Positions 1-64,000 of a stretch of 64,000 nt of DNA are shown here, piece after piece. The DNA lies in assembly GCA_947176505.1 (NCBI GenBank), contig CAMWQW010000017.1, positions 28,829 to 92,828 on the forward strand, given 5' to 3'. Under the pieces are notes generated by a model. That model ran no database searches, was not told the DNA's origin, and saw only the letters and a list, made by a program, of their open reading frames with translations. Numbering within the stretch: position 1 is the stretch's first letter; every line of letters starts with the position of its first letter. The translations under genes and the position numbers were made by a program. Source of the stretch: an uncultured Lachnospiraceae bacterium (lineage in GTDB: Bacteria > Bacillota > Clostridia > Lachnospirales > Lachnospiraceae).

Positions 1-695
1 GGCAGACGATTATTGAACGCCAGATAGAGATGTATCGAAAGTGTGGATTAGACAATATCATCGTAGTCCGTGGATTTGCTGCAGACAAAATAGAGTATGA
101 AGGAGTTACCTATTATACGAATGAGGATTACGCCAATACGAATATGGTAGAGTCTTTGATAGCGGCGAAGTCAGAGTTTGACGATGATGTTATTGTCAGT
201 TATTCTGATATCTTATTTGAAGAGGATATGCTGAAAGCGATGATGAAGTCGGAAGCGGATTTTGCAGTTGCGGTAGATGATAACTGGAAAATATATTGGG
301 AGAAGCGTTACGGCAAGGTGGATTTTGACACGGAGAGCCTCGCTTTGGACGAAAATGATAACATTGTTGAATTGGGACTGGAAAGCCCGAAACTGGAGGA
401 CATTGATGCAAGATATGTCGGTCTGCTGAAATTCTCCAAAACCGGATTGGAACATATTCAGGCTATTATGAATGCGGCATATGCCGATTATGAAGATAAA
501 CCGTGGCAGCAGTCGGGTAAGACGGTGCGTAAGGCATATATGACGGATTTGCTGCAGGCGGTCATTGAATCCGGTCGCCCCGTAAAGGCGGAAAGATTTA
601 ATCACGGCTGGATCGAATTTGATACGAACGAAGACTATGAGAATGCGTGCAGATGGGTCGAAGACGGAAGTATTAATGATGTGATAAGGCTGTAG
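1..695 (+). CDS. Nucleotidyltransferase, LicC/sugar-phosphate type (5' partial)
   Basis: C-terminal part of an NTP-transferase (GT-A fold) that would couple a nucleotide to a sugar- or choline-phosphate. The reading frame is open from base 3, so the start and the N-terminal GxGxR nucleotide-binding loop lie upstream of the window. Visible: a Rossmann-like strand (NIIVVRGFAADKI), the family's YYTNEDYANTNMVESL stretch, and VSYSDILFE, the equivalent of the metal-binding D-x-D strand. The C-terminus has the W-x-E-x-D/N-T substrate segment (HGWIEFDTNEDY). The combination resembles phosphocholine cytidylyltransferases (LicC) and related sugar-1-phosphate nucleotidyltransferases. Which nucleotide and which phosphate are used cannot be told. 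It is probably the upstream member of the glycan locus, separated from it by the 1073-3404 cassette. Confidence 0.8.
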   Translation, partial: QTIIERQIEMYRKCGLDNIIVVRGFAADKIEYEGVTYYTNEDYANTNMVESLIAAKSEFDDDVIVSYSDILFEEDMLKAMMKSEADFAVAVDDNWKIYWEKRYGKVDFDTESLALDENDNIVELGLESPKLEDIDARYVGLLKFSKTGLEHIQAIMNAAYADYEDKPWQQSGKTVRKAYMTDLLQAVIESGRPVKAERFNHGWIEFDTNEDYENACRWVEDGSINDVIRL

Positions 696-740
696 AGAGA
701 ATATATTTGGCAGTTCTAATCGCATATTTAGTTGTAATGA

Positions 741-896
741 ATGCGCCATTTAGCGGCAAGAGAGCGTGGCAGAGTGTCAGAAGATATAGTCGATTATATT
801 ATGGAACATAAAGACTTGAGGATAGCTATACGCATGATACAGCAACGGAAAGTTAGTGAAGAGTTCTGGGCGGAATGCATCAAGAAAATGGAATAG
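741..896 (+). CDS. Possible 51-aa small protein or gene remnant
   Basis: A 51-residue frame opens directly after a stop codon and ends with TAG at 894-896. It reads as a plausible amphipathic helical protein (IVDYIMEHKDLRIAI, then RKVSEEFWAECIKKME). It has no good Shine-Dalgarno sequence, which suggests either a translated small protein coupled to upstream genes or the tail of a decayed gene. The remainder of 696-1072 (377 bases) holds only the promoter-like element at 949-978. No family was recognised. Confidence 0.3.
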   Translation: MRHLAARERGRVSEDIVDYIMEHKDLRIAIRMIQQRKVSEEFWAECIKKME

Positions 897-948
897 GGCA
901 TTATACTAAATGTTGTATCTGTATGCAAAGTTCTGTAATATCTAGCGA

Positions 949-978
949 TTGCCTGTGTGGAAGTGAATGTGATAAAAT
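949..978 (+). promoter_or_regulatory. Predicted sigma-A promoter for the 1073-3404 cassette
   Basis: TTGCCT at 949-954 and TAAAAT at 973-978 are separated by 18 bases, about 95 bases upstream of the 1073 gene. Spacing and hexamers fit a housekeeping promoter; no experimental support. Confidence 0.45.
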
Positions 979-1072
979 ATAGTTTAACCGCCATTTTATT
1001 ATTGTTTATTAGTGGCAAGGACGGTAGAGTGTAGTCATCGATTAGAGAGCAGACAGAAGGATAGCTGATGTA

Positions 1073-1591
1073 ATGGAAGAGGAAGAATTGAAGGCTTTGA
1101 AGTACTGCTTGCAGTTTTCGAAGAAGGCATATGAACAGGAGACAGAACGTCAAAGGCATGCAATGGGTAAAGCAGATTATTTGCTTAAATATTTGACGTT
1201 GCTGATGACTGCCTTCAATATTACGATATCTGTGGTTTCTAAGATGAGCAGCGTTCATATCGTCGGGGTTGTCTTTTGGGGGCTATATATGCCGATGCTG
1301 TTATCGGGGATACTAGGTATTATTAGTACCTTGATGATTCAGAAGCCGAGAAAGATAATGAGATTTCCTTCGGGGAAGGAAGAACTGCTAAAGGTACAAC
1401 GTAATCCTTCGGAATATGACACGGAGTGCAAGCGGATTTATCAGGAAATACTTCGGGTAGATAAAATTTGTGACAGACTAAAAGAAAATAATGATAAAGC
1501 AATGAAATGGATTATGACAGGATATATATGCATGGTGGTAATGATTGTTGCTTTTGGAACTTTTATTACTTATGTGATGTGTTTGTCTTAG
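1073..1591 (+). CDS. Three-TM membrane protein with cytoplasmic helices
   Basis: 172 residues, no signal peptide. A charged N-terminal helix (1-34) precedes TM1 (about 35-57) and TM2 (about 62-90), then a charged helical segment (95-143) and TM3 (about 145-170). The arrangement of a closely spaced TM pair, a long helix and another TM resembles small membrane effectors such as SLATT or PycTM proteins of bacterial immune systems, but I see no diagnostic motif and make that comparison only on architecture. It is the first gene of a tight four-gene set (gaps of 25 and 31 bases, then an ATGA overlap) ending in a papain-like peptidase, so its job is probably tied to that enzyme. A holin-like or structural membrane role is an alternative. 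Confidence 0.6.
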   Translation: MEEEELKALKYCLQFSKKAYEQETERQRHAMGKADYLLKYLTLLMTAFNITISVVSKMSSVHIVGVVFWGLYMPMLLSGILGIISTLMIQKPRKIMRFPSGKEELLKVQRNPSEYDTECKRIYQEILRVDKICDRLKENNDKAMKWIMTGYICMVVMIVAFGTFITYVMCLS

Positions 1592-1616
1592 ACAATTAGA
1601 CTTGTGGAGAAGAGTT

Positions 1617-1760
1617 ATGCAAGATACCAAAGCAAAGGAACAGAATGCTGAAGAAGAGCAGAACGGTCATGATAAGCCGATTTTTCCATTTATTGAGGAC
1701 TGTACAATCGAGGAAGACTACGAGCAGATTGAGATGGAAGAGGCATATCAAGGGTTTTAG
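1617..1760 (+). CDS. 47-aa highly acidic small protein
   Basis: ATG at 1617 is preceded by GGAGAAG. The frame ends with TAG at 1758-1760. The product is very rich in Glu and Asp (about 16 acidic residues) with a hydrophobic core segment (PIFPFIEDCTIEEDYEQI) and one cysteine. It has no signal peptide or double-glycine leader, so it does not look like a classical bacteriocin precursor. It sits 25 bases after the membrane-protein gene and 31 bases before the next small gene, inside the cassette that ends with the cysteine peptidase. It could be an inhibitor, a substrate or an assembly partner of the peptidase; none of these can be shown from sequence. Confidence 0.5.
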   Translation: MQDTKAKEQNAEEEQNGHDKPIFPFIEDCTIEEDYEQIEMEEAYQGF

Positions 1761-1791
1761 TAAGATACGACGAATATATTAGGAGGCAGCT

Positions 1792-1977
1792 ATGACACAG
1801 GCGCAGTTACAGGAAGAACAAATTTATCAGCAATTAAAAAAGTGTATGGATGAGTATAACTCCGATTTTGAAGGCGCTCTTAGACGTTCTGAGGAAATTG
1901 CGGAAGATGAGAGAAAGCGAGCAGAGCGGGCGAGCAGAGATTGGGAAGCGCTGGAAAGGTTTGGTTTGATTTTATGA
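1792..1977 (+). CDS. 61-aa charged helical small protein
   Basis: An AGGAGG site lies just before the ATG. The 61 residues are almost entirely predicted helix with alternating Glu, Lys and Arg (EEIAEDERKRAERASRDW), typical of a coiled-coil or adaptor peptide. The stop codon overlaps the start of the peptidase gene as ATGA (1974-1977), so the two are translationally coupled and probably made in similar amounts. No family was recognised. It could be a chaperone, antitoxin-like inhibitor or docking subunit for the peptidase. Confidence 0.6.
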   Translation: MTQAQLQEEQIYQQLKKCMDEYNSDFEGALRRSEEIAEDERKRAERASRDWEALERFGLIL

Positions 1978-3404
1978 AAAATGATGAAATATTCCAAAGC
2001 GGGTTTCAAGGATTCTGTTCAGGCAATCTTGCCCGCGCGATTCAACTGGCGTTTCCGTCGATGTTTCCTGACTTAGCCCAACTTAGAGAAGAAATTGATA
2101 AGGTTATTTTTCCGAGATTAGATTTTATGGTGGGAAGTGAAGAGAACGCATTTTCCTTTTTGTTTGAAGCACGCTATGTGGAAACAGAATGGAAAGATAT
2201 GGTTGGTATGCACTATATCAACACGTCTTATGAAGTTGAAAATACTGTAATGAGAATCCATCTTTTTAAAAAGAAAAAGGTGAGTGAGAAGCATTATAGG
2301 GGATGTTTTACGATGAGGACAATCAATGAGGCGCGTATTATGCTTTCCTATATTTATCCTAATTGGAAATATGTGGCTTACCATGGCAGTGCATTGAATG
2401 TGATGACTTACCAGAAAAAAGTGCATCTTTATGGAAAGGAAATCACATTTTGTACATATCCTCTTTTTGCACAAGATAATACCGTGGTGGCATGCGCACA
2501 GGCATGTCTTGTTTCTATGTCTAAGTATTTGCATTCACAATATGATTATGCGAAAATACAGATTAGAAATATTAATGACTCGTATCACTCAAATAAAACT
2601 AAAGTATATCCATCTTCCGGACTTTTATCGACACAGATGCTTGAGATACTATCCAGTTACAATATACCTTGCGGATATCAAGTGTATCATGAACAGGAGG
2701 AATTCAAAGAATACATTGATTATTGTATAGAAAGTGCAATTCCGGTACTGGTAGGGATTCATGTGCAGGAAGAGAATGTCAATACCTCTGCAAAGGGTAA
2801 AGGAAGGAAAAATATATGCGAAAATAAGATTGGCAGACATGTGGTACAGATTATTGGACATTCTGACGTGAATATAGAGAAAAGGTATGTTGTATATGAC
2901 GACTCGGGATATTATCTGAGACACTTAGGAGAAGAGGGGTTCGTAAGATGTGTGCCGTGGGAAACTTTACGCGATAGTTTGCAACGGGACAAAAGCTTTA
3001 TCATTTATCCTATTCATGAAAAAGTATATATTTTGTATGATAACTTTAAAAAGCATGTGGATGATATGCTGTGTAGATACCGACGGGATGGTGTGACTAC
3101 GGATGGAATCGTAGAACGGGAAGGAAGGGCATTGCTTGTAGATAATAGGGTGGTAAAGCAGTTTCTACGTGAACAAATGGTAGATGCTCATGAGATAAAT
3201 GTGAATGTTCAGGAGGAGGCGCGGCGAATTCTTGGTATGGACATGCCGCATTATCTTTGGTGCTATGAATATTATACGCCTATGGGCAAAGCGTTGTTTA
3301 TTGCGGATCCCACATATATCAGAAGCACAACCAAAAGCATTTTTTTGAATAAAGAACCTTTAATCAGCAGAGGTCAGATTAGTTTATTACGATATGATGA
3401 TTAA
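1974..3404 (+). CDS. Papain-like (C39-like) cysteine peptidase
   Basis: 476 residues from the ATG at 1974. This start is chosen over an upstream in-frame ATG at 1941 because it gives an ATGA overlap with the preceding gene. The central domain carries the papain-fold signature: Gln167 as oxyanion-hole candidate, Cys174 in CAQACLVSM as nucleophile, His289 in GRHVVQIIGH and Asp309/Asp310 in VVYDDSG. A loop before His289 is long and basic. The N-terminal 150 residues and the C-terminal 140 residues match nothing I recognise. There is no signal peptide and no ABC-transporter fusion, so it is not a bacteriocin-exporting C39 transporter; it should act in the cytoplasm. Last gene of the cassette with the three-TM protein and two small proteins. 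Substrate unknown. Confidence 0.65.
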   Translation: MKNDEIFQSGFQGFCSGNLARAIQLAFPSMFPDLAQLREEIDKVIFPRLDFMVGSEENAFSFLFEARYVETEWKDMVGMHYINTSYEVENTVMRIHLFKKKKVSEKHYRGCFTMRTINEARIMLSYIYPNWKYVAYHGSALNVMTYQKKVHLYGKEITFCTYPLFAQDNTVVACAQACLVSMSKYLHSQYDYAKIQIRNINDSYHSNKTKVYPSSGLLSTQMLEILSSYNIPCGYQVYHEQEEFKEYIDYCIESAIPVLVGIHVQEENVNTSAKGKGRKNICENKIGRHVVQIIGHSDVNIEKRYVVYDDSGYYLRHLGEEGFVRCVPWETLRDSLQRDKSFIIYPIHEKVYILYDNFKKHVDDMLCRYRRDGVTTDGIVEREGRALLVDNRVVKQFLREQMVDAHEINVNVQEEARRILGMDMPHYLWCYEYYTPMGKALFIADPTYIRSTTKSIFLNKEPLISRGQISLLRYDD

Positions 3405-3413
3405 GAAGGTGAT

Positions 3414-3449
3414 ATGATGAAAACAAACCCAGAAAGGACACCCGCATGA
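3414..3449 (+). other. 11-codon leader mini-ORF before the IspD-like gene
   Basis: ATG at 3414 follows AAGAAGGTG and opens an 11-codon frame (MMKTNPERTPA). Its TGA overlaps the ATG of the next gene as ATGA (3446-3449). It may couple translation of the glycan operon to upstream ribosomes. It may also be chance, as the next gene has its own AAGGA site. Confidence 0.25.
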
Positions 3450-4168
3450 ACATAGCCCTAATCTTAGCCGGCGGAACAGATCCGGATTTCCAGATGAGCG
3501 TTCCCAAACAATTTGTAAACGTTTTCAACCGCCCGGTCATTACATATACATTAGAGAAATTTCAGAATCATAAGGATATTGACGCCATTATGGTGGCATG
3601 TCTGGACGGCTGGCAGGAAATGGTGAAAACCTATGCCAAGCAGTTTAACATTGACAAGCTGAAATGGGTGATATCCGGCGGTAAAGACGGACAGGCTTCT
3701 GCGGGCAACGGAATCATGGCACTGCGAAAAGAATGCAGGGATGACGACGTGATTATCGTGCATGATGCAATCAGACCGCTTGTATCGGAGGAAATCATTA
3801 CGGACAGCATCAAGGTATGCAGGCAGCATGATATGGGAGTTGCCGCAATGAGGACCATGGACACCATCATGCATACTAAAGATGGAAAGGTCGGGACGAG
3901 CAGTATTTCACGTTATTCCGTCATCCGAATCCAAACTCCGCAGGCATATCGGATGGATAGATTGGCGGATATCCAAGCCAAAGCTATAGAAGCCGGTATT
4001 ATAGGACAGGTAGACATGAGCAGTGTTGTTTCCAAGTTAGGAGAGCCGGTTTACTTTTCTAAAGGTTCCGAATTTAACATGAAGATTAACACGGTGGAAG
4101 ACGTGGAAATTTTCAAGGCACTGTACAAGATGCAGCAGGACAAGGAGAAAGAAGAAAATAGAGAATGA
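3446..4168 (+). CDS. IspD-like cytidylyltransferase with altered nucleotide loop
   Basis: 240 residues of the IspD/TarI family, which attach CMP to a polyol or sugar phosphate. Conserved parts: LILAGG at the start, PKQF (20-23), VHDAIRPLV (substrate/metal strand) and RIQTPQAYR. The phosphate-binding loop is unusual: where the next gene has GGSGSR (9-14), this one has GGTDPD, so Arg14 becomes Asp14. That Arg normally contacts the NTP phosphates. The protein may use a different substrate, or be a non-catalytic partner. It overlaps the next gene, a close paralogue, by four bases, suggesting a hetero-oligomer. First glycan-operon gene downstream of the peptidase cassette. Confidence 0.75.
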   Translation: MNIALILAGGTDPDFQMSVPKQFVNVFNRPVITYTLEKFQNHKDIDAIMVACLDGWQEMVKTYAKQFNIDKLKWVISGGKDGQASAGNGIMALRKECRDDDVIIVHDAIRPLVSEEIITDSIKVCRQHDMGVAAMRTMDTIMHTKDGKVGTSSISRYSVIRIQTPQAYRMDRLADIQAKAIEAGIIGQVDMSSVVSKLGEPVYFSKGSEFNMKINTVEDVEIFKALYKMQQDKEKEENRE

Positions 4169-4875
4169 ATGTAGCAGTGTTACTGGCGGGAGGAAGCGGT
4201 TCCAGAACGGAGCAGGACGTCCCGAAGCAGTTTATGAATGTTTATGATAAACCTATTATGATATATACATTGGAGGCATTCCAACAGCATCCGGACATCG
4301 ACAGCATCATAGTGGCATGTCTGGACGGCTGGCAGACGATTCTTGAGGCATATGCAAAGGAAGCCGGCATTACGAAAATACAGTATATCGTAAAGGGCGG
4401 AGAGAACGGGCAGGAATCAGCCAGAAACGCATTAGATGCGCTTAAAGGAATCTGCAAAGAGGATGATATTGTTATTATTCATGACGCCGTCCGCCCGATG
4501 GTTTCTGCAGAGATTATATCCGATTGCATCGTGAAATGCAGGAAGTACGGTTCCGGACTTGCAGCCGTGAGATGTCAGGAAACGATTGTCAGGACGCAGG
4601 ATGGAGTGAAAGGCGATGCATACGTTAAGCGGAAGGGTATCATGCGCGTGCAGACACCGCAGGCTTACCGATACGGGAAGGCGTTTCATGCGCATGAAGA
4701 GGCGCTTAAACAGGGGATTTACGACGTCGTCTATACGAATATATTAATGCTGGATATGGGAGAGACATTGTATTTTTCTAAAGGCTCCGAGAAAAACATT
4801 AAGATAACAACTATGGAGGATGTAGAGATATTTAAAGCATTGTATCGTGTGAAGAAAGAAGATTGGGTAAAATAA
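4165..4875 (+). CDS. IspD/TarI-like cytidylyltransferase
   Basis: 236 residues, with the full family signature: LLAGGSGSR (6-14), PKQF (20-23), IHDAVRPMV and RVQTPQAYR. It is probably a CTP:polyol- or sugar-phosphate cytidylyltransferase (ribitol-5-phosphate or similar) rather than the housekeeping MEP-pathway enzyme, because it sits in a glycan operon next to a CDP-glycerol-phosphotransferase-like gene and a near-identical-length paralogue. Translation is coupled to the paralogue by ATGA (4165-4168). It would supply a CDP-activated donor in the cytoplasm. The exact alditol or sugar is not determinable. Confidence 0.8.
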   Translation: MNVAVLLAGGSGSRTEQDVPKQFMNVYDKPIMIYTLEAFQQHPDIDSIIVACLDGWQTILEAYAKEAGITKIQYIVKGGENGQESARNALDALKGICKEDDIVIIHDAVRPMVSAEIISDCIVKCRKYGSGLAAVRCQETIVRTQDGVKGDAYVKRKGIMRVQTPQAYRYGKAFHAHEEALKQGIYDVVYTNILMLDMGETLYFSKGSEKNIKITTMEDVEIFKALYRVKKEDWVK

Positions 4876-6305
4876 TCGCAATTTCTGCCGATATAATATA
4901 TAGTGCTGTGTGTGAAAATGGCACGAGAGGGGAAAACGGTTCGATGCGCAGGTGTCAGAAGCTTCAGATGTTACTAGATATTTCCGGTCTGCATATGATA
5001 CATCAGCAGAACAAAGGGAAATTGCTGCAAAAAGAATACCAGTCTATTCTTGATGCGCTGGCTGATTGTCAGAGAATTGCTATCGAGATAGGGGAGAGCA
5101 TTGAACAGACAGAAGGTGAAGACAAAGAAATAGACGCCGTTCGATTTCTGGAACAATATTGTGAGACTCTTTATCAAGTGAGTCTGCAGTTGGAAGAGAT
5201 TTCGGCGGAAGATTTATATGGGACACTGGAAGAAGCACTGCGCTTTGTGGAAGAGGCAATTGTTGTAATGCCCGTAAGGAAAGAAATTGTTTTTCTGCCA
5301 TACAAAGCGAGTATGTGGGACTCTTTGGAAAGTGTCTATTTTGCTGCCGCACGGGACGAGAACTGCGATGCCTATGTAGTGCCGATTCCGTATTATGACA
5401 GAAAAGCGGATGGAGGCCTTGGGGAAATGCATTATGAGGGCGGTGAATATCCGAAGAATATCCCCATCACTCATTACGAAGAATATCATCTGGAAGAAAG
5501 ACATCCGGATGCAATCTATATTCACAATCCCTATGATGGTAATAACTATGTCACATGCGTACCGGAGAGGTACTTTGCCAGCAGGCTTAGGAATTATACT
5601 GATCAGTTGGTATACATTCCGTACTTTGTTTTGGATGAAATCAAACCGGATGACCATGAGAAAATCGAGAAATTTAAAAATTTGTGTCTTATGCCGGGCG
5701 TAATTTACGCGCATAAAGTCATTGTTCAGTCGGAAAACATGCGCCAGATTTATATCAATGAATTTCTGAAAAACGCGGAATGGCTCACAGATTACATGGG
5801 CTATTTCGACCGAAAGAAGCTGGAGGATAAAATACTGGCGCTTGGTTCGCCGAAATTTGACAGAGTACGCAACACGAATAGAGATACGCTGGAGGTTCCG
5901 GATGAATGGCTAAGGCTTATTGAGAAGCCTGACGGAACATGGAAGAAGATTATTCTGTATAATACAAGTGTCAACGCTTTTTTTCAGTATAATGAGAAGA
6001 TGATTACGAAAATAAAATCTGTTTTTGTAAAGTTCAAGGAGGCGCAGGAGAATGCAGTACTTCTCTGGCGTCCCCATCCGCTTATATCCGGCACGCTGCG
6101 GACTTTAAGACCGCAGCTTTTGGCGGAGTATGAGCAGCTCGTAGAGGAATACCGGAAGGAAGGATATGGTATCTACGATGACACCGCCGATGTTGATAGG
6201 GCAATCGTATTAAGCGATGCTTATTTCGGAGACTATAGCAGCTTGGTGCAGTTATATCAGGCGACAGGGAAACCGGTAATGATAGAAGACGTGGAAGTGC
6301 TGTAG
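4863..6305 (+). CDS. CDP-glycerol/polyol phosphotransferase-like GT-B protein
   Basis: 480 residues if the TTG at 4863 is used; an ATG at 4944 preceded by AGGGGA is an alternative start. The C-terminal half resembles the TagB/TagF family: LLWRPHPL near residue 400 and DAYFGDYSSLVQLYQATGKPV near the end, the family's donor-phosphate-binding pattern. The N-terminal 150 residues are helical and divergent. It would transfer a glycerol- or polyol-phosphate from a CDP donor, fitting the two cytidylyltransferases directly upstream (13-base overlap with the second). No membrane anchor is seen, although many family members bind the membrane peripherally. Substrate identity is inferred from context. 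Confidence 0.65.
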   Translation: MGKIIAISADIIYSAVCENGTRGENGSMRRCQKLQMLLDISGLHMIHQQNKGKLLQKEYQSILDALADCQRIAIEIGESIEQTEGEDKEIDAVRFLEQYCETLYQVSLQLEEISAEDLYGTLEEALRFVEEAIVVMPVRKEIVFLPYKASMWDSLESVYFAAARDENCDAYVVPIPYYDRKADGGLGEMHYEGGEYPKNIPITHYEEYHLEERHPDAIYIHNPYDGNNYVTCVPERYFASRLRNYTDQLVYIPYFVLDEIKPDDHEKIEKFKNLCLMPGVIYAHKVIVQSENMRQIYINEFLKNAEWLTDYMGYFDRKKLEDKILALGSPKFDRVRNTNRDTLEVPDEWLRLIEKPDGTWKKIILYNTSVNAFFQYNEKMITKIKSVFVKFKEAQENAVLLWRPHPLISGTLRTLRPQLLAEYEQLVEEYRKEGYGIYDDTADVDRAIVLSDAYFGDYSSLVQLYQATGKPVMIEDVEVL

Positions 6306-6316
6306 AGAGGTCTGGC

Positions 6317-6895
6317 ATGGATAATACATATATGCAAGAACTATTTGAGAAATTAGACAATACTGAGATTTGGTATGGCATGAAGCATAAATGCGTGAAT
6401 TATGATGCCGGTATCAAATTTTTGGTGGATATATTTACGGAGCATAAGGAAAGGCAGGCATGGCTCTTTTTTATAGGGAATGGAGGAAGTTCCGCTATAG
6501 CAAGCCATATGACTGCAGATTATATGAAAAACGGCGGGATGAATACATACAGCTTGTATGATAACGCGGTTACGACTTGTATGGGGAATGATTACGGATA
6601 TGAGGCTATCTTTTCAAGACCCATGGAATTTCTGGTAAAAAGGGGCGATCTTGTGGTGGCAATCAGCAGCTCCGGTAATTCACCCAATATTATAGCGGCG
6701 ATAGAGACTGCCAAGGAGAAGGGCGCATCGGTGGTTACTTTTACGGGATTTTCCGCGGATAATCAGACAAGGCAGTTGGGCGATATCAATGTATATGTGC
6801 CCTGTGAAAAATATGGTATTGTGGAGTCTATCCATAACATGATCCTTCAACAGGTAGTAGATATGATTATGGAGAGAGACGGAGTAAAATTATAA
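6317..6895 (+). CDS. gmhA: SIS-domain phosphoheptose isomerase (GmhA-like)
   Basis: 192 residues, the usual length of sedoheptulose-7-phosphate isomerase, which makes D-glycero-D-manno-heptose 7-phosphate. Visible SIS motifs: GNGGSSA (54-60) and ISSSGNSPN near 116-124, both sugar-phosphate-binding loops, followed by the helical C-terminus with VESIHNMILQQVV. Cytoplasmic. The gmhB-like phosphatase starts one base after its stop, and an hldE-like gene lies about 7.6 kb downstream, so a complete nucleotide-heptose route can be assembled from this operon. Related SIS isomerases act on other sugar phosphates, so the heptose assignment rests partly on the neighbours. Confidence 0.85.
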   Translation: MDNTYMQELFEKLDNTEIWYGMKHKCVNYDAGIKFLVDIFTEHKERQAWLFFIGNGGSSAIASHMTADYMKNGGMNTYSLYDNAVTTCMGNDYGYEAIFSRPMEFLVKRGDLVVAISSSGNSPNIIAAIETAKEKGASVVTFTGFSADNQTRQLGDINVYVPCEKYGIVESIHNMILQQVVDMIMERDGVKL

Positions 6896-6896
6896 T

Positions 6897-7484
6897 ATGG
6901 ATGCGAAGGCAAAGAAACCCGCTGTGTTTTTAGACCGGGACGGAGTATTGACGGAAGAAAACGGGTATATTACCTCACCGGAAAAATTAAAGATATTTCC
7001 CTATGCCGAGGAGTCTGTCCGTAAGATACGGCAGAAAGGTTATTATACAATTGTGATTACGAATCAAAGTGGTGTGGCAAGAGGCTTGTTTACAGAGAAG
7101 GCGTTACAAGAGATGAATGAATACTTGATGAAGCAGACGCATGTAGATGCCATTTTCTATTGTCCCCATCATCCGGGCGGAAAAGTCGAAAAGTATACAA
7201 AAGAATGTGCCTGCCGGAAACCAAGAACAGGAATGTTTGAGGCAGCTTGCAGAGAATTCGCAATTGATATGTCCAACTCTTACATGATAGGAGACCGGGC
7301 AGGGGATATTTTTGCGGGACAAAGTGCGGGCGTAAGGACGATATTGTTAGAATCCGGTTATGGAACGGGAGGATTGGAAGCCGAGGTTACGCCGGATAAC
7401 ATCATGCAGGATTTGCGTGAGGCGGCGATGTATCTGCCGGATGCTACAGAACATTTACAGAATAAGACAGCAGAAAGGATATAA
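6897..7484 (+). CDS. gmhB: HAD-IIIA heptose-bisphosphate 7-phosphatase (GmhB-like)
   Basis: 195 residues. The HAD catalytic motif FLDRDGVL places Asp13 as nucleophile and Asp15 as acid/base; ITNQSGVARG is motif II and CRKPRTGM contains the motif III lysine. The zinc-binding loop typical of GmhB (CPHHPGG ... CACRKP) is intact, and GDRAGDI is motif IV. It removes the 7-phosphate from heptose-1,7-bisphosphate. It directly follows gmhA (one-base gap). Histidinol-phosphatases share this fold, but the zinc loop and neighbours favour heptose metabolism. Confidence 0.85.
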   Translation: MDAKAKKPAVFLDRDGVLTEENGYITSPEKLKIFPYAEESVRKIRQKGYYTIVITNQSGVARGLFTEKALQEMNEYLMKQTHVDAIFYCPHHPGGKVEKYTKECACRKPRTGMFEAACREFAIDMSNSYMIGDRAGDIFAGQSAGVRTILLESGYGTGGLEAEVTPDNIMQDLREAAMYLPDATEHLQNKTAERI

Positions 7485-7489
7485 TCAAC

Positions 7490-8476
7490 ATGATTTCATT
7501 AGTAACAGGCGGATGTGGATTTATCGGTTCCCATATGGTGGACCGGCTGCTTGCAGAAGGGCATACGGTTAAAGTGATTGATAACTGGACGACGGGAAGA
7601 CCGGAGAATCTGGAACACCAGAAGGATAACCCGAAGCTGACCGTATATCATATGGACATCAGAAATAAAGAGGAGATTGAGCCTGTTTTTCAGGGGGCGG
7701 ACTATGTGTTCCACTTCGCGGCGCTGGCGGATATCGTACCTTCCATCCAAAGACCATGGGATTATTATTCTTCCAATGTTTTAGGAACCTATAATGTAGT
7801 GGAGTGTGCGAAGAATGCAGGCATTCGGAAACTGGTGTATGCGGCATCTTCGTCCTGCTACGGAATACCGGATGCATACCCGACGAAAGAAACAGCCGAG
7901 ATTAGACCGCAGTATCCGTATGCACTGACTAAACGGCTGGGGGAAGAGACGGTTCTGCATTGGGGACAGGTATACGGACTTCCCGTAGTGACGTTGCGGC
8001 TTTTTAATGTATATGGAACGCGCTCCAGAACATCCGGTACATACGGTGCGGTGTTTGGCGTATTTTTAGCGCAGAAGCTTGCCGGGAAGCCTTTTACGGT
8101 AGTGGGCGACGGTACGCAGACGAGGGATTTTACATATGTGACGGACATCGCGGATGCTTTTTACACGGCGGCAATGTCGGATGTGGTACAGGATACGTTC
8201 AATGTGGGAAGCGGCGGAACATATTCGGTCAACCGTCTTTGTGAGCTGCTGGGCGGCGAGATTACGCATATCCCCAAGAGACCGGGCGAGCCGGACTGTA
8301 CTTTTGCGGACACGACGAAGATTGAGAAGGCGCTCGGCTGGAAGGCGAAGGTAAGCTTTGAAGAAGGTGTAGGGAAAGTGCTTGACAATATAGACTACTG
8401 GAGAGAAGCTCCGGTCTGGACACCGGACAGCATCGGTGAGGCGACGGAAGATTGGTTTAAGTATTTGGGGAGATAA
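7490..8476 (+). CDS. Extended SDR NAD-dependent epimerase/dehydratase
   Basis: 328 residues. Rossmann motif GGCGFIG (7-13), an acidic residue ending strand 2 (KVIDNW) favouring NAD, SSSCYG active-site serine region, YxxxK catalytic pair Tyr144-Lys148 in YPYALTK, and the GDGTQTRDFTYV sugar-nucleotide-binding stretch. It belongs with UDP-glucose/UDP-GlcNAc 4-epimerases, UDP-glucuronate decarboxylases and ADP- or GDP-heptose epimerases; I cannot separate these by eye. It lies five bases after the GmhB-like gene, so a role in modifying the activated heptose is possible. Confidence 0.85.
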   Translation: MISLVTGGCGFIGSHMVDRLLAEGHTVKVIDNWTTGRPENLEHQKDNPKLTVYHMDIRNKEEIEPVFQGADYVFHFAALADIVPSIQRPWDYYSSNVLGTYNVVECAKNAGIRKLVYAASSSCYGIPDAYPTKETAEIRPQYPYALTKRLGEETVLHWGQVYGLPVVTLRLFNVYGTRSRTSGTYGAVFGVFLAQKLAGKPFTVVGDGTQTRDFTYVTDIADAFYTAAMSDVVQDTFNVGSGGTYSVNRLCELLGGEITHIPKRPGEPDCTFADTTKIEKALGWKAKVSFEEGVGKVLDNIDYWREAPVWTPDSIGEATEDWFKYLGR

Positions 8477-8479
8477 GAA

Positions 8480-10318
8480 ATGCTTATTGTTAGATTGACT
8501 ACGGGATTAGGCAACCAAATGTATGAATATATGGCTGGGTATGCACTGGCAAAGGAACTGCATCAAGAGCTGGTGCTGGACATAGAGAACTGTACGCGTT
8601 CTGCATATGGGTATTTGCTTGATCATTTCAATATACCTGCATGCAGGAAGATTATTTACGCACAGGACAGTATCGGCGGAGGAGACGACGAGTTCTATGA
8701 CAGAACATTGGATCTTTGGGACGATATGGTAATTCTTGTACAGTCAGAGGAACAGAAAGAAGGATATGAAGATAATGATAGAATGGTTGTGTATTCTGAC
8801 TGGAAGATGACAGAAGAATTAAGAGATTGCAAGAATTTATATATGTATGGGTACTTTCTGGGGAAAAATAAATATTTTAAAAATTATTGGGAGGAATTAA
8901 AAGCCCTTTTTACGTTAAAAGAAGAAAATGAGGATGTAAGAGATTTCAGGAAATTGATTCAGAGAAGAACTTCCGTAGGAATACATATCCGCAGAGGAGA
9001 CATCTTGTTGATGGATTGGTTTTGCAAAGCGGAAGATGATTACTATAGGGCAGCAATAGAATGCTGTAGAGAATTATATGGCGATTGCGTGTTCTGCGTT
9101 TTTTCGGATGATATTGAGTATGCGAAAAAGATGCTGGGAGCAGATGAAAATATTTACTATGTCCACTATGATGGTTATGATGATGCTTCCGTGAATGAGT
9201 TTTACTGCCTGTCTTTATGTGACCACAGGATTTTGACAGCTTTAAGTACATTTGGACTATTGGCTGATGAACTGCATCAGGGGAGCGGAAGTCATTCTTT
9301 TATGTGGGACACGGATGAGTCAACCAAGGGCATTCCGCTGGAGAAAAAAAGTGGAAACAAAAGAATCCTTTTGAATAAAGAGGATATTCGAAGATACAGC
9401 ACAAGATATCAGATGATTCATGAAGAGATGGCGCCGCCGGATGCAGGATTGCCTTATCAAAGATTTAAGAGACTAGTAGAAGAAAACAGAAATCACGAGG
9501 CGCTGCAAGCGGCATTTTGCCTATATCATGACAAGAAGGGCGGCGTAGAGTTTGGATTGTATCTGGCAAGAGCGCTGATGTGGATTGGCGCATATGAAGA
9601 GGCTGTGGTAGAATTGGCAAAGCTGTCGCAGGATGCGGTGAAGCAGTTTTTTAGTGATTTGATATTAGACGAGTCAAAGAAAAAACAGTTAGCCAGTCTG
9701 TATGAAGGGATAGGAATACAAGTAAAAAAACATTTTATTATCGTATTGGCTAAAGAAGTGACGCCGGCTTATGAAACGTGCGGATTATTTGATTTGGCAA
9801 TTGTTTTGTCGCATATAGGTCATGATGTCACCATAGTATACGATACGATCGATGCAGGAAAGTATTATTTTCAGCAAAGTAATATGCTCCACAATGCCAG
9901 AGGCATTAATATGGAGTGTTTTCATGTAGAAAAGGAGACTGTGATTAATTCCGGGATATGTGATTTCTATAATGGCTTTGAAGAGGATGAATTGATCATT
10001 ATTTCTGAGGATAAGAGCTTCTTCGATAGAAGCGGTTGCAGTAAAAAATTGCAGTTTATTATATCTGATGAGGAATATGGTTCCGAGGAATTATTTGACA
10101 AAGCGGATTATATTTTGACACAGCAGAAGGAGCTGGCGGAGGATAACAGTAAATATATTTATTGGCAGGAGCAAAATATTCAGGGTCAATACGTACTGAT
10201 ATCTTTCCCGTGGGAATACGGATACGGACAACGGTTGAATCGAAGAATGATTAAGATGGCGGAAGCATTGTTAAAGTCTGTCGCAAATAGACATGATGAA
10301 GAAGGTAGTGAACAATAA
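8480..10318 (+). CDS. GT11 fucosyltransferase-like protein with C-terminal extension
   Basis: 612 residues, about twice the size of a normal GT11 enzyme. Residues 1-300 are GT11-like: RLTTGLGNQMYEYMAGYALA at the N-terminus and VGIHIRRGD near 167-175, the GDP-fucose-binding HxRRGD motif of alpha-1,2/1,6-fucosyltransferases, then SDDIEYAKKML and a C-terminal donor-site block. Residues 325-410 look like helical TPR-like repeats. Residues 415-612 begin with a Rossmann strand (HFIIVLAKEVTPAYETCGLFDLA) like the acceptor half of a GT-B enzyme, but I see no donor half. No GDP-fucose synthesis gene lies in the window. The methyltransferase gene downstream overlaps by one base (TAATG). Confidence 0.75.
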   Translation: MLIVRLTTGLGNQMYEYMAGYALAKELHQELVLDIENCTRSAYGYLLDHFNIPACRKIIYAQDSIGGGDDEFYDRTLDLWDDMVILVQSEEQKEGYEDNDRMVVYSDWKMTEELRDCKNLYMYGYFLGKNKYFKNYWEELKALFTLKEENEDVRDFRKLIQRRTSVGIHIRRGDILLMDWFCKAEDDYYRAAIECCRELYGDCVFCVFSDDIEYAKKMLGADENIYYVHYDGYDDASVNEFYCLSLCDHRILTALSTFGLLADELHQGSGSHSFMWDTDESTKGIPLEKKSGNKRILLNKEDIRRYSTRYQMIHEEMAPPDAGLPYQRFKRLVEENRNHEALQAAFCLYHDKKGGVEFGLYLARALMWIGAYEEAVVELAKLSQDAVKQFFSDLILDESKKKQLASLYEGIGIQVKKHFIIVLAKEVTPAYETCGLFDLAIVLSHIGHDVTIVYDTIDAGKYYFQQSNMLHNARGINMECFHVEKETVINSGICDFYNGFEEDELIIISEDKSFFDRSGCSKKLQFIISDEEYGSEELFDKADYILTQQKELAEDNSKYIYWQEQNIQGQYVLISFPWEYGYGQRLNRRMIKMAEALLKSVANRHDEEGSEQ

Positions 10319-11016
10319 TGAGAACCTATACAAATACTGACTTGGAAGAATATTTGAAAAATGATTGGATTAAGGATTTCATCAATCATCATATTGATGA
10401 CCGGGAAAGGGAAATTCGCACAAACCAGTGGCTGTCAAATATGGATAATAAGAGACTTATCTATGCAGATGTTTACGGCGATATATTGCGTGAGAAATCC
10501 TCCAAGAAAGTATTAGATGTGGGAGGAGGCTACAATTCGCTTACTAAGGTGCTGGCAGCTAATTCACAGTACACATTATTAGATTTCATGGCACATGGAG
10601 GAGAGGACTATCTTAGAGAGATATCAGGCAAATATCATATTCACTGGATGGAACAAGACTGGTATGACATGAAAGAAACGGCTGCTTACGATGTGATAAT
10701 AGCAAATGATATTTTCCCTGATGTGGATCAGAGAATGGAACTGTTTATTGACAAGATGCTTCCGCATTGCCACGAATTAAGGCTGGTGGTGACATATTAT
10801 AACACGCCATGCTTTTATACGACTAAGAGAGTGGATGATTCTGAAATCATGACTTTCTTGTCATGGGACGGTGAGATAACCGGATTGAAGTTGAAAAAGT
10901 ATACCTCCAGAAGTAACGCGTCAGAACACGAATTGGAGGCAATGAAAGACAATCATGACAGTATATACCGTAACGGAAGACAGGTATCGTATATTGTAAT
11001 AAAGGGAGATTTATAG
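10318..11016 (+). CDS. Class I SAM-dependent methyltransferase
   Basis: 232 residues. The SAM-binding motif I is KVLDVGGGYNSL (about 64-75), followed by an acidic motif II position (YTLLDFM) and motif IV VIIANDIFPDVD. No membrane segment. A sugar or glycan methyltransferase is the natural reading in this operon. The start overlaps the preceding stop codon by one base, indicating coupled translation with the GT11-like protein. Acceptor unknown. Confidence 0.75.
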   Translation: MRTYTNTDLEEYLKNDWIKDFINHHIDDREREIRTNQWLSNMDNKRLIYADVYGDILREKSSKKVLDVGGGYNSLTKVLAANSQYTLLDFMAHGGEDYLREISGKYHIHWMEQDWYDMKETAAYDVIIANDIFPDVDQRMELFIDKMLPHCHELRLVVTYYNTPCFYTTKRVDDSEIMTFLSWDGEITGLKLKKYTSRSNASEHELEAMKDNHDSIYRNGRQVSYIVIKGDL

Positions 11017-11049
11017 ACTAGAATCAAGAAGAAAGCGGTATGGATACGA

Positions 11050-12231
11050 ATGCGCAATTATTCAATACATAATATGAAATGGAAAAACAGAGGGCATGAA
11101 TTAGACGGACTCGCTGCTTTAATGCTGGAGGAGGGTAACGAGTATTATCTTATCGGCAGCAAAGAGGAAAACGAGTCTTTCTATGAAAAAACCGGTCGCT
11201 ATATGAAACGGGTTATGCCGGTTACTATATCGCATGAGAGAGTTGTCGAGTATGCGGGGCAAAATGCTGTGTCTGAAAAAGATATGCAGCTCAATGACCA
11301 CACAATACTGATTTGTACGGCAAGGAACCGCGCTGAATATGAAACGATACGAAATAAATGGAGAGAAAAAGGACTTATAGAAAATCAGCGTTTTTTTCAA
11401 GGAGAGCTCTTTTCTATGATATATGATGTGTATGTAAGAAATCAGATCCGGATAGACAGGATAGAGATTTTTCTGACATCACGCTGCACCTTACAGTGTG
11501 AGAAATGCATATCATATATTCCATATTTTGAGAGAAAAATGGACGTTCCTTTGGAACAGCTAAAGAAAGATGCGGACATTTTGTTTCAAAAGGTGGATTA
11601 TATATATAAGTTGAAGGTATTGGGCGGAGAAGGACTTCTCTATCCGTATCTGGTAGAATATATCGATTATATATGGGACAGATATCAAGAGAAAATCGGA
11701 ACAATCAGAATCGGAACTAACGGAACGGTTATACCGAGCAAGGACATCTTGGATATGTGTTCGAGAAATCATGTGATACTGGACATCAGCGACTATTCCA
11801 AAGCCGTTCCGGAGCAATCCAAATTGGCTGAAATAAAGGCACTGTGCGATAAAAATAATGTGACGGTAGAGATAAAAAGGACAGGTGAGCAGTGGCTGGA
11901 TTTAGGGTTCCCCAATAAAGTATTTGATGTAAAAGATGAGGGACAAATGTGGGAACATTTTTGCGGATGCGCCATGTTTTGCAGGCAGTTCAGTCAAGGA
12001 AGAATGTGGTATTGCTGCACCAATTTTGCCGCGGTCTGCGCCGGTCTTTTTCCGGAAAACGAGAACGATTATTTTGATTTTACAGCAGATTTTTCTAAGA
12101 AGGAACTGTTAGAATATGAAGTCGGATACAGCAGGTTAGGACATACGACATTCTGCGTTGTCTGCGGCGGATGTTCGGATGAAGTTAACCCATGTCAGGT
12201 TGAAGTGGCAAAGCAGTTGAGAGAAAAATAG
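11050..12231 (+). CDS. Radical SAM/SPASM-like enzyme (first of six)
   Basis: 393 residues. Unusually, the radical SAM core begins late: the iron-sulfur motif is C146-x3-C150-x2-C153 in TSRCTLQCEKC, preceded by a 140-residue N-terminal domain that contains a Rossmann-like strand (HTILICTARNRAEYETI) but no typical GxG. The C-terminus has many cysteines (FCGCAMFC, YCCTNF, FCVVCGGCSDEVNPC), suggesting one or two auxiliary clusters. These enzymes perform radical chemistry (dehydrogenation, epimerisation, C-C bond formation); here the substrate is probably a sugar nucleotide or glycan. A 10-codon frame starting at 11040 overlaps the start. Same operon as the DegT aminotransferase that follows after 16 bases. 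Confidence 0.75.
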   Translation: MRNYSIHNMKWKNRGHELDGLAALMLEEGNEYYLIGSKEENESFYEKTGRYMKRVMPVTISHERVVEYAGQNAVSEKDMQLNDHTILICTARNRAEYETIRNKWREKGLIENQRFFQGELFSMIYDVYVRNQIRIDRIEIFLTSRCTLQCEKCISYIPYFERKMDVPLEQLKKDADILFQKVDYIYKLKVLGGEGLLYPYLVEYIDYIWDRYQEKIGTIRIGTNGTVIPSKDILDMCSRNHVILDISDYSKAVPEQSKLAEIKALCDKNNVTVEIKRTGEQWLDLGFPNKVFDVKDEGQMWEHFCGCAMFCRQFSQGRMWYCCTNFAAVCAGLFPENENDYFDFTADFSKKELLEYEVGYSRLGHTTFCVVCGGCSDEVNPCQVEVAKQLREK

Positions 12232-12247
12232 AATAGAGAGTAAATGT

Positions 12248-13336
12248 ATGAAATTTATTAATCAAATGGAACCATGTTTTGATGATTGTGAGCGAATTGC
12301 ACTAAACGAGTATATGCAGGCAGGCGGATGGGTTACGGAATTTAAGAAGACGCGTGAATTTGAGGCGGCTATTGCTAAATACACAGGCGCTTCTTTCTGT
12401 TCTGTAGTAAGTAATGGAACGGTGGCATTGTCTATCGCTTTAATGGCTTGCGGAGTTACTGTCGGAGACGAGGTAATTGTGCCTGATTATACGATGGTGG
12501 CAACCCCTAATGCGGCAGAACTTATCGGCGCAAAGGCTGTCTTCGTAGATATTGATATCCGAAATTTATGTATGGACTTTGAGCTGATGAAAGAGGCGGT
12601 GACAGAGAAGACTAAAGCAGTTATTCTTGTGAGCATTAACGGAAGATATCCGTCCCGGATTAAGGAGTTTGTAGATTACTGTAAGGCTAAGGAGATTTAT
12701 CTGATTGAGGATGCCGCCCAGTCTTTAGGGAGCTTTTATGGTGGAAGACATGTAGGCAGATATGGGGATATCGGCAGTTTTTCGTTCAGTGCGCCCAAGA
12801 TTATCACGACCGGACAAGGCGGTGCGCTCATTACTGATAACGAGGAGTTATTCACGAAGATTAAGCGAATACGTGATTTCGGAAGAGAACAGGGCGGGAG
12901 CGATCACTATCTTACAAAGGGATGGAATTTTAAATTTACGGATATTCAGGCTGTTATTGGGTTGGAACAAATGAAAAAGCTTCCAGATAGAGTTGAACGC
13001 AAGAAAGCGATGGGCAAGCTATACTGGGATAGGCTGGCTGAGATTCCGGGTGTTGAGCGTATAGATACAGATTTTGCGCAGACTGCGCCATGGTTTTTTG
13101 ATATTTTATGTGAAGACCGACAGGGACTGATGGCTTACTTAAAAGAAAAGAATATCGGAACGAGGGAATTTTATCCGGCACTGCATAAGGAGCCGGCGTA
13201 TCATTACACTTCATTGTCGTTTCCGTCGGCGGAAGATGCTGCCAAACGTGGTTTGTGGCTGCCTTCGGCGGTGACGTTGACAGATGAAGAAATTGATTAT
13301 GTATGTGAGCATATTAGGATGTACTATCATGGATGA
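12248..13336 (+). CDS. DegT/DnrJ/EryC1/StrS-family sugar aminotransferase
   Basis: 362 residues, normal family length. PLP-dependent: SNGTVALSIAL phosphate-binding region, EDAAQSLGSFYGGRHVG with the cofactor-stacking Asp, and SFSFSAPKIITTGQGGAL with the Schiff-base lysine at 184. It transfers an amino group from glutamate or glutamine to a keto-sugar nucleotide. Closely follows a radical SAM gene; the pairing rSAM plus DegT recurs at 20321-22329, hinting that a radical oxidation may supply the ketone. Which sugar is unknown. Confidence 0.85.
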   Translation: MKFINQMEPCFDDCERIALNEYMQAGGWVTEFKKTREFEAAIAKYTGASFCSVVSNGTVALSIALMACGVTVGDEVIVPDYTMVATPNAAELIGAKAVFVDIDIRNLCMDFELMKEAVTEKTKAVILVSINGRYPSRIKEFVDYCKAKEIYLIEDAAQSLGSFYGGRHVGRYGDIGSFSFSAPKIITTGQGGALITDNEELFTKIKRIRDFGREQGGSDHYLTKGWNFKFTDIQAVIGLEQMKKLPDRVERKKAMGKLYWDRLAEIPGVERIDTDFAQTAPWFFDILCEDRQGLMAYLKEKNIGTREFYPALHKEPAYHYTSLSFPSAEDAAKRGLWLPSAVTLTDEEIDYVCEHIRMYYHG

Positions 13337-13374
13337 TGCCGGATGAGAGAATAAAGAGGAAAGTAGAAATTTAG

Positions 13375-14453
13375 ATGAAAAAATTATTAGTTTGGGGAAC
13401 CGGAGACTTAGCGGAGCAATTTATAGATAGTGGGTGCCAAGGAGATATCATTGGTTTTGTAGAAACGGTGAAATCAAAAGATGTATTTATGAAAAAGCCG
13501 GTATATGACAGCCGTGAAATTCCGGAGGAATACGACTACATTGTTATAGCAAATTCTTATGGAACAGAAATATATTCGTTATGTATCAAGCTGGATATTG
13601 ATATATCCAAATTGATATTCCTATATAGAATTCAGAGCAGAGTAGGCTGTACGGATGCAGCGGTATTAAAAGAGGTATTGTCAGAAAAAAGTTATGACGA
13701 TTATTGTATCAGGTTCCGCCTCAAACCCCAGCCGAAGCAACATCCAAGGGAGAAAGGGGATGAGTTTGTTTATGAGGATGCAGAAAAATATCGTAAATTA
13801 AATACAAGACCAACTTTTGAGATTCAGGAAAAATATATGTGGCCCATTGCTACGGATAAGTATGTTGAGGCAGGAAATGTAGATGATTATTTTCAGCAGG
13901 ATTTATGGGCTGCAAAATTAATATATAAAAGCGGAGTAAAAAAACATTTTGATATTGGGTCGAGACTCGATGGGTTCATAGCGCATTTATTGGCTATGGA
14001 TATTGAAGTATCTATGATAGATATCAGAGAATTTCCGGCGGAAGTGGAAAATTTGTATACGGTGGTTGATGATGCAACCAATTTAGAGCAGATTCCGGAT
14101 GATAGTATAGAAAGTATGTCGGCGTTGTGCTCATTGGAACATTTTGGTTTGGGACGGTATGGGGATCCGATTGACCCGGAGGCATGTTTTAAGTGTTTCG
14201 ATGCAATCCAAAGAAAATTGAAAAAAGGCGGAAGATTATATATTTCTGTTCCGATTGCAAGTGAGCGTGTAGAATTCAATGCACATCGTATTTTTTATGC
14301 GAGTACAATTGTGGAATGTTTTCTGATATGATACTCGAGGAGTTTTCTGTTTCTGCGGATGGTGTATTGGAATCGCATGTAGAAGATATTCATAAATATG
14401 ATGATGACGAGTGTGATTATCGGTTTGGCTTATTCTATTTTGTCAAAAAATAG
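13375..14453 (+). pseudogene. DUF268-like/methyltransferase-fold protein with N-terminal Rossmann module, frameshifted
   Basis: The frame from ATG 13375 runs 318 codons to TGA at 14329-14331. Adding one T in the T4 run at 14319-14322 restores a continuous protein ending at TAG 14451-14453 (tail VEDIHKYDDDECDYRFGLFYFVKK). Residues 1-110 are a Rossmann-like module (LLVWGTGDLAEQF); residues about 190-350 fit the DUF268/methyltransferase-like fold (HFDIGSRLDGFIAHLLA, LCSLEHFGLGRYGDPIDP). Either a real one-base deletion, slippage in a short T run, or a sequencing error. The truncated form would lose the last 40 residues. Confidence 0.75.
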
Positions 14454-14482
14454 AAGCATATAAAATCAATGAGGAAAGTACC

Positions 14483-16030
14483 ATGGATGTGCTGCATAAA
14501 AACAAAATAGTATCTAAACATGAATTTATGACGGAAATAGGACCTGAACTGAGGAGCATCGGAAAGAAGACGGCACTATGCCACGGTGTATTTGACTTGG
14601 TGCATCCCGGTCACATCATCCATTTGGAGCAGGCAAAAGCAATGGCGGATATTCTGGTGGTATCTATTACTGCGGCAGAGTATGTCCGTAAGGGACCGGG
14701 AAGACCGTACTTTGATGATGAGATGCGCATGAAGACATTGGCAGCCTTGGAGTGCGTAGATTATGTGATGCTTTCCGAAGGGTATACCGTTGACGATATT
14801 GTCGAATGCGTTGAGCCGGACATTTATGTGAAAGGCGAGGAATACGCCAGAGCGGAAGATGATATTACAGGGAAAATATCGGAAGAAAAGGCTTTGGTGG
14901 AAAAGCATGGAGGTTGTATAAAATATACAACCGGACAGACTTTTAGTTCTACTAACTTAATTAACACGGCGTTAGCTGGCTTGTCCGATGAAGTCAGATG
15001 CTATATGGAAGATTTTACCACAAGATACTCCATGAAGGACATCCGTACATTTGCCGAAAAAGCAGAAAATCTCAAAGTTTTGGTAGTAGGTGATATTATT
15101 ATAGATAAATATACTTACTGCGATGTACAGGGACTCATGAGCAAAGATATGGGATATTCCGCAAGAATCCAAAATTCAGAGGAATATTTAGGCGGTTCCG
15201 TTGCAATAGCAAGGCATCTTTCAAGTTTTAATAAGCAAGTTACGCTTTTGTCTGTTATGGGAGAGGATGAAGAGATTCACAGGCGGATTTTAGAGGAATT
15301 ATCCGGATCCATGCAGATAAATCTTTTGCATAGTGCCCAGTTTCCTACGATTGTAAAACATCGCTACCTGACGCGTAATGCCAAGCGAGAGGAGTACCGT
15401 AAAGTATTGGCGGTGAACAATATTCCGGAGAAGATGGAGTATGAAAAGGAAATCAGAGAAAGCTTTATGGCAAAATTACGAGAAGAGATGGATGCCTGTG
15501 ACGCAGTGTTCCTATGTGATTTCGGACATGGATTGATTGATGCGGAAACGATAAAGCTGATTCAGGAGAAAGCAAAATATCTTGTTTTAAATTGTCAGAC
15601 CAATTCCTCGAATCACGGATTGAATATCATTACAAAGTACACGAGAGCGGACGTTTTCGTAGTAGACCAACGGGAACTGAAGCTGGCATTTCCGGTCTAT
15701 GCAAGTGATGAAAAAGCAGGACTTAGAAGGCTCACAGAGCACCTGCATGGAAACGGCTGGCTGACAAGGGGATCCTTGGGGGCTTATGGAATCGAGCAAG
15801 GGGAGATAGAAGAGTGTCCGGCATTTACGCTTACTGTCAAAGATACGGTGGGCGCGGGCGATGCTTTTTTCTCGGCAGCAGGATTGTATGCGGCAGCAGG
15901 CGCACCGATAGAAGCAGGAACTTTTATCGGGAATATAGCGGGTGCGCTTGCGGCGAATATTGTCGGAAATAAAGAGGCAGTTGAGAAGGTCAATGTATTG
16001 AAGTATGCGAATACGTTAATGAATGTGTAA
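14483..16030 (+). CDS. Bifunctional heptose kinase/nucleotidyltransferase, reversed HldE
   Basis: 515 residues with two enzymes fused. Residues about 25-160 are a cytidylyltransferase-fold domain (CHGVFDLVHPGH, HxGH at 41-44; VKGEEY). Residues about 175-510 are a PfkB/ribokinase-family kinase with GGSVAIARHL and the catalytic DTVGAGDAF (453-461). In E. coli HldE the kinase is N-terminal and the nucleotidyltransferase C-terminal, so the order is reversed here. With the GmhA- and GmhB-like enzymes this completes a route from sedoheptulose-7-phosphate to an ADP- or other nucleotide-heptose. The nucleotide used is not determinable by eye. Confidence 0.85.
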   Translation: MDVLHKNKIVSKHEFMTEIGPELRSIGKKTALCHGVFDLVHPGHIIHLEQAKAMADILVVSITAAEYVRKGPGRPYFDDEMRMKTLAALECVDYVMLSEGYTVDDIVECVEPDIYVKGEEYARAEDDITGKISEEKALVEKHGGCIKYTTGQTFSSTNLINTALAGLSDEVRCYMEDFTTRYSMKDIRTFAEKAENLKVLVVGDIIIDKYTYCDVQGLMSKDMGYSARIQNSEEYLGGSVAIARHLSSFNKQVTLLSVMGEDEEIHRRILEELSGSMQINLLHSAQFPTIVKHRYLTRNAKREEYRKVLAVNNIPEKMEYEKEIRESFMAKLREEMDACDAVFLCDFGHGLIDAETIKLIQEKAKYLVLNCQTNSSNHGLNIITKYTRADVFVVDQRELKLAFPVYASDEKAGLRRLTEHLHGNGWLTRGSLGAYGIEQGEIEECPAFTLTVKDTVGAGDAFFSAAGLYAAAGAPIEAGTFIGNIAGALAANIVGNKEAVEKVNVLKYANTLMNV

Positions 16031-16096
16031 GACAGTATGGAAGCAGATAACGCAGAAGAGGATTTTGCGTAGAACGAAATAATCACGGAGACAGTT

Positions 16097-17158
16097 ATGG
16101 CAGAGAATATCAGAATGGATTCCCACAAATTAATCTATCATCCGGATGTGGTGGCGAGATGGATGAAAGGGGAGAATATTTATCCGATTGAGATAGAAAT
16201 ATCCCCCAGCGGAGCCTGCAATCACAGATGCGTGTTCTGCGCTGTAGATTATATGGGATATCAGCCTGACTTTTTGGACAAAGATACTATATTACGTGAT
16301 ATCTCGCAGATGAGTAGAAGCGGATTGAAAAGTGTTATTTGTTCCGGAGAGGGGGAACCGCTTTTAAATAAAGATATGCCGGATATTGCCAATGGGATTA
16401 AAGCTTGTGGTGTAGATGTGGCAATGAGTTCAAATGGTGTTTTGTTTACCAAAGAAAAAGCAAATGACTGTTTGGCAGCATTTACATGGATACGTTTCAG
16501 TGTGGCATGCATGGAAGAAGAACCCTATCAGAAGATTCAGAGAGGAAAAGCGGGAGATTTAGATAAAGTAAAGACCAATCTCACGGAAGCGGTCAGGATA
16601 AAACGAGATAAAAAGTTAAGAACAACGTTAGGAGTACAGTGTTTATTGCTTCCCGATAATATGGATAAAATTGCGGATATGGCGAATCAATTGCGTGAAA
16701 TTGGAGTTGATTATTTAACGATTAAGCCTTATTCTCAACATTTACATAGTAAGAATACCTTTCATATAGATTATAGTAATATGTTAGAATTAGAGAAGGA
16801 AATAAAGCAGTTTGAAACAGATGATTTCAGCATTTATTTCAGAGCGGGAGCGATGAAAAAGATGCATCATGAGAAATGCTATCAGCAATGTTATGGGCTG
16901 CCTTTTATGACGCATATAGATTCCAGAGGCAATGTGTGGTCTTGCGTAGCGCATATTGGGGCGGAAGAGTTTTGCTATGGAAATATATATGAACAGACTT
17001 TTGAGGAGATATGGGAAGGACAGAAACGGCAGGAAGCTATACGGAAATTAAACACATTGGATATCAATGAGGTTTGCCGTGAAGCGTGCCGTCTCGATGA
17101 GATGAACAGATATCTGGATGAATTAAAACATCCGGGAGAGCATGTGAATTTTATTTAA
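16097..17158 (+). CDS. Radical SAM/SPASM enzyme ending at a shared palindrome
   Basis: 353 residues. CNHRCVFC gives Cys41, Cys45 and Cys48 for the catalytic iron-sulfur cluster; a SPASM-like C-terminal cysteine set is seen (CYQQCYG, WSCVAH, VCREACRLD). It is an end-to-end paralogue of the convergent gene at 17155-18267: same first residues (MAE), same cysteine positions, common GVDYL-x-IK and identical last five residues HVNFI. Preceded by CGGAGAC before ATG. Stop codons of the two genes overlap inside a 36-base palindrome. Substrate unknown; probably a sugar or sugar nucleotide made by the neighbours. Confidence 0.85.
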   Translation: MAENIRMDSHKLIYHPDVVARWMKGENIYPIEIEISPSGACNHRCVFCAVDYMGYQPDFLDKDTILRDISQMSRSGLKSVICSGEGEPLLNKDMPDIANGIKACGVDVAMSSNGVLFTKEKANDCLAAFTWIRFSVACMEEEPYQKIQRGKAGDLDKVKTNLTEAVRIKRDKKLRTTLGVQCLLLPDNMDKIADMANQLREIGVDYLTIKPYSQHLHSKNTFHIDYSNMLELEKEIKQFETDDFSIYFRAGAMKKMHHEKCYQQCYGLPFMTHIDSRGNVWSCVAHIGAEEFCYGNIYEQTFEEIWEGQKRQEAIRKLNTLDINEVCREACRLDEMNRYLDELKHPGEHVNFI

Positions 17159-17174
17159 ATAAAATTCACATGCT
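17139..17174. repeat. 36-bp perfect palindrome spanning two convergent gene ends
   Basis: Arms 17139-17156 and 17157-17174 are exact reverse complements with no spacer. Each arm encodes the last codons (HVNFI plus stop) of one of the convergent radical SAM genes, so both stops (TAA) sit in TTATTTAAATAA at the centre. It may act as a bidirectional terminator or mark the joint of an inverted duplication. Confidence 0.9.
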
Positions 17175-18267
17175 GAGGCAGATTGCCCGACACTTCCGGA
17201 ATTTCACCGGAATTATAGATGTCCCAAAGAACCTCATTGGTTTTATGCTGTAAACACAACGTACCGCATTCTTTATTAGGATTGAACTGGTCAGAGGCGA
17301 TAAGAGACATGATTTCCCAGTATCTATCGCTTTCGAATAACTCTTTAAATCTTGTCTTCTTGATATTTCCAATATGATATTTCGCATATTTATCATTGAA
17401 AAACATACCGCATGGCGCAACAAGACCGGTTCCAGACATTTGGAGGATAAATGGCGCTCCGAAACATTTACAATACCTTTTTAGACCATGGCTCATAATT
17501 TTAGACCATTTAACACTGACCTGATATTTGTCCGTTGAAAGATTTTCCGCATCTTTCAGGATATTGATTAAATTTTCGTCTTCATATTTATCATAATCAA
17601 CGCCTAATGTATGGTCTTCATCATCGCTGCAATGCTTTATGACCAGATAATCGACGCCTAATTCTTTTCCTAATTTTGCCAGCGGCATGATTTGATCTCT
17701 AAATTCGGGCAACAGAACCATTTGCAGTCCGATGGTAACTTCGAGATTTTTTTCTCTCCTAATGCGAACGGCATGTCTGATGGTGTTTACTACTTTGTGA
17801 AAACATTTTGTTTCACAGCCGTGTATGTGAGCATATCTATCGGCTTCACCGGCAGATATATTAAATCGTAGATATGTCAGACAAGGTAATATATCTTCCA
17901 GTTCACTATCTTTAAGCAGATAGCCGTTAGTTCCTAATGCCATATCAATCCCTAATGATTTGCCATACACGATTGCATCTTTTAGATGGGGATTGCATGT
18001 ACTTTCACCATCACTGACGAAGCTGATTGCTTTCACGCCTATTTCGGAAGCGTCATCCAGAAATTCAATGATTGTTTTTCTATCCAGATTTTCTGATTGA
18101 TTGATACACTGCATTTGACCATAGCAGTAAATACATCTGTAGCTGCAGCGCGTTGTCAGTGCGCAATCAATGGTAATTGGGGCAACACGTTCGCCACGAC
18201 TCCATTGCTCTATTCTTTCCCGATGCCATAATACTTTGCTTGCATCCAAAATATATTTTTCAGCCAC
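17155..18267 (-). CDS. Radical SAM enzyme in inverted transketolase operon
   Basis: 370 residues starting at GTG with an AAAGGAGG site eight bases upstream. CSYRCIYC gives Cys41, Cys45 and Cys48; additional cysteines near the C-terminus (CKCFGAPF, VAPCGMFF, CGTLC) suggest an auxiliary cluster. Paralogue of the + strand gene 16097-17158. It is the third gene of a minus-strand operon after the two transketolase halves (14-base gap), so it may act on a product of the TPP-dependent step. Conserved C-terminal tail HVNFI ends in the shared palindrome. Confidence 0.85.
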   Translation of the reverse strand: MAEKYILDASKVLWHRERIEQWSRGERVAPITIDCALTTRCSYRCIYCYGQMQCINQSENLDRKTIIEFLDDASEIGVKAISFVSDGESTCNPHLKDAIVYGKSLGIDMALGTNGYLLKDSELEDILPCLTYLRFNISAGEADRYAHIHGCETKCFHKVVNTIRHAVRIRREKNLEVTIGLQMVLLPEFRDQIMPLAKLGKELGVDYLVIKHCSDDEDHTLGVDYDKYEDENLINILKDAENLSTDKYQVSVKWSKIMSHGLKRYCKCFGAPFILQMSGTGLVAPCGMFFNDKYAKYHIGNIKKTRFKELFESDRYWEIMSLIASDQFNPNKECGTLCLQHKTNEVLWDIYNSGEIPEVSGNLPQHVNFI

Positions 18268-18281
18268 GTTATATTCCTCCT

Positions 18282-19205
18282 TTAGTAATTCTGAACTGCA
18301 AATAGTTTTATTTTCTCATAAATCGTTTTACTGTCTAAACCATTCGCATGCCGGACGTCGCTTAATTGACCATATCCTATAGCAAATGCATCATGTAAAC
18401 CAATAGCAAGATTGGGAACCATAATATTTTCCAGTGCCATTGCCTCGGCAACGGCGCTATATAATCCGCCGATTATATTATGTTCCTCTACAACGACAAG
18501 CTTTCCGGTTTTTGTTAGTAATTCGGCAATAGATTTTGTATTCATGGGTTTTAAAGTATGAATACTTATGACTTCTGCGTTTATCCCGTCGGATGCCAGA
18601 TGACTAACGGCTTCCATAACCTCATTTATAATGGAGCCGGTGGTCATAATAGTAACATCATCTCCGGTCTTTACTATGGCAGGTTCCCCGATTGAAAATC
18701 TTGTTCCTTCTTTGTAATATTCTTCCGAGTTGTTGCTCAGACGAATATAAACAGGTCCGTTTATTTGATAAGATTCTTCCATCATCCATTTCACTTCTGC
18801 ACGAGTTGCAGGAGAAAAGACGTGTAAATTAGGTAATGACCTTAACAGCCCGATATCTTCCGTCGTATGGTGGGATGGTCCCAGTGTGCTATAGGTTAAT
18901 CCCGAACCGATTCCGACCAGCTTGACGTTCTGATTTTGAAAACAGATGTCGTCTCTTAAGAATTCATATGCACGGTATGCCATAAATGCGCTTATTGTAT
19001 AAGCAAAAGGAATCTTTCCGCAGCTTGCCATACCCGCGGCGGCTGCAAGCATGTTTTCTTCCGAAATACCGAAATTGAAATACCTGTCAGGGAAATCCCT
19101 TCTGAAATCATCATAAACGATCAATCCGTTGTCCGCGACAAGGGATACAATTTCTGAATCTTTTTGTGCGAATTGGTATAGCATGTTTAAATAGGTATCT
19201 CTCAT
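18282..19205 (-). CDS. Transketolase-like protein, C-terminal (pyrimidine-binding) half
   Basis: 307 residues. Contains the Pyr domain of TPP enzymes: FNFGISEENMLAAAAGMASCGKIPF with the Glu that activates thiamine, followed by GLTYSTLGPSHHTTEDIGLLR and a transketolase C-terminal domain (VVVEEHNIIGGLYSAVAEAM). It must pair with the upstream half; the two genes overlap as ATGA (19202-19205). Split transketolases of this kind in glycan loci are likely to transfer a two-carbon unit in making an unusual or branched sugar, rather than serve the pentose phosphate pathway. That role is inferred from context. Confidence 0.85.
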   Translation of the reverse strand: MRDTYLNMLYQFAQKDSEIVSLVADNGLIVYDDFRRDFPDRYFNFGISEENMLAAAAGMASCGKIPFAYTISAFMAYRAYEFLRDDICFQNQNVKLVGIGSGLTYSTLGPSHHTTEDIGLLRSLPNLHVFSPATRAEVKWMMEESYQINGPVYIRLSNNSEEYYKEGTRFSIGEPAIVKTGDDVTIMTTGSIINEVMEAVSHLASDGINAEVISIHTLKPMNTKSIAELLTKTGKLVVVEEHNIIGGLYSAVAEAMALENIMVPNLAIGLHDAFAIGYGQLSDVRHANGLDSKTIYEKIKLFAVQNY

Positions 19206-20056
19206 CTTACTAATTCCTCTTCTGAAATATCTAGTTCTTTTTTGATAATTTCCAATTCCTCAGCGTTAGGCATACGAAAATGCCAGATGGGGACTTTTTC
19301 CATAAAAGAAACGCCATGCCCTTTTATGGTATGTGATATAATCAGGCGGGGCTGGTCATTGTGATTTTCTTTTCGCAGTTCATTTTCTAGTGCAGTCAGA
19401 TTATGCCCGTCTACTTCATCGACTTCAAAACCAAATGCCTCCCAGCGTTCTTTCCAAGAAGAGATTCCCATAATTTCTTCCACTGTGTCCATGGCTTGCA
19501 GCTTATTGTCGTCCATGATGACAACAAGGTTGTCCAGCTTATATCTTACGGCAGACATTACCGCCTCCCACACAGAGCCTTCCTGACATTCTCCATCGCC
19601 GAGAATGACATATACTTTATTATCGTAATGATTCATTTTGCATGCCAGTGCAATTCCTACCGCAAAGGAAAGTCCATGTCCAAGAGAACCGGTCGATGCT
19701 TCTATACCGGGAGCGGCGCCCAGCTTGGGTTCTCCTCCTAAGCAGGAATCCGGCTGGCAGTATTTTTCTAACATTTGGTCGCTTATTAAGCCGACTTTAT
19801 TTAGTATCACATACAGAGCCAAACCGGCGTGACCTTTGCTCAGAATCAGCCTGTCTCTTGACTTAGACCACGGATTTTGTGAATCAAAGCGAATGATTTG
19901 CTTACAGTATAGAACATATAAAAGATCAATAACTGAAAAGGAGGACGCTAAATGTGCCGCGCCTGCCTTATATGCCGTTAAAAAGATTTTTTTCTTTAAT
20001 TCTTTGATTTCATCCATTTTAGGAATCTCGCTTTCTGCTACATTTGCATATACCAT
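19202..20056 (-). CDS. Transketolase-like protein, N-terminal (TPP-binding) half
   Basis: 284 residues. The TPP diphosphate/metal motif is GDGECQEGSVWEA, ending in the N-terminal half's VMDDNKLQAM segment; SKGHAGLALYVIL and GSLGHGLSFAVGIA are classical transketolase loops. ATG at 20056; an internal ATG (MDEIKELKKK) is a possible alternative start. First gene of a minus-strand operon with the C-terminal half and a radical SAM enzyme. It reads away from the gene at 20321 across a 264-base divergent region. Confidence 0.85.
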   Translation of the reverse strand: MVYANVAESEIPKMDEIKELKKKIFLTAYKAGAAHLASSFSVIDLLYVLYCKQIIRFDSQNPWSKSRDRLILSKGHAGLALYVILNKVGLISDQMLEKYCQPDSCLGGEPKLGAAPGIEASTGSLGHGLSFAVGIALACKMNHYDNKVYVILGDGECQEGSVWEAVMSAVRYKLDNLVVIMDDNKLQAMDTVEEIMGISSWKERWEAFGFEVDEVDGHNLTALENELRKENHNDQPRLIISHTIKGHGVSFMEKVPIWHFRMPNAEELEIIKKELDISEEELVR

Positions 20057-20164
20057 GAGTGTATGCGCATTATTGCTTTATTAATTATATAACAAAATAG
20101 TAAGTGATGAAATAAAAAAGTGCTTTTTCCTAAAGGGAGCTTGAACTTGAGGTAAAGAATGTTT

Positions 20165-20193
20165 CTTTTTCGCCGATATACTATATGTATAAT
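20165..20193 (+). promoter_or_regulatory. Possible promoter for the 20321 operon
   Basis: A perfect -10 hexamer TATAAT lies at 20188-20193 in the divergent intergenic region. The -35 side (T-rich, about 20165-20170) is weak. It would give a leader of about 120 bases that contains the hairpin at 20250-20276. Confidence 0.35.
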
Positions 20194-20249
20194 AGTTCAG
20201 GATGAATGAAAAAGGCTGCAGGGAAGCAGAAATAGAATGGAATTATGTT

Positions 20250-20284
20250 CTGCTATTACAGTGAGTGCAATAGCAGCTTTTTTT
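20250..20284 (+). terminator. Rho-independent terminator/attenuator in leader of 20321 gene
   Basis: CTGCTATT (20250-20257) pairs perfectly with AATAGCAG (20269-20276); an 11-base loop lies between them and a C plus eight T follow. It lies between the TATAAT at 20188 and the ATG at 20321, so it would stop transcription before the gene unless relieved. It could alternatively be a remnant of an older gene end. Confidence 0.55.
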
Positions 20285-20320
20285 ATGTATATTATATTGA
20301 TGAAAGAAGGCGAGAAAGCA

Positions 20321-21259
20321 ATGAAATACCCGAGGAAAATTGCAATAGGATTTCAGGAAGGAACTTGCCCGTTACGATGCGCAAAGTGTTATGCTTTTAG
20401 TGAAAATGCGAGAGGACAAAAGAAACCGGCTAAGATGCCGATGGAAAGAGCAATATGGCTGATTGATGAAATAGCGCATATGGAGCAGGTGCCAAGTATT
20501 CAACCGCATATCTACACGGAGCCGTTTGCGAACGATGATTTGCATGAAATCATACAGAAATGTTTGGATTATAATATTTGTATGAGCATTATTTCAAACG
20601 GAATTCTTCTGAATCAGGATTGGCTTGATTTTCTTCTTAATAAATTGGATAGGCGTTATACACTATCTTTTAGCTTGGACGCCGTTACGCAAGATACTTA
20701 TGAGAAAGTACGCGGAGCATATGAATTAGGCAAAATAGAGGAGAGAATAAATTATTTGATAAGCAACAGGGGAAACAGCGGTCCCCGTGTTGGCGTCAAT
20801 TTTTCAGTAGAGGAAGACAATTATGCAGAAGTCAAGGATTTTCTTAACAAATGGAAATACAAAGTAGACGCGGTACGCATTAATACGGTGTTTGACTTTG
20901 ATAAGAGAATACCGCCCCGGTTTCGAAAGGAAGAAGATGACAGAAATATAAAATGTGCATATTTAGATGAAGTGATGACTATAGATGCAGACGGGCAGGT
21001 TCGTACGTGCCAGTATGATGCTTTTGGAGACACGGCGCTGGGAAATGTATTTGAAGAAGGGATTTTGAACGTATGGAACGGAGAAAAAATATCTGAGCTT
21101 AGGCGAAGACAGGAACGTGGAGAATTAGAGACAGACAATTTCTGTTATGGTTGTGATGCATCGAAAGGGATGGATTTTAAAGAAATTGAAAGCGATGAGT
21201 TCCTAATCAAAAAGGCAAGCCAATCCATATATTATAATTACAGAGGAGAGATTGTATGA
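20321..21259 (+). CDS. Radical SAM/SPASM enzyme
   Basis: 312 residues from ATG 20321, which has GAAGGCGAG upstream; a longer frame from 20237 would run through the terminator hairpin and is not favoured. CPLRCAKC gives Cys16, Cys20 and Cys23. Typical TIM-barrel strands follow (MSIISNGILL, YTLSFSLDAV), then a SPASM tail with IKCAYLDEV, VRTCQYDA and FCYGCDAS. Overlaps the following DegT aminotransferase by four bases (ATGA), the second rSAM-DegT pair in this locus. It may oxidise a sugar hydroxyl for transamination; this is inference from pairing. Confidence 0.85.
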   Translation: MKYPRKIAIGFQEGTCPLRCAKCYAFSENARGQKKPAKMPMERAIWLIDEIAHMEQVPSIQPHIYTEPFANDDLHEIIQKCLDYNICMSIISNGILLNQDWLDFLLNKLDRRYTLSFSLDAVTQDTYEKVRGAYELGKIEERINYLISNRGNSGPRVGVNFSVEEDNYAEVKDFLNKWKYKVDAVRINTVFDFDKRIPPRFRKEEDDRNIKCAYLDEVMTIDADGQVRTCQYDAFGDTALGNVFEEGILNVWNGEKISELRRRQERGELETDNFCYGCDASKGMDFKEIESDEFLIKKASQSIYYNYRGEIV

Positions 21260-22329
21260 TTCCGGTATGGAGTAACTTCCTGTTGGAAAAAGAAATAGAA
21301 AAATTTCAAAAAGCCGTTTCGGACAGAAACATTATGGAAGGTCCTGTCTTGAGAGAATTTCAGAATTGTTTGAAAGACATTTTAGACGTGAAATATGTAA
21401 TCGGAACATCCAGCGGAAGTGCTGCGCTGGCACTGGCACTGATGGGGATTGGCATCGAGCCGGGAGATGAGGTAATCGTTCCTGATTTGACATTTATTGC
21501 TACCGCTAATGCGGCTTGTCTTTTAGGCGCTAAGGTAATCGTAGCACCTACAATGCCGGATGCAACGCTGCTGGATTATTACATGCTGGATGCTCTGATT
21601 AGTGAAAGGACCAAAGCGATTATTACGGTGGATCTCAATGGAAGAATTTCATGCAGCAGAGAGCTAAAAGAAAGATATTCTTCTAAAGGGATCTACATCA
21701 TTGATGATGCATGTCAGGCATTGATGTCCGGCAATCGGTATGGTAAAGCTGGAACGCAGTCGGATATCGGATGTTTTTCATTTGGCATAACGAAAACGGT
21801 ATCGACGGTAAATGGCGGACTTGTAATAACCAATGATGATTATTTGTATGAACGAATGAAAATAATGAAGACGCAGGGAATGGAATCCGTGTTTGAGTCG
21901 GATACCTATACATATCCGGGGTTTAATTTTAAGCTGCCGGATGTGCTTGCAGCAATCGGTTTGGGACAATTGGAGCGTCTGGACGAGAAAATAGAACATA
22001 TGAAAGAAATTGACGATATGTATCAAAGCGGGCTTTCACAAGTGGAAGGAATATCATTTTTAGCTCGGAAAGAGAATGAATTTTTATGGATGACAGATAT
22101 TCTATGCGAAAACAGGGACAAGGTTCGTGCAGTACTAAAGGAAAACGGAGTCATAAGCAGACCGTTGGGAGCGCCTCTTCATACGGCGCCGTTTTTACAT
22201 ATGTCCGGGAACTATGAAGATTCTGTGGAAATGCAGAAGAAACTCTTGTATTTACCGAGTGGTCCGGATCAGGATTTAAAAAATATTGAATATGTCATTC
22301 AAGTATTGAAAACGCATGATGTGAGATAG
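21256..22329 (+). CDS. DegT/DnrJ-family aminotransferase
   Basis: 357 residues. SSGSAALALAL phosphate region, VDLNGR and IDDACQALMSG with the PLP-stacking Asp, and FGITKTVSTVNGGLVI with Schiff-base Lys180. Only distantly similar to the other DegT protein at 12248, so it is probably specific for a different keto-sugar. Coupled to the radical SAM gene upstream by ATGA; a methyltransferase follows 12 bases later, fitting an amino-methyl sugar pathway. Confidence 0.85.
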   Translation: MIPVWSNFLLEKEIEKFQKAVSDRNIMEGPVLREFQNCLKDILDVKYVIGTSSGSAALALALMGIGIEPGDEVIVPDLTFIATANAACLLGAKVIVAPTMPDATLLDYYMLDALISERTKAIITVDLNGRISCSRELKERYSSKGIYIIDDACQALMSGNRYGKAGTQSDIGCFSFGITKTVSTVNGGLVITNDDYLYERMKIMKTQGMESVFESDTYTYPGFNFKLPDVLAAIGLGQLERLDEKIEHMKEIDDMYQSGLSQVEGISFLARKENEFLWMTDILCENRDKVRAVLKENGVISRPLGAPLHTAPFLHMSGNYEDSVEMQKKLLYLPSGPDQDLKNIEYVIQVLKTHDVR

Positions 22330-22341
22330 GGGACAGTCGGG

Positions 22342-23466
22342 ATGGGCGAATCGGCATTAGAATATTACAGAAAAAATGCAATCAGTACCGGTCATGGAGT
22401 GGATGCAGAGTGGGACAAACATATAGCCAGAAGAAGAAAATTGTATAGACAGCTGGGGATTCCGACACTCGCATTTAAGGGGAGCAATGTACTGGAAATA
22501 GGACCGGGGGACGGACATAACGCCCTTCCGTTATTAACAGAGTGGCATGCCGCACATATAGATTTGCTGGAACCTAATGAGACAGCCAGAAGAGAATTGC
22601 AAGAGAAGTTTAGAAGAGAAAATGCACCTTCCGGCAGCTACACGGTATATCCGGTTGCTTTGGAGGAATACCAGACATCAAAAAAATATGACATTGTGAT
22701 TGCGGAAGGATTTTTGCAGTATGAAGAGAATTGGCGCGAATGTCTTTCTATGATAGAAACACTGACACATGAGGATTCCGTCGTGATTGTAACGTGCACG
22801 GATGAAATTTCTTATTATGTAGAAAAAATGAAAAGAGCTATTATGCAATACATGGTAAGAGATGTGGAGGGGCATGAGAAGAAAATAAGAATATTGGCAG
22901 AAATTATGAAGCCGCAGTTAAGTATGCTTAAGGGAATGAGCAGGGCAGTAGAAGACTGGATTGAAGATCAGTTCTTTTATCCGATGGGATTCGAGCTTAT
23001 GACTCTGGGAAAAGCTATAGATTATTATGGAAATCAATTTGATGTGCTTGGTGCATCACAGAATATTTTTGTCGATTATTCATGGTATAAAGATTTTGAG
23101 TATGATTATATAGCTTCTTACAGAAGGCAGTACGATGAGAAGAAGCATATGTTCTTAGTGGCTGGAGATGACCGGGAAGCGTTCAGAACGGCGGAGGAGA
23201 ACAGGCGGTTAGAGGAAGCAGTAACATATGCAAATATAGCGGCAAGGAAAATAGAAGAAGAGCAAGGAAATATTTCAGAACTGGCAGAGGCTGTTATTGC
23301 CGTGACCGAAAGTACTGTGAATCCAATCATCATTGAATTTAATTCGGAACTGATAGAAATTATAGAGAAACTTGAAAAGAAGGAAGTAGTGGACTGGACG
23401 AAATACGAGACATATATGAAATGTTTTGGAAAAGCGATACAGTATTTAAGCTTTATGAAGAAGTAA
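22342..23466 (+). CDS. Class I methyltransferase with helical C-terminal domain
   Basis: 374 residues. Motif I is NVLEIGPGDGHNALPLL (about 50-66), motif II HIDLLEPNE and motif IV YDIVIAEGFLQY. The C-terminal 100 residues are strongly helical and charged (ENRRLEEAVTYANIAARKIEEEQ), possibly for oligomerisation. Follows the rSAM-DegT pair, so an N- or O-methylation of the same sugar is plausible. Confidence 0.75.
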   Translation: MGESALEYYRKNAISTGHGVDAEWDKHIARRRKLYRQLGIPTLAFKGSNVLEIGPGDGHNALPLLTEWHAAHIDLLEPNETARRELQEKFRRENAPSGSYTVYPVALEEYQTSKKYDIVIAEGFLQYEENWRECLSMIETLTHEDSVVIVTCTDEISYYVEKMKRAIMQYMVRDVEGHEKKIRILAEIMKPQLSMLKGMSRAVEDWIEDQFFYPMGFELMTLGKAIDYYGNQFDVLGASQNIFVDYSWYKDFEYDYIASYRRQYDEKKHMFLVAGDDREAFRTAEENRRLEEAVTYANIAARKIEEEQGNISELAEAVIAVTESTVNPIIIEFNSELIEIIEKLEKKEVVDWTKYETYMKCFGKAIQYLSFMKK

Positions 23467-23493
23467 GACGTAAATCGAAAATTAGGTGATAAA

Positions 23494-25110
23494 ATGCATT
23501 TCAGAAGTAAGATTTTATGCGAGAAACTTAACCAATATGCAAACATAATAATATATGGAACGGGTTATTTTGCACAGGAAATATACCCGCAACTCGTAAA
23601 ATGTAACTTGAAAAATAAGATTCTTTGCTTTACACAGACAAAGGAGACTGGTGAAGCTTCGATAGATGCCATACCGATTATCAGTATTGACAACATTAAT
23701 TGCGATAAAGCGGAATGCATTGTTCTCATAGCGGTGAGTAAACTATATGCGGATGAAGTAAAACAAACCTTATCGAAATATGATTATCCCAATATAATTT
23801 CATTGATTGATTATTATATTAGTTATAGTTGGCTGGAAACAGATTATTATTATTTGACTGCATTCGAAGAATATTGTGAATATATAGCAGACTGGCCTGT
23901 TAGAACGCAAAAAAGCAATTTGAATATTGATACGGTAATACAGGAGCTTTCAGATAGGGGAAAGAATGTTACCGAAAGAACAAATGACAATTTGATAGTA
24001 TGGATATGTGGTCATTTATCGTCGAGGACAATTAAGATTGCAGGAGCTCTGATAAGAAAAGGATATCGGATCGTCTTATTAAGTTATTTTGACGGGGCAA
24101 ATCCATGGAATCTTGATGAATTACAGAAGTTCAATGTACCGATATATCAATGTACATATGTAGCGGAGCTTCTATATTGGGCTTTACAGTATAATCCGTT
24201 GGTCTATTTTTTTGAACCAAGCTGGGGGGACTGCCGTTGGGCAGAGATTATGCTGAAACACAAGGAGCATTTCGGTAAGGTGGTACTTGCCCTGTATGAT
24301 GTCATGAATGATGGATATACCGGAAGGACAGAAGAGGAGCTTGCAACAGAAAAATATGCTCTGGAGCATGCGGATGGAATTGTGTGGAGATGGTTTTCCA
24401 AAGAATATTTGGAACAAAAAGGTTTCAGATACCAAGGGAAGTCGATTCAATTTTTGGACTATTGCTATTATGAAAGCGGGAGTGATGGTTTCGGCGGGTC
24501 AGTTAAACCAGAGATTAAAATCTGTTTTGTCAGCGGCTATGGAGACGAATATGTAGAAGACGGATTGCGAGTGACAGGATATACTGATTGGGCAAGAGTT
24601 GGGGAGATATTGGAAAAAATTGGCAACAGAGCTGATTGTGAGTTTCACTTTTATGCCGGAGCATTACAGAATAATGAAAATGTGGAACGATGTGAACAAT
24701 ATGCGAAGCAGTATAAGAATTTTAAGTTCTTTTTGGGAATGGAACATGATGAGTTAATAAAAAGACTGAAAGAATATGATTATGGCTGCGAGATATGGAT
24801 AAGAGGTAAAGAGCCGCCGAATGATATGCCCATGGGAGATTACTATGGAAGCATATACAATAATAGTGTCAGGAATGCCTATTTTGATTTTCTATCTGCC
24901 GGACTGCCGGTGATTACGACACAGGCTTCCAGAATGAGAGAGTTTCTTGAAGCGGATGATGCTATCATTCAAATGACTCTTTCTGATTTGGATGTAGATT
25001 ATTTGATAGAACATAAACAATACTATAAACAAAAAGTGGCAGAGAAGAGACAAGAGTGGGATATTGGTAACCAGATTCCAAGACTAATACAGTTTTTTAA
25101 AGAAATATGA
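23494..25110 (+). CDS. Rossmann-module plus GT-B-like glycosyltransferase
   Basis: 538 residues, start preceded by AGGTGA. Residues about 12-110 are the locus's recurring Rossmann-like module (NIIIYGTGYFAQEIYPQL, then CIVLIAVSKLYADEV). Residues about 160-538 look GT-B: VWICGHLSSRTIKIAGALIRKGYRIVLL as acceptor-side start and, near the end, YNNSVRNAYFDFLSAGLPVITT like the donor-side loop with the family's E/S-x-G-x-P pattern. Probably a cytoplasmic glycosyltransferase acting on the glycan of this locus. No membrane segments. Confidence 0.6.
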   Translation: MHFRSKILCEKLNQYANIIIYGTGYFAQEIYPQLVKCNLKNKILCFTQTKETGEASIDAIPIISIDNINCDKAECIVLIAVSKLYADEVKQTLSKYDYPNIISLIDYYISYSWLETDYYYLTAFEEYCEYIADWPVRTQKSNLNIDTVIQELSDRGKNVTERTNDNLIVWICGHLSSRTIKIAGALIRKGYRIVLLSYFDGANPWNLDELQKFNVPIYQCTYVAELLYWALQYNPLVYFFEPSWGDCRWAEIMLKHKEHFGKVVLALYDVMNDGYTGRTEEELATEKYALEHADGIVWRWFSKEYLEQKGFRYQGKSIQFLDYCYYESGSDGFGGSVKPEIKICFVSGYGDEYVEDGLRVTGYTDWARVGEILEKIGNRADCEFHFYAGALQNNENVERCEQYAKQYKNFKFFLGMEHDELIKRLKEYDYGCEIWIRGKEPPNDMPMGDYYGSIYNNSVRNAYFDFLSAGLPVITTQASRMREFLEADDAIIQMTLSDLDVDYLIEHKQYYKQKVAEKRQEWDIGNQIPRLIQFFKEI

Positions 25111-25129
25111 TGCATTTTGGAGGAAAGAT

Positions 25130-26329
25130 ATGATATTTCCAATGAGTGATAATTGGTGGATAGAAAGGGATAAGGCTTACTTTTGCGGAACGAGGCTTTC
25201 AGCGCTTTTTTGCGTGGATATGGAAAGCTTGCAATGTGAGCTGGTGGCATGGCTGCCGGAGAGTGATACGGTTGATTTCTTTGTACATCCTTACTGTATA
25301 AAGTATAAAGAATCTATTATCTGTCTGCCGGGGACGGGCAAGGAGATTTGGAATTACGATATCAGGAAGGCAGCTTGGGAGAAAACAGAGATAGATAATG
25401 AAGGACAGCTTATTCTATCTATGGCATCATACAGACAGACAGATGGCAGAATATGGTTGCTAGAGTATGATACCGGGAAAATATTGCAGGTGGATTTAGA
25501 TGAGAGAATCGTGGAGAAAGAGTATCATCTTCCACGGGATGGAAAAGAGGTATATTACGGAGAGTATGTTCTTGTACATAATAAATTGTATACAACTGTA
25601 GGAAACAGAGTATATTGCATTGATACGAAGAGCGAAGACATTACAATATATGAGATCCCTGATGTTAAAGCGGGATTGTATACGATTTGTTATGATGGCG
25701 CCAATTTCTGGCTGGGAGGTTACTGCAAAGAGATTTATATCTGGAATCCGAAACAGGGACTTGTAAGGGCACTTACGGAATTTCCGGAGAGATTCGGTGT
25801 TTACCATTTTCCCGGAGTGCCAGACATAGATTATAGTGTTTTTTCCCATACGACAGAGGAGAATCCCTTTTTCGGATATTCCCTTTTTCTCGGGAAACAT
25901 ATATGGTTACTTCCGACCCAGTCAAATGGAGTTATCTATATTGACAAGGAAACTTATGAGATTCGTTTCTTAGAAATTGAAGATGAACAGGAGACTCAAG
26001 AAAGCTTAGAAAGAGATTATGCTAACAAATTCTTGTTTGAATATATCCGCGAGGACAGATATATAGGTATTTATTCCATACTAAATGAAAGAGTTTTTGA
26101 AATAGATACAGTTGCATTATGTGTAAACCATAGGGAATATGAACTGGGTGGCAAAACAATTCTGACATTAGGGGAGACTTTTGAGCAGTATGATGGCAGA
26201 AAGGTATTCGGAGAGAAAGCGGGTCAAGAACAAATTTATTTCAATGCATTGCTAAAAGCGAATAATGTGGCAGACAATACAACGATACAGAACATAGGCG
26301 AACAAATTTATCATACGTTGAATAAGTAA
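25130..26329 (+). CDS. Predicted beta-propeller protein without signal peptide
   Basis: 399 residues, ATG preceded by GGAGGAAAG. The sequence is a run of short beta strands with repeated blade-like units that end in ILQVDLD, VYCIDTK, IYIWNPK or VIYIDKE, each followed by a turn and a new strand, typical of a five- to seven-bladed propeller. No signal peptide, TM or catalytic motif. It lies between a GT-B-like protein and AsnB in a tight operon. It could be a scaffold or carbohydrate-binding factor for cytoplasmic glycosylation enzymes; no family name can be given. Confidence 0.55.
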   Translation: MIFPMSDNWWIERDKAYFCGTRLSALFCVDMESLQCELVAWLPESDTVDFFVHPYCIKYKESIICLPGTGKEIWNYDIRKAAWEKTEIDNEGQLILSMASYRQTDGRIWLLEYDTGKILQVDLDERIVEKEYHLPRDGKEVYYGEYVLVHNKLYTTVGNRVYCIDTKSEDITIYEIPDVKAGLYTICYDGANFWLGGYCKEIYIWNPKQGLVRALTEFPERFGVYHFPGVPDIDYSVFSHTTEENPFFGYSLFLGKHIWLLPTQSNGVIYIDKETYEIRFLEIEDEQETQESLERDYANKFLFEYIREDRYIGIYSILNERVFEIDTVALCVNHREYELGGKTILTLGETFEQYDGRKVFGEKAGQEQIYFNALLKANNVADNTTIQNIGEQIYHTLNK

Positions 26330-26343
26330 CAAGGGAAAATCAT

Positions 26344-28260
26344 ATGTGCGGCATAGCGGGTATCATCAAGAAAAAGAATGGTAAAGTAAATAGAGAAGAG
26401 ATACAGATGATGAATCATGTCATGGCGCATCGAGGACCGGATGCGGAAGGCATTTATATAGATGATACTGTCGGTTTCGGGCACCGCAGGCTGTCTATCG
26501 TAGATTTGTCAGAAAGTGGCAACCAGCCTATGTTCAGCCATGATAGGAAGTATATGCTGGTCTTTAATGGGGAGATTTACAATTATATAGAATTAAAAGA
26601 GCATCTTAAGAAAAAAGGCGCCAAATTTGTGACAGAAACAGATACGGAAGTCATTATGGAAGCTTATCGTTTCTGGGGAATGGATTGTACGAAAAAGTTT
26701 AACGGCATGTGGAGTTTTGCATTATATGATACTGTGAAGCGGGAGGTGTTCTTTTCGCGAGACCGCTTCGGAGTAAAGCCCCTATATATCTATGAATCGG
26801 AAGACGAGCTTGTATTTGCTTCCGAGATTAAATGTATTACGGCAATCAGACCGGAACAAAAAAGAGCGAATATTACACAGATTGCCAGATATCTTGCAGG
26901 TTATCAGGAAGATATGGATGAACATACTTTTTATACAAATATTCAGAACTTCCTTCCGAGCCATAGTATGCTCTATGATCTTGATACAGATACTGGGGAA
27001 TATCAACAATATTGGGAGATTAATGTTCCGAAATTTAGGAAGAAGTGGAAATGTGACAATCCTTATCCAAAGTTTTTGGAATTATTAGAAGATTCCATTA
27101 GAATACGTCTGCGTGCGGATGTGAAAGTAGGGGCAAGTTTATCGGGTGGATTAGACTCCAGTACCATCGTAGGAATCTTATCGAAAAAATTTCGTGCCAA
27201 GATACATACATTTTCTTCTATTTATAAAGATAAAAGCTGTAATGAGAAAGAATACATTGATTGTATGAATCAATATGCCGATACGATACCGCATTATATC
27301 TATCCGGACCGGTCAGACAATATTGTACAGGATATGCAGAATATGCTCTATTATCATGACGGACCGTGCTTTAGTGCAAGTCCCTATAGTGGCTATTGCG
27401 TGTATAGAGGAGTAGGGGAGCATGTAAAAGTTATGCTGGATGGACAGGGAGCAGACGAGTTGTTCGGAGGATATCTCTTTTTTTATAGAGCAAAGTTAAA
27501 AGAGGTGCTAAGGCAGAATAGCCGGATAGCGAAATTAAGAGCAGTTATATTGATTGCATCTATATGGAAAGTATACCCGGATATTGCAAGAAACTTAGCA
27601 ACCGAACTATTGAGAGAAACGCCCATGGACAAAAAATGGCGGCAATTAAAAAAGAAGATGAGAAGAAGGGAACAGGCACAGCAGCATACAAGATTAAAAT
27701 ACCGAAAGAAATTTGCAGAAATTGATTTGAAAATAGGAGCACAGGACAATTACTCTATCATAAATGAGTTGGATAAGGAGCTTAATCTACAGTTACAATA
27801 TAGGCTGCTTCCAAGAATCTTGCATGATGTGGACCGTAACAGTATGGCGAGGTCTTTAGAAGTAAGGCTCCCTTTTCTGGATTATAGATTAGTGGAGTTT
27901 TCCTATACATTATCGGACGAAGATAAGATACGTGGCAGTTACACAAAATATATTATGAGAAAAAGCTGCAAAAAGTATTTGCCAGAAAAGGTGCGTAACA
28001 GAAGAAATAAAATGGGCTTTCCGGCACCGTTTGATAAATGGCTGAGAGACGAACGGTTTCGAGATGAAATAAAGAAATATTTGGATGCGTTTAAATATAG
28101 GAATATAGTGGATAGTTTTTCCTTAGAACGATGTTATCAGGCGCATTTGTCAGGTAAGGAAAACTGGGAGGAGCAGCTCTTTCGTTTTATGATGTTGGAA
28201 ATGTGGCTGCAAACAGAAATTGATACAGAACATAAAAAATGGGTTTATGAAGCCGGATAG
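26344..28260 (+). CDS. Asparagine synthetase (glutamine-hydrolysing) AsnB-like, copy 1
   Basis: 638 residues. The start is fixed by the MCGIAG N-terminus, with Cys2 as glutaminase nucleophile after Met removal; AHRGPDAEG, FNGEIYNY and DTEVIMEAY are glutaminase motifs. The synthetase domain has SGGLDSS (267-273) for pyrophosphate binding and DGQGADELFGGY. In glycan loci such enzymes amidate sugar carboxylates (uronic acids) rather than aspartate. A paralogue of nearly equal length with motifs at the same positions lies at 40155-42074. Confidence 0.85.
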   Translation: MCGIAGIIKKKNGKVNREEIQMMNHVMAHRGPDAEGIYIDDTVGFGHRRLSIVDLSESGNQPMFSHDRKYMLVFNGEIYNYIELKEHLKKKGAKFVTETDTEVIMEAYRFWGMDCTKKFNGMWSFALYDTVKREVFFSRDRFGVKPLYIYESEDELVFASEIKCITAIRPEQKRANITQIARYLAGYQEDMDEHTFYTNIQNFLPSHSMLYDLDTDTGEYQQYWEINVPKFRKKWKCDNPYPKFLELLEDSIRIRLRADVKVGASLSGGLDSSTIVGILSKKFRAKIHTFSSIYKDKSCNEKEYIDCMNQYADTIPHYIYPDRSDNIVQDMQNMLYYHDGPCFSASPYSGYCVYRGVGEHVKVMLDGQGADELFGGYLFFYRAKLKEVLRQNSRIAKLRAVILIASIWKVYPDIARNLATELLRETPMDKKWRQLKKKMRRREQAQQHTRLKYRKKFAEIDLKIGAQDNYSIINELDKELNLQLQYRLLPRILHDVDRNSMARSLEVRLPFLDYRLVEFSYTLSDEDKIRGSYTKYIMRKSCKKYLPEKVRNRRNKMGFPAPFDKWLRDERFRDEIKKYLDAFKYRNIVDSFSLERCYQAHLSGKENWEEQLFRFMMLEMWLQTEIDTEHKKWVYEAG

Positions 28261-28268
28261 GAGAACGA

Positions 28269-29237
28269 ATGTCTGTTATATCGATTGTAATGCCTATATA
28301 TAATACAGAAAAGTATTTGGAAGAAACAATGACATGTATTACGGAACAAACAATGCGTGACATTGAAATTATTTGTATTAATGATGCGTCTACGGATAAC
28401 TCTTTGCAAATTCTTGAAAACTTGGCAGATAAAGACCATCGGATTAAAATCATTAATAATAGCAGCAATCAGGGAGCGGCAGCCGCCAGAAATATAGGAC
28501 TTGGCAAAGCGCAGGGCAAATACATTTGTTTTCTGGATGCGGATGATATATTTGAAAAAGATATGATTGAAAAGGAGTATGATGCGATTTGCAGGTATGA
28601 TGCAGATATAGCCGTCGTACATTCTGCGCATTTCAAAGAAGATCCTCGGGAGTGGAACGCATGGGAATTTCCATGGGAAGAACAATGTGTATCTATGGAG
28701 AACAACAATACCGGACAAAACCTGATATGTGCTTGGGAAGTGGCGCCTTGGAATAAAATGTACACAAAACAATTCCTTGAACGGTATCATCTGACATATC
28801 AGAACCTGAAATCATCCAATGATGTTTATTTGGGTGTAATGGCAGTGTTGTTAGCAGATAATATTGTCTTAGTCGGAAGCGACAGACCACTGGTATTATA
28901 TAGGACAGGGATTGAAACACAAATTTCGTCTAAGCTCATACCGATGAATACATACCTTGCGTTTGAGGCGATACATGATTCCATGATAAAGTGGAATATA
29001 TGGGACAAGTACTTTGAATCCTTTTTTTCTTTCTTTTATTATGGAATGCGAGGACAGCATAAGAGCTGTAGGAATGAGGCAGAGAACCGACGGGCCTATG
29101 AATATATTGCGCAGGAAGGACTGAGAAAATTAGGATTTTTTGGGATATCTAAAGAGGAGTTTAGAAATAAACGTTTGTATGATGGAATATGGAACTATTC
29201 AAGCCGCTCATATGACAGCGGCTGGTTTTTGACATAG
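28269..29237 (+). CDS. GT2 family glycosyltransferase
   Basis: 322 residues. GT-A fold with VISIVMPIYNTEKYLEETM, CINDASTD (nucleotide-binding acidic residues), GAAAARNIGL and FLDADD as the metal-binding DxD motif. No TM segments, so probably soluble and transferring a single sugar. It closely resembles the N-terminal halves of 42998 and 44392 but lacks their C-terminal Rossmann module. Eight bases after asnB. Confidence 0.85.
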   Translation: MSVISIVMPIYNTEKYLEETMTCITEQTMRDIEIICINDASTDNSLQILENLADKDHRIKIINNSSNQGAAAARNIGLGKAQGKYICFLDADDIFEKDMIEKEYDAICRYDADIAVVHSAHFKEDPREWNAWEFPWEEQCVSMENNNTGQNLICAWEVAPWNKMYTKQFLERYHLTYQNLKSSNDVYLGVMAVLLADNIVLVGSDRPLVLYRTGIETQISSKLIPMNTYLAFEAIHDSMIKWNIWDKYFESFFSFFYYGMRGQHKSCRNEAENRRAYEYIAQEGLRKLGFFGISKEEFRNKRLYDGIWNYSSRSYDSGWFLT

Positions 29238-29246
29238 GAGGTGTCT

Positions 29247-30380
29247 ATGAAAGTACTATATATATCCCATGATGCAAGGCTCTATGGCGCTCCCAAATCT
29301 TTATTGGAATTTGTTAGGGGTATGAAAAAAAAAGGAATAGATCCGGTTGTTATTATACCTTCCAAAGGCGACCTGCAAATTGAATTGGATAAGAGTAAAA
29401 TTGCAAATGTGATCATACCTTATTATAGCTGTGTATATCTTGGGGAGTATCACGCCGGCGATTATGTGAAGTATGTTTGGACGAACTTTAAAGCGGTCAT
29501 GCGCATTAGGAAGTTGATAAAAAAGGAACGAATAGAACTTGTTCATACCAATACTTTGGCGGTCAGCGTAGGAGCAGTTGCAGCGTATCTATTGAAAATC
29601 CCCCATGTATGGCATTTCAGGGAATACCTAAAAGAAGATTTCGATTTTAAAAGACTGAATGCGGAAATGATTTATAAGTTGGTGCAAAAGAGCAAATGTT
29701 GTATTGCCATTGCGGAGGGCATTGAGAGAAAATATCACAAAGAATATGGGATTAAACCTGTACGATTATATGATGGCATTGAATGCAGCTTGTATGAGTA
29801 TCCGGTCAATTTTGAAGAGAATGTCAAAGAAAAGCCGGAATTGCTTTTAGCCGGAGCCATATCCGAAGGAAAGGGGCAGTGGGATGCCGTTCGAGCGGTT
29901 GAGATACTGGTGAATAGAGGGGTTGAGGTTCACCTTAGCATAGTAGGCAATGGGGATCCTGCATTGATGAAAGCGCTCAAAAGGTATGTGAGGAGGAAGG
30001 GTTTAACGGAATATATTATATTTCGACCTTTTACAAGGAGTCTGCAGAAATTGAGGGTTCATAGTACGATTGTATTGGTGTGTTCTAGGATGGAAGCATT
30101 TGGAAGAGTTACGGCTGAGGCGATGCTTTCAGGGAAAATTGTTATAGGAACAGATACCGGAGGTACTGTGGAGCTTATTGGGAAGAATGAGGAAAGAGGA
30201 TATCTGTATCGATATAATCATCCGGATGAGCTTGCAAAAAAGATAGAATATGTTCTGTTAAACAGGCAGGAAGTGATAAAAAAGGAGAAAAAAGCACAGC
30301 TGTTTATAAAGAATCTGACAGATATGGATTATTATACAGATAGGATGTTGCAAATATATAAGAAAGCGGTAATAAAGTAA
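29247..30380 (+). CDS. GT4 family glycosyltransferase
   Basis: 377 residues from ATG 29247, which has AGGAGG five bases upstream; a GTG six bases earlier lies inside the Shine-Dalgarno region. GT-B fold: VLYISHDARLYGAPKSLLEF acceptor loop, GAISEGKGQWDAVRA start of the donor domain, and SRMEAFGRVTAEAMLSGK with the E-x7-E motif that binds the nucleotide-sugar. Cytoplasmic, retaining enzyme. Confidence 0.85.
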   Translation: MKVLYISHDARLYGAPKSLLEFVRGMKKKGIDPVVIIPSKGDLQIELDKSKIANVIIPYYSCVYLGEYHAGDYVKYVWTNFKAVMRIRKLIKKERIELVHTNTLAVSVGAVAAYLLKIPHVWHFREYLKEDFDFKRLNAEMIYKLVQKSKCCIAIAEGIERKYHKEYGIKPVRLYDGIECSLYEYPVNFEENVKEKPELLLAGAISEGKGQWDAVRAVEILVNRGVEVHLSIVGNGDPALMKALKRYVRRKGLTEYIIFRPFTRSLQKLRVHSTIVLVCSRMEAFGRVTAEAMLSGKIVIGTDTGGTVELIGKNEERGYLYRYNHPDELAKKIEYVLLNRQEVIKKEKKAQLFIKNLTDMDYYTDRMLQIYKKAVIK

Positions 30381-30396
30381 TTGGGGAACAGGAGGT

Positions 30397-31551
30397 TTGG
30401 CTATACCACATATGAATCAGATACATGAAATGAAAAGTCTGCAAGGCTGCCTTGAAAAAAAAGAAAAATATTCTATTATTATCTGGGGCGCAGGAGACAT
30501 TGCAAGAGAAACATTAAAATATAAAAGCGATACCGTAGAAGTATTGGGATTTCTGGATAATAACCCCGATATAAAGGAGTTTGAAGGACTTCGGGCTCTG
30601 GAAAAAAGCATAGTATATAATGGTGACTATGATTTTATAGTAATTTGTTCCCGCTCGCATGAGGAAATATATCATCAATTGCTGGGGATGGGGGTGCAAT
30701 GCGAAAAAATATTAATCAATCCTATACATAAGGCACAGATTTACTTTATTTACCAGTCGGATTTCTTCGCAAGGAAATGGAATACTTTAGCAGAGCGTCG
30801 CAAGATAGATGTATATATTTCAGGAATTTCTTATCATAATGATGGAATTAAAGATTCTGTTTTTGCAGCCCAAATAGGCAAAGAGGCATTTAATATTGCT
30901 AATCGGGGGCAGGATATATTCTACGATTATCAAATTGCAAAACTGTTAGATAATGAGAAACTACTACAAGAAACAACTCATTATATAATAGGATTATGCT
31001 ACTATAGTTTTGATTATGATTTGTCAAAAACAGGAAACGGATGGGAAATTATAAGGTATTACCCATATATTATGGAGCCGCATAATTTGATATTAGCTGA
31101 TGCCTTTGAAGCCTTTGTCCATGACACCAAAGAATATATGGAGAAGAATGAAATATATTATCGCTTGTTTGATAAAAATCCGGTTCATGTTGTCAGTGAT
31201 GAGCAGGGGCAGAAAGAGGCAAGAATGGATTTTAAAAAGAATAATCCCCTTACAGTCTGGGAAAATAAAGTAATCCTCAAACAGTTTTTATCATTTCTGA
31301 TGGACAAGTCAATCAAACCGATTATTGTTATTATGCCGGCGATTGAGGGATATGTCAAAGGATGTCCGCAAGCGATGAAGCAAAGATTTTATGCTTCGCT
31401 GAGAGAATGTACGGAGGGTTTGGACATACAGGTGCTTGATTATTTTGGGAAATATTACACAGATGTATCGGACTATTACCATGTATCACATTTTAACCGG
31501 CAGGGTGCAGGAAAGTTTACGGAGAAGCTTATACAAGACATTATTTGGTGA
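30397..31551 (+). CDS. Rossmann module plus SGNH/DltD-like domain
   Basis: About 380 residues. An AGGAGG site lies at 30390-30395, but the usable start is unclear: TTG 30397 is very close, ATG 30412 is 16 bases away. Residues about 25-105 carry the recurring module (SIIIWGAGDIARETL, FIVICSRSHEEIY). The C-terminal part shows SGISYHNDGI, like a block-I serine of SGNH/DltD-type hydrolases, and DYYHVSHFNRQGAGKF, like the block-V Asp-x-x-His. It may be an acyl- or acetyl-transferase/esterase decorating the glycan. No TM or signal peptide, unlike DltD, so a cytoplasmic site is implied. Confidence 0.5.
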   Translation: MAIPHMNQIHEMKSLQGCLEKKEKYSIIIWGAGDIARETLKYKSDTVEVLGFLDNNPDIKEFEGLRALEKSIVYNGDYDFIVICSRSHEEIYHQLLGMGVQCEKILINPIHKAQIYFIYQSDFFARKWNTLAERRKIDVYISGISYHNDGIKDSVFAAQIGKEAFNIANRGQDIFYDYQIAKLLDNEKLLQETTHYIIGLCYYSFDYDLSKTGNGWEIIRYYPYIMEPHNLILADAFEAFVHDTKEYMEKNEIYYRLFDKNPVHVVSDEQGQKEARMDFKKNNPLTVWENKVILKQFLSFLMDKSIKPIIVIMPAIEGYVKGCPQAMKQRFYASLRECTEGLDIQVLDYFGKYYTDVSDYYHVSHFNRQGAGKFTEKLIQDIIW

Positions 31552-31572
31552 AACAGAGATAAAAGAGGAAAA

Positions 31573-32685
31573 ATGATGAAGCCTAAAATCATAACGTTTT
31601 ATTTACCGCAATTTCATACAACTCCTGAGAATGATAAGTGGTGGGGAAAGGGATTTACTGATTGGGTAAGTGCGAGGAATGCGGAGAAGCTTTTTCCAAG
31701 ACACTACCAGCCCAGATTACCGGCGCATGATCATTATTATAATTTATTAGATAAGGAGACGATGTGCCGACAGGCGAGATTGGCTAAAAAAGCAGGTATT
31801 TATGGCTTCTGTATCTATCACTATTGGTTCGGAAATGATAAGCAGCTTTTGGAAAAACCGGCGGAGAACCTTCTGGAATGGGAAGATATTGATATCAATT
31901 ATTGTTTTTCTTGGGCGAATGAGTCGTGGGTCCGTTCATGGAGTAAGTTTGATGGAAATGCGTGGATGGCAACAGAGGATAAGGCGGAAGAAGAACTAAA
32001 TCAGGGAATACTGGTGCAGCAGGAATATGGAGATGAAAGGGAATGGAAAAAGCATTTTGATTATTTGTTACCCTTTTTTCGTGATAAGAGATATATTAAG
32101 AAAGATGATAAACCGGTTTTTGTGATTTATAAACCTGAAAATATAAAACGTATAAGGCTGATAGTTCAATATTGGAATTTGTTAGCAAGGGAGCAAGGAT
32201 TTCCCGGTATTTATTTTATAGGAACGAATGATTCGAGGTGGAAAAAGGACGGACTGAATGCGGAATTACTTTACGAACCGCAATTTACCTTTGGAGATAG
32301 ACCTTCAGTTGTAATGATGAAAATGCAGAAAGTATTGAAAAGGAATAATATTCATTTTCTTCAGCTTTATTCTTATGACAAGTTCTGGAAGAAAATACTA
32401 AATAGAAAAGTTAAAGAAAAAACATATTATGGCGGATTTGTAGATTATGATGATACACCGAGAAAGGGAGTTGACGGAATTGTCATAAATGGAATGACAC
32501 CTTATAAATTCGGCAAATATTTTAGGCAGTTATATAATAAGGCGGCGGACAGAGGAGACGAATATGTATTTCTGACAGCATGGAATGAATGGGGAGAAGG
32601 TGCATATCTGGAACCGGATCAAAGGTATGGGATGAGATGCTTATGGGAACTTGGACAAATCGTAAAGGAGAATAGGCACACTTAG
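31573..32685 (+). CDS. WbsX/GH99-like glycan protein, copy 1
   Basis: 370 residues of the WbsX (glycosyltransferase WbsX / GH99-like) family. Visible hallmarks: IITFYLPQFHTTPENDKWWG at the start, TDWVSARNA, LFPRHYQPRLP, YGFCIYHYWFGN, YCFSWANESW and the C-terminal FLTAWNEWGEGAYLEPD. GH99 enzymes act on alpha-mannose; WbsX members in polysaccharide loci are thought to be glycosyl-transfer or -hydrolysis enzymes, with function unsettled. No signal peptide. Its paralogue follows 19 bases downstream. Confidence 0.85.
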   Translation: MMKPKIITFYLPQFHTTPENDKWWGKGFTDWVSARNAEKLFPRHYQPRLPAHDHYYNLLDKETMCRQARLAKKAGIYGFCIYHYWFGNDKQLLEKPAENLLEWEDIDINYCFSWANESWVRSWSKFDGNAWMATEDKAEEELNQGILVQQEYGDEREWKKHFDYLLPFFRDKRYIKKDDKPVFVIYKPENIKRIRLIVQYWNLLAREQGFPGIYFIGTNDSRWKKDGLNAELLYEPQFTFGDRPSVVMMKMQKVLKRNNIHFLQLYSYDKFWKKILNRKVKEKTYYGGFVDYDDTPRKGVDGIVINGMTPYKFGKYFRQLYNKAADRGDEYVFLTAWNEWGEGAYLEPDQRYGMRCLWELGQIVKENRHT

Positions 32686-32704
32686 GGCAGAAAGAGAGAA
32701 AGAG

Positions 32705-33835
32705 ATGAAACCTAAAGTAATAGCATTTTATTTACCACAATTCCATAGAATTCCCGAAAATGATAAATGGTGGGGCAAAGGTTTTACAGAGTGGGTAAGT
32801 GTAAAAAATGCAAAACCGCTTTTCCCGCTGCATTACCAGCCCAGATTGCCGGCACATGATAATTATTATAATTTATTGGATCAAGAAACGATGCAGTGGC
32901 AGGCAAAACTTGCCAGAAAGGCAGGGATATATGGATTTTGCATGTATCATTACTGGTTCGGAAATGATAAGCTGCTCTTGGAAAAGCCGGCGGAGAATCT
33001 TTTGAAATGGACAGATATTGACATCAATTATTGTTTTTCATGGGCAAATGAGTCGTGGATATATTCGTGGAGCAAATACAAAGGGGGAGCTTGGCTTTAT
33101 ACAAATGTGAAGGGAGATGCTGATACAGAACAGGGTCTGCTGGTAAAACAAGAATATGGAGATAAGAATGAATGGAAAAGGCACTTTGAATACTTGCTGC
33201 CTTTTTTTAAGGACAAGAGATATATGAAAAAAGATAACAAGCCGGTTTTTGTTATCTATAAACCCGAAAATATGAAACCTATTAAAGAAATGGTAAAATA
33301 TTGGAATCTATTGGCGCAGGAGCAGGGATTTGCCGGAATTTATTTTATTGGAACCAATGATACGAGATGGAAGACGAGAAATATGGACGCGGGAATGATA
33401 TATGAGCCCGGGTATAGTCTTCATGAAAACGCTAATCATATTGCGCGTGCCAAAAAAATTAATGCAGTATTGAAAAAAATTAACATTAAGATTCCGTGCA
33501 TATATTTTTATGACAATTTTTGGAAGAGAATGTTGAGTAGGCAAAACAAGAAGGGTATGTATTATGGAGGTCTTGTGGATTTTGATAATACGCCGAGAAG
33601 AGGGGGAAAAGGATACGCATTATGGGGAATGACGCCTTATAAGTTTGGAAAATATTTTCGATGTATGTACCGGAAGGCTATGGATAGAGGGGATGAATAC
33701 ATATTTTTGAATGCATGGAATGAATGGGGAGAAGGCGCGTACTTGGAGCCGGATTCAAAGTATGGAGTAAGATGTCTACAGGAACTTAGGAGGGGATTAA
33801 TACAATGTGCGAATGCCAATATGAAGCAGGACTGA
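32705..33835 (+). CDS. WbsX/GH99-like glycan protein, copy 2
   Basis: 376 residues, clearly a tandem duplicate of the preceding gene: most hallmarks are identical (FYLPQFHRIPENDKWWG, YHYWFGNDKLLLEKP, FSWANESW, NAWNEWGEGAYLEPD). The region 225-290 differs most and may set specificity. The 3' end overlaps the next gene by 31 bases, with the next start's AGGAGGGG inside this coding sequence. Same uncertain activity as its neighbour. Confidence 0.85.
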   Translation: MKPKVIAFYLPQFHRIPENDKWWGKGFTEWVSVKNAKPLFPLHYQPRLPAHDNYYNLLDQETMQWQAKLARKAGIYGFCMYHYWFGNDKLLLEKPAENLLKWTDIDINYCFSWANESWIYSWSKYKGGAWLYTNVKGDADTEQGLLVKQEYGDKNEWKRHFEYLLPFFKDKRYMKKDNKPVFVIYKPENMKPIKEMVKYWNLLAQEQGFAGIYFIGTNDTRWKTRNMDAGMIYEPGYSLHENANHIARAKKINAVLKKINIKIPCIYFYDNFWKRMLSRQNKKGMYYGGLVDFDNTPRRGGKGYALWGMTPYKFGKYFRCMYRKAMDRGDEYIFLNAWNEWGEGAYLEPDSKYGVRCLQELRRGLIQCANANMKQD

Positions 33836-34773
33836 TAAGCATTATTATTCCGGTGTATAATGTTGAGTCATATTTGAGAAAGTGCTTAGATTCTGTTATT
33901 CGTCAAACGTATCAGAATTTAGATATTATTATTGTAGATGATGGTTCAACAGATCATAGCGGACAAATATGTGATGATTATCAGAGAATAGATAGCAGAG
34001 TAAGGGTTTTTCACAAAAAGAATGAAGGACTATCATCAGCGAGAAATATGGGGTTACAGTATGTCAAGGGTGAATTTATAGGATTTGTTGATAGTGATGA
34101 TTTTATAGACGAAGATATGTATGAAAGCATGCTGCATGAAATGAAAGATGATGTAGACATTGTAATATGCGGAAGGCGCATAAGTTTTCCGAAAGAAATG
34201 CATCAGAAAAGTAAAGTAGCATTTTGTACGCCCAAATGTGTCAAAATGGATAATGTAACTGCCATGGAGAAGTTTTTGCAGAACAAAAATATTTCCATGG
34301 CTGTTTGGGATAAAGTTTATCGGAGTTCACTTTTTCAGGGAGTCTTGTTTCCATACAAAAGGGTATGTGAGGATATTCCGGTAACATATAAACTGATAGC
34401 AAAAAGTAGAAATATTGTCCATCTTGGGAAGCCGAAATATAATAATTTTCATAGAAGCGGGAGTATTTCAAGGCAGGAATTTTACTATAGACAAGTTGAC
34501 TATGCGGTTTTTGCGGGACAGATATGCAAAGATGTAGCAATAGAATATCCGCAATTGCTTAAGCAGGCTGAAGCATTATACATCATGTGCACACTTGTTA
34601 CTCTAAAAAAGATTCAATCATGTCAGAAGAGAATCTTATATACAGACATGGAAAAGAGGATTTTAAAAGCGTTTTGTCATATGTACTTTCGCATTTTGCG
34701 TAATCCATATATTTTATCTAAGAAAAAGCGGGAAATATTAGAGTGCATATTAGAGAGGAATGAGAAATGGTAG
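33805..34773 (+). CDS. GT2 family glycosyltransferase
   Basis: 322 residues; ATG 33805 has AGGAGGGG upstream and overlaps the WbsX gene by 31 bases. LISIIIPVYNVESYLRKCLDSV, IVDDGSTDHSG, NEGLSSARNMGL and FVDSDDFI (DxD) are the standard GT2 motifs. A soluble enzyme with a helical C-terminus. It resembles the common EpsJ-type capsule transferases more than the ND-A-STDD type used by other GT2 genes in this locus. Confidence 0.85.
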   Translation: MCECQYEAGLISIIIPVYNVESYLRKCLDSVIRQTYQNLDIIIVDDGSTDHSGQICDDYQRIDSRVRVFHKKNEGLSSARNMGLQYVKGEFIGFVDSDDFIDEDMYESMLHEMKDDVDIVICGRRISFPKEMHQKSKVAFCTPKCVKMDNVTAMEKFLQNKNISMAVWDKVYRSSLFQGVLFPYKRVCEDIPVTYKLIAKSRNIVHLGKPKYNNFHRSGSISRQEFYYRQVDYAVFAGQICKDVAIEYPQLLKQAEALYIMCTLVTLKKIQSCQKRILYTDMEKRILKAFCHMYFRILRNPYILSKKKREILECILERNEKW

Positions 34774-35936
34774 TTTTATTCGTATCGCCTAATTATGAGC
34801 AAAAGGGTGAATTACCTAAAGGCGGTGTCAGTGTGTATATACGAAGAGTTTCGGGAGCGCTGAAAGAGCTTGGGCATACTCCGATCATCCTCTCATCCGG
34901 CACGAAAGACATGCATTATTGGGAAAATGATATAGAAATTTTTTTCGTACACTGTCCAAGTCTAAATTTAAAAATCAATGAATTCAGCATGTTGGCAGAT
35001 ATCTTTTACAGCAGTTTTATTATTAACAGAAAGATCTCAGAACTGATCAGTACAAGACAAATAGATATTATTCAGTTTTCCTCCATACGCAGTTGGTCAC
35101 TTTTCTATTATGGAAAAGTTCCGGCTATTATGAGATTGTCCAGTTATGATAAATTATACTACAAAGATTTTCCTAATAAGGAGACAGCGTATGCAAGGGC
35201 GTTTCTCCAGCGCCTTGGAGCCAGAAGATGCACGACTGTGTTTGCACCGAGCAATGTCAATGCAAATGCATTTGCAAAAGATATTCACAGAAATGTATCA
35301 GTTATCGAATCGCCGTTTTGGAATGAATGCAGTGAGTATGATGACAGTGTATATCAAAATAAGTTAATGGAGAAAAAGTATGTTCTTTTCTTCGGGCGAT
35401 TAACAGTTGCAAAGGGGATTTTGGTCATCGCAGAGATATTAGAACAGTTTTTACAGTCAAATCCGGAGTATAGCTTTGTCTGTTGCGGTATCGAGCAAAG
35501 AGGGTATAAAGAAAATTTAGTGCGTGTCTTGAAAAACGGTGCAGGGAAGCATAAAGACAGATTTGTATATATGAAAGCTCTTCCTAATACATTGTTATAT
35601 CCGATTGTAAAACGGGCGGATTTTGTTATTTGTCCATCGTTGATTGAAAATTTCTCAAATGCATGTATGGAAGCAATGTATTTTGAAAGAGTAGTAATCG
35701 GAACCGATGGCGCAAGCTATGAACAATTAATTGATGACGGAAAAAGCGGGTTATTGTGCACACCGGGAGATGCAAAGAGCTTATTGTGCAAAATGAACCA
35801 AGCGGCAGCAATGAGTGAAACACAAAAGGCGGAAATGGGGAAAAAAGCGAGGATGCGGATTGATAGATTAGCACCAGAGGTTATGGTTAAGAAACTGGTG
35901 AGACTTTATCAATATGTCATCGATTATACGAGCTGA
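34767..35936 (+). CDS. GT4 family glycosyltransferase
   Basis: 389 residues; ATG overlaps the preceding gene by seven bases. GT-B: FVSPNYEQKGELPKGGVSVY with the glycine-rich acceptor loop, FFGRLTVAKGILVIAEIL opening the donor domain, and PSLIENFSNACMEAMYFER with the paired glutamates. Last gene before the inverted block 35981-39407. Cytoplasmic, retaining. Sugar specificity unknown. Confidence 0.85.
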   Translation: MVVLFVSPNYEQKGELPKGGVSVYIRRVSGALKELGHTPIILSSGTKDMHYWENDIEIFFVHCPSLNLKINEFSMLADIFYSSFIINRKISELISTRQIDIIQFSSIRSWSLFYYGKVPAIMRLSSYDKLYYKDFPNKETAYARAFLQRLGARRCTTVFAPSNVNANAFAKDIHRNVSVIESPFWNECSEYDDSVYQNKLMEKKYVLFFGRLTVAKGILVIAEILEQFLQSNPEYSFVCCGIEQRGYKENLVRVLKNGAGKHKDRFVYMKALPNTLLYPIVKRADFVICPSLIENFSNACMEAMYFERVVIGTDGASYEQLIDDGKSGLLCTPGDAKSLLCKMNQAAAMSETQKAEMGKKARMRIDRLAPEVMVKKLVRLYQYVIDYTS

Positions 35937-35980
35937 TGCGGAGGACGTTTCAGCAACGGTAATGAGATAATCGCAATACA

Positions 35981-37285
35981 TTACGTCCCGCACCGCAGTA
36001 TTGTGCATAAATCATCCGTAAGACCCCATATACCACAGGAAGTACTTTGCGATAACCTGCGATAAATCGGCAGCTGCACATTCTCAAAAGTAGCGATGAT
36101 AATTTCGTCAGCAGAAGCTAAATCATATTCTTGCACGGAATATACCGGAATTCCCATGATGAGGTCGGGATTATCCGTTTTATCAGATACTACAATGCAG
36201 AGTATCTTACCCGAAGCATCATTGTGCTTTGCAAGATATTCTATCAGTGCAAGGCATACTTGTCCGGCGCCATACAGAATGATTTTGTTTGCATTGGTAT
36301 AGAGTTTGGTCAAGGCAGGGAGGTTTTTCAACCGATGTTCATCCGGAAATTTGATACCTTGAGATTCATAGAGGAGTTTGGCGGCAGGAGCACTTAAGAC
36401 GCTTTCATCCAGTTCACTCCAAATAAAGTTTTTGAGAAACGCTTCTAACACATCGACAACTTCTTTTTGCTGGGACATGTCAAGTTTATCATACTTTCCG
36501 GCTAAGCTGTTAAATTCATGTGCCAGAACTTTCTTCCTAAGTTCGCACGGCATATCCGATATCATTTCTTTTATAATTTGATAGGATTTGATAAGGCATA
36601 TGAAGTTGTCGTCCCTGATACCCATTAGGGATTCTTTATTATTCATCTGGTAGCATACCATATAGCAGTCGCAGATAACGATTCTGTTTGTATGCATGAT
36701 TACGTCCATATAAAAAGAACGGTCATTGACACATTTAAGGGAGTTAAACCTTATATTACGCTCTTTCAGGTAGCTTCTTTTTACAAAACTCGTCCAAGGA
36801 GCTCTTGCAGTGTTTAGTAGGACGTCCTGACAATCGATTAAGGAGCATACTTTTCCGTAAATATTCTCGGGGAATCCGGACATAGAAAAATAATTATTTT
36901 CCGACAGAATACCGGATTGCATATCGAAAGTCTTACTGCGTGTTTTGACATAGTCTGCCGAATTTGTTTTAGCGGTCTCATAGACCTTTGCATATGCGCC
37001 GGGCAAAACATAATCATCCGCATCCATAAAATGGACATATTCCCCTGTTGCGATATCTAATCCATTGTTTCGTGCAACTCCTGCATAGCAGTTTTGTTGT
37101 GTCAATACATGGACATTCGCATATGCACGTTCGTAATTTCTCAATAGTTCCAATGAGTTGTCTGTGGAACCATCATCCACGCAGATAATTTCCTGCTCAT
37201 CAATGCCTTGGTTTAATATGCTGTCCAGACAACGATTTATGTATTTTGCCGCATTGTACACCGGAATGATTGTGCTTATTTTCAA
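35981..37285 (-). CDS. GT2 glycosyltransferase with C-terminal Rossmann module
   Basis: 434 residues. Start set at TTG 37285, because AGGAG lies nine bases upstream; a TTG nine bases earlier abuts it. Residues 1-250 are GT2 (ISTIIPVYNAAKYINRCL, CVDDGSTDNS, ARNNGLDIA, FMDADDYV). After a helical linker, residues about 325-434 are the recurring Rossmann-like module (KIILYGAGQVCLALIEYL ... DEIIIATFENVQLPIYRRL). Second gene of a minus-strand pair with the B12-binding radical SAM protein, 43 bases downstream of it. Confidence 0.8.
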   Translation of the reverse strand: MKISTIIPVYNAAKYINRCLDSILNQGIDEQEIICVDDGSTDNSLELLRNYERAYANVHVLTQQNCYAGVARNNGLDIATGEYVHFMDADDYVLPGAYAKVYETAKTNSADYVKTRSKTFDMQSGILSENNYFSMSGFPENIYGKVCSLIDCQDVLLNTARAPWTSFVKRSYLKERNIRFNSLKCVNDRSFYMDVIMHTNRIVICDCYMVCYQMNNKESLMGIRDDNFICLIKSYQIIKEMISDMPCELRKKVLAHEFNSLAGKYDKLDMSQQKEVVDVLEAFLKNFIWSELDESVLSAPAAKLLYESQGIKFPDEHRLKNLPALTKLYTNANKIILYGAGQVCLALIEYLAKHNDASGKILCIVVSDKTDNPDLIMGIPVYSVQEYDLASADEIIIATFENVQLPIYRRLSQSTSCGIWGLTDDLCTILRCGT

Positions 37286-37328
37286 TGTAGTCAACTCCTA
37301 TGTCATTTTTATAATAATAGAAAATTCC

Positions 37329-39407
37329 TCAATATGTTTCGAAAAAAATTGTATATCTGTTTCCCAAAGCATGGCATTGCTTCTGATAGCGCAGGTATTC
37401 CTGTGTCCAGAAATTCAAAATAGTGTTTTTGTCAATAGGTACGTTGTCCTTATGTGATTGGAATTTGCTTGGGTCGTTTTGGTCAATAGCGGTTATGTTA
37501 TATTTTTCCGGGCTATTGTACATATCTGTGTTACGCTCTAAATGAAATATACCTACTGAAAAAGCGTCCATATACTCCTTCATCTGTTTCACATCTTCCA
37601 AATCACCTTGCGCCTCTTCCAATGTTTCGGAGGGAAGATTACACAAAAGCCATGCATAGGTTTTGATGCCGCATCTATGAAATAATTCCAGACAATACTT
37701 TGACGTGTCTGCGGTAATTCCCTTCTTTATGAAGTTAAGCAGTCTCTGGTTGAAACTTTCCACGCCGAACATAACCATTTCACAACCGTTGTCATGCGCT
37801 TTTCTTAATAGCGCTTCATCATATTGACGACTGACTCTGGAATAGTAGAACCATTTCATTTCTTTGAACTCTCTGTATTGATCCATTTCCTCAATCATAT
37901 CTTTAAAACAATCCGGGCGTATTGCTTCGTCTACGAATTGGAAACACTTATTCTTATATTTTGCGGATAGCGCCAATAAATCTTTCACGACCACATCCAT
38001 TTGCTTGGAGCGGTAGTTATGTCTGTATTTCTCATCGTGATTGCAGAAGGCACAGTAGCCGTAATGACAGCCTCTGGAAGTCTGGTAGGGCAGGACGAGT
38101 TCCGGCGCCAGATATAAATCCAGATTCAAGCCGTCATAATCAGGTGCTGGAAGTCTTGTTACATCTTCGACGATTTGTTCTGAATATCGGATTTCATCAT
38201 CGGAATCTATGAACATTAAATTGGGAATGGTATTTAGGTCCGCCTTGCCATCAAAATAATGCATAAGACCGACAAGGGCGGTCTCGCCTTCTCCGACAAT
38301 AATATAATCAAAATATTTTTTGATATCTGCTTTGTTAGGGTAGGAACTGTTTGCAAATAAATCTGCGCAGCTTCCGCCTAAAATAATTTTGGCGTCCGGT
38401 CGGCACTTTTTAACTAACTCCGCCAAGATACAGCCGGGAATAAACTGGCAAGTACTGGTAATGGAGATACCGACGACATTAGGGATATCGGTGAATATTT
38501 GTCTGAGTTCCTCTGTACACAGAGTGTCAAGCATATTCCGCGAATACCACCTGTCAATTGCGGAGTCCAGATTTTTACACTTGTCGAAATCTATATTTGT
38601 TAAATCAAAGAAATAAATCCGTGAGTAAAATGCTTCCAAGACTCTCTTTTGTACGGCATTTAATTCAAAGTATCTTCTTTTGACCAGTGCCACATCGAAT
38701 TCTTCCGAGTTGAAAAACCACATATCGTTTTTGTATTCCTCATAGGAAGAATACACGTTGTTGTCGTAATTTTTGAACGTATCGTTATAAAAAGACTCGG
38801 TTAAGCATTGCTCGGCAGATTCTTTCCATTTTTCATGAATCAGATGATGTATGCAATGAATGCCGATGTCATATTGCGCCACTGAATAACCGTGTTTCTT
38901 TAGTTCGGCGGCAAGGCAGGGTACTGCGCTGAAGGGCGAATGAAAATCCCAGTACGGAGGGGATAAGAACAGAATATTTTTTTGTGTCTGCCTGCGGTTG
39001 TTCATGGAATAATCACATATATTTTTCTTTAGCACTGGCGCTTCCAGCCGGTTTAGATTTTCATTCAATTGGTTTTCGAAATCGTCTGATAATAGTACGA
39101 AATGATTGACATTTTGCTGTTGAAGATATGCTGTAATTTCTTCTTTGGATGAACCGGCGACAGCGAGTAAGATAGGAATTGCAGGGGATATCTCATTGGC
39201 GTTAAATTTTACGGCATTTATGCCAAATAACATTTTGAAGTTACGACTGATGTCCGAGAGCAGAATACTTTGCACAGAGTTTTCGAGCCCCATATGATGG
39301 ACTTTTTTGAGAAGTTTATCACATATCCTGTTGGCGCCGTAAAGATATATTTTATCCTGAGAAACAAACCATTGTTCAAATTCCTGTATGTTTTTAAGTT
39401 CTGTCAT
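37329..39407 (-). CDS. B12-binding-domain radical SAM enzyme with N-terminal Rossmann module
   Basis: 692 residues in three parts. Residues 15-110: recurring Rossmann-like module (IYLYGANRICDKLL). Residues about 143-395: cobalamin-binding type domain (NILFLSPPYWDFHSPFSAVP, VVGISITSTCQ, IILGGSCADLF, IIVGEGE). Residues about 440-690: radical SAM core with Cys447-x4-Cys452-x2-Cys455 in GCHYGYCAFC, a spacing one longer than the usual x3. Cobalamin-dependent radical SAM enzymes methylate unactivated carbon or rearrange rings; here a C-methylated sugar is possible. Transcribed from a good promoter at 39468-39495, opposite to the main operon. Confidence 0.8.
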   Translation of the reverse strand: MTELKNIQEFEQWFVSQDKIYLYGANRICDKLLKKVHHMGLENSVQSILLSDISRNFKMLFGINAVKFNANEISPAIPILLAVAGSSKEEITAYLQQQNVNHFVLLSDDFENQLNENLNRLEAPVLKKNICDYSMNNRRQTQKNILFLSPPYWDFHSPFSAVPCLAAELKKHGYSVAQYDIGIHCIHHLIHEKWKESAEQCLTESFYNDTFKNYDNNVYSSYEEYKNDMWFFNSEEFDVALVKRRYFELNAVQKRVLEAFYSRIYFFDLTNIDFDKCKNLDSAIDRWYSRNMLDTLCTEELRQIFTDIPNVVGISITSTCQFIPGCILAELVKKCRPDAKIILGGSCADLFANSSYPNKADIKKYFDYIIVGEGETALVGLMHYFDGKADLNTIPNLMFIDSDDEIRYSEQIVEDVTRLPAPDYDGLNLDLYLAPELVLPYQTSRGCHYGYCAFCNHDEKYRHNYRSKQMDVVVKDLLALSAKYKNKCFQFVDEAIRPDCFKDMIEEMDQYREFKEMKWFYYSRVSRQYDEALLRKAHDNGCEMVMFGVESFNQRLLNFIKKGITADTSKYCLELFHRCGIKTYAWLLCNLPSETLEEAQGDLEDVKQMKEYMDAFSVGIFHLERNTDMYNSPEKYNITAIDQNDPSKFQSHKDNVPIDKNTILNFWTQEYLRYQKQCHALGNRYTIFFETY

Positions 39408-39467
39408 ACGATTTTATCCCCCTGCGCTAATTTGTGCTCTTAAAAACTGCTAAAATAATTCTTTATT

Positions 39468-39495
39468 ATTCTAACATAAAAGGATATGGTTTCAA
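39468..39495 (-). promoter_or_regulatory. Predicted promoter for the inverted rSAM-GT2 pair
   Basis: On the minus strand TTGAAA (39490-39495) and TAGAAT (39468-39473) are separated by 16 bases, about 60 bases upstream of the ATG at 39407. Both hexamers are close to the sigma-A consensus. Confidence 0.6.
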
Positions 39496-39564
39496 TACAG
39501 AAAATGACAAGAGGTATACAAAGTGCCGAGTCGGATGACAGTATGGCAGGACATAAGGTTTTTA

Positions 39565-39594
39565 TTTACGCAAACAAGCATTGGGTGGTAAAAT
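39565..39594 (+). promoter_or_regulatory. Possible promoter for the 39632 operon
   Basis: TTTACG (39565-39570) and TAAAAT (39589-39594) with an 18-base spacer lie just upstream of the 39632 gene, giving a divergent promoter pair with 39468-39495. A short inverted repeat (GGTGGTA/TACCAT, about 39584-39602) overlaps the -10 and could be an operator. Confidence 0.4.
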
Positions 39595-39631
39595 AATACC
39601 ATATGATTTCTAGAGGATTATTTCGCAGCTT

Positions 39632-40147
39632 ATGGCAGGCGGTACATGGAATATTTGTTTGAAAGTGCAGCGACAGATTAAAATGGATATATTGATTTTT
39701 AAGACGGTAAATGAAGAGAGAACAAAACGGCTGCTTAGCAGTATTGATACATTAAACAATCGTGTCTATATGATTATGCCGGAAAGTGAAATAAGTATTT
39801 ACAGTGGAGCAGGCTGGAACATTCAATGTATAGGCACAAAGGAAAAATGTATTGATTACGGAACGATTATGGAAGAAGACAGAATACCGGACATCATGTT
39901 TCATGAAGTATGGGTATTATCCCCTGATATTAATAGTATTTATGCCTATTCGGAGATTTACGCGGTTATCTCTGAATTGAGATACCGCAAGGTATGTTAT
40001 AAAGTGATAAAGAAGGATGAAATCGTAACTTATAATCTGAATAAAGAGCTCATGTTTTCGCGTATGCATGACTTGATGGTAAGCGCGGTTACCAAATATA
40101 TGACCTTGTTCTATCGGATAGAAAAGAAAGTAAAAGGGTGTAAATAA
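39632..40147 (+). CDS. Unrecognised alpha/beta protein, 171 aa (or 154)
   Basis: The frame starts at ATG 39632; an internal ATG at 39683 (MDILIFKTVNEERTKRLL) begins at a natural first beta strand and may be the true start. Neither has a strong ribosome site. Alternating strands and helices (RVYMIMPES, HEVWVLSPD, IYAYSEIYAVISEL, VCYKVIKKDEI) suggest a Rossmann-like or GT-B N-terminal half standing alone. No motif names a family. It begins a new transcription unit after the divergent promoters and sits eight bases before AsnB copy 2. Confidence 0.55.
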   Translation: MAGGTWNICLKVQRQIKMDILIFKTVNEERTKRLLSSIDTLNNRVYMIMPESEISIYSGAGWNIQCIGTKEKCIDYGTIMEEDRIPDIMFHEVWVLSPDINSIYAYSEIYAVISELRYRKVCYKVIKKDEIVTYNLNKELMFSRMHDLMVSAVTKYMTLFYRIEKKVKGCK

Positions 40148-40154
40148 GGGCGTT

Positions 40155-42074
40155 ATGTGTGGAATTGCAGGAATTGTAAAGAAACAAAACAGCAGGGTAG
40201 AGAGAGAAGAAATCCGGAAAATGAATGATGTAATGGCACATCGGGGACCGGATGCAGAAGGCATCTATATAGATGGCGTTATTGGACTAGGGCATCGGAG
40301 GCTTTCGATTGTAGATTTGTCGGATGGTGGCAGACAGCCGATGGAAAGTTTCGATCAAAGATTTGTCTTGGTGTTCAATGGTGAAATATACAATTATATA
40401 GAATTGAAAGATGCGTTACAGAAAGAAGGGGCAGTATTTTATACAGGTACGGACACGGAAGTGATTATGGAGGCGTACCGTTACTGGGGGCAAGATTGTA
40501 CCAAATATTTTAACGGTATGTGGAGTATTGTTCTGTATGATACTGTGCAAAAGCAGATTTTTGTTTCAAGGGACCGGTTTGGGGTGAAACCGCTATATAT
40601 TTATGAATCGGAAGAGGAGATGATATTTGCATCGGAGATTAAATGCATCACAATTATAAGACCCGAGGAGAAGGCTGCGGATATTACACAGATTGCGAGA
40701 TATTTGCGAGGTTTGCAGGAAGATACGGATGCGCATACCTTTTATAAAAATATCCGTAATTTTCCGAAAAGCCATAATATGATATATAATCTGCATACGG
40801 AAACGGCGGAGTATGAGAAATATTGGGAAATTGACGTCAAAGAATTTAAGAGTAAATGGCAGTGCAGAAATCCGTATAGAAAGATTCGTGAATTGTTAGA
40901 AGATTCTATCAGGATTAGATTGCGTGCTGATGTGGAAATTGGGGCGAGCTTGTCAGGCGGACTGGATTCCAGCACGATAGTGGGTATTTCAAGTAAAAAA
41001 TTTCATACAAAAATGCATACGTTTTCTTCCATTTACAATGAGAAGAGCTGTGATGAGAAAGAATATATTGACTGCATGAATGAATACGCGGATACGATAC
41101 CACATTACATCTACCCGGAGGAGTCAGAAGATATCTTGCAGGATATCAAAGATTTAATATACTATCATGACGGACCTTGCCACAGTGCAAGTCCCTACAG
41201 CGGTTATTGTGTGTATCGCGGAGTGGGTAAGCAGGTTAAAGTTCTTTTGGACGGTCAGGGAGCGGATGAACTTTTTGGCGGATACCTTATGTTCTATAAT
41301 GCGAAGCTCAAAGAATTATTACGGCGCAATACCTTTATGTCTAGGATAAAGGCTGTGAAGTTGGTGATGATGGTTCAAAATGAATGGCAGGACAAGCCAT
41401 ATTTGTTAAATAACGATTTACTATTAGAAACATTAGGTGTACGGGGTTTTAGGGAATTACAGAAAGAAAGAGGAAGAAAAGGTTTTAGGAACGTATTTGC
41501 TACGAAGATAAAGTATCAGGAGAAATTCGCTCAAATAGATTTAGAGGATAATTTGCAGGGGAACAAAGCTATTGTCAGTGAACTCGGGAAGGACTTGCAC
41601 CTGCGGTTCTGGTATAAAATACTGCCGCGCATTCTTCATGATGTTGACCGCAACAGTATGGCAAGTTCCTTGGAAGTTAGACTGCCGTTTCTGGATTACA
41701 GGCTGGTGGAATTTTCTTATACGCTTTCGGACCGATACAAAATAAACGGGCGATGGACGAAATATATTCTGCGGAAAAGCTGCAAAAAGTATTTGCCGAA
41801 GAAAATATCCCGTAGAAGAAGTAAGATGGGATTTCCGGCGCCTTTTGATAAATGGGTGGGGAACGAACGGTATAAAGGGCAAATAAAAGAATACATTGAT
41901 GCGTTCAAAGAAAGAAATATAGTAGACAGCGACTCATTAGAACAGATTTATGCAGAGCATATTAACGGAGATAAAAATTGGGCGGATGAGTTGTTTCGTA
42001 TTATGAGTCTGGAGATGTGGCTCCAAAATGAAATAGATAAGCCCGGGAAGAGCTGGAAGTATGAAGCGGTATAG
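40155..42074 (+). CDS. Asparagine synthetase AsnB-like, copy 2
   Basis: 639 residues, start fixed by MCGIAG. Glutaminase motifs AHRGPDAEG, FNGEIYNY, DTEVIMEAY; synthetase motif SGGLDSS at 267-273 and DGQGADELFGGYL. Almost every block matches copy 1 (26344), with the main divergence around residues 400-470. Retention of two intact copies in one locus suggests two different carboxyl substrates or gene amplification. Cytoplasmic amidation of a uronic acid is the likely role. Confidence 0.85.
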   Translation: MCGIAGIVKKQNSRVEREEIRKMNDVMAHRGPDAEGIYIDGVIGLGHRRLSIVDLSDGGRQPMESFDQRFVLVFNGEIYNYIELKDALQKEGAVFYTGTDTEVIMEAYRYWGQDCTKYFNGMWSIVLYDTVQKQIFVSRDRFGVKPLYIYESEEEMIFASEIKCITIIRPEEKAADITQIARYLRGLQEDTDAHTFYKNIRNFPKSHNMIYNLHTETAEYEKYWEIDVKEFKSKWQCRNPYRKIRELLEDSIRIRLRADVEIGASLSGGLDSSTIVGISSKKFHTKMHTFSSIYNEKSCDEKEYIDCMNEYADTIPHYIYPEESEDILQDIKDLIYYHDGPCHSASPYSGYCVYRGVGKQVKVLLDGQGADELFGGYLMFYNAKLKELLRRNTFMSRIKAVKLVMMVQNEWQDKPYLLNNDLLLETLGVRGFRELQKERGRKGFRNVFATKIKYQEKFAQIDLEDNLQGNKAIVSELGKDLHLRFWYKILPRILHDVDRNSMASSLEVRLPFLDYRLVEFSYTLSDRYKINGRWTKYILRKSCKKYLPKKISRRRSKMGFPAPFDKWVGNERYKGQIKEYIDAFKERNIVDSDSLEQIYAEHINGDKNWADELFRIMSLEMWLQNEIDKPGKSWKYEAV

Positions 42075-42104
42075 GGCGAAGTATTGTTACTGCAAGTGTT
42101 TTAG

Positions 42105-42425
42105 AGTATAATTTTCATAGATGCATTGAAGGGGCTGATTGTGGAATTGGAAGACGATTATCATATTACCTCTAATCGGGAAAGCGGATTCGGACGATAT
42201 GATATTATGCTGGAGCCAAAGAAGGAAGAGCAGAATGCATATATCATAGAATTCAAGGTATATAATCCCAGAAGAGACAAAACATTGGAGGATACCGTGG
42301 AAGCGGCGCTTGCCCAAATAGAAGAGAAGCAGTATACAGCACATTTGCAGCAAAAAGGAATTCCAGCGGAGAAGATTAAGAAGTACGGCTTTGGATTTGA
42401 AGGAAAGAATGTTTTAATCGGTTAA
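42105..42425 (+). pseudogene. 3' remnant of AAA-ATPase/PD-(D/E)XK (DUF1703-type) gene
   Basis: About 105 codons open from just after a TAG at 42102-42104. The protein keeps the C-terminal nuclease-like domain of a common Clostridia AAA-ATPase family: [16 protein letters not shown] and YIIEFKV give the D...E-x-K core, then [11 protein letters not shown] and [15 protein letters not shown]. The whole ATPase half is missing and there is no convincing start. A family often multiplied by recombination in gut Lachnospiraceae, so it probably marks a past rearrangement in the locus. Confidence 0.75.
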
Positions 42426-42460
42426 AACAAATGTATGAAAAAAGAAGGAGAGCAGGGAAC

Positions 42461-42952
42461 ATGAAAAAAGGAACGATTACAGGATTATCTTTATTATTAG
42501 GAGCGTCTACGGGAGCGGCAGCAGTAGGACTTAATCAAAAGAAAAAGAATGCTGCAACTGACGATTTGCTGCAGAAAATGGGGGAATTTTACAGACTGCT
42601 GCTGAAATGGCTGGAGATAGAGCAGAAAGGGCATTCCATACGCTCATTTTTTACGGGAAACGGCTACAAAACAATTGCCATCTATGGGATGAAAGAATTG
42701 GGGGAGAGGCTGCTTGATGAGTTGAAAGACTCTGAAGTAGAGGTGAAGTATATTATAGACAAAAAAGCAGACACGATGTATGCGGATGTAGATATTGTTA
42801 CGCCGGAAGAGCCTTTAGAAGAAGTAGATGCCATTGTTGTGACTGCAATCCATTATATGGATGAAATCGAAGAGATGCTGGAGCAGAAAGTTGATTATCC
42901 GATTCTCTCGCTTACTGAGATTGTCGATGAGGTATTGGAAGAAATTATATAA
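42461..42952 (+). CDS. Stand-alone Rossmann module with N-terminal hydrophobic segment
   Basis: 163 residues from ATG 42461, preceded by GAAGGAG; an ATG ten codons earlier lacks a site. Residues 3-24 (TITGLSLLLGASTGAAAVGL) form a short hydrophobic segment that could anchor the protein. After a helical linker comes the recurring module (KTIAIYGMKELGERLLDEL, VKYIIDKK, DAIVVTAIHYMDEIEEML). No catalytic partner domain. It could be a membrane-linked hub for the other module-bearing enzymes. Confidence 0.6.
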   Translation: MKKGTITGLSLLLGASTGAAAVGLNQKKKNAATDDLLQKMGEFYRLLLKWLEIEQKGHSIRSFFTGNGYKTIAIYGMKELGERLLDELKDSEVEVKYIIDKKADTMYADVDIVTPEEPLEEVDAIVVTAIHYMDEIEEMLEQKVDYPILSLTEIVDEVLEEII

Positions 42953-42997
42953 AGATAATATAATAAACGAAAACGACTGAAGGCAGGGTGGACAAGA

Positions 42998-44338
42998 ATG
43001 CCGAAAATATCAATTATCATGCCATTATATAATGCATCTAAATATTTGAAAGAAACCCTGCAAAGTGTACAGCAGCAGACATTTACAGATTATGAACTGA
43101 TTTGTATCAACGATGCTTCCACTGACGATACTGCGGAAATTCTATGCAGGTTTCAGATAGAGGATGCCAGAATACAAATCCTTACGAATGCAGAGCGCCA
43201 TGGGGCTGCTTATTCCAGAAATCGTGGAATGAAGGAAGCAAAGGGAGAATACCTTGCCTTTCTGGATGGAGATGACGTTTTTGACGAGGAAATGTTTGAG
43301 AAGGCATATCATGCAGCGGTAGAGTCTCAGGCGGATATTGTGATGTATGAATTTCTTCATGTGCCATCGGATACTGTGTTTATAAAGCGAAAGGTTTTCC
43401 ACAGCGAGCAGTATAGAGACAGATATTGCAGGAAAGTTTTTTCGTTGCAGGAATACGCACCTTATGAGTGCTTGAATTGGGGATTAGGACCGTGGAGTAA
43501 ATTATATAAAAGAGACTTAATCGAACAGAATCAGCTTTGGTTTCAAGATTTGTCTTGCTCAAACGATTTATATTTTGTCTGTATGGCATTAATGTTATCA
43601 AAAAGACTGCTGCTATTAGATGATACAAGGATTATGGTTTATGTGAGGGATCATGATGAGCCGGACAGAATATCGTCAAATAGGGATCCGATGTGTTCTT
43701 ATTTGGCGTTTTTACAGATAGCGGAAGAGTTAGTCAAGCGCAATATATTTTCGGAGTTGTCTGCACACTTCTACTATTTTCTGCTCCGCGCCGTTAGATG
43801 TGCGCTTCTGCAATGCAGAACAGAAGAAAAGGCAAGAACCTTTTATCAGTTTTTTCAGAAAGAAGGGATTCATAATATCGTTGCTGCCGGCGGCGATTGT
43901 GAGAGTCTTGATACTTACCAAAAAGAGCAGCTGGAACAATTCATAAATAAGGATTTTGATTCAGGATGGTTTAAAGAGGAATCGGGATTGCGGATGCCGC
44001 TCAATTGCCAACGTCATGCAGAAGTGGTTATTCAGATGTTTCAAGAGTACCGGAATGCAGGGAAGGCTGTAGGTATCTGGGGAGCCGGCGCAAATGGTAT
44101 TTCGCTACTTGAGTTTTGCCAAGAGAATGATTTGAGTGTCGAGATGCTGATAGATCAATCAAAGGAAAAACAAGGACGTTGGATGTGTGGCCATTTGGTA
44201 AGAAGACCGGAAGAAATAAAGGGTCGGCTGCAGGTGGTGGTGGCAGCGACAAGGAATATTTTTGAAAGCGTTACACAGGAATTGTCTGGACAGGATATTG
44301 AAGTAGTGGACATGAATCAGGTACTATGGATATATTAA
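42998..44338 (+). CDS. GT2 glycosyltransferase with C-terminal Rossmann module
   Basis: 446 residues. GT2 part (1-250): KISIIMPLYNASKYLKETL, CINDASTDDT, GAAYSRNRGM and FLDGDDVF (DxD). Helical linker with the DFDSGWFKEE signature, then the module from about 350 (AVGIWGAGANGISLLEFC, LQVVVAATRNIFESV). Adjacent gene 44392 is a tandem duplicate with strong similarity, also at the DNA level. Cytoplasmic, sugar unknown. Confidence 0.8.
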   Translation: MPKISIIMPLYNASKYLKETLQSVQQQTFTDYELICINDASTDDTAEILCRFQIEDARIQILTNAERHGAAYSRNRGMKEAKGEYLAFLDGDDVFDEEMFEKAYHAAVESQADIVMYEFLHVPSDTVFIKRKVFHSEQYRDRYCRKVFSLQEYAPYECLNWGLGPWSKLYKRDLIEQNQLWFQDLSCSNDLYFVCMALMLSKRLLLLDDTRIMVYVRDHDEPDRISSNRDPMCSYLAFLQIAEELVKRNIFSELSAHFYYFLLRAVRCALLQCRTEEKARTFYQFFQKEGIHNIVAAGGDCESLDTYQKEQLEQFINKDFDSGWFKEESGLRMPLNCQRHAEVVIQMFQEYRNAGKAVGIWGAGANGISLLEFCQENDLSVEMLIDQSKEKQGRWMCGHLVRRPEEIKGRLQVVVAATRNIFESVTQELSGQDIEVVDMNQVLWIY

Positions 44339-44391
44339 ATGCAGATGGGAGACGGTATCATTCAAAACAGAACGTGGTAAAGGATGTGAAT

Positions 44392-45729
44392 ATGCCAAAG
44401 ATATCGATTATTATGCCATTATATAACGCATCTAAGTATCTGGAGGAAACTTTGCGCAGTATTTTGCAACAGACATTAGAGGACTTTGAATTAATCTGTA
44501 TTAACGATGCATCCACTGACGACACCGTACAAATTATACGGAATTTTCAAACAAAGGACGGCAGAATACATATATTTTCTAACGCAGAGCGCCACGGTGC
44601 CGCGTATTCCAGAAACCGTGGAATGAAGGAAGCAAAGGGAGAATATTTTGCTTTTTTAGATGGGGACGATATTTTTGATGAGGAGATGCTTGAGAAAGCA
44701 TATCAGGCGGCAGAGGAGAAGTGCGCAGACATTGTAACCTATCAATATCTGCATGTCTCATCTGATGTCATACATCATAAATTTGACCGGGTTCATTCGG
44801 AAGAATATAAGGCACGTTATTGCCGTCAGACTTTTTCCTTATCAGAATATGCACCCGGTGAACTGATACAGTTCCCTTTAGGACCATGTGATAAGCTTTA
44901 TCGGAGAAGCTTAATTGAAGACAATCATCTTGCGTTTCAGAATTTGACGAGCGGGAATGATTTATATTTTGTTTTTATGGCGCTTTTGCTTTCTAAGCGA
45001 ACGGTTATGTTAGAAGAGGATAGGGTGATGCTGTATGCAAGGGACCACTTTAGACAAGGGAGGATTTCCTTAAATCGCGATCCCATGTGCACTTATCAGG
45101 CTTTTATGAAGGCAGGGCAGGATTTGAGAGACAGAAATATGTTTGCTTGTGTGAGTCATCATTTCTACTATAGAGTATTCTATTCCTTGAGGGACGCGTT
45201 ATTGGCTGACAAAGACAGGGAACGTGCGAAACGGTTTTACGGATTTCTGCAGGAGGAGGGCATAGAGCATTTTCGCGCGATTGACAGACAATGCTTTGAC
45301 GAATTGGATGAGTATATAAGAAACGGGTTCCGGCATTATATAGAAAAAGATTTTACATCCGGCTGGTATCGGGAAGAAAATATACTGAAACTTTTTTTGC
45401 ATCAAAATGCAGAGCGGGTAATTGCATTATTTGAAAGATACAGATTTCCCGACCAAAAGATTGCCGTATGGGGCGCCGGAGAGAATGGGAAAGTATTACT
45501 TGAATTTTGCAGGCAGCACCATCTGGATATCAGCGTGGTGATTGACAAGTCACGGGACAAGCAGGGGACGGAATTGGCTGGCTGCAAGGTTGCGGCATTA
45601 CATGAAGTGGCAGATGATATACAGATTATTATTATTTCTGCGCGTTTTATATATGATGATGTGGTCAGGGAAGTGGGAAACAGGGAAATAGAAGTGCTGG
45701 ATATTAACCGCTTTCTGTGCATTGATTAA
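44392..45729 (+). CDS. GT2 glycosyltransferase with C-terminal Rossmann module, tandem copy
   Basis: 445 residues from ATG 44392 (AAAGGATG upstream). A 22-codon longer frame begins inside the previous gene, but the conserved N-terminus MPKISIIMPLYNASKYL argues for this start. Same domain order as its neighbour: GT2 with CINDASTDDT and FLDGDDIF, linker with DFTSGWYREE, module IAVWGAGENGKVLLEFC. The region around 150-190 differs, likely acceptor specificity. Confidence 0.8.
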   Translation: MPKISIIMPLYNASKYLEETLRSILQQTLEDFELICINDASTDDTVQIIRNFQTKDGRIHIFSNAERHGAAYSRNRGMKEAKGEYFAFLDGDDIFDEEMLEKAYQAAEEKCADIVTYQYLHVSSDVIHHKFDRVHSEEYKARYCRQTFSLSEYAPGELIQFPLGPCDKLYRRSLIEDNHLAFQNLTSGNDLYFVFMALLLSKRTVMLEEDRVMLYARDHFRQGRISLNRDPMCTYQAFMKAGQDLRDRNMFACVSHHFYYRVFYSLRDALLADKDRERAKRFYGFLQEEGIEHFRAIDRQCFDELDEYIRNGFRHYIEKDFTSGWYREENILKLFLHQNAERVIALFERYRFPDQKIAVWGAGENGKVLLEFCRQHHLDISVVIDKSRDKQGTELAGCKVAALHEVADDIQIIIISARFIYDDVVREVGNREIEVLDINRFLCID

Positions 45730-45796
45730 GCAAAACGAGAAAGCACTTATGATGTAAGAAGTTTTGAAAGAACAGGAAAGGATATGGTTTGCCGAT

Positions 45797-46933
45797 ATGA
45801 ATATTGCCATCTGGGGTACGGGTGTTTTTGGAAAATATATAGAGGAGCAATTAAAAGATAATACAAATTACTTGATCCGCTATTTTGTGGACAGCAATGA
45901 AGCGCTGTGGGGACAGGAAATAAACGGTAGGGAGATTATTTCACCGAAACGATTACAGGAAATATATGCCAAAGAACTGGATTTCGTACTGGTTGCATTC
46001 CTAAATGGTATAGAGATTTACGGATTGCTCTCTCAGATGAATATTAAGCGATTTGGTATTATATGGAACAGAGTATTAGAGGCTGGAATGTTATTAAAAG
46101 CTGATTTGTCAGAGGATAAAAATATTGTCTGGAGTAATGCGAAATATCTTGACAAACCTGTGCTCAGACGTCTGGAAACAAATATTATGGATGGATGTAA
46201 TTTGAACTGTAAGGGGTGCAGCCACTTTTCTAATTTGTTTGCGCAAGGGGCAAGTGTACTCTTTGAAATATATTGTAGAGACTTAAAACGTATTACAGAG
46301 AATGTTTATATCCATCGGTTTAATATGCTGGGAGGAGAGGCGATATTACATCCCCAAATGATTGAGTATATAGAGTATACAAGGCAATTACTTCCTGATT
46401 CAGAGATTGAAATTGTAACGAACGGTTTATTACTTCCGAGGCAGACAGAGAAATTCTTCCTATGCTGTGCCGAGAATAATATAACAATCAGCATATCAGG
46501 ATATCCTCCTACTTTGCAGTTAAAGGATAAAATTATTGATATTCTGGAAAAATATCAGATTGTGTATATTTTCAGGGAAGACGTGAAGGAGTTTGGAAAA
46601 AATATTGATTTATCCGGTACGGCGAATCCGAGGGATGCAGTCAAGAGATGCCGGGAGAGCCGATGTTCTTTCTTACGAGAAGGCAAAATATATAAATGCC
46701 CTTTTGAGGCGCTCGGCAATCGGTTATTTGAGCATTTCGGCTTGGATATCAGGCTGCACGGCGGAATTGATATCTGGGATGAAAATCTGGACTGGTCTGT
46801 GCTGGCGGAGTGGTTTATGAAGCCGCATGAGCCAGTCGATGCATGCAGATATTGCGGAGAGGAAGTAAAGATTGCGTGGGAAGCAGCGAAGGAACCCGCA
46901 TTAGAGGACTGGGTAGTAAGCAAAGGGGTGTAA
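45797..46933 (+). CDS. Rossmann module fused to radical SAM enzyme
   Basis: 378 residues from ATG 45797; a TTG 33 bases upstream is an alternative. Residues 1-100 are the recurring module (MNIAIWGTGVFGKYIEEQL, FVLVAFLNGIEIYGLL). Residues about 125-375 are radical SAM with Cys134-x3-Cys138-x2-Cys141 in CNLNCKGCSHF, similar in this half to the enzyme at 11050 (both keep NMLGGEA/KVLGGEG and TNG). C-terminal cysteines (CRESRC, KCPFEA, CRYCGEE) point to an auxiliary cluster. Confidence 0.8.
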   Translation: MNIAIWGTGVFGKYIEEQLKDNTNYLIRYFVDSNEALWGQEINGREIISPKRLQEIYAKELDFVLVAFLNGIEIYGLLSQMNIKRFGIIWNRVLEAGMLLKADLSEDKNIVWSNAKYLDKPVLRRLETNIMDGCNLNCKGCSHFSNLFAQGASVLFEIYCRDLKRITENVYIHRFNMLGGEAILHPQMIEYIEYTRQLLPDSEIEIVTNGLLLPRQTEKFFLCCAENNITISISGYPPTLQLKDKIIDILEKYQIVYIFREDVKEFGKNIDLSGTANPRDAVKRCRESRCSFLREGKIYKCPFEALGNRLFEHFGLDIRLHGGIDIWDENLDWSVLAEWFMKPHEPVDACRYCGEEVKIAWEAAKEPALEDWVVSKGV

Positions 46934-46951
46934 ACAAGCGGATTGAACAAA

Positions 46952-48226
46952 GTGAGAAATGACGTACGGGTATCGGTAATTATTCCGGTGTACAACGCCG
47001 GACAATATTTAGAGACATGTTTGGACAGCGTATGCGGTCAGGTGATTCAGGAATTGGAGATCATATGTATTGACGATGGTTCTACGGACGATTCATCTGC
47101 TATATTGAGGCGGTATAGCATGAAAGATAATAGAATAAAAATTATCAGTCAGGATAACAGCGGACCGGGGCTGGCAAGAAACAGAGGCTTAGGTGAGGCT
47201 CGCGGAGAATTTGTCGCTTTTATGGATGCGGATGATTATTATACGGACATGAATGCATTGGCGCAGATGTATCGGATTTGTAAGGAAAACAATGTAAAAG
47301 TATGTGGGAGCGCGGCAAAGTATTTAAGACAGGGAGTCATTGCGGATGATATGACATTGCAGGATGTGAGAAGGGCGGCGCAGGAAAATAAGATTTTAGA
47401 GTATCGGGATTATGAGTTTGACTATGGATATCTGGGATTTCTTTTTTCTAAAGAAATGCTGCTGGAAGAAGGCATAACCTTTCCGGCATATAGGAGATAT
47501 CAGGACCCCTGCTTTCTTGTCCGGACAATGTGTGCTGCCGGACAGTTTGGATTTTTGGATACGACTACATATGTTCTTCGTGTGCCGACTATGTCGTCCA
47601 GATTTTCCAAGGATAAAGTGACGGATTTATTAAAGGGACTGCGTGACAATTTATCTTTTGCCAATGAGAAGAGACTGGATAAACTGTTCCAAACCACATT
47701 GATGCGGCTGGAGTATGAGTATTACAGTATTATCTGCCGCTATGTAAGTTCGGAGGACGAGCGGCAGGTCAGTCTACTACGGGAAATCAACCATCTTGTG
47801 AGAGAAGGATTGCAGGATGATAAATATATCATCAGACCGCTTTCTTTTATCATATCGGGAAATGCTGATTTCTATCTTCATTATGAAAAGAATCTCTGTG
47901 AAAAAATAGCGAAACAGCCATATTTCTATTTATATGGTGCAGGAGGAATGGCGAAAAAATTTCTCTGGTATTTAAAGAGCCAAAACCTATTACATAAAAT
48001 CAGAGGAATCCTTGTGTCCGTTTTGCCAAAGGAGGAACAATTTATTGAGGGCATTCCGGTGGCGACGTTGGAACAACTTAAGGTGAAGACGGAGGATTAT
48101 ATACTGATTGGTACAGGCGCGGTTTTTCATAAGGAGATTTGGGACAGTCTGTGCAGCAAAGGATTTGGCAACGCTGACATTTTGGACAGCGTATTCTTGG
48201 AGGAACTGCCGGAAGTGGACGGGTAA
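46952..48226 (+). CDS. GT2 glycosyltransferase with C-terminal Rossmann module
   Basis: 424 residues from GTG 46952, chosen because AAGCGGA lies about nine bases upstream; the TTG at 46943 abuts that site. GT2 motifs VSVIIPVYNAGQYLETCL, CIDDGSTDDS, GPGLARNRGL and FMDADDYY. The module starts near 325 (YFYLYGAGGMAKKFLWYL) and ends DYILIGTGAVFHKEIWDSL. The fold order matches 35981-37285 on the other strand. Confidence 0.8.
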   Translation: MRNDVRVSVIIPVYNAGQYLETCLDSVCGQVIQELEIICIDDGSTDDSSAILRRYSMKDNRIKIISQDNSGPGLARNRGLGEARGEFVAFMDADDYYTDMNALAQMYRICKENNVKVCGSAAKYLRQGVIADDMTLQDVRRAAQENKILEYRDYEFDYGYLGFLFSKEMLLEEGITFPAYRRYQDPCFLVRTMCAAGQFGFLDTTTYVLRVPTMSSRFSKDKVTDLLKGLRDNLSFANEKRLDKLFQTTLMRLEYEYYSIICRYVSSEDERQVSLLREINHLVREGLQDDKYIIRPLSFIISGNADFYLHYEKNLCEKIAKQPYFYLYGAGGMAKKFLWYLKSQNLLHKIRGILVSVLPKEEQFIEGIPVATLEQLKVKTEDYILIGTGAVFHKEIWDSLCSKGFGNADILDSVFLEELPEVDG

Positions 48227-48236
48227 AGGAAATGCA

Positions 48237-49379
48237 ATGAATATTTGTGGCAAGGAACAGATAAGAAGAGCGTTAGAAAGTGATGATAATATTGTAATTT
48301 ACGGAGCCGGAATGATTGCAGGGCATGTATATCATTGTCTGTCGGCGGAACCGTTTTGCTGTTCGATTAGCGCATTTATGGTTTCAGAGAAAAAAGAGGG
48401 AATCCATGAACTGTATGGGACTCCGGTTATAGACGTTCATGAGGGCAACAAGTACAAAGACAATGCGGTCATCCTGATTGCCGTTATGGATATGTATTAT
48501 GAAGAAATCGTGCGGACATTACAAGAAGAAGGGTTTAAGAATTACGTTTCCATGACATTTGAGAGTAAGTTATGGGAAGAGGTGAGAGCGGTTTATGCGG
48601 AAGAATTATGGCGGCGGGGCAACAGAAAGTATCTGCCGTTGAAAGTGGCGCTGCAACAGAAGCAGTCCGGTGACGGCATTCACATTTATCGCGCATGCAG
48701 TCATATGGACAAACCGCTTCATACTGATTTATCAGAATACGACTGGGAGATCCCAATTCAGGTGGGCGCGGCACTGACACAGGCAAGAATCTGCCCTGTA
48801 TGTGATGATTATGGTGAGAATATATCAGGTAGAAACCAAGAATACTGTGAGCTGACGGCGCTATATTGGATATGGAAGAATGATGTATCGAAATATGCGG
48901 GCTTATGCCACTACCGCCGTCATTTTGAATTAGACAAAGAAATGATAGGGCAAATAGCGGAATCGGATATAGATGTCGTTTTGACGGTACCGATCTTTAA
49001 TTTCCCTGATGTGAGGTCAACTTATGTCCATGACCATATCGAAGAAGATTGGAACGTCATGATGAAGGCGATTGCCGATTTGGCGCCGGATTATTGTGAG
49101 ACCGCGAGGGCGGTGCAGGACGGTGTTTTCTATTATGCCTATAATATGTTTATTGCACGCAGGGAGATTTTGAATGACTACAGTGAATGGCTTTTCCCGA
49201 TTCTTGCCTATTGCGAGGGGAATTGTTCCGGCAGGGACAGCAGTATCAGCAGAGAATGCAGAGACAGCTATCAGAGACGGTATATCGGATTCCTTGCGGA
49301 ACGTTTAATGTCGATTTATTTCCTGCATCATGAGAAGGAGTACAGAATCGTACATGCCGGGAAGCGCTTTCTGACATAA
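48237..49379 (+). CDS. Rossmann module plus DUF4422 protein, copy 1
   Basis: 380 residues from ATG 48237 (AAAGGA six bases upstream). Residues 1-115 are the recurring module (NIVIYGAGMIAGHVYHCL, VILIAVMDMYYEEIV). Residues about 135-380 are DUF4422: IYRACSHMDKPLH, QVGAALTQARIC, DYGENISGRNQEYCELTALYW and GLCHYRRHF. DUF4422 proteins occur in capsule and glycosylation loci and are thought to be glycosyltransferases, with unproven activity. A paralogue follows at 49446. Confidence 0.8.
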   Translation: MNICGKEQIRRALESDDNIVIYGAGMIAGHVYHCLSAEPFCCSISAFMVSEKKEGIHELYGTPVIDVHEGNKYKDNAVILIAVMDMYYEEIVRTLQEEGFKNYVSMTFESKLWEEVRAVYAEELWRRGNRKYLPLKVALQQKQSGDGIHIYRACSHMDKPLHTDLSEYDWEIPIQVGAALTQARICPVCDDYGENISGRNQEYCELTALYWIWKNDVSKYAGLCHYRRHFELDKEMIGQIAESDIDVVLTVPIFNFPDVRSTYVHDHIEEDWNVMMKAIADLAPDYCETARAVQDGVFYYAYNMFIARREILNDYSEWLFPILAYCEGNCSGRDSSISRECRDSYQRRYIGFLAERLMSIYFLHHEKEYRIVHAGKRFLT

Positions 49380-49445
49380 GACTAGGGCATGACAGAGAGG
49401 ATTAGTGGGCATTAGGAGGCATCAAAGGAAAAAAGGAGCGGCTTT

Positions 49446-50714
49446 ATGAGATTCATACCGGAACATTTGCAGTCCCCTTTCTGCATCTACGGTGCAGGAA
49501 TTGTTGCGACAAACGTCTACACGGCACTCAAAACTTTATATCATGTAAAGCCCCTTTTCTTTCTCGTATCGGATTCAGAAAAAGGGGGAGGACTGGACGA
49601 GCCTCCGGAAGAGATTGATGGTATTATTGTTAAACGGTTATCGGCGTGGAAACAGGAACAGGTTACGAAACAACGAGTATCAGCGGGCAGAGTAACATAT
49701 TTGATTGCCACACCGGAAGAACATCATGCGGCAATTATTGAGGCGCTGCGTACTAATGTGCCGTATTCTTCTGATTCCCGGAAAGCGTCGGGTATATTTG
49801 GCATATCTGATGCATCCGAAGAGAATCCACATATCATCCCAGTGACAAACGAAGTGGAGAACGAACTGATGGAGGCGTATTATCGCTCTTGCCCGGAGCG
49901 CAGAACGGTATCGGAACTGTTGTCCGAAACAAAGATGCGGGAAAGCAGGGGCATTCCGGTGGAGTCCATGTTATCCGGAGTTCGGGTCTTTCAAGCCAAA
50001 TCCCATATGGACAAACCGCTTCGTAAGTCAAAGTCGGACTTATCCCCTGATACATTGCATGATGCCGGTCAAAGCTATATATTGCCCGGTTACATCGTTC
50101 CGATACAAGCCGGGGCAGAGCTGGCTTCAATGTCAATTGCTGATTTGAAAGATAACACGGGAGATAACATATCCGAAAAAAACAGGAATTACTGCGAGCT
50201 TACCGTAACATATCACGCATGGAAAAACTGTCATGCAGCTTATAAAGGAATCTGCCACTACAGACGCGTTTTTGATATAGATGATACACAGATGCAGAAT
50301 TTACTTATAGCGCAGCGCGAATGGGATGTGATCCTGCCTTTTCCTTCCGTCTATTACCCGGATATAGATAAGGAGCATATGCGTTATGTCAAAGAATCCG
50401 ACTGGGAGGCGATGCTTCAGGCTCTCTCGGAGACTGCACCGGAATATCTGGCATTTTATCGAGGAGCAGTACAAAAAGGAGAAAAATTTTTTTGCAATTT
50501 CAATATGTTAATTGCGAAATCGGCAGTGTTTGATGATTATTGCAGCTTTCTTTTTCGCGTTCTGCAGCGGACGGAACAACTTACCAAGCCGAAAGGTCCG
50601 GAGCGTGCGGATCGTTTTGCGGGATATTTGGGTGAGAATCTGACGACGTTGTATTTCCTGAAAAATCGGGAAAAACTTAAAATCGCGTATGCTGGGAAGC
50701 TGTGGCTTGTATAA
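49446..50714 (+). CDS. Rossmann module plus DUF4422 protein, copy 2
   Basis: 422 residues, ATG after AAAGGAGCGG. Residues 1-105 carry the module (FCIYGAGIVATNVYTALKTL, VTYLIATPEEHHAAII). A 40-residue insertion separates it from the DUF4422 part (FQAKSHMDKPLR, IQAGAELASMSIAD, DNISEKNRNYCELTVTYHAWKN, GICHYRRVF). The duplicate architecture with its neighbour shows fusion preceded duplication. A ribosome-proximal gap of 66 bases separates the pair. Confidence 0.8.
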   Translation: MRFIPEHLQSPFCIYGAGIVATNVYTALKTLYHVKPLFFLVSDSEKGGGLDEPPEEIDGIIVKRLSAWKQEQVTKQRVSAGRVTYLIATPEEHHAAIIEALRTNVPYSSDSRKASGIFGISDASEENPHIIPVTNEVENELMEAYYRSCPERRTVSELLSETKMRESRGIPVESMLSGVRVFQAKSHMDKPLRKSKSDLSPDTLHDAGQSYILPGYIVPIQAGAELASMSIADLKDNTGDNISEKNRNYCELTVTYHAWKNCHAAYKGICHYRRVFDIDDTQMQNLLIAQREWDVILPFPSVYYPDIDKEHMRYVKESDWEAMLQALSETAPEYLAFYRGAVQKGEKFFCNFNMLIAKSAVFDDYCSFLFRVLQRTEQLTKPKGPERADRFAGYLGENLTTLYFLKNREKLKIAYAGKLWLV

Positions 50715-50825
50715 CTATATTCAAGGTCAGTGATTACTAAGAGCGTAGATACGATATGGAGATTGGCAGATAGAAGGACAGCGTAAGAACAGCAGAAAAT
50801 TAATATAGAAGGAAAGTGCCGGAAA

Positions 50826-51905
50826 ATGGAATCACAGACATATAAGGAAGAAATACAGTTATTGTTACAACAAAATATGAATCTGCCATGGGAGAAAATT
50901 GCAGGCAAAACAATACTACTTTCCGGAGCGACGGGTATGATCGGGAAGTGTATCGTGGATATATTGATGAAATACAATGATGATAGCAGGAAGAATGCGG
51001 GCATTTCAGACATGGCTGCGTCGGAAAGACTAATAAATATTATTGCGTTAAGCAGAAATGAAGAGCGTGCTAAAGAAAGGCTGGATGAGCATTGGGGCAG
51101 AGAAGATTTTCGGTATATCTGCAGTGACGTGAATCAGGCAATACCGGAATGCGGAAAAGCAGATTATGTGATTCACGCGGCAAGCAATACCCATCCTTTG
51201 CAATATTCAGGGGATCCTATCGGGACGATTACTGCGAATGTGATAGGTACGAAGAACCTGCTGGACTACGCCGTATCCTGTCATGCAGAGCGGTTCTGCT
51301 TTGTCTCGTCAGTAGAAATATATGGAGAAAACAGGGGAGATACGGACAGATTCAGTGAAAATTATCTGGGATATTTAGACTGTAATACGCTGCGGGCGGG
51401 ATATCCGGAGAGTAAACGTGCGGGCGAAGCGCTTTGTAATGCATACGCCCAGACTCATCAACTTAATTTTGTGATACCGCGCCTTGGCAGAGTGTACGGA
51501 CCGACGATGCTTCCTTCCGATTCTAAGGCGGTTGCGCAGTTTATCAAGAAAGCGGCAGCAGGAGAAGACATAGTCTTAAAAAGCGCCGGAACACAGTGCT
51601 ATTCCTATACGTATGCATTGGACGCGGCATTAGCCGTTCTTACGGTATTATTAAAAGGAAAAAGAGGAGAGGCGTACAATATTTCGGATACGGAGTCAGA
51701 AGTGACGCTTAGGCAGATTGCGGAGTGGCTGGCGGAGGATAGTGGCGTCAAAGTAGTTTATGATATACCGGATGCGGCGGAACAGGCAGGTTATTCCACG
51801 GCGACGAAGGCGCTTCTTGATACGGAAAAGATAGAAACGCTGGGCTGGAAGCCTAGGACGCATATGCGGGAAGGGCTGCGTAAGACGATAGAAAGTTTAC
51901 GCTGA
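50826..51905 (+). CDS. NAD-dependent epimerase/dehydratase (extended SDR)
   Basis: 359 residues. Nucleotide-binding ILLSGATGMIGKCI (about 30-44), SSVEIYGE, YPESKRAGE with YxxxK, and RVYGPTM. The overall pattern is nearest to UDP-glucuronate decarboxylase or dTDP/CDP-sugar dehydratase-type SDRs; the reaction cannot be fixed by eye. Last gene of the glycan locus: a strong terminator starts 20 bases after its stop codon. Confidence 0.8.
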   Translation: MESQTYKEEIQLLLQQNMNLPWEKIAGKTILLSGATGMIGKCIVDILMKYNDDSRKNAGISDMAASERLINIIALSRNEERAKERLDEHWGREDFRYICSDVNQAIPECGKADYVIHAASNTHPLQYSGDPIGTITANVIGTKNLLDYAVSCHAERFCFVSSVEIYGENRGDTDRFSENYLGYLDCNTLRAGYPESKRAGEALCNAYAQTHQLNFVIPRLGRVYGPTMLPSDSKAVAQFIKKAAAGEDIVLKSAGTQCYSYTYALDAALAVLTVLLKGKRGEAYNISDTESEVTLRQIAEWLAEDSGVKVVYDIPDAAEQAGYSTATKALLDTEKIETLGWKPRTHMREGLRKTIESLR

Positions 51906-51924
51906 TTATTACGAAAGTATAAAG

Positions 51925-51988
51925 TACACCTTCAAAACGCTTGGAAAGTTTCAGCAGACAGACCAAGCTGATGAAGGTGTATTTTTTT
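51925..51988 (+). terminator. Rho-independent terminator ending the glycan locus
   Basis: TACACCTTC (51925-51933) pairs with GAAGGTGTA (51973-51981), followed by seven T. An inner arm GCTTGG/CCAAGC lies inside the loop. Likely the 3' end of the large operon. Confidence 0.8.
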
Positions 51989-52080
51989 AGACTAATAGTT
52001 GTGCCTCTATTGGAATTATGTTATGATTATAATAAATTATAGTTTGAAAATATAAAATTAAGTTTTGGAATGGAGAGTAT

Positions 52081-53175
52081 ATGTCATTTGACAGTAAGAA
52101 GAGGGAGGAAATACGAAAGTATATTTTGCGTAAAATTGCGCTGGATGATGAGGAACTGATTGCTAAGTGCATGGATAGTTTCGGCATTTCAGTCACTTCC
52201 GTAAAACGTTACCTGAAGGAACTTACCAATCATGAAGTGATTATGCCGCAGACTGACTGCGCTTGCGGATATTGCTTGACAGAACATGTCATTGAGAAGA
52301 GGGTTTCTTTAGGACAGCCGCAGGAGGAAGACCGCTTGTATGCTTCGCTGATTCGGGGGAATCTGTCGGGCTGCAATGCAAACGCGATGCGAATCTGGCA
52401 ATATGTATGTGCCGAGATGTTGAACAATGCGATAGAACATTCACGTGGCGGGAATATACGAATTATTGTAAGCACCAATGTTCTTTACAGCAGGATAGTT
52501 ATTGTGGATGACGGTGTGGGGGTTTTCCAGACATTATTGGATTATATGCTGGCGCAAGGTTGGGATCATCCGTGTGCGGAGGATGCGCTGCTTGAACTTT
52601 ATAAAGGAAAGTTTACAAGTGACACAAGCAGGCATTCGGGAGAAGGTATTTTCTTCTCATCGAAGGCAGTAGATGAATTTGCAATCTGGTCAGATGACAG
52701 AATCTATAAAAACGGATACGGTATCAGCAGCGAAGCCTTAGAGCATCGTTTATTGGCATATGCTTCCCGTATACAAAAGATTGGAACTATGGTTATGATG
52801 ACGCTTGAAAACGAGACATCCAGAAATCTTTCGGAGGTATTTGATATGTACACGGACATAGAAGAGGGGTTCATACGCACGAGGATTCCCGTAAAAGAGG
52901 CGTGTCTGACCGGAGAACCCGTGGCACGCTCACAGGCAAGGCGGATATGCAATCGTCTGGACGAGTTTAAGGAGATTATTTTGGATTTTGACCGGGTAGA
53001 AGTGATGGGACAAGGATTTGCAGATGAGCTTTTCCGCGTGTATGCATCAGCACATCCGCAAGTTATATTGCGCCCGGTGAATATGGTGATGGAAGTGGAG
53101 CGGATGATTCGGCATGTCACCAGAGGACGGATGCCGGAGAATGTGCGTATGACGGATGATATAAGTGTTACATGA
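52081..53175 (+). CDS. HATPase regulator with STAS-like (DUF4325) domain
   Basis: 364 residues. Residues 1-60 form a winged-helix-like segment (FGISVTSVKRYLKELTNH). Residues about 90-240 are a GHKL ATPase: N-box EMLNNAIEH (112-120), G1 VDDGVG (142-147) and G2 HSGEGIFF. Residues about 260-350 match STAS-like DUF4325 (DFDRVEVMGQGFADELFRVY). It lacks a histidine phosphotransfer domain, so it is not a classical sensor kinase. It is probably a soluble regulator of gene expression. Whether it governs the glycan locus upstream is unknown; it has its own transcription unit. Confidence 0.75.
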   Translation: MSFDSKKREEIRKYILRKIALDDEELIAKCMDSFGISVTSVKRYLKELTNHEVIMPQTDCACGYCLTEHVIEKRVSLGQPQEEDRLYASLIRGNLSGCNANAMRIWQYVCAEMLNNAIEHSRGGNIRIIVSTNVLYSRIVIVDDGVGVFQTLLDYMLAQGWDHPCAEDALLELYKGKFTSDTSRHSGEGIFFSSKAVDEFAIWSDDRIYKNGYGISSEALEHRLLAYASRIQKIGTMVMMTLENETSRNLSEVFDMYTDIEEGFIRTRIPVKEACLTGEPVARSQARRICNRLDEFKEIILDFDRVEVMGQGFADELFRVYASAHPQVILRPVNMVMEVERMIRHVTRGRMPENVRMTDDISVT

Positions 53176-53269
53176 CATTTACTATTGGATGTTAAAACAG
53201 AGTGCAGGTACATAAAGTGAGCAGACAGAATAATGAAATGAAATGGATAAAACCTTTCCTTTCCACCAC

Positions 53270-53298
53270 TTGCAACTTTCTTAAATTTGTTATATGAT
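53270..53298 (+). promoter_or_regulatory. Predicted sigma-A promoter for the DUF6106-like gene
   Basis: TTGCAA (53270-53275) and TATGAT (53293-53298) with an exact 17-base spacer. It gives a leader of about 110 bases before ATG 53415, GC-rich with several short inverted repeats (GCCGG, GCGCCGG/GCCGGG). Confidence 0.65.
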
Positions 53299-53414
53299 AG
53301 TCCTATATTTTCGTGAGGGGCTGAGCCGGAACTTATGAATGTGCCGGACAGATTCGATAACAGAAACCCATGAAGCGCCGGAAGATACGCCGGGAGCTTC
53401 GGAACGGAGGACAA

Positions 53415-53909
53415 ATGAGTGAGACATATGTAGAATGTCTGGTAGCCAGAAAACCCTCGGCTGTTTTAACATTTCTTAAAATGCTTCTGATTATGCTGAC
53501 GGTGGTGTTCGTGGTAATCGGCGTTGTGTTTATTCCGGGACTGCTTGTTGCAATTGTTACCGGCGTGGGTGCATATTTTGCGACTATGAATGCGAACGTG
53601 GAGTATGAGTATCTATACTTAGATAAGGAAATCAGCGTTGACAAGGTCATGGCGAAGAGCAAGAGAAAGAAAGCAGGTGCGTTTTCCATAGAGCAGATGG
53701 AAATTTTTGCGCCGCTTAATTCCCACAGACTGGATTCTTACAAGAACCGTGAGCTAAAGACATTAGATTACAGTTCGGGTATCGCTGCGCAGCCGGAAAG
53801 AAGATACATGATGGTATGGAACGGCAATACCAAGATTATTCTGGAGCCGAATGAGGAGATGATTAAGGCTGTCCAGAGTGTTGCACCGCGTAAGGTGTTT
53901 ACGGATTAA
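53415..53909 (+). CDS. Small membrane protein, DUF6106-like
   Basis: 164 residues from ATG 53415 (GGAGG upstream); an ATG 15 codons earlier is not favoured. MSETYVECLVARKPS precedes two hydrophobic segments (about 19-36 and 41-60: MLLIMLTVVFVVIGVVF and LLVAIVTGVGAYF), followed by a hydrophilic cytoplasmic domain with YLYLDKEISVDKVMAKS. Resembles a protein conserved in Lachnospiraceae without known role. A strong terminator follows. Monocistronic. Confidence 0.65.
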   Translation: MSETYVECLVARKPSAVLTFLKMLLIMLTVVFVVIGVVFIPGLLVAIVTGVGAYFATMNANVEYEYLYLDKEISVDKVMAKSKRKKAGAFSIEQMEIFAPLNSHRLDSYKNRELKTLDYSSGIAAQPERRYMMVWNGNTKIILEPNEEMIKAVQSVAPRKVFTD

Positions 53910-53931
53910 AGAATAGTAATGTGTGAAAAGT

Positions 53932-53967
53932 AATACTGTCAGTTATGTTTAACTGACAGTATTCTTT
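53932..53967 (+). terminator. Rho-independent terminator after DUF6106-like gene
   Basis: A perfect 14-bp stem (53932-53945 with 53950-53963), loop TGTT, followed by CTTT. The T tract is short, but the stem is very stable. Confidence 0.75.
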
Positions 53968-54011
53968 ACATAGACGTAACAATTTAGCATCTGCATTTGT
54001 ACTGTGGATGA

Positions 54012-55517
<1,506 letters not shown>

Positions 55518-55543
55518 GGCGGTAAGGAATGAGGGGATTTTAA

Positions 55544-58210
55544 ATGGATGGGTTATATCATGCAATTTTAGACCGCAGGGAGCTACAGAAGTTACAGAAT
55601 GAATTTTGCATGACAGCGGGAGTTTATGCATTCTGTGTAGATGGCGACGGTATTGATGTGACAGAGATGTCAGGTGAAGAGCGGGATAAGGAGCTATTGC
55701 TGCAGTATGTGCCGCGGGAGAAAATGCTTTCTCTCTTCCGCAGGGTGTCGGAAAGTGTGCTGGAAGATCAGGCTGTAGAAGAGACGGAGGTTGACGCGCT
55801 CAAATATGCGGTAGTTTGTACAAAGGAAGAGGGACGGACAGTTCTGACTTGGATAGTATGCGGCGTGTTGTGTGATGCGGTATCGCAGGAAGGAAGGGAT
55901 TTGGCGAAAGAATTTCGCTATCAGACGACGGAGCGGCAGTTTAACAAGGCGCTTGATTTGCTGCGAGAGATAAGCAGACATATGGTATATGATAAACTCA
56001 CGGCGCAGGAGGCGAAGGCGGAGAGTCTCAGAAGCCAGTCTTCCAAAGAAAAGACGGAGGACATGCTTCGCCGCGCAGCCGTTACTACGCAGGTTGTGCA
56101 GATGTTAGACAGTGACGCGCCCATAGAGAGTGTCATTTCATCGATTCTTACGGCTGTCGGCAGCTTTTTGCAGGTTGACTGCGCTTACTTATGTTCTGTG
56201 GACGGACTGGAAGCCAAGAGTATGGATGTGATTGCCGAGTGGTGTAATGACGGAGTGCTTTCCGGTTATGACCAGACTAGAAACCAGCCGCGCCCGTCTT
56301 ATCTGTATCGCGATAAGCCGCTTGTTCTGTCGGCGTCTTCCGGCAGGGAGGAATACGGGGGAGATTTAGATAAGGATGGGATGAAAGCGCTTGCCGCTTT
56401 TCCGCTTGTTTTGCAGGAACGCATTGGTATGTATGCGTGTTTTGCGATGAAGCGTGCTCCGCGCAATTGGGATGTGGAGGAAATTAAGTTCCTGAATGAT
56501 TCAGTCAAAGTGCTGCAGAGCATTATGATGAAAAGAATCCAGAAAAATTCTCTCGCGGAATCATACACGGCGTTGGAAGAAGTGCTAAATAACATAGGCA
56601 GCTTTATCTATGTAAAAGATAAAGAGACCGGTAAGATTTTGTTTGCCAACAGATATCTTAGGAATACTTTTCGGGAAGAAATTGAGCAAGAGAAGTTAGA
56701 GAATGTGTTTGAGAGCAAGATACCGACGGACAAGCAGGAAGGCAGTTTGGAAATCTTTGCCGAGCATAACGACTGCTGGTATGATATTTTCTACAAGAAC
56801 ATTAAATGGGTGGACGGCAGGGATGTATTCATGTGCTCCATCTATGATGTGACTGAGAAGAAAATGTATCAGAAGAAGATAGAACGACAGGCATATACGG
56901 ATTTCTTGACCGGACTTTTCAACAGACTGTGTTGTGAACGTGATTTGGCGAAATATGTGGATGATGCCAAGAGTGTTAGCGGAGAGGGCGCAGTACTCTA
57001 TTTGGATTTGGACGATTTTAAGCATATCAATGACAGCCTCGGACACCAATACGGGGATGTTTTGCTGAAATCTATCGCTAATGGTATCAGGCAGGTGGAA
57101 GGCATCCAGCATTCTTGTTATCGTATGGGCGGAGATGAATTTGTCATTATAGTATCACCGGAACAGTACGGAAATATGGAACGGATTATCGAAGGTGTGA
57201 AAACGGTCTTTAACAGACCGTGGTTTTTAAAAAATGCGGATTACTACTGTACTATGAGTATGGGTATCGTGCATTATCCGACCGATGGTGAAGGAGTGCA
57301 GGATTTGATCAGGAAAGCGGATATAGCCATGTATGAGGCAAAAAAGTCCGGCAAGAACTGTTCGGCTGTGTACAGCAGCAGTATTAAAAGCGACTCCGAC
57401 AAGCGTCTCGACATGGAGAAAAATATGCGTGACGCGGCAATGGACGGATACAAAGAATTTGAAGTGTACTATCAACCGATCATAGATATTCAAGAAAATA
57501 ATATATGTACCGGGGCGGAGGCGCTGATTCGATGGAACAGCGAGGAGATGGGATTTATGTCGCCGGCAGACTTCATTCCGCTTGCGGAATATCTTGGATT
57601 GATCAATCCAATCGGAAGCCATGTGCTGCAGCAGGCATGTGAGGCATGCAAGAGCTGGAACGATAACGGATATCCGGGGTATAAAGTCAATGTAAACTTG
57701 TCGGTTGTGCAGCTCTTGCAGCAGGATATTGTAAAGACTATAGCGGATATTGTGAAGGAAAGCGGAATCAATCCGCATAATCTGACATTGGAAGTGACAG
57801 AGGGACTGGCAATCAATGATTTGGATAGAATGAGGCAGATACTGGAAGAAATCAAAAGTTTGGGAGTGCGGATTGCACTGGATGATTTCGGAACAGGCTA
57901 TTCTTCTTTAAGTCATATCAGAGAACTGCCTTTTGATGTGATTAAGGTAGACCAGAGCTTTGTCAGAGATTTAGCGGAGGACACTTACTCGAAATCTTTT
58001 ATTAAGATGGTGTCGGATTTGGCGGATGCCATCGGCGTTTCCATCTGCGTGGAAGGTATTGAGACGAAGAAGCAGTATAAGGTATTGGAAGGCATGAAGG
58101 TCAGGATGATTCAAGGATATTATTTTGACAAGCCGATGCCGAGGGCAGAGTTTGAGAAGAAATATGCAGGGCAGAAAGAAAAGCACCGGCGGACAAGAGC
58201 GGCGAAATAA
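55544..58210 (+). CDS. GAF-PAS-GGDEF-EAL c-di-GMP enzyme
   Basis: 888 residues. N-terminal helical and sensor-like region (1-170), GAF-type domain (about 180-335), PAS-like domain (about 340-445), GGDEF domain with intact GGDEF at 529-533, and EAL domain starting at EALIRW (659-664) with EVTEGLAIND and DDFGTGYSSL. Both active-site motifs are kept, so it could make and break cyclic-di-GMP. No TM segments; a soluble sensor. It sits 26 bases after guaB, between GMP synthesis and IMP synthesis genes. Confidence 0.9.
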   Translation: MDGLYHAILDRRELQKLQNEFCMTAGVYAFCVDGDGIDVTEMSGEERDKELLLQYVPREKMLSLFRRVSESVLEDQAVEETEVDALKYAVVCTKEEGRTVLTWIVCGVLCDAVSQEGRDLAKEFRYQTTERQFNKALDLLREISRHMVYDKLTAQEAKAESLRSQSSKEKTEDMLRRAAVTTQVVQMLDSDAPIESVISSILTAVGSFLQVDCAYLCSVDGLEAKSMDVIAEWCNDGVLSGYDQTRNQPRPSYLYRDKPLVLSASSGREEYGGDLDKDGMKALAAFPLVLQERIGMYACFAMKRAPRNWDVEEIKFLNDSVKVLQSIMMKRIQKNSLAESYTALEEVLNNIGSFIYVKDKETGKILFANRYLRNTFREEIEQEKLENVFESKIPTDKQEGSLEIFAEHNDCWYDIFYKNIKWVDGRDVFMCSIYDVTEKKMYQKKIERQAYTDFLTGLFNRLCCERDLAKYVDDAKSVSGEGAVLYLDLDDFKHINDSLGHQYGDVLLKSIANGIRQVEGIQHSCYRMGGDEFVIIVSPEQYGNMERIIEGVKTVFNRPWFLKNADYYCTMSMGIVHYPTDGEGVQDLIRKADIAMYEAKKSGKNCSAVYSSSIKSDSDKRLDMEKNMRDAAMDGYKEFEVYYQPIIDIQENNICTGAEALIRWNSEEMGFMSPADFIPLAEYLGLINPIGSHVLQQACEACKSWNDNGYPGYKVNVNLSVVQLLQQDIVKTIADIVKESGINPHNLTLEVTEGLAINDLDRMRQILEEIKSLGVRIALDDFGTGYSSLSHIRELPFDVIKVDQSFVRDLAEDTYSKSFIKMVSDLADAIGVSICVEGIETKKQYKVLEGMKVRMIQGYYFDKPMPRAEFEKKYAGQKEKHRRTRAAK

Positions 58211-58234
58211 AGCAGCGCAGAAATGGAGGAGAAG

Positions 58235-58948
58235 ATGGAACAAAGAAATTTGGCGCAGGAACTTGCGGGGAATGAGTATCCCGGCAGAGGCATTGTAATA
58301 GGTAAATCAGCGGACGGTAAGTATGCTGTTACGGCATATTTTATTATGGGCAGAAGCTCTAACAGCAGAAACCGTGTATTTGTGGAGGAGGGAGAAGGAA
58401 TACGCACGCAGGCGCACGATCCTTCCAAGTTGGAAGATCCCAGTCTGATTATCTATGCGCCGGTCAGAATTCTCGGCAATAAGACAATCGTGACAAACGG
58501 TGATCAGACGGACACCATTTATGAATTGATGGATAAACAGCAGACATTTGAGCAGGCGCTGCGCACGAGAGAATTTGAGCCCGACGCACCCAATTATACG
58601 CCGCGTATTTCCGGCATTATGCATTTGGAGAACGGCAGGTACAATTATGCAATGTCTATTCTCAAGAGCAATAACGGGGATCCGTCCGCCTGCAACAGAT
58701 ATACGTTTGCATATGAGAACCCGATAGCAGGGGAGGGACATTTCATTCATACTTATATGGGCGACGGCAATCCGCTGCCGAGTTTCGAGGGAGAACCTAC
58801 ACTGGTTAATATCGAGGGTGATATCGACAGCTTCACGAAAACGGTATGGGAGAATTTGAATGAAGAAAATAAGGTGTCGTTATTTGTGCGTTTTATTGAG
58901 ATAGAGAGTGGGAAGTACGAGACAAGGATTATCAACAAAAATACATGA
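58235..58948 (+). CDS. purO: IMP cyclohydrolase, PurO-type
   Basis: 237 residues from ATG 58235, with GGAGGAGAAG just upstream (ATG 58223 lies inside that region). Matches the archaeal-type PurO cyclohydrolase family also found in Clostridia: EYPGRGIVIGKS at the N-terminus, AYFIMGRSSNSRNRVF, APVRILGNKTIVTNGDQTD, PRISGIM. It closes FAICAR to IMP. It is paired with the AICAR formyltransferase that follows after 42 bases, replacing the usual bifunctional PurH. Confidence 0.85.
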   Translation: MEQRNLAQELAGNEYPGRGIVIGKSADGKYAVTAYFIMGRSSNSRNRVFVEEGEGIRTQAHDPSKLEDPSLIIYAPVRILGNKTIVTNGDQTDTIYELMDKQQTFEQALRTREFEPDAPNYTPRISGIMHLENGRYNYAMSILKSNNGDPSACNRYTFAYENPIAGEGHFIHTYMGDGNPLPSFEGEPTLVNIEGDIDSFTKTVWENLNEENKVSLFVRFIEIESGKYETRIINKNT

Positions 58949-58990
58949 TACAGGCATTACAAAACATGGCTGGACGAAAGGAATAACAAC

Positions 58991-60172
58991 ATGAATGAAT
59001 TAGAACTGAAATATGGCTGTAACCCGAATCAGAAGCCCTCACGCATCTATATGGCGGACGGGAGCGAATTGCCGATTAAAGTGTTAAACGGTAAGCCGGG
59101 ATATATTAATTTTCTGGATGCATTTAACGGATGGCAGTTGGTGAAGGAACTGAAGAAGGCGACAGGGCTTCCGGCGGCGACATCTTTTAAACATGTATCT
59201 CCCGCAGGTGCGGCGGTGGGACTGCCACTATCCGATGTGGAGAAGAAGATTTACTGGGTGGACGATTTGGATATGGAGTTTACGCCGCTTGCAAACGCCT
59301 ATGCGAGGGCGAGAGGTGCGGATAGGATGAGCTCTTTTGGAGATTTTATCTCGCTATCTGATGTCTGTGACGTGGCAACTGCCAAGATTATTAAGAGAGA
59401 AGTGTCCGATGGCGTGATTGCACCGGGATATGAGCCAGAAGCATTAGAGATTCTGAAAGCGAAGAAAAAAGGTGGCTATAATGTCATTGAGATTGACGAG
59501 AATTATGTACCTGAACCACTCGAAGTAAAGCAGGTATACGGCATCAGCTTTGAGCAGGGCAGGAATGAGTTAAAGATTGATGATGAATTTTTTAATCATA
59601 TCGTGACGGAGTGCAAAGAATTGCCCCAACAGGCGAAGATAGATCTGGCGATTGCCATGATTACATTGAAATATACGCAGTCTAACTCGGTGTGTTATGT
59701 GAAGGGCGGACAGGCAATCGGTATCGGTGCGGGACAGCAGTCTCGCATCCATTGCACCAGACTGGCAGGCTCCAAGGCGGACAACTGGTTCTTACGTCAG
59801 TCTCCAAAGGTACTCGGGTTACAGTTCGTGGACGGTATCGGTCGTGCGGACAGAGATAACTCTATAGATTTATATATCGGCGAGGACTACATGGATGTAC
59901 TGGCTGAAGGCGCATGGCAGAAGATATTCAAGGTGAAACCGGAAGTGTTTACAGCCAAGGAGAAGCGAGATTGGCTTGATCAGATGAGCGATGTTGCATT
60001 AGGCTCCGACGCATTCTTCCCCTTCGGTGACAATATTGAGCGTGCCCATAAGAGCGGGGTGAAATATGTGGCGCAGCCGGGCGGTTCCGTGCGTGACGAT
60101 AACGTGATTGAAACCTGCGATAAATACGGCATGACAATGTGCTTTACGGGAATACGGCTGTTCCATCATTAA
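58991..60172 (+). CDS. purH: AICAR formyltransferase (PurH C-terminal type)
   Basis: 393 residues covering only the formyltransferase half of bifunctional PurH. It contains the catalytic Lys67-His68 in SFKHVSPAGAA, RMSSFGDFISLSD, TQSNSVCYVKGGQAIGIG and FFPFGDNIERAHKSG. Start codon after AAAGGAATAAC. Together with PurO it performs the last two steps of IMP synthesis. Substrate 10-formyl-THF is inferred from family. Confidence 0.9.
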   Translation: MNELELKYGCNPNQKPSRIYMADGSELPIKVLNGKPGYINFLDAFNGWQLVKELKKATGLPAATSFKHVSPAGAAVGLPLSDVEKKIYWVDDLDMEFTPLANAYARARGADRMSSFGDFISLSDVCDVATAKIIKREVSDGVIAPGYEPEALEILKAKKKGGYNVIEIDENYVPEPLEVKQVYGISFEQGRNELKIDDEFFNHIVTECKELPQQAKIDLAIAMITLKYTQSNSVCYVKGGQAIGIGAGQQSRIHCTRLAGSKADNWFLRQSPKVLGLQFVDGIGRADRDNSIDLYIGEDYMDVLAEGAWQKIFKVKPEVFTAKEKRDWLDQMSDVALGSDAFFPFGDNIERAHKSGVKYVAQPGGSVRDDNVIETCDKYGMTMCFTGIRLFHH

Positions 60173-60184
60173 GAGCGTTTCAAA

Positions 60185-60213
60185 TTGATTTTTCCTCTTG
60201 GAAGTGTTATTAT
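60185..60213 (+). promoter_or_regulatory. Predicted sigma-A promoter for ptb
   Basis: TTGATT (60185-60190) and TATTAT (60208-60213) separated by 17 bases, about 115 bases upstream of the ptb start. Confidence 0.55.
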
Positions 60214-60329
60214 TTTAACGATGGGGTTTTCATGAAGAAATCCTGTACACGATTGATGATACAACGCCACATTGATGAAGAAAGTTGTATCATGTATTAT
60301 GATGACAAAATAAAGGAGTGGAAGGTAAA

Positions 60330-61250
60330 ATGAGTAAGAGTTTTGATGATCTGTTATCCAAAGTATCCGAGTGCAGCATCAAGAAAGTTGCGGTTGCAGT
60401 TGCACAGGACAGTGCCGTATTGGAAGCGGTAGTTGCGGCAAAAGAGCGTAACATTGCGGAGGCAATCTTAGTAGGCGACGAAGATAAGATTAAAGAGGTA
60501 GCCGCTGCAGATAACGTTGACATAACCGGTTTTGAGATTATTGATGAGAAAGACGATTACACGGCGGCGCTGAAGGCGGTGGAACTGGTACATCAGGGGA
60601 AAGCAGACATGTACATGAAGGGTCTGATTGATACAAAATCCTTCTTAAAGAGTGTGTTAGACAAAGAAGTGGGATTAAGAACCGGTAAGGCATTGTCTCA
60701 TGTGTGTGTATTTGAGGTGGAAGGTATTGACCATCTTCTGTTCTTGACGGATGTTGCATTTATGACATATCCCACACTGGAAGATAAGGTACATATTATT
60801 GAAAACACTGTGGATGTCTGCCATGCATGCGGTATTCCGAATCCTAAAGTTGCGCCTCTTGCGGCGGTAGAGGTGGTAAATCCTAAGATGCCGGTTACTG
60901 TTGATGCGGAAGAGCTTACGAAAATGTGTGAGGAAGGCAAGATTACAGGTTGTGTCGTAGACGGACCGCTCTCATTAGACCTTGCCATCGACCCGGAGGC
61001 GGCAAAGCATAAAGGCGCGGAAGGAAGAAAGATTGTCGGTGACGCAGACGTGCTTCTGTTCCCTGATATCCATGCAGGCAATTTGGTATACAAGTGTCTG
61101 GTACATACGGCGAAGGTTAAGAACGGCAATATTCTGACCGGCACCAAGGCTCCGGTTATTCTGACATCCCGCTCCGACGATTTCGAGACAAAGGTAAATT
61201 CTCTGGCGCTCGGTGCGGTTATGGCAGGCGCAATGGCTAAGATGAACTAA
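60330..61250 (+). CDS. ptb: Phosphate butyryltransferase
   Basis: 306 residues from ATG 60330; an upstream GTG lies in the AAAGGAG region. Phosphate acetyl/butyryltransferase family: AILVGDEDKIKE, ADMYMKGLIDTKSFLKSVLD, TYPTLEDKVHIIENTV, VDGPLSLDLAI. Converts butyryl-CoA (or a related acyl-CoA) to acyl-phosphate, which butyrate kinase uses to make ATP. Its own promoter lies upstream and a structured spacer precedes buk. Confidence 0.85.
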   Translation: MSKSFDDLLSKVSECSIKKVAVAVAQDSAVLEAVVAAKERNIAEAILVGDEDKIKEVAAADNVDITGFEIIDEKDDYTAALKAVELVHQGKADMYMKGLIDTKSFLKSVLDKEVGLRTGKALSHVCVFEVEGIDHLLFLTDVAFMTYPTLEDKVHIIENTVDVCHACGIPNPKVAPLAAVEVVNPKMPVTVDAEELTKMCEEGKITGCVVDGPLSLDLAIDPEAAKHKGAEGRKIVGDADVLLFPDIHAGNLVYKCLVHTAKVKNGNILTGTKAPVILTSRSDDFETKVNSLALGAVMAGAMAKMN

Positions 61251-61284
61251 GGCAGGATTTGCTGCAGGGACTGACGGAATAGTA

Positions 61285-61411
61285 GTGTGAAGAGAAGTTC
61301 TAAGGCTCACGCCGGAGGGCGTTTCGCCAAGAACTTCTAAAGCTTCACACCGAAGAATGCCCAAAATACGGGCATTCTTCATCCTGATTTGAGATTCCGC
61401 GGAGCGGAATC
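61285..61411 (+). other. Structured ptb-buk spacer with three hairpins
   Basis: Hairpin 1: GTGTGAAG (61285-61292) with CTTCACAC (61343-61350), extended by AGAAGTTCT/AGAACTTCT and an inner GGCG/CGCC. Hairpin 2: an 11-bp perfect stem 61352-61362/61370-61380. Hairpin 3: GATTCCGC/GCGGAATC (61393-61400/61404-61411). Could be partial terminators or mRNA-processing sites that set the ptb to buk ratio. None has a long T tract. Confidence 0.65.
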
Positions 61412-61460
61412 ATGGAGATTAGCATGAAACAATATAATGATTTGGCAGGAGGAATATAAC

Positions 61461-62528
61461 ATGGCAGTTAAAAGCTTAATAATCAATCCGGGTTCTACAT
61501 CCACAAAAATTGGCGTGTTTGAAGATGAAACTCTACTATTTGAGGAGACTTTGAGGCACTCCACAGAGGAGATTGCACAGTACGCATCGATTGTGGACCA
61601 GAAAGATTTCCGTAAGAATATCATTGTCAATTTATTAAAAGAAAAGGATTTTGACATCAATTCCTTGAACATGGTAGTGGGACGCGGCGGAATGTTAAAA
61701 CCGATTCCGGGCGGCACATATGCGGTCAGCGATGAGCTGCTGGAAGATTTGAAAATAGGAAAACAAGGACAGCATGCGTCTAACTTAGGCGGTATTCTTG
61801 CAAGAGAAATTGGTGATTCCATCGGTGTGCCTTCCTATATTGTAGACCCTGTCGTAGTGGACGAGTTAGAACAGATTTCCCGCTATTCAGGCGTACCGGA
61901 ACTCCCGAGAACGAGTGTGTTCCATGCACTGAATCAGAAGGCAGTGGCAAAACGCTATGCGAAAGAACAGGGTAAAGATTATGCTTCCCTGAATCTGATT
62001 GTAGTACATATGGGCGGTGGTGTATCTGTAGGCGCTCACAAACAGGGGCAGGTTATTGATGTGTTTAACGCGTTGGACGGCGACGGTGCATTCTCTCCCG
62101 AGAGAGCCGGAGCGGTACCCAGCGGCGCACTGATTAAGATGTGCTTTTCCGGACAGTATACAGAGAAGGAAGTATATAAGAAAATCGTAGGCGGCGGTGG
62201 TTTCAATGCTTACTGCGGCACGAACGATATGCGCGACGTAGAAAAGATGGTAGAAGGCGGCGATGCGAAGGCGAAGGAAGTACGCGATGCGTTTATCAGA
62301 CAGGTATCCAAGGACATCGGTTCCATGGCATGTGTTTTGGAAGGTAAGGTGGACCAGATTGTAGTGACCGGCGGTATTGCTTATGATAAAGCCGTGGTTG
62401 AAGGACTTAAGACACAGGCAGGCTGGATTGCGCCTATGACCGTATATCCGGGTGAGGATGAACTTCTCGCGCTTGTACAGGGCGGCTTACGTGTCTTGAA
62501 TGGTGAAGAGAAAGCGATGGTGTATTAA
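61461..62528 (+). CDS. buk: Butyrate kinase
   Basis: 355 residues from ATG 61461 with GGAGGA upstream. ASKHA-fold acyl kinase: [16 protein letters not shown] at the N-terminus, [40 protein letters not shown] and [10 protein letters not shown]. Converts butyryl-phosphate and ADP to butyrate and ATP, the terminal step of butyrate fermentation. Forms a pair with ptb despite a 210-base structured spacer. Confidence 0.9.
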
Positions 62529-62530
62529 AA

Positions 62531-62660
62531 AAATTAAATTTGCTGCGCAAATTTAATTTACGAGATTTGCTTCGCAAACTCGATAACAAAAATGTGATAC
62601 TGCTGCGCAAATTTAATTTACGAGATTTGCGCAGCGAACTTGGCAACAAATAATTTGCAA
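62531..62660. repeat. Nested inverted repeats in two 60-bp direct units after buk
   Basis: Units 62541-62600 and 62601-62660 share their first 30 bases exactly. In the first, 62531-62543 pairs with 62547-62559 (13 bp, loop TGC) and 62561-62570 with 62574-62582. In the second, 62602-62612 pairs with 62625-62635 (11 bp). A partial third unit follows. Possible terminators or a mobile palindromic element. Confidence 0.8.
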
Positions 62661-62678
62661 ACTCGGTGAAAGCGTATA

Positions 62679-62713
62679 AGTCCGGTGGAGAAAAATACTC
62701 TGCCGGGCTTTTT
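62679..62713 (+). terminator. Rho-independent terminator between buk and secA
   Basis: AGTCCGG (62679-62685) pairs with CCGGGCT (62703-62709, one G-T pair) with inner GGAG/CTC, followed by five T. The 402-base space 62529-62930 holds only the repeats, this terminator and the secA promoter region. Confidence 0.75.
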
Positions 62714-62770
62714 ATGTACGTGATTTTACGAAATATTTATAAAGCAGCCGAACAAGCGTCGTTTTTACGG

Positions 62771-62799
62771 TTGAATTTGATTTATAAATCTGATAAAAT
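62771..62799 (+). promoter_or_regulatory. Predicted sigma-A promoter for secA
   Basis: TTGAAT (62771-62776) and TAAAAT (62794-62799) separated by 17 bases. The 130-base leader contains a small stem AATCGC/GCGATT around 62871-62885. Confidence 0.65.
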
Positions 62800-62930
62800 A
62801 TACGTTGGTGTTTTATGTATGATGAGGGGCTTTTGTGAAGAAAGCAAACAGCGTATCCGGCGCAGCCCGGTAATCGCATAGCGATTCACGGTTCTGCTGC
62901 ATATATCCGATACACAGAAATGAGGAAATC

Positions 62931-64000
62931 ATGGGCGTAGTTCAGAAAGTGTTTGGAACACACAGTGAAAGAGAAATTAAACGTATTGAGGGGCTGGTCA
63001 ATAAGATTGAATCCCTTCGTCCGGAAATGATGGAACTGTCGGACGAACAACTGCGTGATAAGACAAAAGAATATAAGAAAAGACTGACAGAAGGGGAGAC
63101 TTTAGATGCTCTATTGCCGGAGGCATATGCGACGGTGAGAGAGGCGGCAAGGAGAATCCTCAATACGGAGCATTACCGTGTACAGTTGATTGGCGGAATC
63201 GTCTTACATCAGGGACGTATCGCCGAGATGAAAACCGGTGAAGGTAAGACGCAGACATGTCTTTTGCCGGCATATTTGAATGCGTTGGAAGGAAAAGGTG
63301 TACATGTTGTCACTGTCAATGATTATTTGGCGAAGCGTGACGCGGAGTGGATGGGACAGGTACATGAGTTTCTTGGATTGAAGGTCGGTGTTGTGCTAAA
63401 CGACATGAAATCCGAAGAACGCAGAGAAGCTTATAACTGCGATATCACCTATGTGACTAACAATGAATTGGGATTTGATTATCTGCGTGATAATATGGTC
63501 ATCTACAAAGAGCAGCTTGTGCTTAGAGATTTGCACTATGCCATCATCGACGAGGTGGATTCGGTACTGATTGACGAGGCGCGTACCCCGCTTATTATTT
63601 CCGGTCAGAGCGGTAAGTCTACGAAGCTGTATGAGGCATGTGATATTCTTGCAAGACAGTTGACCCGCGGCGAGGATATGGAAGAATTGTCGAAGATGGA
63701 TGCCATCATGGGTGTGGAGCGTGAGGAGACGGGAGACTTTATCGTCAATGAGAAAGATAAAGTAGTGAACTTAACGGCGCAGGGCGTTGCCAAGGTGGAG
63801 CGTTTCTTCCAGATTGAAAATCTGGCTGACCCGGAGAATCTGGAGATACAGCACAATATTATTTTGGCGTTGCGTGCACATAACCTGATGTTCCGTGATC
63901 AGGATTATGTGGTGAAGGACGATCAGGTATTGATTGTTGACGAGTTTACCGGACGTATTATGCCGGGACGTCGTTATTCTGACGGTCTGCATCAGGCGAT
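62931..64000 (+). CDS. secA: Preprotein translocase ATPase SecA (3' partial)
   Basis: First 356 codons of SecA; the frame is open at the window end. Walker A MKTGEGKT (100-107), Walker [15 protein letters not shown] (from 207), the preprotein-binding region [28 protein letters not shown] and GRIMPGRR near the end. SecA drives Sec-dependent export at the membrane. The N-terminal helix ([17 protein letters not shown]) is normal. Own promoter upstream. Confidence 0.95.

Follow-up and report, generated by a model that had tools for sequence, protein, structure and literature searches.

In bacterial gasdermin operons, a protease adjoins a membrane-damaging protein. The peptidases of conflict systems are mostly trypsin- or caspase-like, and transglutaminase-like and papain-like domains are rarer, according to the accessible part of PMC7159879, in which SLATT is predicted as a pore-forming effector. 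The nuclease-protease pairs of Hachiman, AVAST and Lamassu consist of a trypsin-like protease and an MBL-fold nuclease, and the conflict-system peptidases in the accessible part of that report (PMC12799240) are trypsin-like.

We analysed a 64,000-nucleotide stretch of DNA from an uncultured Lachnospiraceae bacterium (the window), in which positions 1073-3404 form a four-gene operon for a protein with three transmembrane segments (the 3-TM protein), an acidic protein, a charged protein and a papain-like peptidase. The features of the operon and its upstream region are as follows.

741..896, + strand, remnant of an XRE-type HTH regulator, truncated at the 5' end; a 51-aa C-terminal ORF with the HTH part gone, recognized by homology to genome G006
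949..978, + strand, promoter-like site TTGCCT-18-TAAAAT with TG ahead of the second hexamer, a match to the consensus only
1073..1591, + strand, 3-TM protein of 172 aa, first gene of the cassette (ORF and hydropathy)
1617..1760, + strand, small protein 1, 47 aa from the ATG at 1617, very acidic (ORF)
1792..1977, + strand, small protein 2, 61 aa, 41% charged, helical-looking, with C-terminal FGLIL (ORF)
1974..3404, + strand, predicted C39-like (papain-type) cysteine peptidase, 476 aa from the ATG at 1974, with an ATGA overlap (motif and relatives)
2472..2474, + strand, codon of Gln167, invariant in 22 of 22 sequences; putative oxyanion-hole residue from the papain-like order
2493..2495, + strand, codon of Cys174, predicted nucleophile, invariant in 22 of 22
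2838..2840, + strand, codon of His289, invariant in 22 of 22
2898..2900, + strand, codon of Asp309, invariant in 22 of 22, as is Asp310

The four-gene cassette, its regulator and its predicted peptidase

Reading of the ORFs and a recount of the gaps bore out the preliminary description of this locus as four co-directional genes of the lengths given above, with short gaps and an ATGA overlap; in gene order, the intergenic distances are +25, +31 and −4 bp. In a simple hydropathy scan, only the first protein has transmembrane segments, three in number. Judging from its charges, the 3-TM protein probably has its N-terminus inside and a cytoplasmic stretch of about 60 aa between TM2 and TM3. The cassette had also been placed between nucleotidyltransferase genes and credited with its own promoter. 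The downstream flank is indeed IspD (Pfam PF01128, E 6.2e-32), and the label of the upstream 221-aa stretch is a reading of its sequence, since a Pfam search with it gave no match. The promoter is plausible but weak: the site at 949-978 lies inside a stretch conserved with G006, but such sites are commoner than in shuffles throughout 690-3600, with 18 on both strands against 9.8 (sd 3.0).

The 51-aa ORF ahead of the promoter-like site is 51% identical to residues 88-141 of a 142-aa XRE protein of G006 (E 6.4e-8). This remnant had been missing from the preliminary description. In G006 the intact 142-aa XRE gene, whose product has a Pfam HTH_3 match, precedes the same cassette, and DNA similarity between the window and G006 continues from the XRE remnant through the promoter-like site. 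Around the other intact cassettes we noticed no XRE gene. An 80%-identical XRE protein heads a different operon in G015, which contains a RelA_SpoT protein (PF04607, E 2.6e-15) and two further genes. PADLOC matches of the G006 protein to HTH_VI (1.5e-9) and capH (3.7e-7) may reflect the common HTH alone. A survey of the genus found XRE matches in 11 of 77 genomes, and the cassette is not the only setting of this XRE type, because ImmA/IrrE-looking genes come next at six of the seven other loci read, a reading that left out three weaker loci. The XRE protein would be expected to repress the cassette.

Profile searches of the four proteins, proposed in the preliminary description, were run on Pfam, NCBIfam and PADLOC and returned matches that were below cut-off or weak only. 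None of the four has a match above the curated cut-off of Pfam or NCBIfam. The best Pfam match of the 3-TM protein is DUF4064 (E 0.00077; 20.1 bits, under the cut-off of 32.1), and the two small proteins of the window gave nothing below E 0.1 in Pfam. PADLOC, for whose models no cut-offs are given, matched the 3-TM protein weakly to CorA (0.0017) and PycTM (0.0046), the 61-aa protein to PDC-M16B (0.0063), and neither the acidic protein nor the peptidase to any model.

The proposed Gln167/Cys174/His289/Asp309 constellation of the peptidase proved to be correctly numbered, and all four residues are invariant in the 22 aligned sequences, window included, which span Bacillota, Bacteroidota and Pseudomonadota. 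The full invariant set, obtained from a 13-row and then a 22-row alignment, is R94, G110, G154, Q167, C174, P213, P257, H289, G295, D309, D310 and W429; the 22-row alignment leaves out L023 (in G024, nearly the same locus as L022), the decayed locus L029 and the cut locus L031. Peptidase_C39_2 (PF13529) was matched at E<=1 by 11 of the 22 peptidases, 7 in a set of 13 (best 5e-5) and 4 in a set of 9 others, and only that of P. aeruginosa lies above the curated cut-off (24.7 against 24 bits). The family is absent from the Pfam matches of the window peptidase at E<=10, and PDB chains gave no sequence match with peptidase profiles A1 (E<=1) and A6 (E<=10). On the basis of the Q-C-H-D motif and the Peptidase_C39_2 matches of its relatives, the protein is predicted to be a papain/C39-type enzyme with extra N- and C-terminal regions, and it would be proteolytically active.

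Recurrence of the cassette and spread of the peptidase family

A contig search with the window and G006 peptidases as paired queries yielded seven loci, among which L027 shares its contig with the G006 locus L020. By ORF reading, the four genes are intact and in the same order at L020, L025, L026, L028 and L030, which makes six loci with the window. At L031 the contig end falls inside the peptidase gene, and L029 has decayed, keeping pieces of the TM and small genes and a peptidase gene whose start is broken. Genomic surroundings vary between the cassette loci. The cassette travels as a unit, and its recurrence is more than chance. This answers the question, raised in the preliminary description, of whether the four genes travel together: five of seven close relatives are intact, one is cut by a contig end and one is decayed. 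It had also been set in advance that a lone peptidase, absence of the small proteins or variable Cys and His would count against the proposal. None of these was found within the 3-TM clade, since five of the seven close relatives are intact and all 22 aligned sequences have both the Cys and the His.

A profile of the 3-TM protein matched 8 of 397 family genomes at E<=0.01, the genome of the window among them, and, in the genus, precisely the two of 77 genomes that have the close peptidase. In G566 (E 1.3e-38) the genes for the TM protein and small protein 1 are present, and the third ORF after them has just begun where the contig ends; no peptidase was found in that assembly. A weaker relative in G772 (E 2.7e-9) stands without a peptidase. 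Five still weaker matches (2.7e-4 to 0.008), three of which were read, were not taken as relatives.

The peptidase family itself was found by profile in 9 of 77 genus, 8 of 397 family and 2 of 398 phylum genomes, with the genome of the window counted each time. A housekeeping role, which the preliminary description had called equally open, is weakened because the family is so patchy (9/77, 8/397 and 2/398). Four of 72,556 plasmid records contain the family by tblastn (Hymenobacter, Shewanella, Mesorhizobium and Pseudomonas), and none was found there with the window peptidase itself as query. Three family members as queries gave no match in 50,697 phage records, and three queries gave none in viral contigs.

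In a midpoint-rooted tree of 22 peptidases, in which three plasmid rows are long, the six 3-TM loci form one clade (100/100) on a long branch. Distant peptidases occur without the 3-TM protein and without the acidic protein, and the 3-TM partner is limited to this one clade; the combination of protease and membrane protein is therefore not the constant part. Elsewhere the third gene encodes a protein of about 190-230 aa with a winged-helix-like C-terminus, which in L043 matches HTH_41 just under cut-off (4.1e-5) and in the other eight more weakly or not at all. The third gene of L016 encodes a different protein, which has a hydrophobic segment, and at the remaining loci no third gene was noticed. 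We rejected the idea of a constant membrane partner, as the winged-helix-like partners pass a one-segment hydropathy threshold in five of nine cases and none was noticed at the plasmid loci.

Small protein 1 has poorly conserved counterparts in the same place at six other aligned loci. Small protein 2 agrees in position and size with an ORF of about 52-65 aa that accompanies the peptidase elsewhere. Within the 3-TM clade it forms one weakly conserved family, with 16-27% identity to the copy in the window and [FY]G near the C-terminus in five of seven copies (the L020 row of this alignment begins one codon late, and the L031 row of the TM alignment at an internal TTG). By eye, 21 of 23 loci have a same-strand ORF of 52-65 aa no more than about 200 bp away from the peptidase gene or its partner, the exceptions being L021, where it is on the opposite strand, and L017, where none was found. 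Since selection by eye is prone to bias, the adjacency was also counted mechanically. At 13 of 23 loci the peptidase had, within 150 bp, an ATG-initiated ORF of 48-80 aa with a ribosome-binding-like site, compared with 8 of 99 controls (Fisher p 1e-6), which were other long ORFs at the same loci, some of them possibly spurious. Counting the intended small gene only, which drops other ORFs at L022 and L045 (one of two at L018 is likewise another ORF), gave 11 of 23 (p 3e-5), and 6 of 16 outside the 3-TM clade (p 0.004); these p values are too small, since the loci are related. Without the ribosome-binding filter the contrast was weak (18 of 23 against 59 of 99). Comparison of small proteins between clades by hhalign gave E 0.002 in one of six group comparisons (B with C), and those of clade A showed no clear gain over reversed controls against other clades. 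Across the wider family, what stays constant seems to be the peptidase together with a protein of about 52-65 aa.

These observations bear on a toxin-antitoxin system in which the peptidase would be a toxin for host or phage proteins, the small helical protein a labile antitoxin, and the 3-TM protein an anchor or sensor. The wide recurrence of peptidase and small ORF with the 3-TM partner in one clade argues for it, as do the XRE-type regulator in G006 and the plasmid copies (Hymenobacter, Shewanella, Mesorhizobium and Pseudomonas), which have an ORF of 52-60 aa 55-84 bp upstream and no 3-TM gene noticed next to them. However, the TM and acidic genes are retained at the five other intact loci of the clade, which suggests that they matter, and the small proteins of the window lack a Pfam match below E 0.1. 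We consider such a system rather unlikely.

The genomic contexts point to another alternative. Since the window and several relatives (L017 and L022/L023, by reading) lie in glycan gene clusters, the cassette could serve surface or stress regulation outside defence, with proteolysis of the membrane protein tuning surface glycans. Copies were also read from the sequence between unrelated core genes, such as ribosomal and elongation-factor genes (L042), ATP synthase genes (L044) and flagellar genes (L018), and only 9 of 77 genus genomes have the family, which leaves this role unlikely. In looking for an empty site, we matched the tandem IspD DNA in 26 of 77 genus genomes. A LicC-like gene gave no tblastn match in the six IspD loci examined (L093-L098), and the contig of G001 ends about 175 bp past the tandem IspD match.

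Conflict-gene neighbours and candidate relatives of the 3-TM protein

Recognized conflict genes lie near 5 of the 22 peptidase loci. L025 has SIR2 (8e-106) and HerA (9e-149) about 3.3 kb upstream, L048 a caspase-family gene and a helicase with a caspase-like N-terminus, and L049 a TrlF-family ATPase (PADLOC Ppl, 2.6e-31). L050 and L051 have multiubiquitin, ThiF and other genes, on the opposite strand in L050 and 575 bp away in L051. No conflict gene was noticed at the other 17 loci by reading their neighbours, few of which were scanned. As a pointer to defence, the 5 of 22 are suggestive only; plasmid records may carry many conflict genes anyway. No PADLOC model matched the peptidase in the window (E<=10), at L006 (0.01), at L048-L051 (0.1) or at L045 and L046 (1). 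No title among the literature matches listed concerns the cassette, in a search whose scope excluded most subscription papers and bioRxiv preprints.

Two membrane families were considered for the 3-TM protein. A search of genomes G000 and G006 with PF18967 (PycTM) gave no match at E<=0.001, and on the 3-TM protein the PycTM model of PADLOC scored 0.0046 in the window and that of Pfam 0.17 in one of seven members. Alignment by hhalign to three PycTM sequences gave a probability of 1.6% and E 0.032, with reversed and shuffled controls at E 0.25-0.88, and assignment to PycTM was rejected. SLATT was rejected likewise: PF18181 (SLATT_1) had no match in G000 and G006, hhalign to eight SLATT_1 sequences gave a probability of 0.3%, and a Pfam scan of seven members lists no SLATT family. 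The PADLOC '2TM effector' appeared at L025 only (0.014).

The preliminary description had likened the cassette to protease-triggered membrane effectors of bacterial immunity. The type of XRE protein shared with a RelA/SpoT operon, the conflict neighbours at 5 of 22 loci and the patchy spread are circumstantial support for immunity; a membrane partner that is not constant, PADLOC matches that are only weak, and the outcome of the PycTM and SLATT comparisons speak against its original form. The likeness is partly borne out, and a role in defence is suggested by context.

Peptide maturation of a bacteriocin- or signal-peptide-like kind, with small proteins as precursors that the C39-like peptidase trims and the membrane protein handles, would fit the Peptidase_C39-type match and the fast-evolving small proteins encoded beside the enzyme. 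The defence neighbours are compatible with it, since lanthipeptide genes are reported near defence systems (PMC12715929). Against it, the cassette has no ABC exporter, a GG pair occurs in only 2 of 22 small proteins (L045 and L046), and the 3-TM gene is absent from distant loci, all of which makes peptide maturation improbable. Protein-modifier handling linked to bacterial ubiquitin-like systems, in which the small protein would be a Pup- or ubiquitin-like tag or the peptidase would remove tags, is very unlikely: papain-like folds include deubiquitinases and two plasmid loci lie beside multiubiquitin and ThiF genes, but this adjacency may reflect a shared island because the genes lie on the other strand in L050 and 575 bp off in L051, the small-protein C-termini are not conserved, and no such genes were noticed by reading at the other 20 loci.

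Proposed working and comparison with known systems

The best single reading, which we favour tentatively, is a horizontally spread conflict module, probably anti-phage or toxin-antitoxin-like, that is run by proteolysis. Its core would be the C39-like cysteine peptidase with a dedicated helical partner of about 60 aa, to which this clade would add the 3-TM and acidic proteins. In the resting state, the small helical protein would inhibit the peptidase by occupying or occluding it, perhaps through its C-terminal tail (FG in several copies), and the acidic protein would restrain the membrane protein. A signal of infection, presumably by phage, or of stress would disturb the complex, whereupon the peptidase might cut one of its putative substrates, which are a small protein and the 3-TM protein in its cytoplasmic stretch. 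The membrane protein would then damage or depolarize the membrane. The XRE repressor would keep expression low, a control that would now be broken in the genome of the window.

More broadly, the family may represent a class of protease-based immune or toxin-antitoxin systems that is new to description and extends over Bacillota, Bacteroidota and Pseudomonadota, in which a C39-like peptidase is guarded by a helical protein of about 60 aa; we regard this as possible but doubtful. Its exchangeable partners, as effector or sensor, would be the 3-TM and acidic proteins, another membrane protein or the winged-helix-like protein. If true, a papain/C39-type peptidase with a dedicated small partner would join the bacterial conflict systems, as a compact four-gene system under the control of tiny proteins, and would mark loci of three phyla at which no peptidase model turned up in our PADLOC scans.

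Among known families, Peptidase_C39_2 shares the Q-C-H-D order with the cassette peptidase, and its match covers the core. In contrast to that family, the cassette peptidase has N- and C-terminal additions with the invariant R94, G110 and W429, and a small-protein partner. The 3-TM protein has only its layout in common with PycTM and SLATT, namely a TM hairpin plus additional helices in a short, helical membrane protein, whereas the cassette differs from those systems in having no significant profile match and no nucleotide-signal enzyme. Gasdermin operons likewise combine a protease with a membrane protein, which in the cassette is a 3-TM protein, no gasdermin-like protein being noticed. As far as the accessible part of PMC12799240 goes, the likeness to the Hachiman, AVAST and Lamassu pairs is that a protease gene travels, into several contexts, with the protein that is activated. 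For the cassette any such activation is putative, and, unlike those pairs, the cassette combines a C39-like peptidase with small and membrane proteins.

Flanks of the cassette

Sequence comparison revealed that the XRE regulator ahead of the cassette persists only as a truncated copy (window positions 741-896), its HTH part being absent beside the upstream gene. Since this part is missing, the cassette in the window may lack its usual regulator. Downstream lie two IspD-like cytidylyltransferase genes in tandem (3446-4875) with 48% mutual identity; such tandem pairs were present in all of the genus relatives fetched (6/6).

Relatives at other loci

A weak relative of the 3-TM protein (209 aa, E = 2.7e-9) is encoded without the peptidase at L109 (4985-5614, minus strand). 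On a Hymenobacter plasmid (L048, 6583-13584), genes for the peptidase and a 57-aa companion are located between a caspase-family gene and that of a DEAD helicase, which itself carries a caspase-like N-terminus. At three further peptidase loci (L044-L046), the partner proteins are 208-232 aa long and encoded upstream of the peptidase; inspection by eye showed a Cys-rich stretch common to them, with the pattern C...W-x-C...C, close to the C-terminal part of each.

An XRE-headed operon in a related genome

In G015, a related genome, the same XRE type as that of the cassette leads another operon (L099, 2272-4658), in which it is followed by:

RelA_SpoT protein, 364 aa
70-aa protein, no Pfam match
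189-aa protein, no Pfam match

This gene content possibly represents a small-alarmone-synthetase-like conflict operon.
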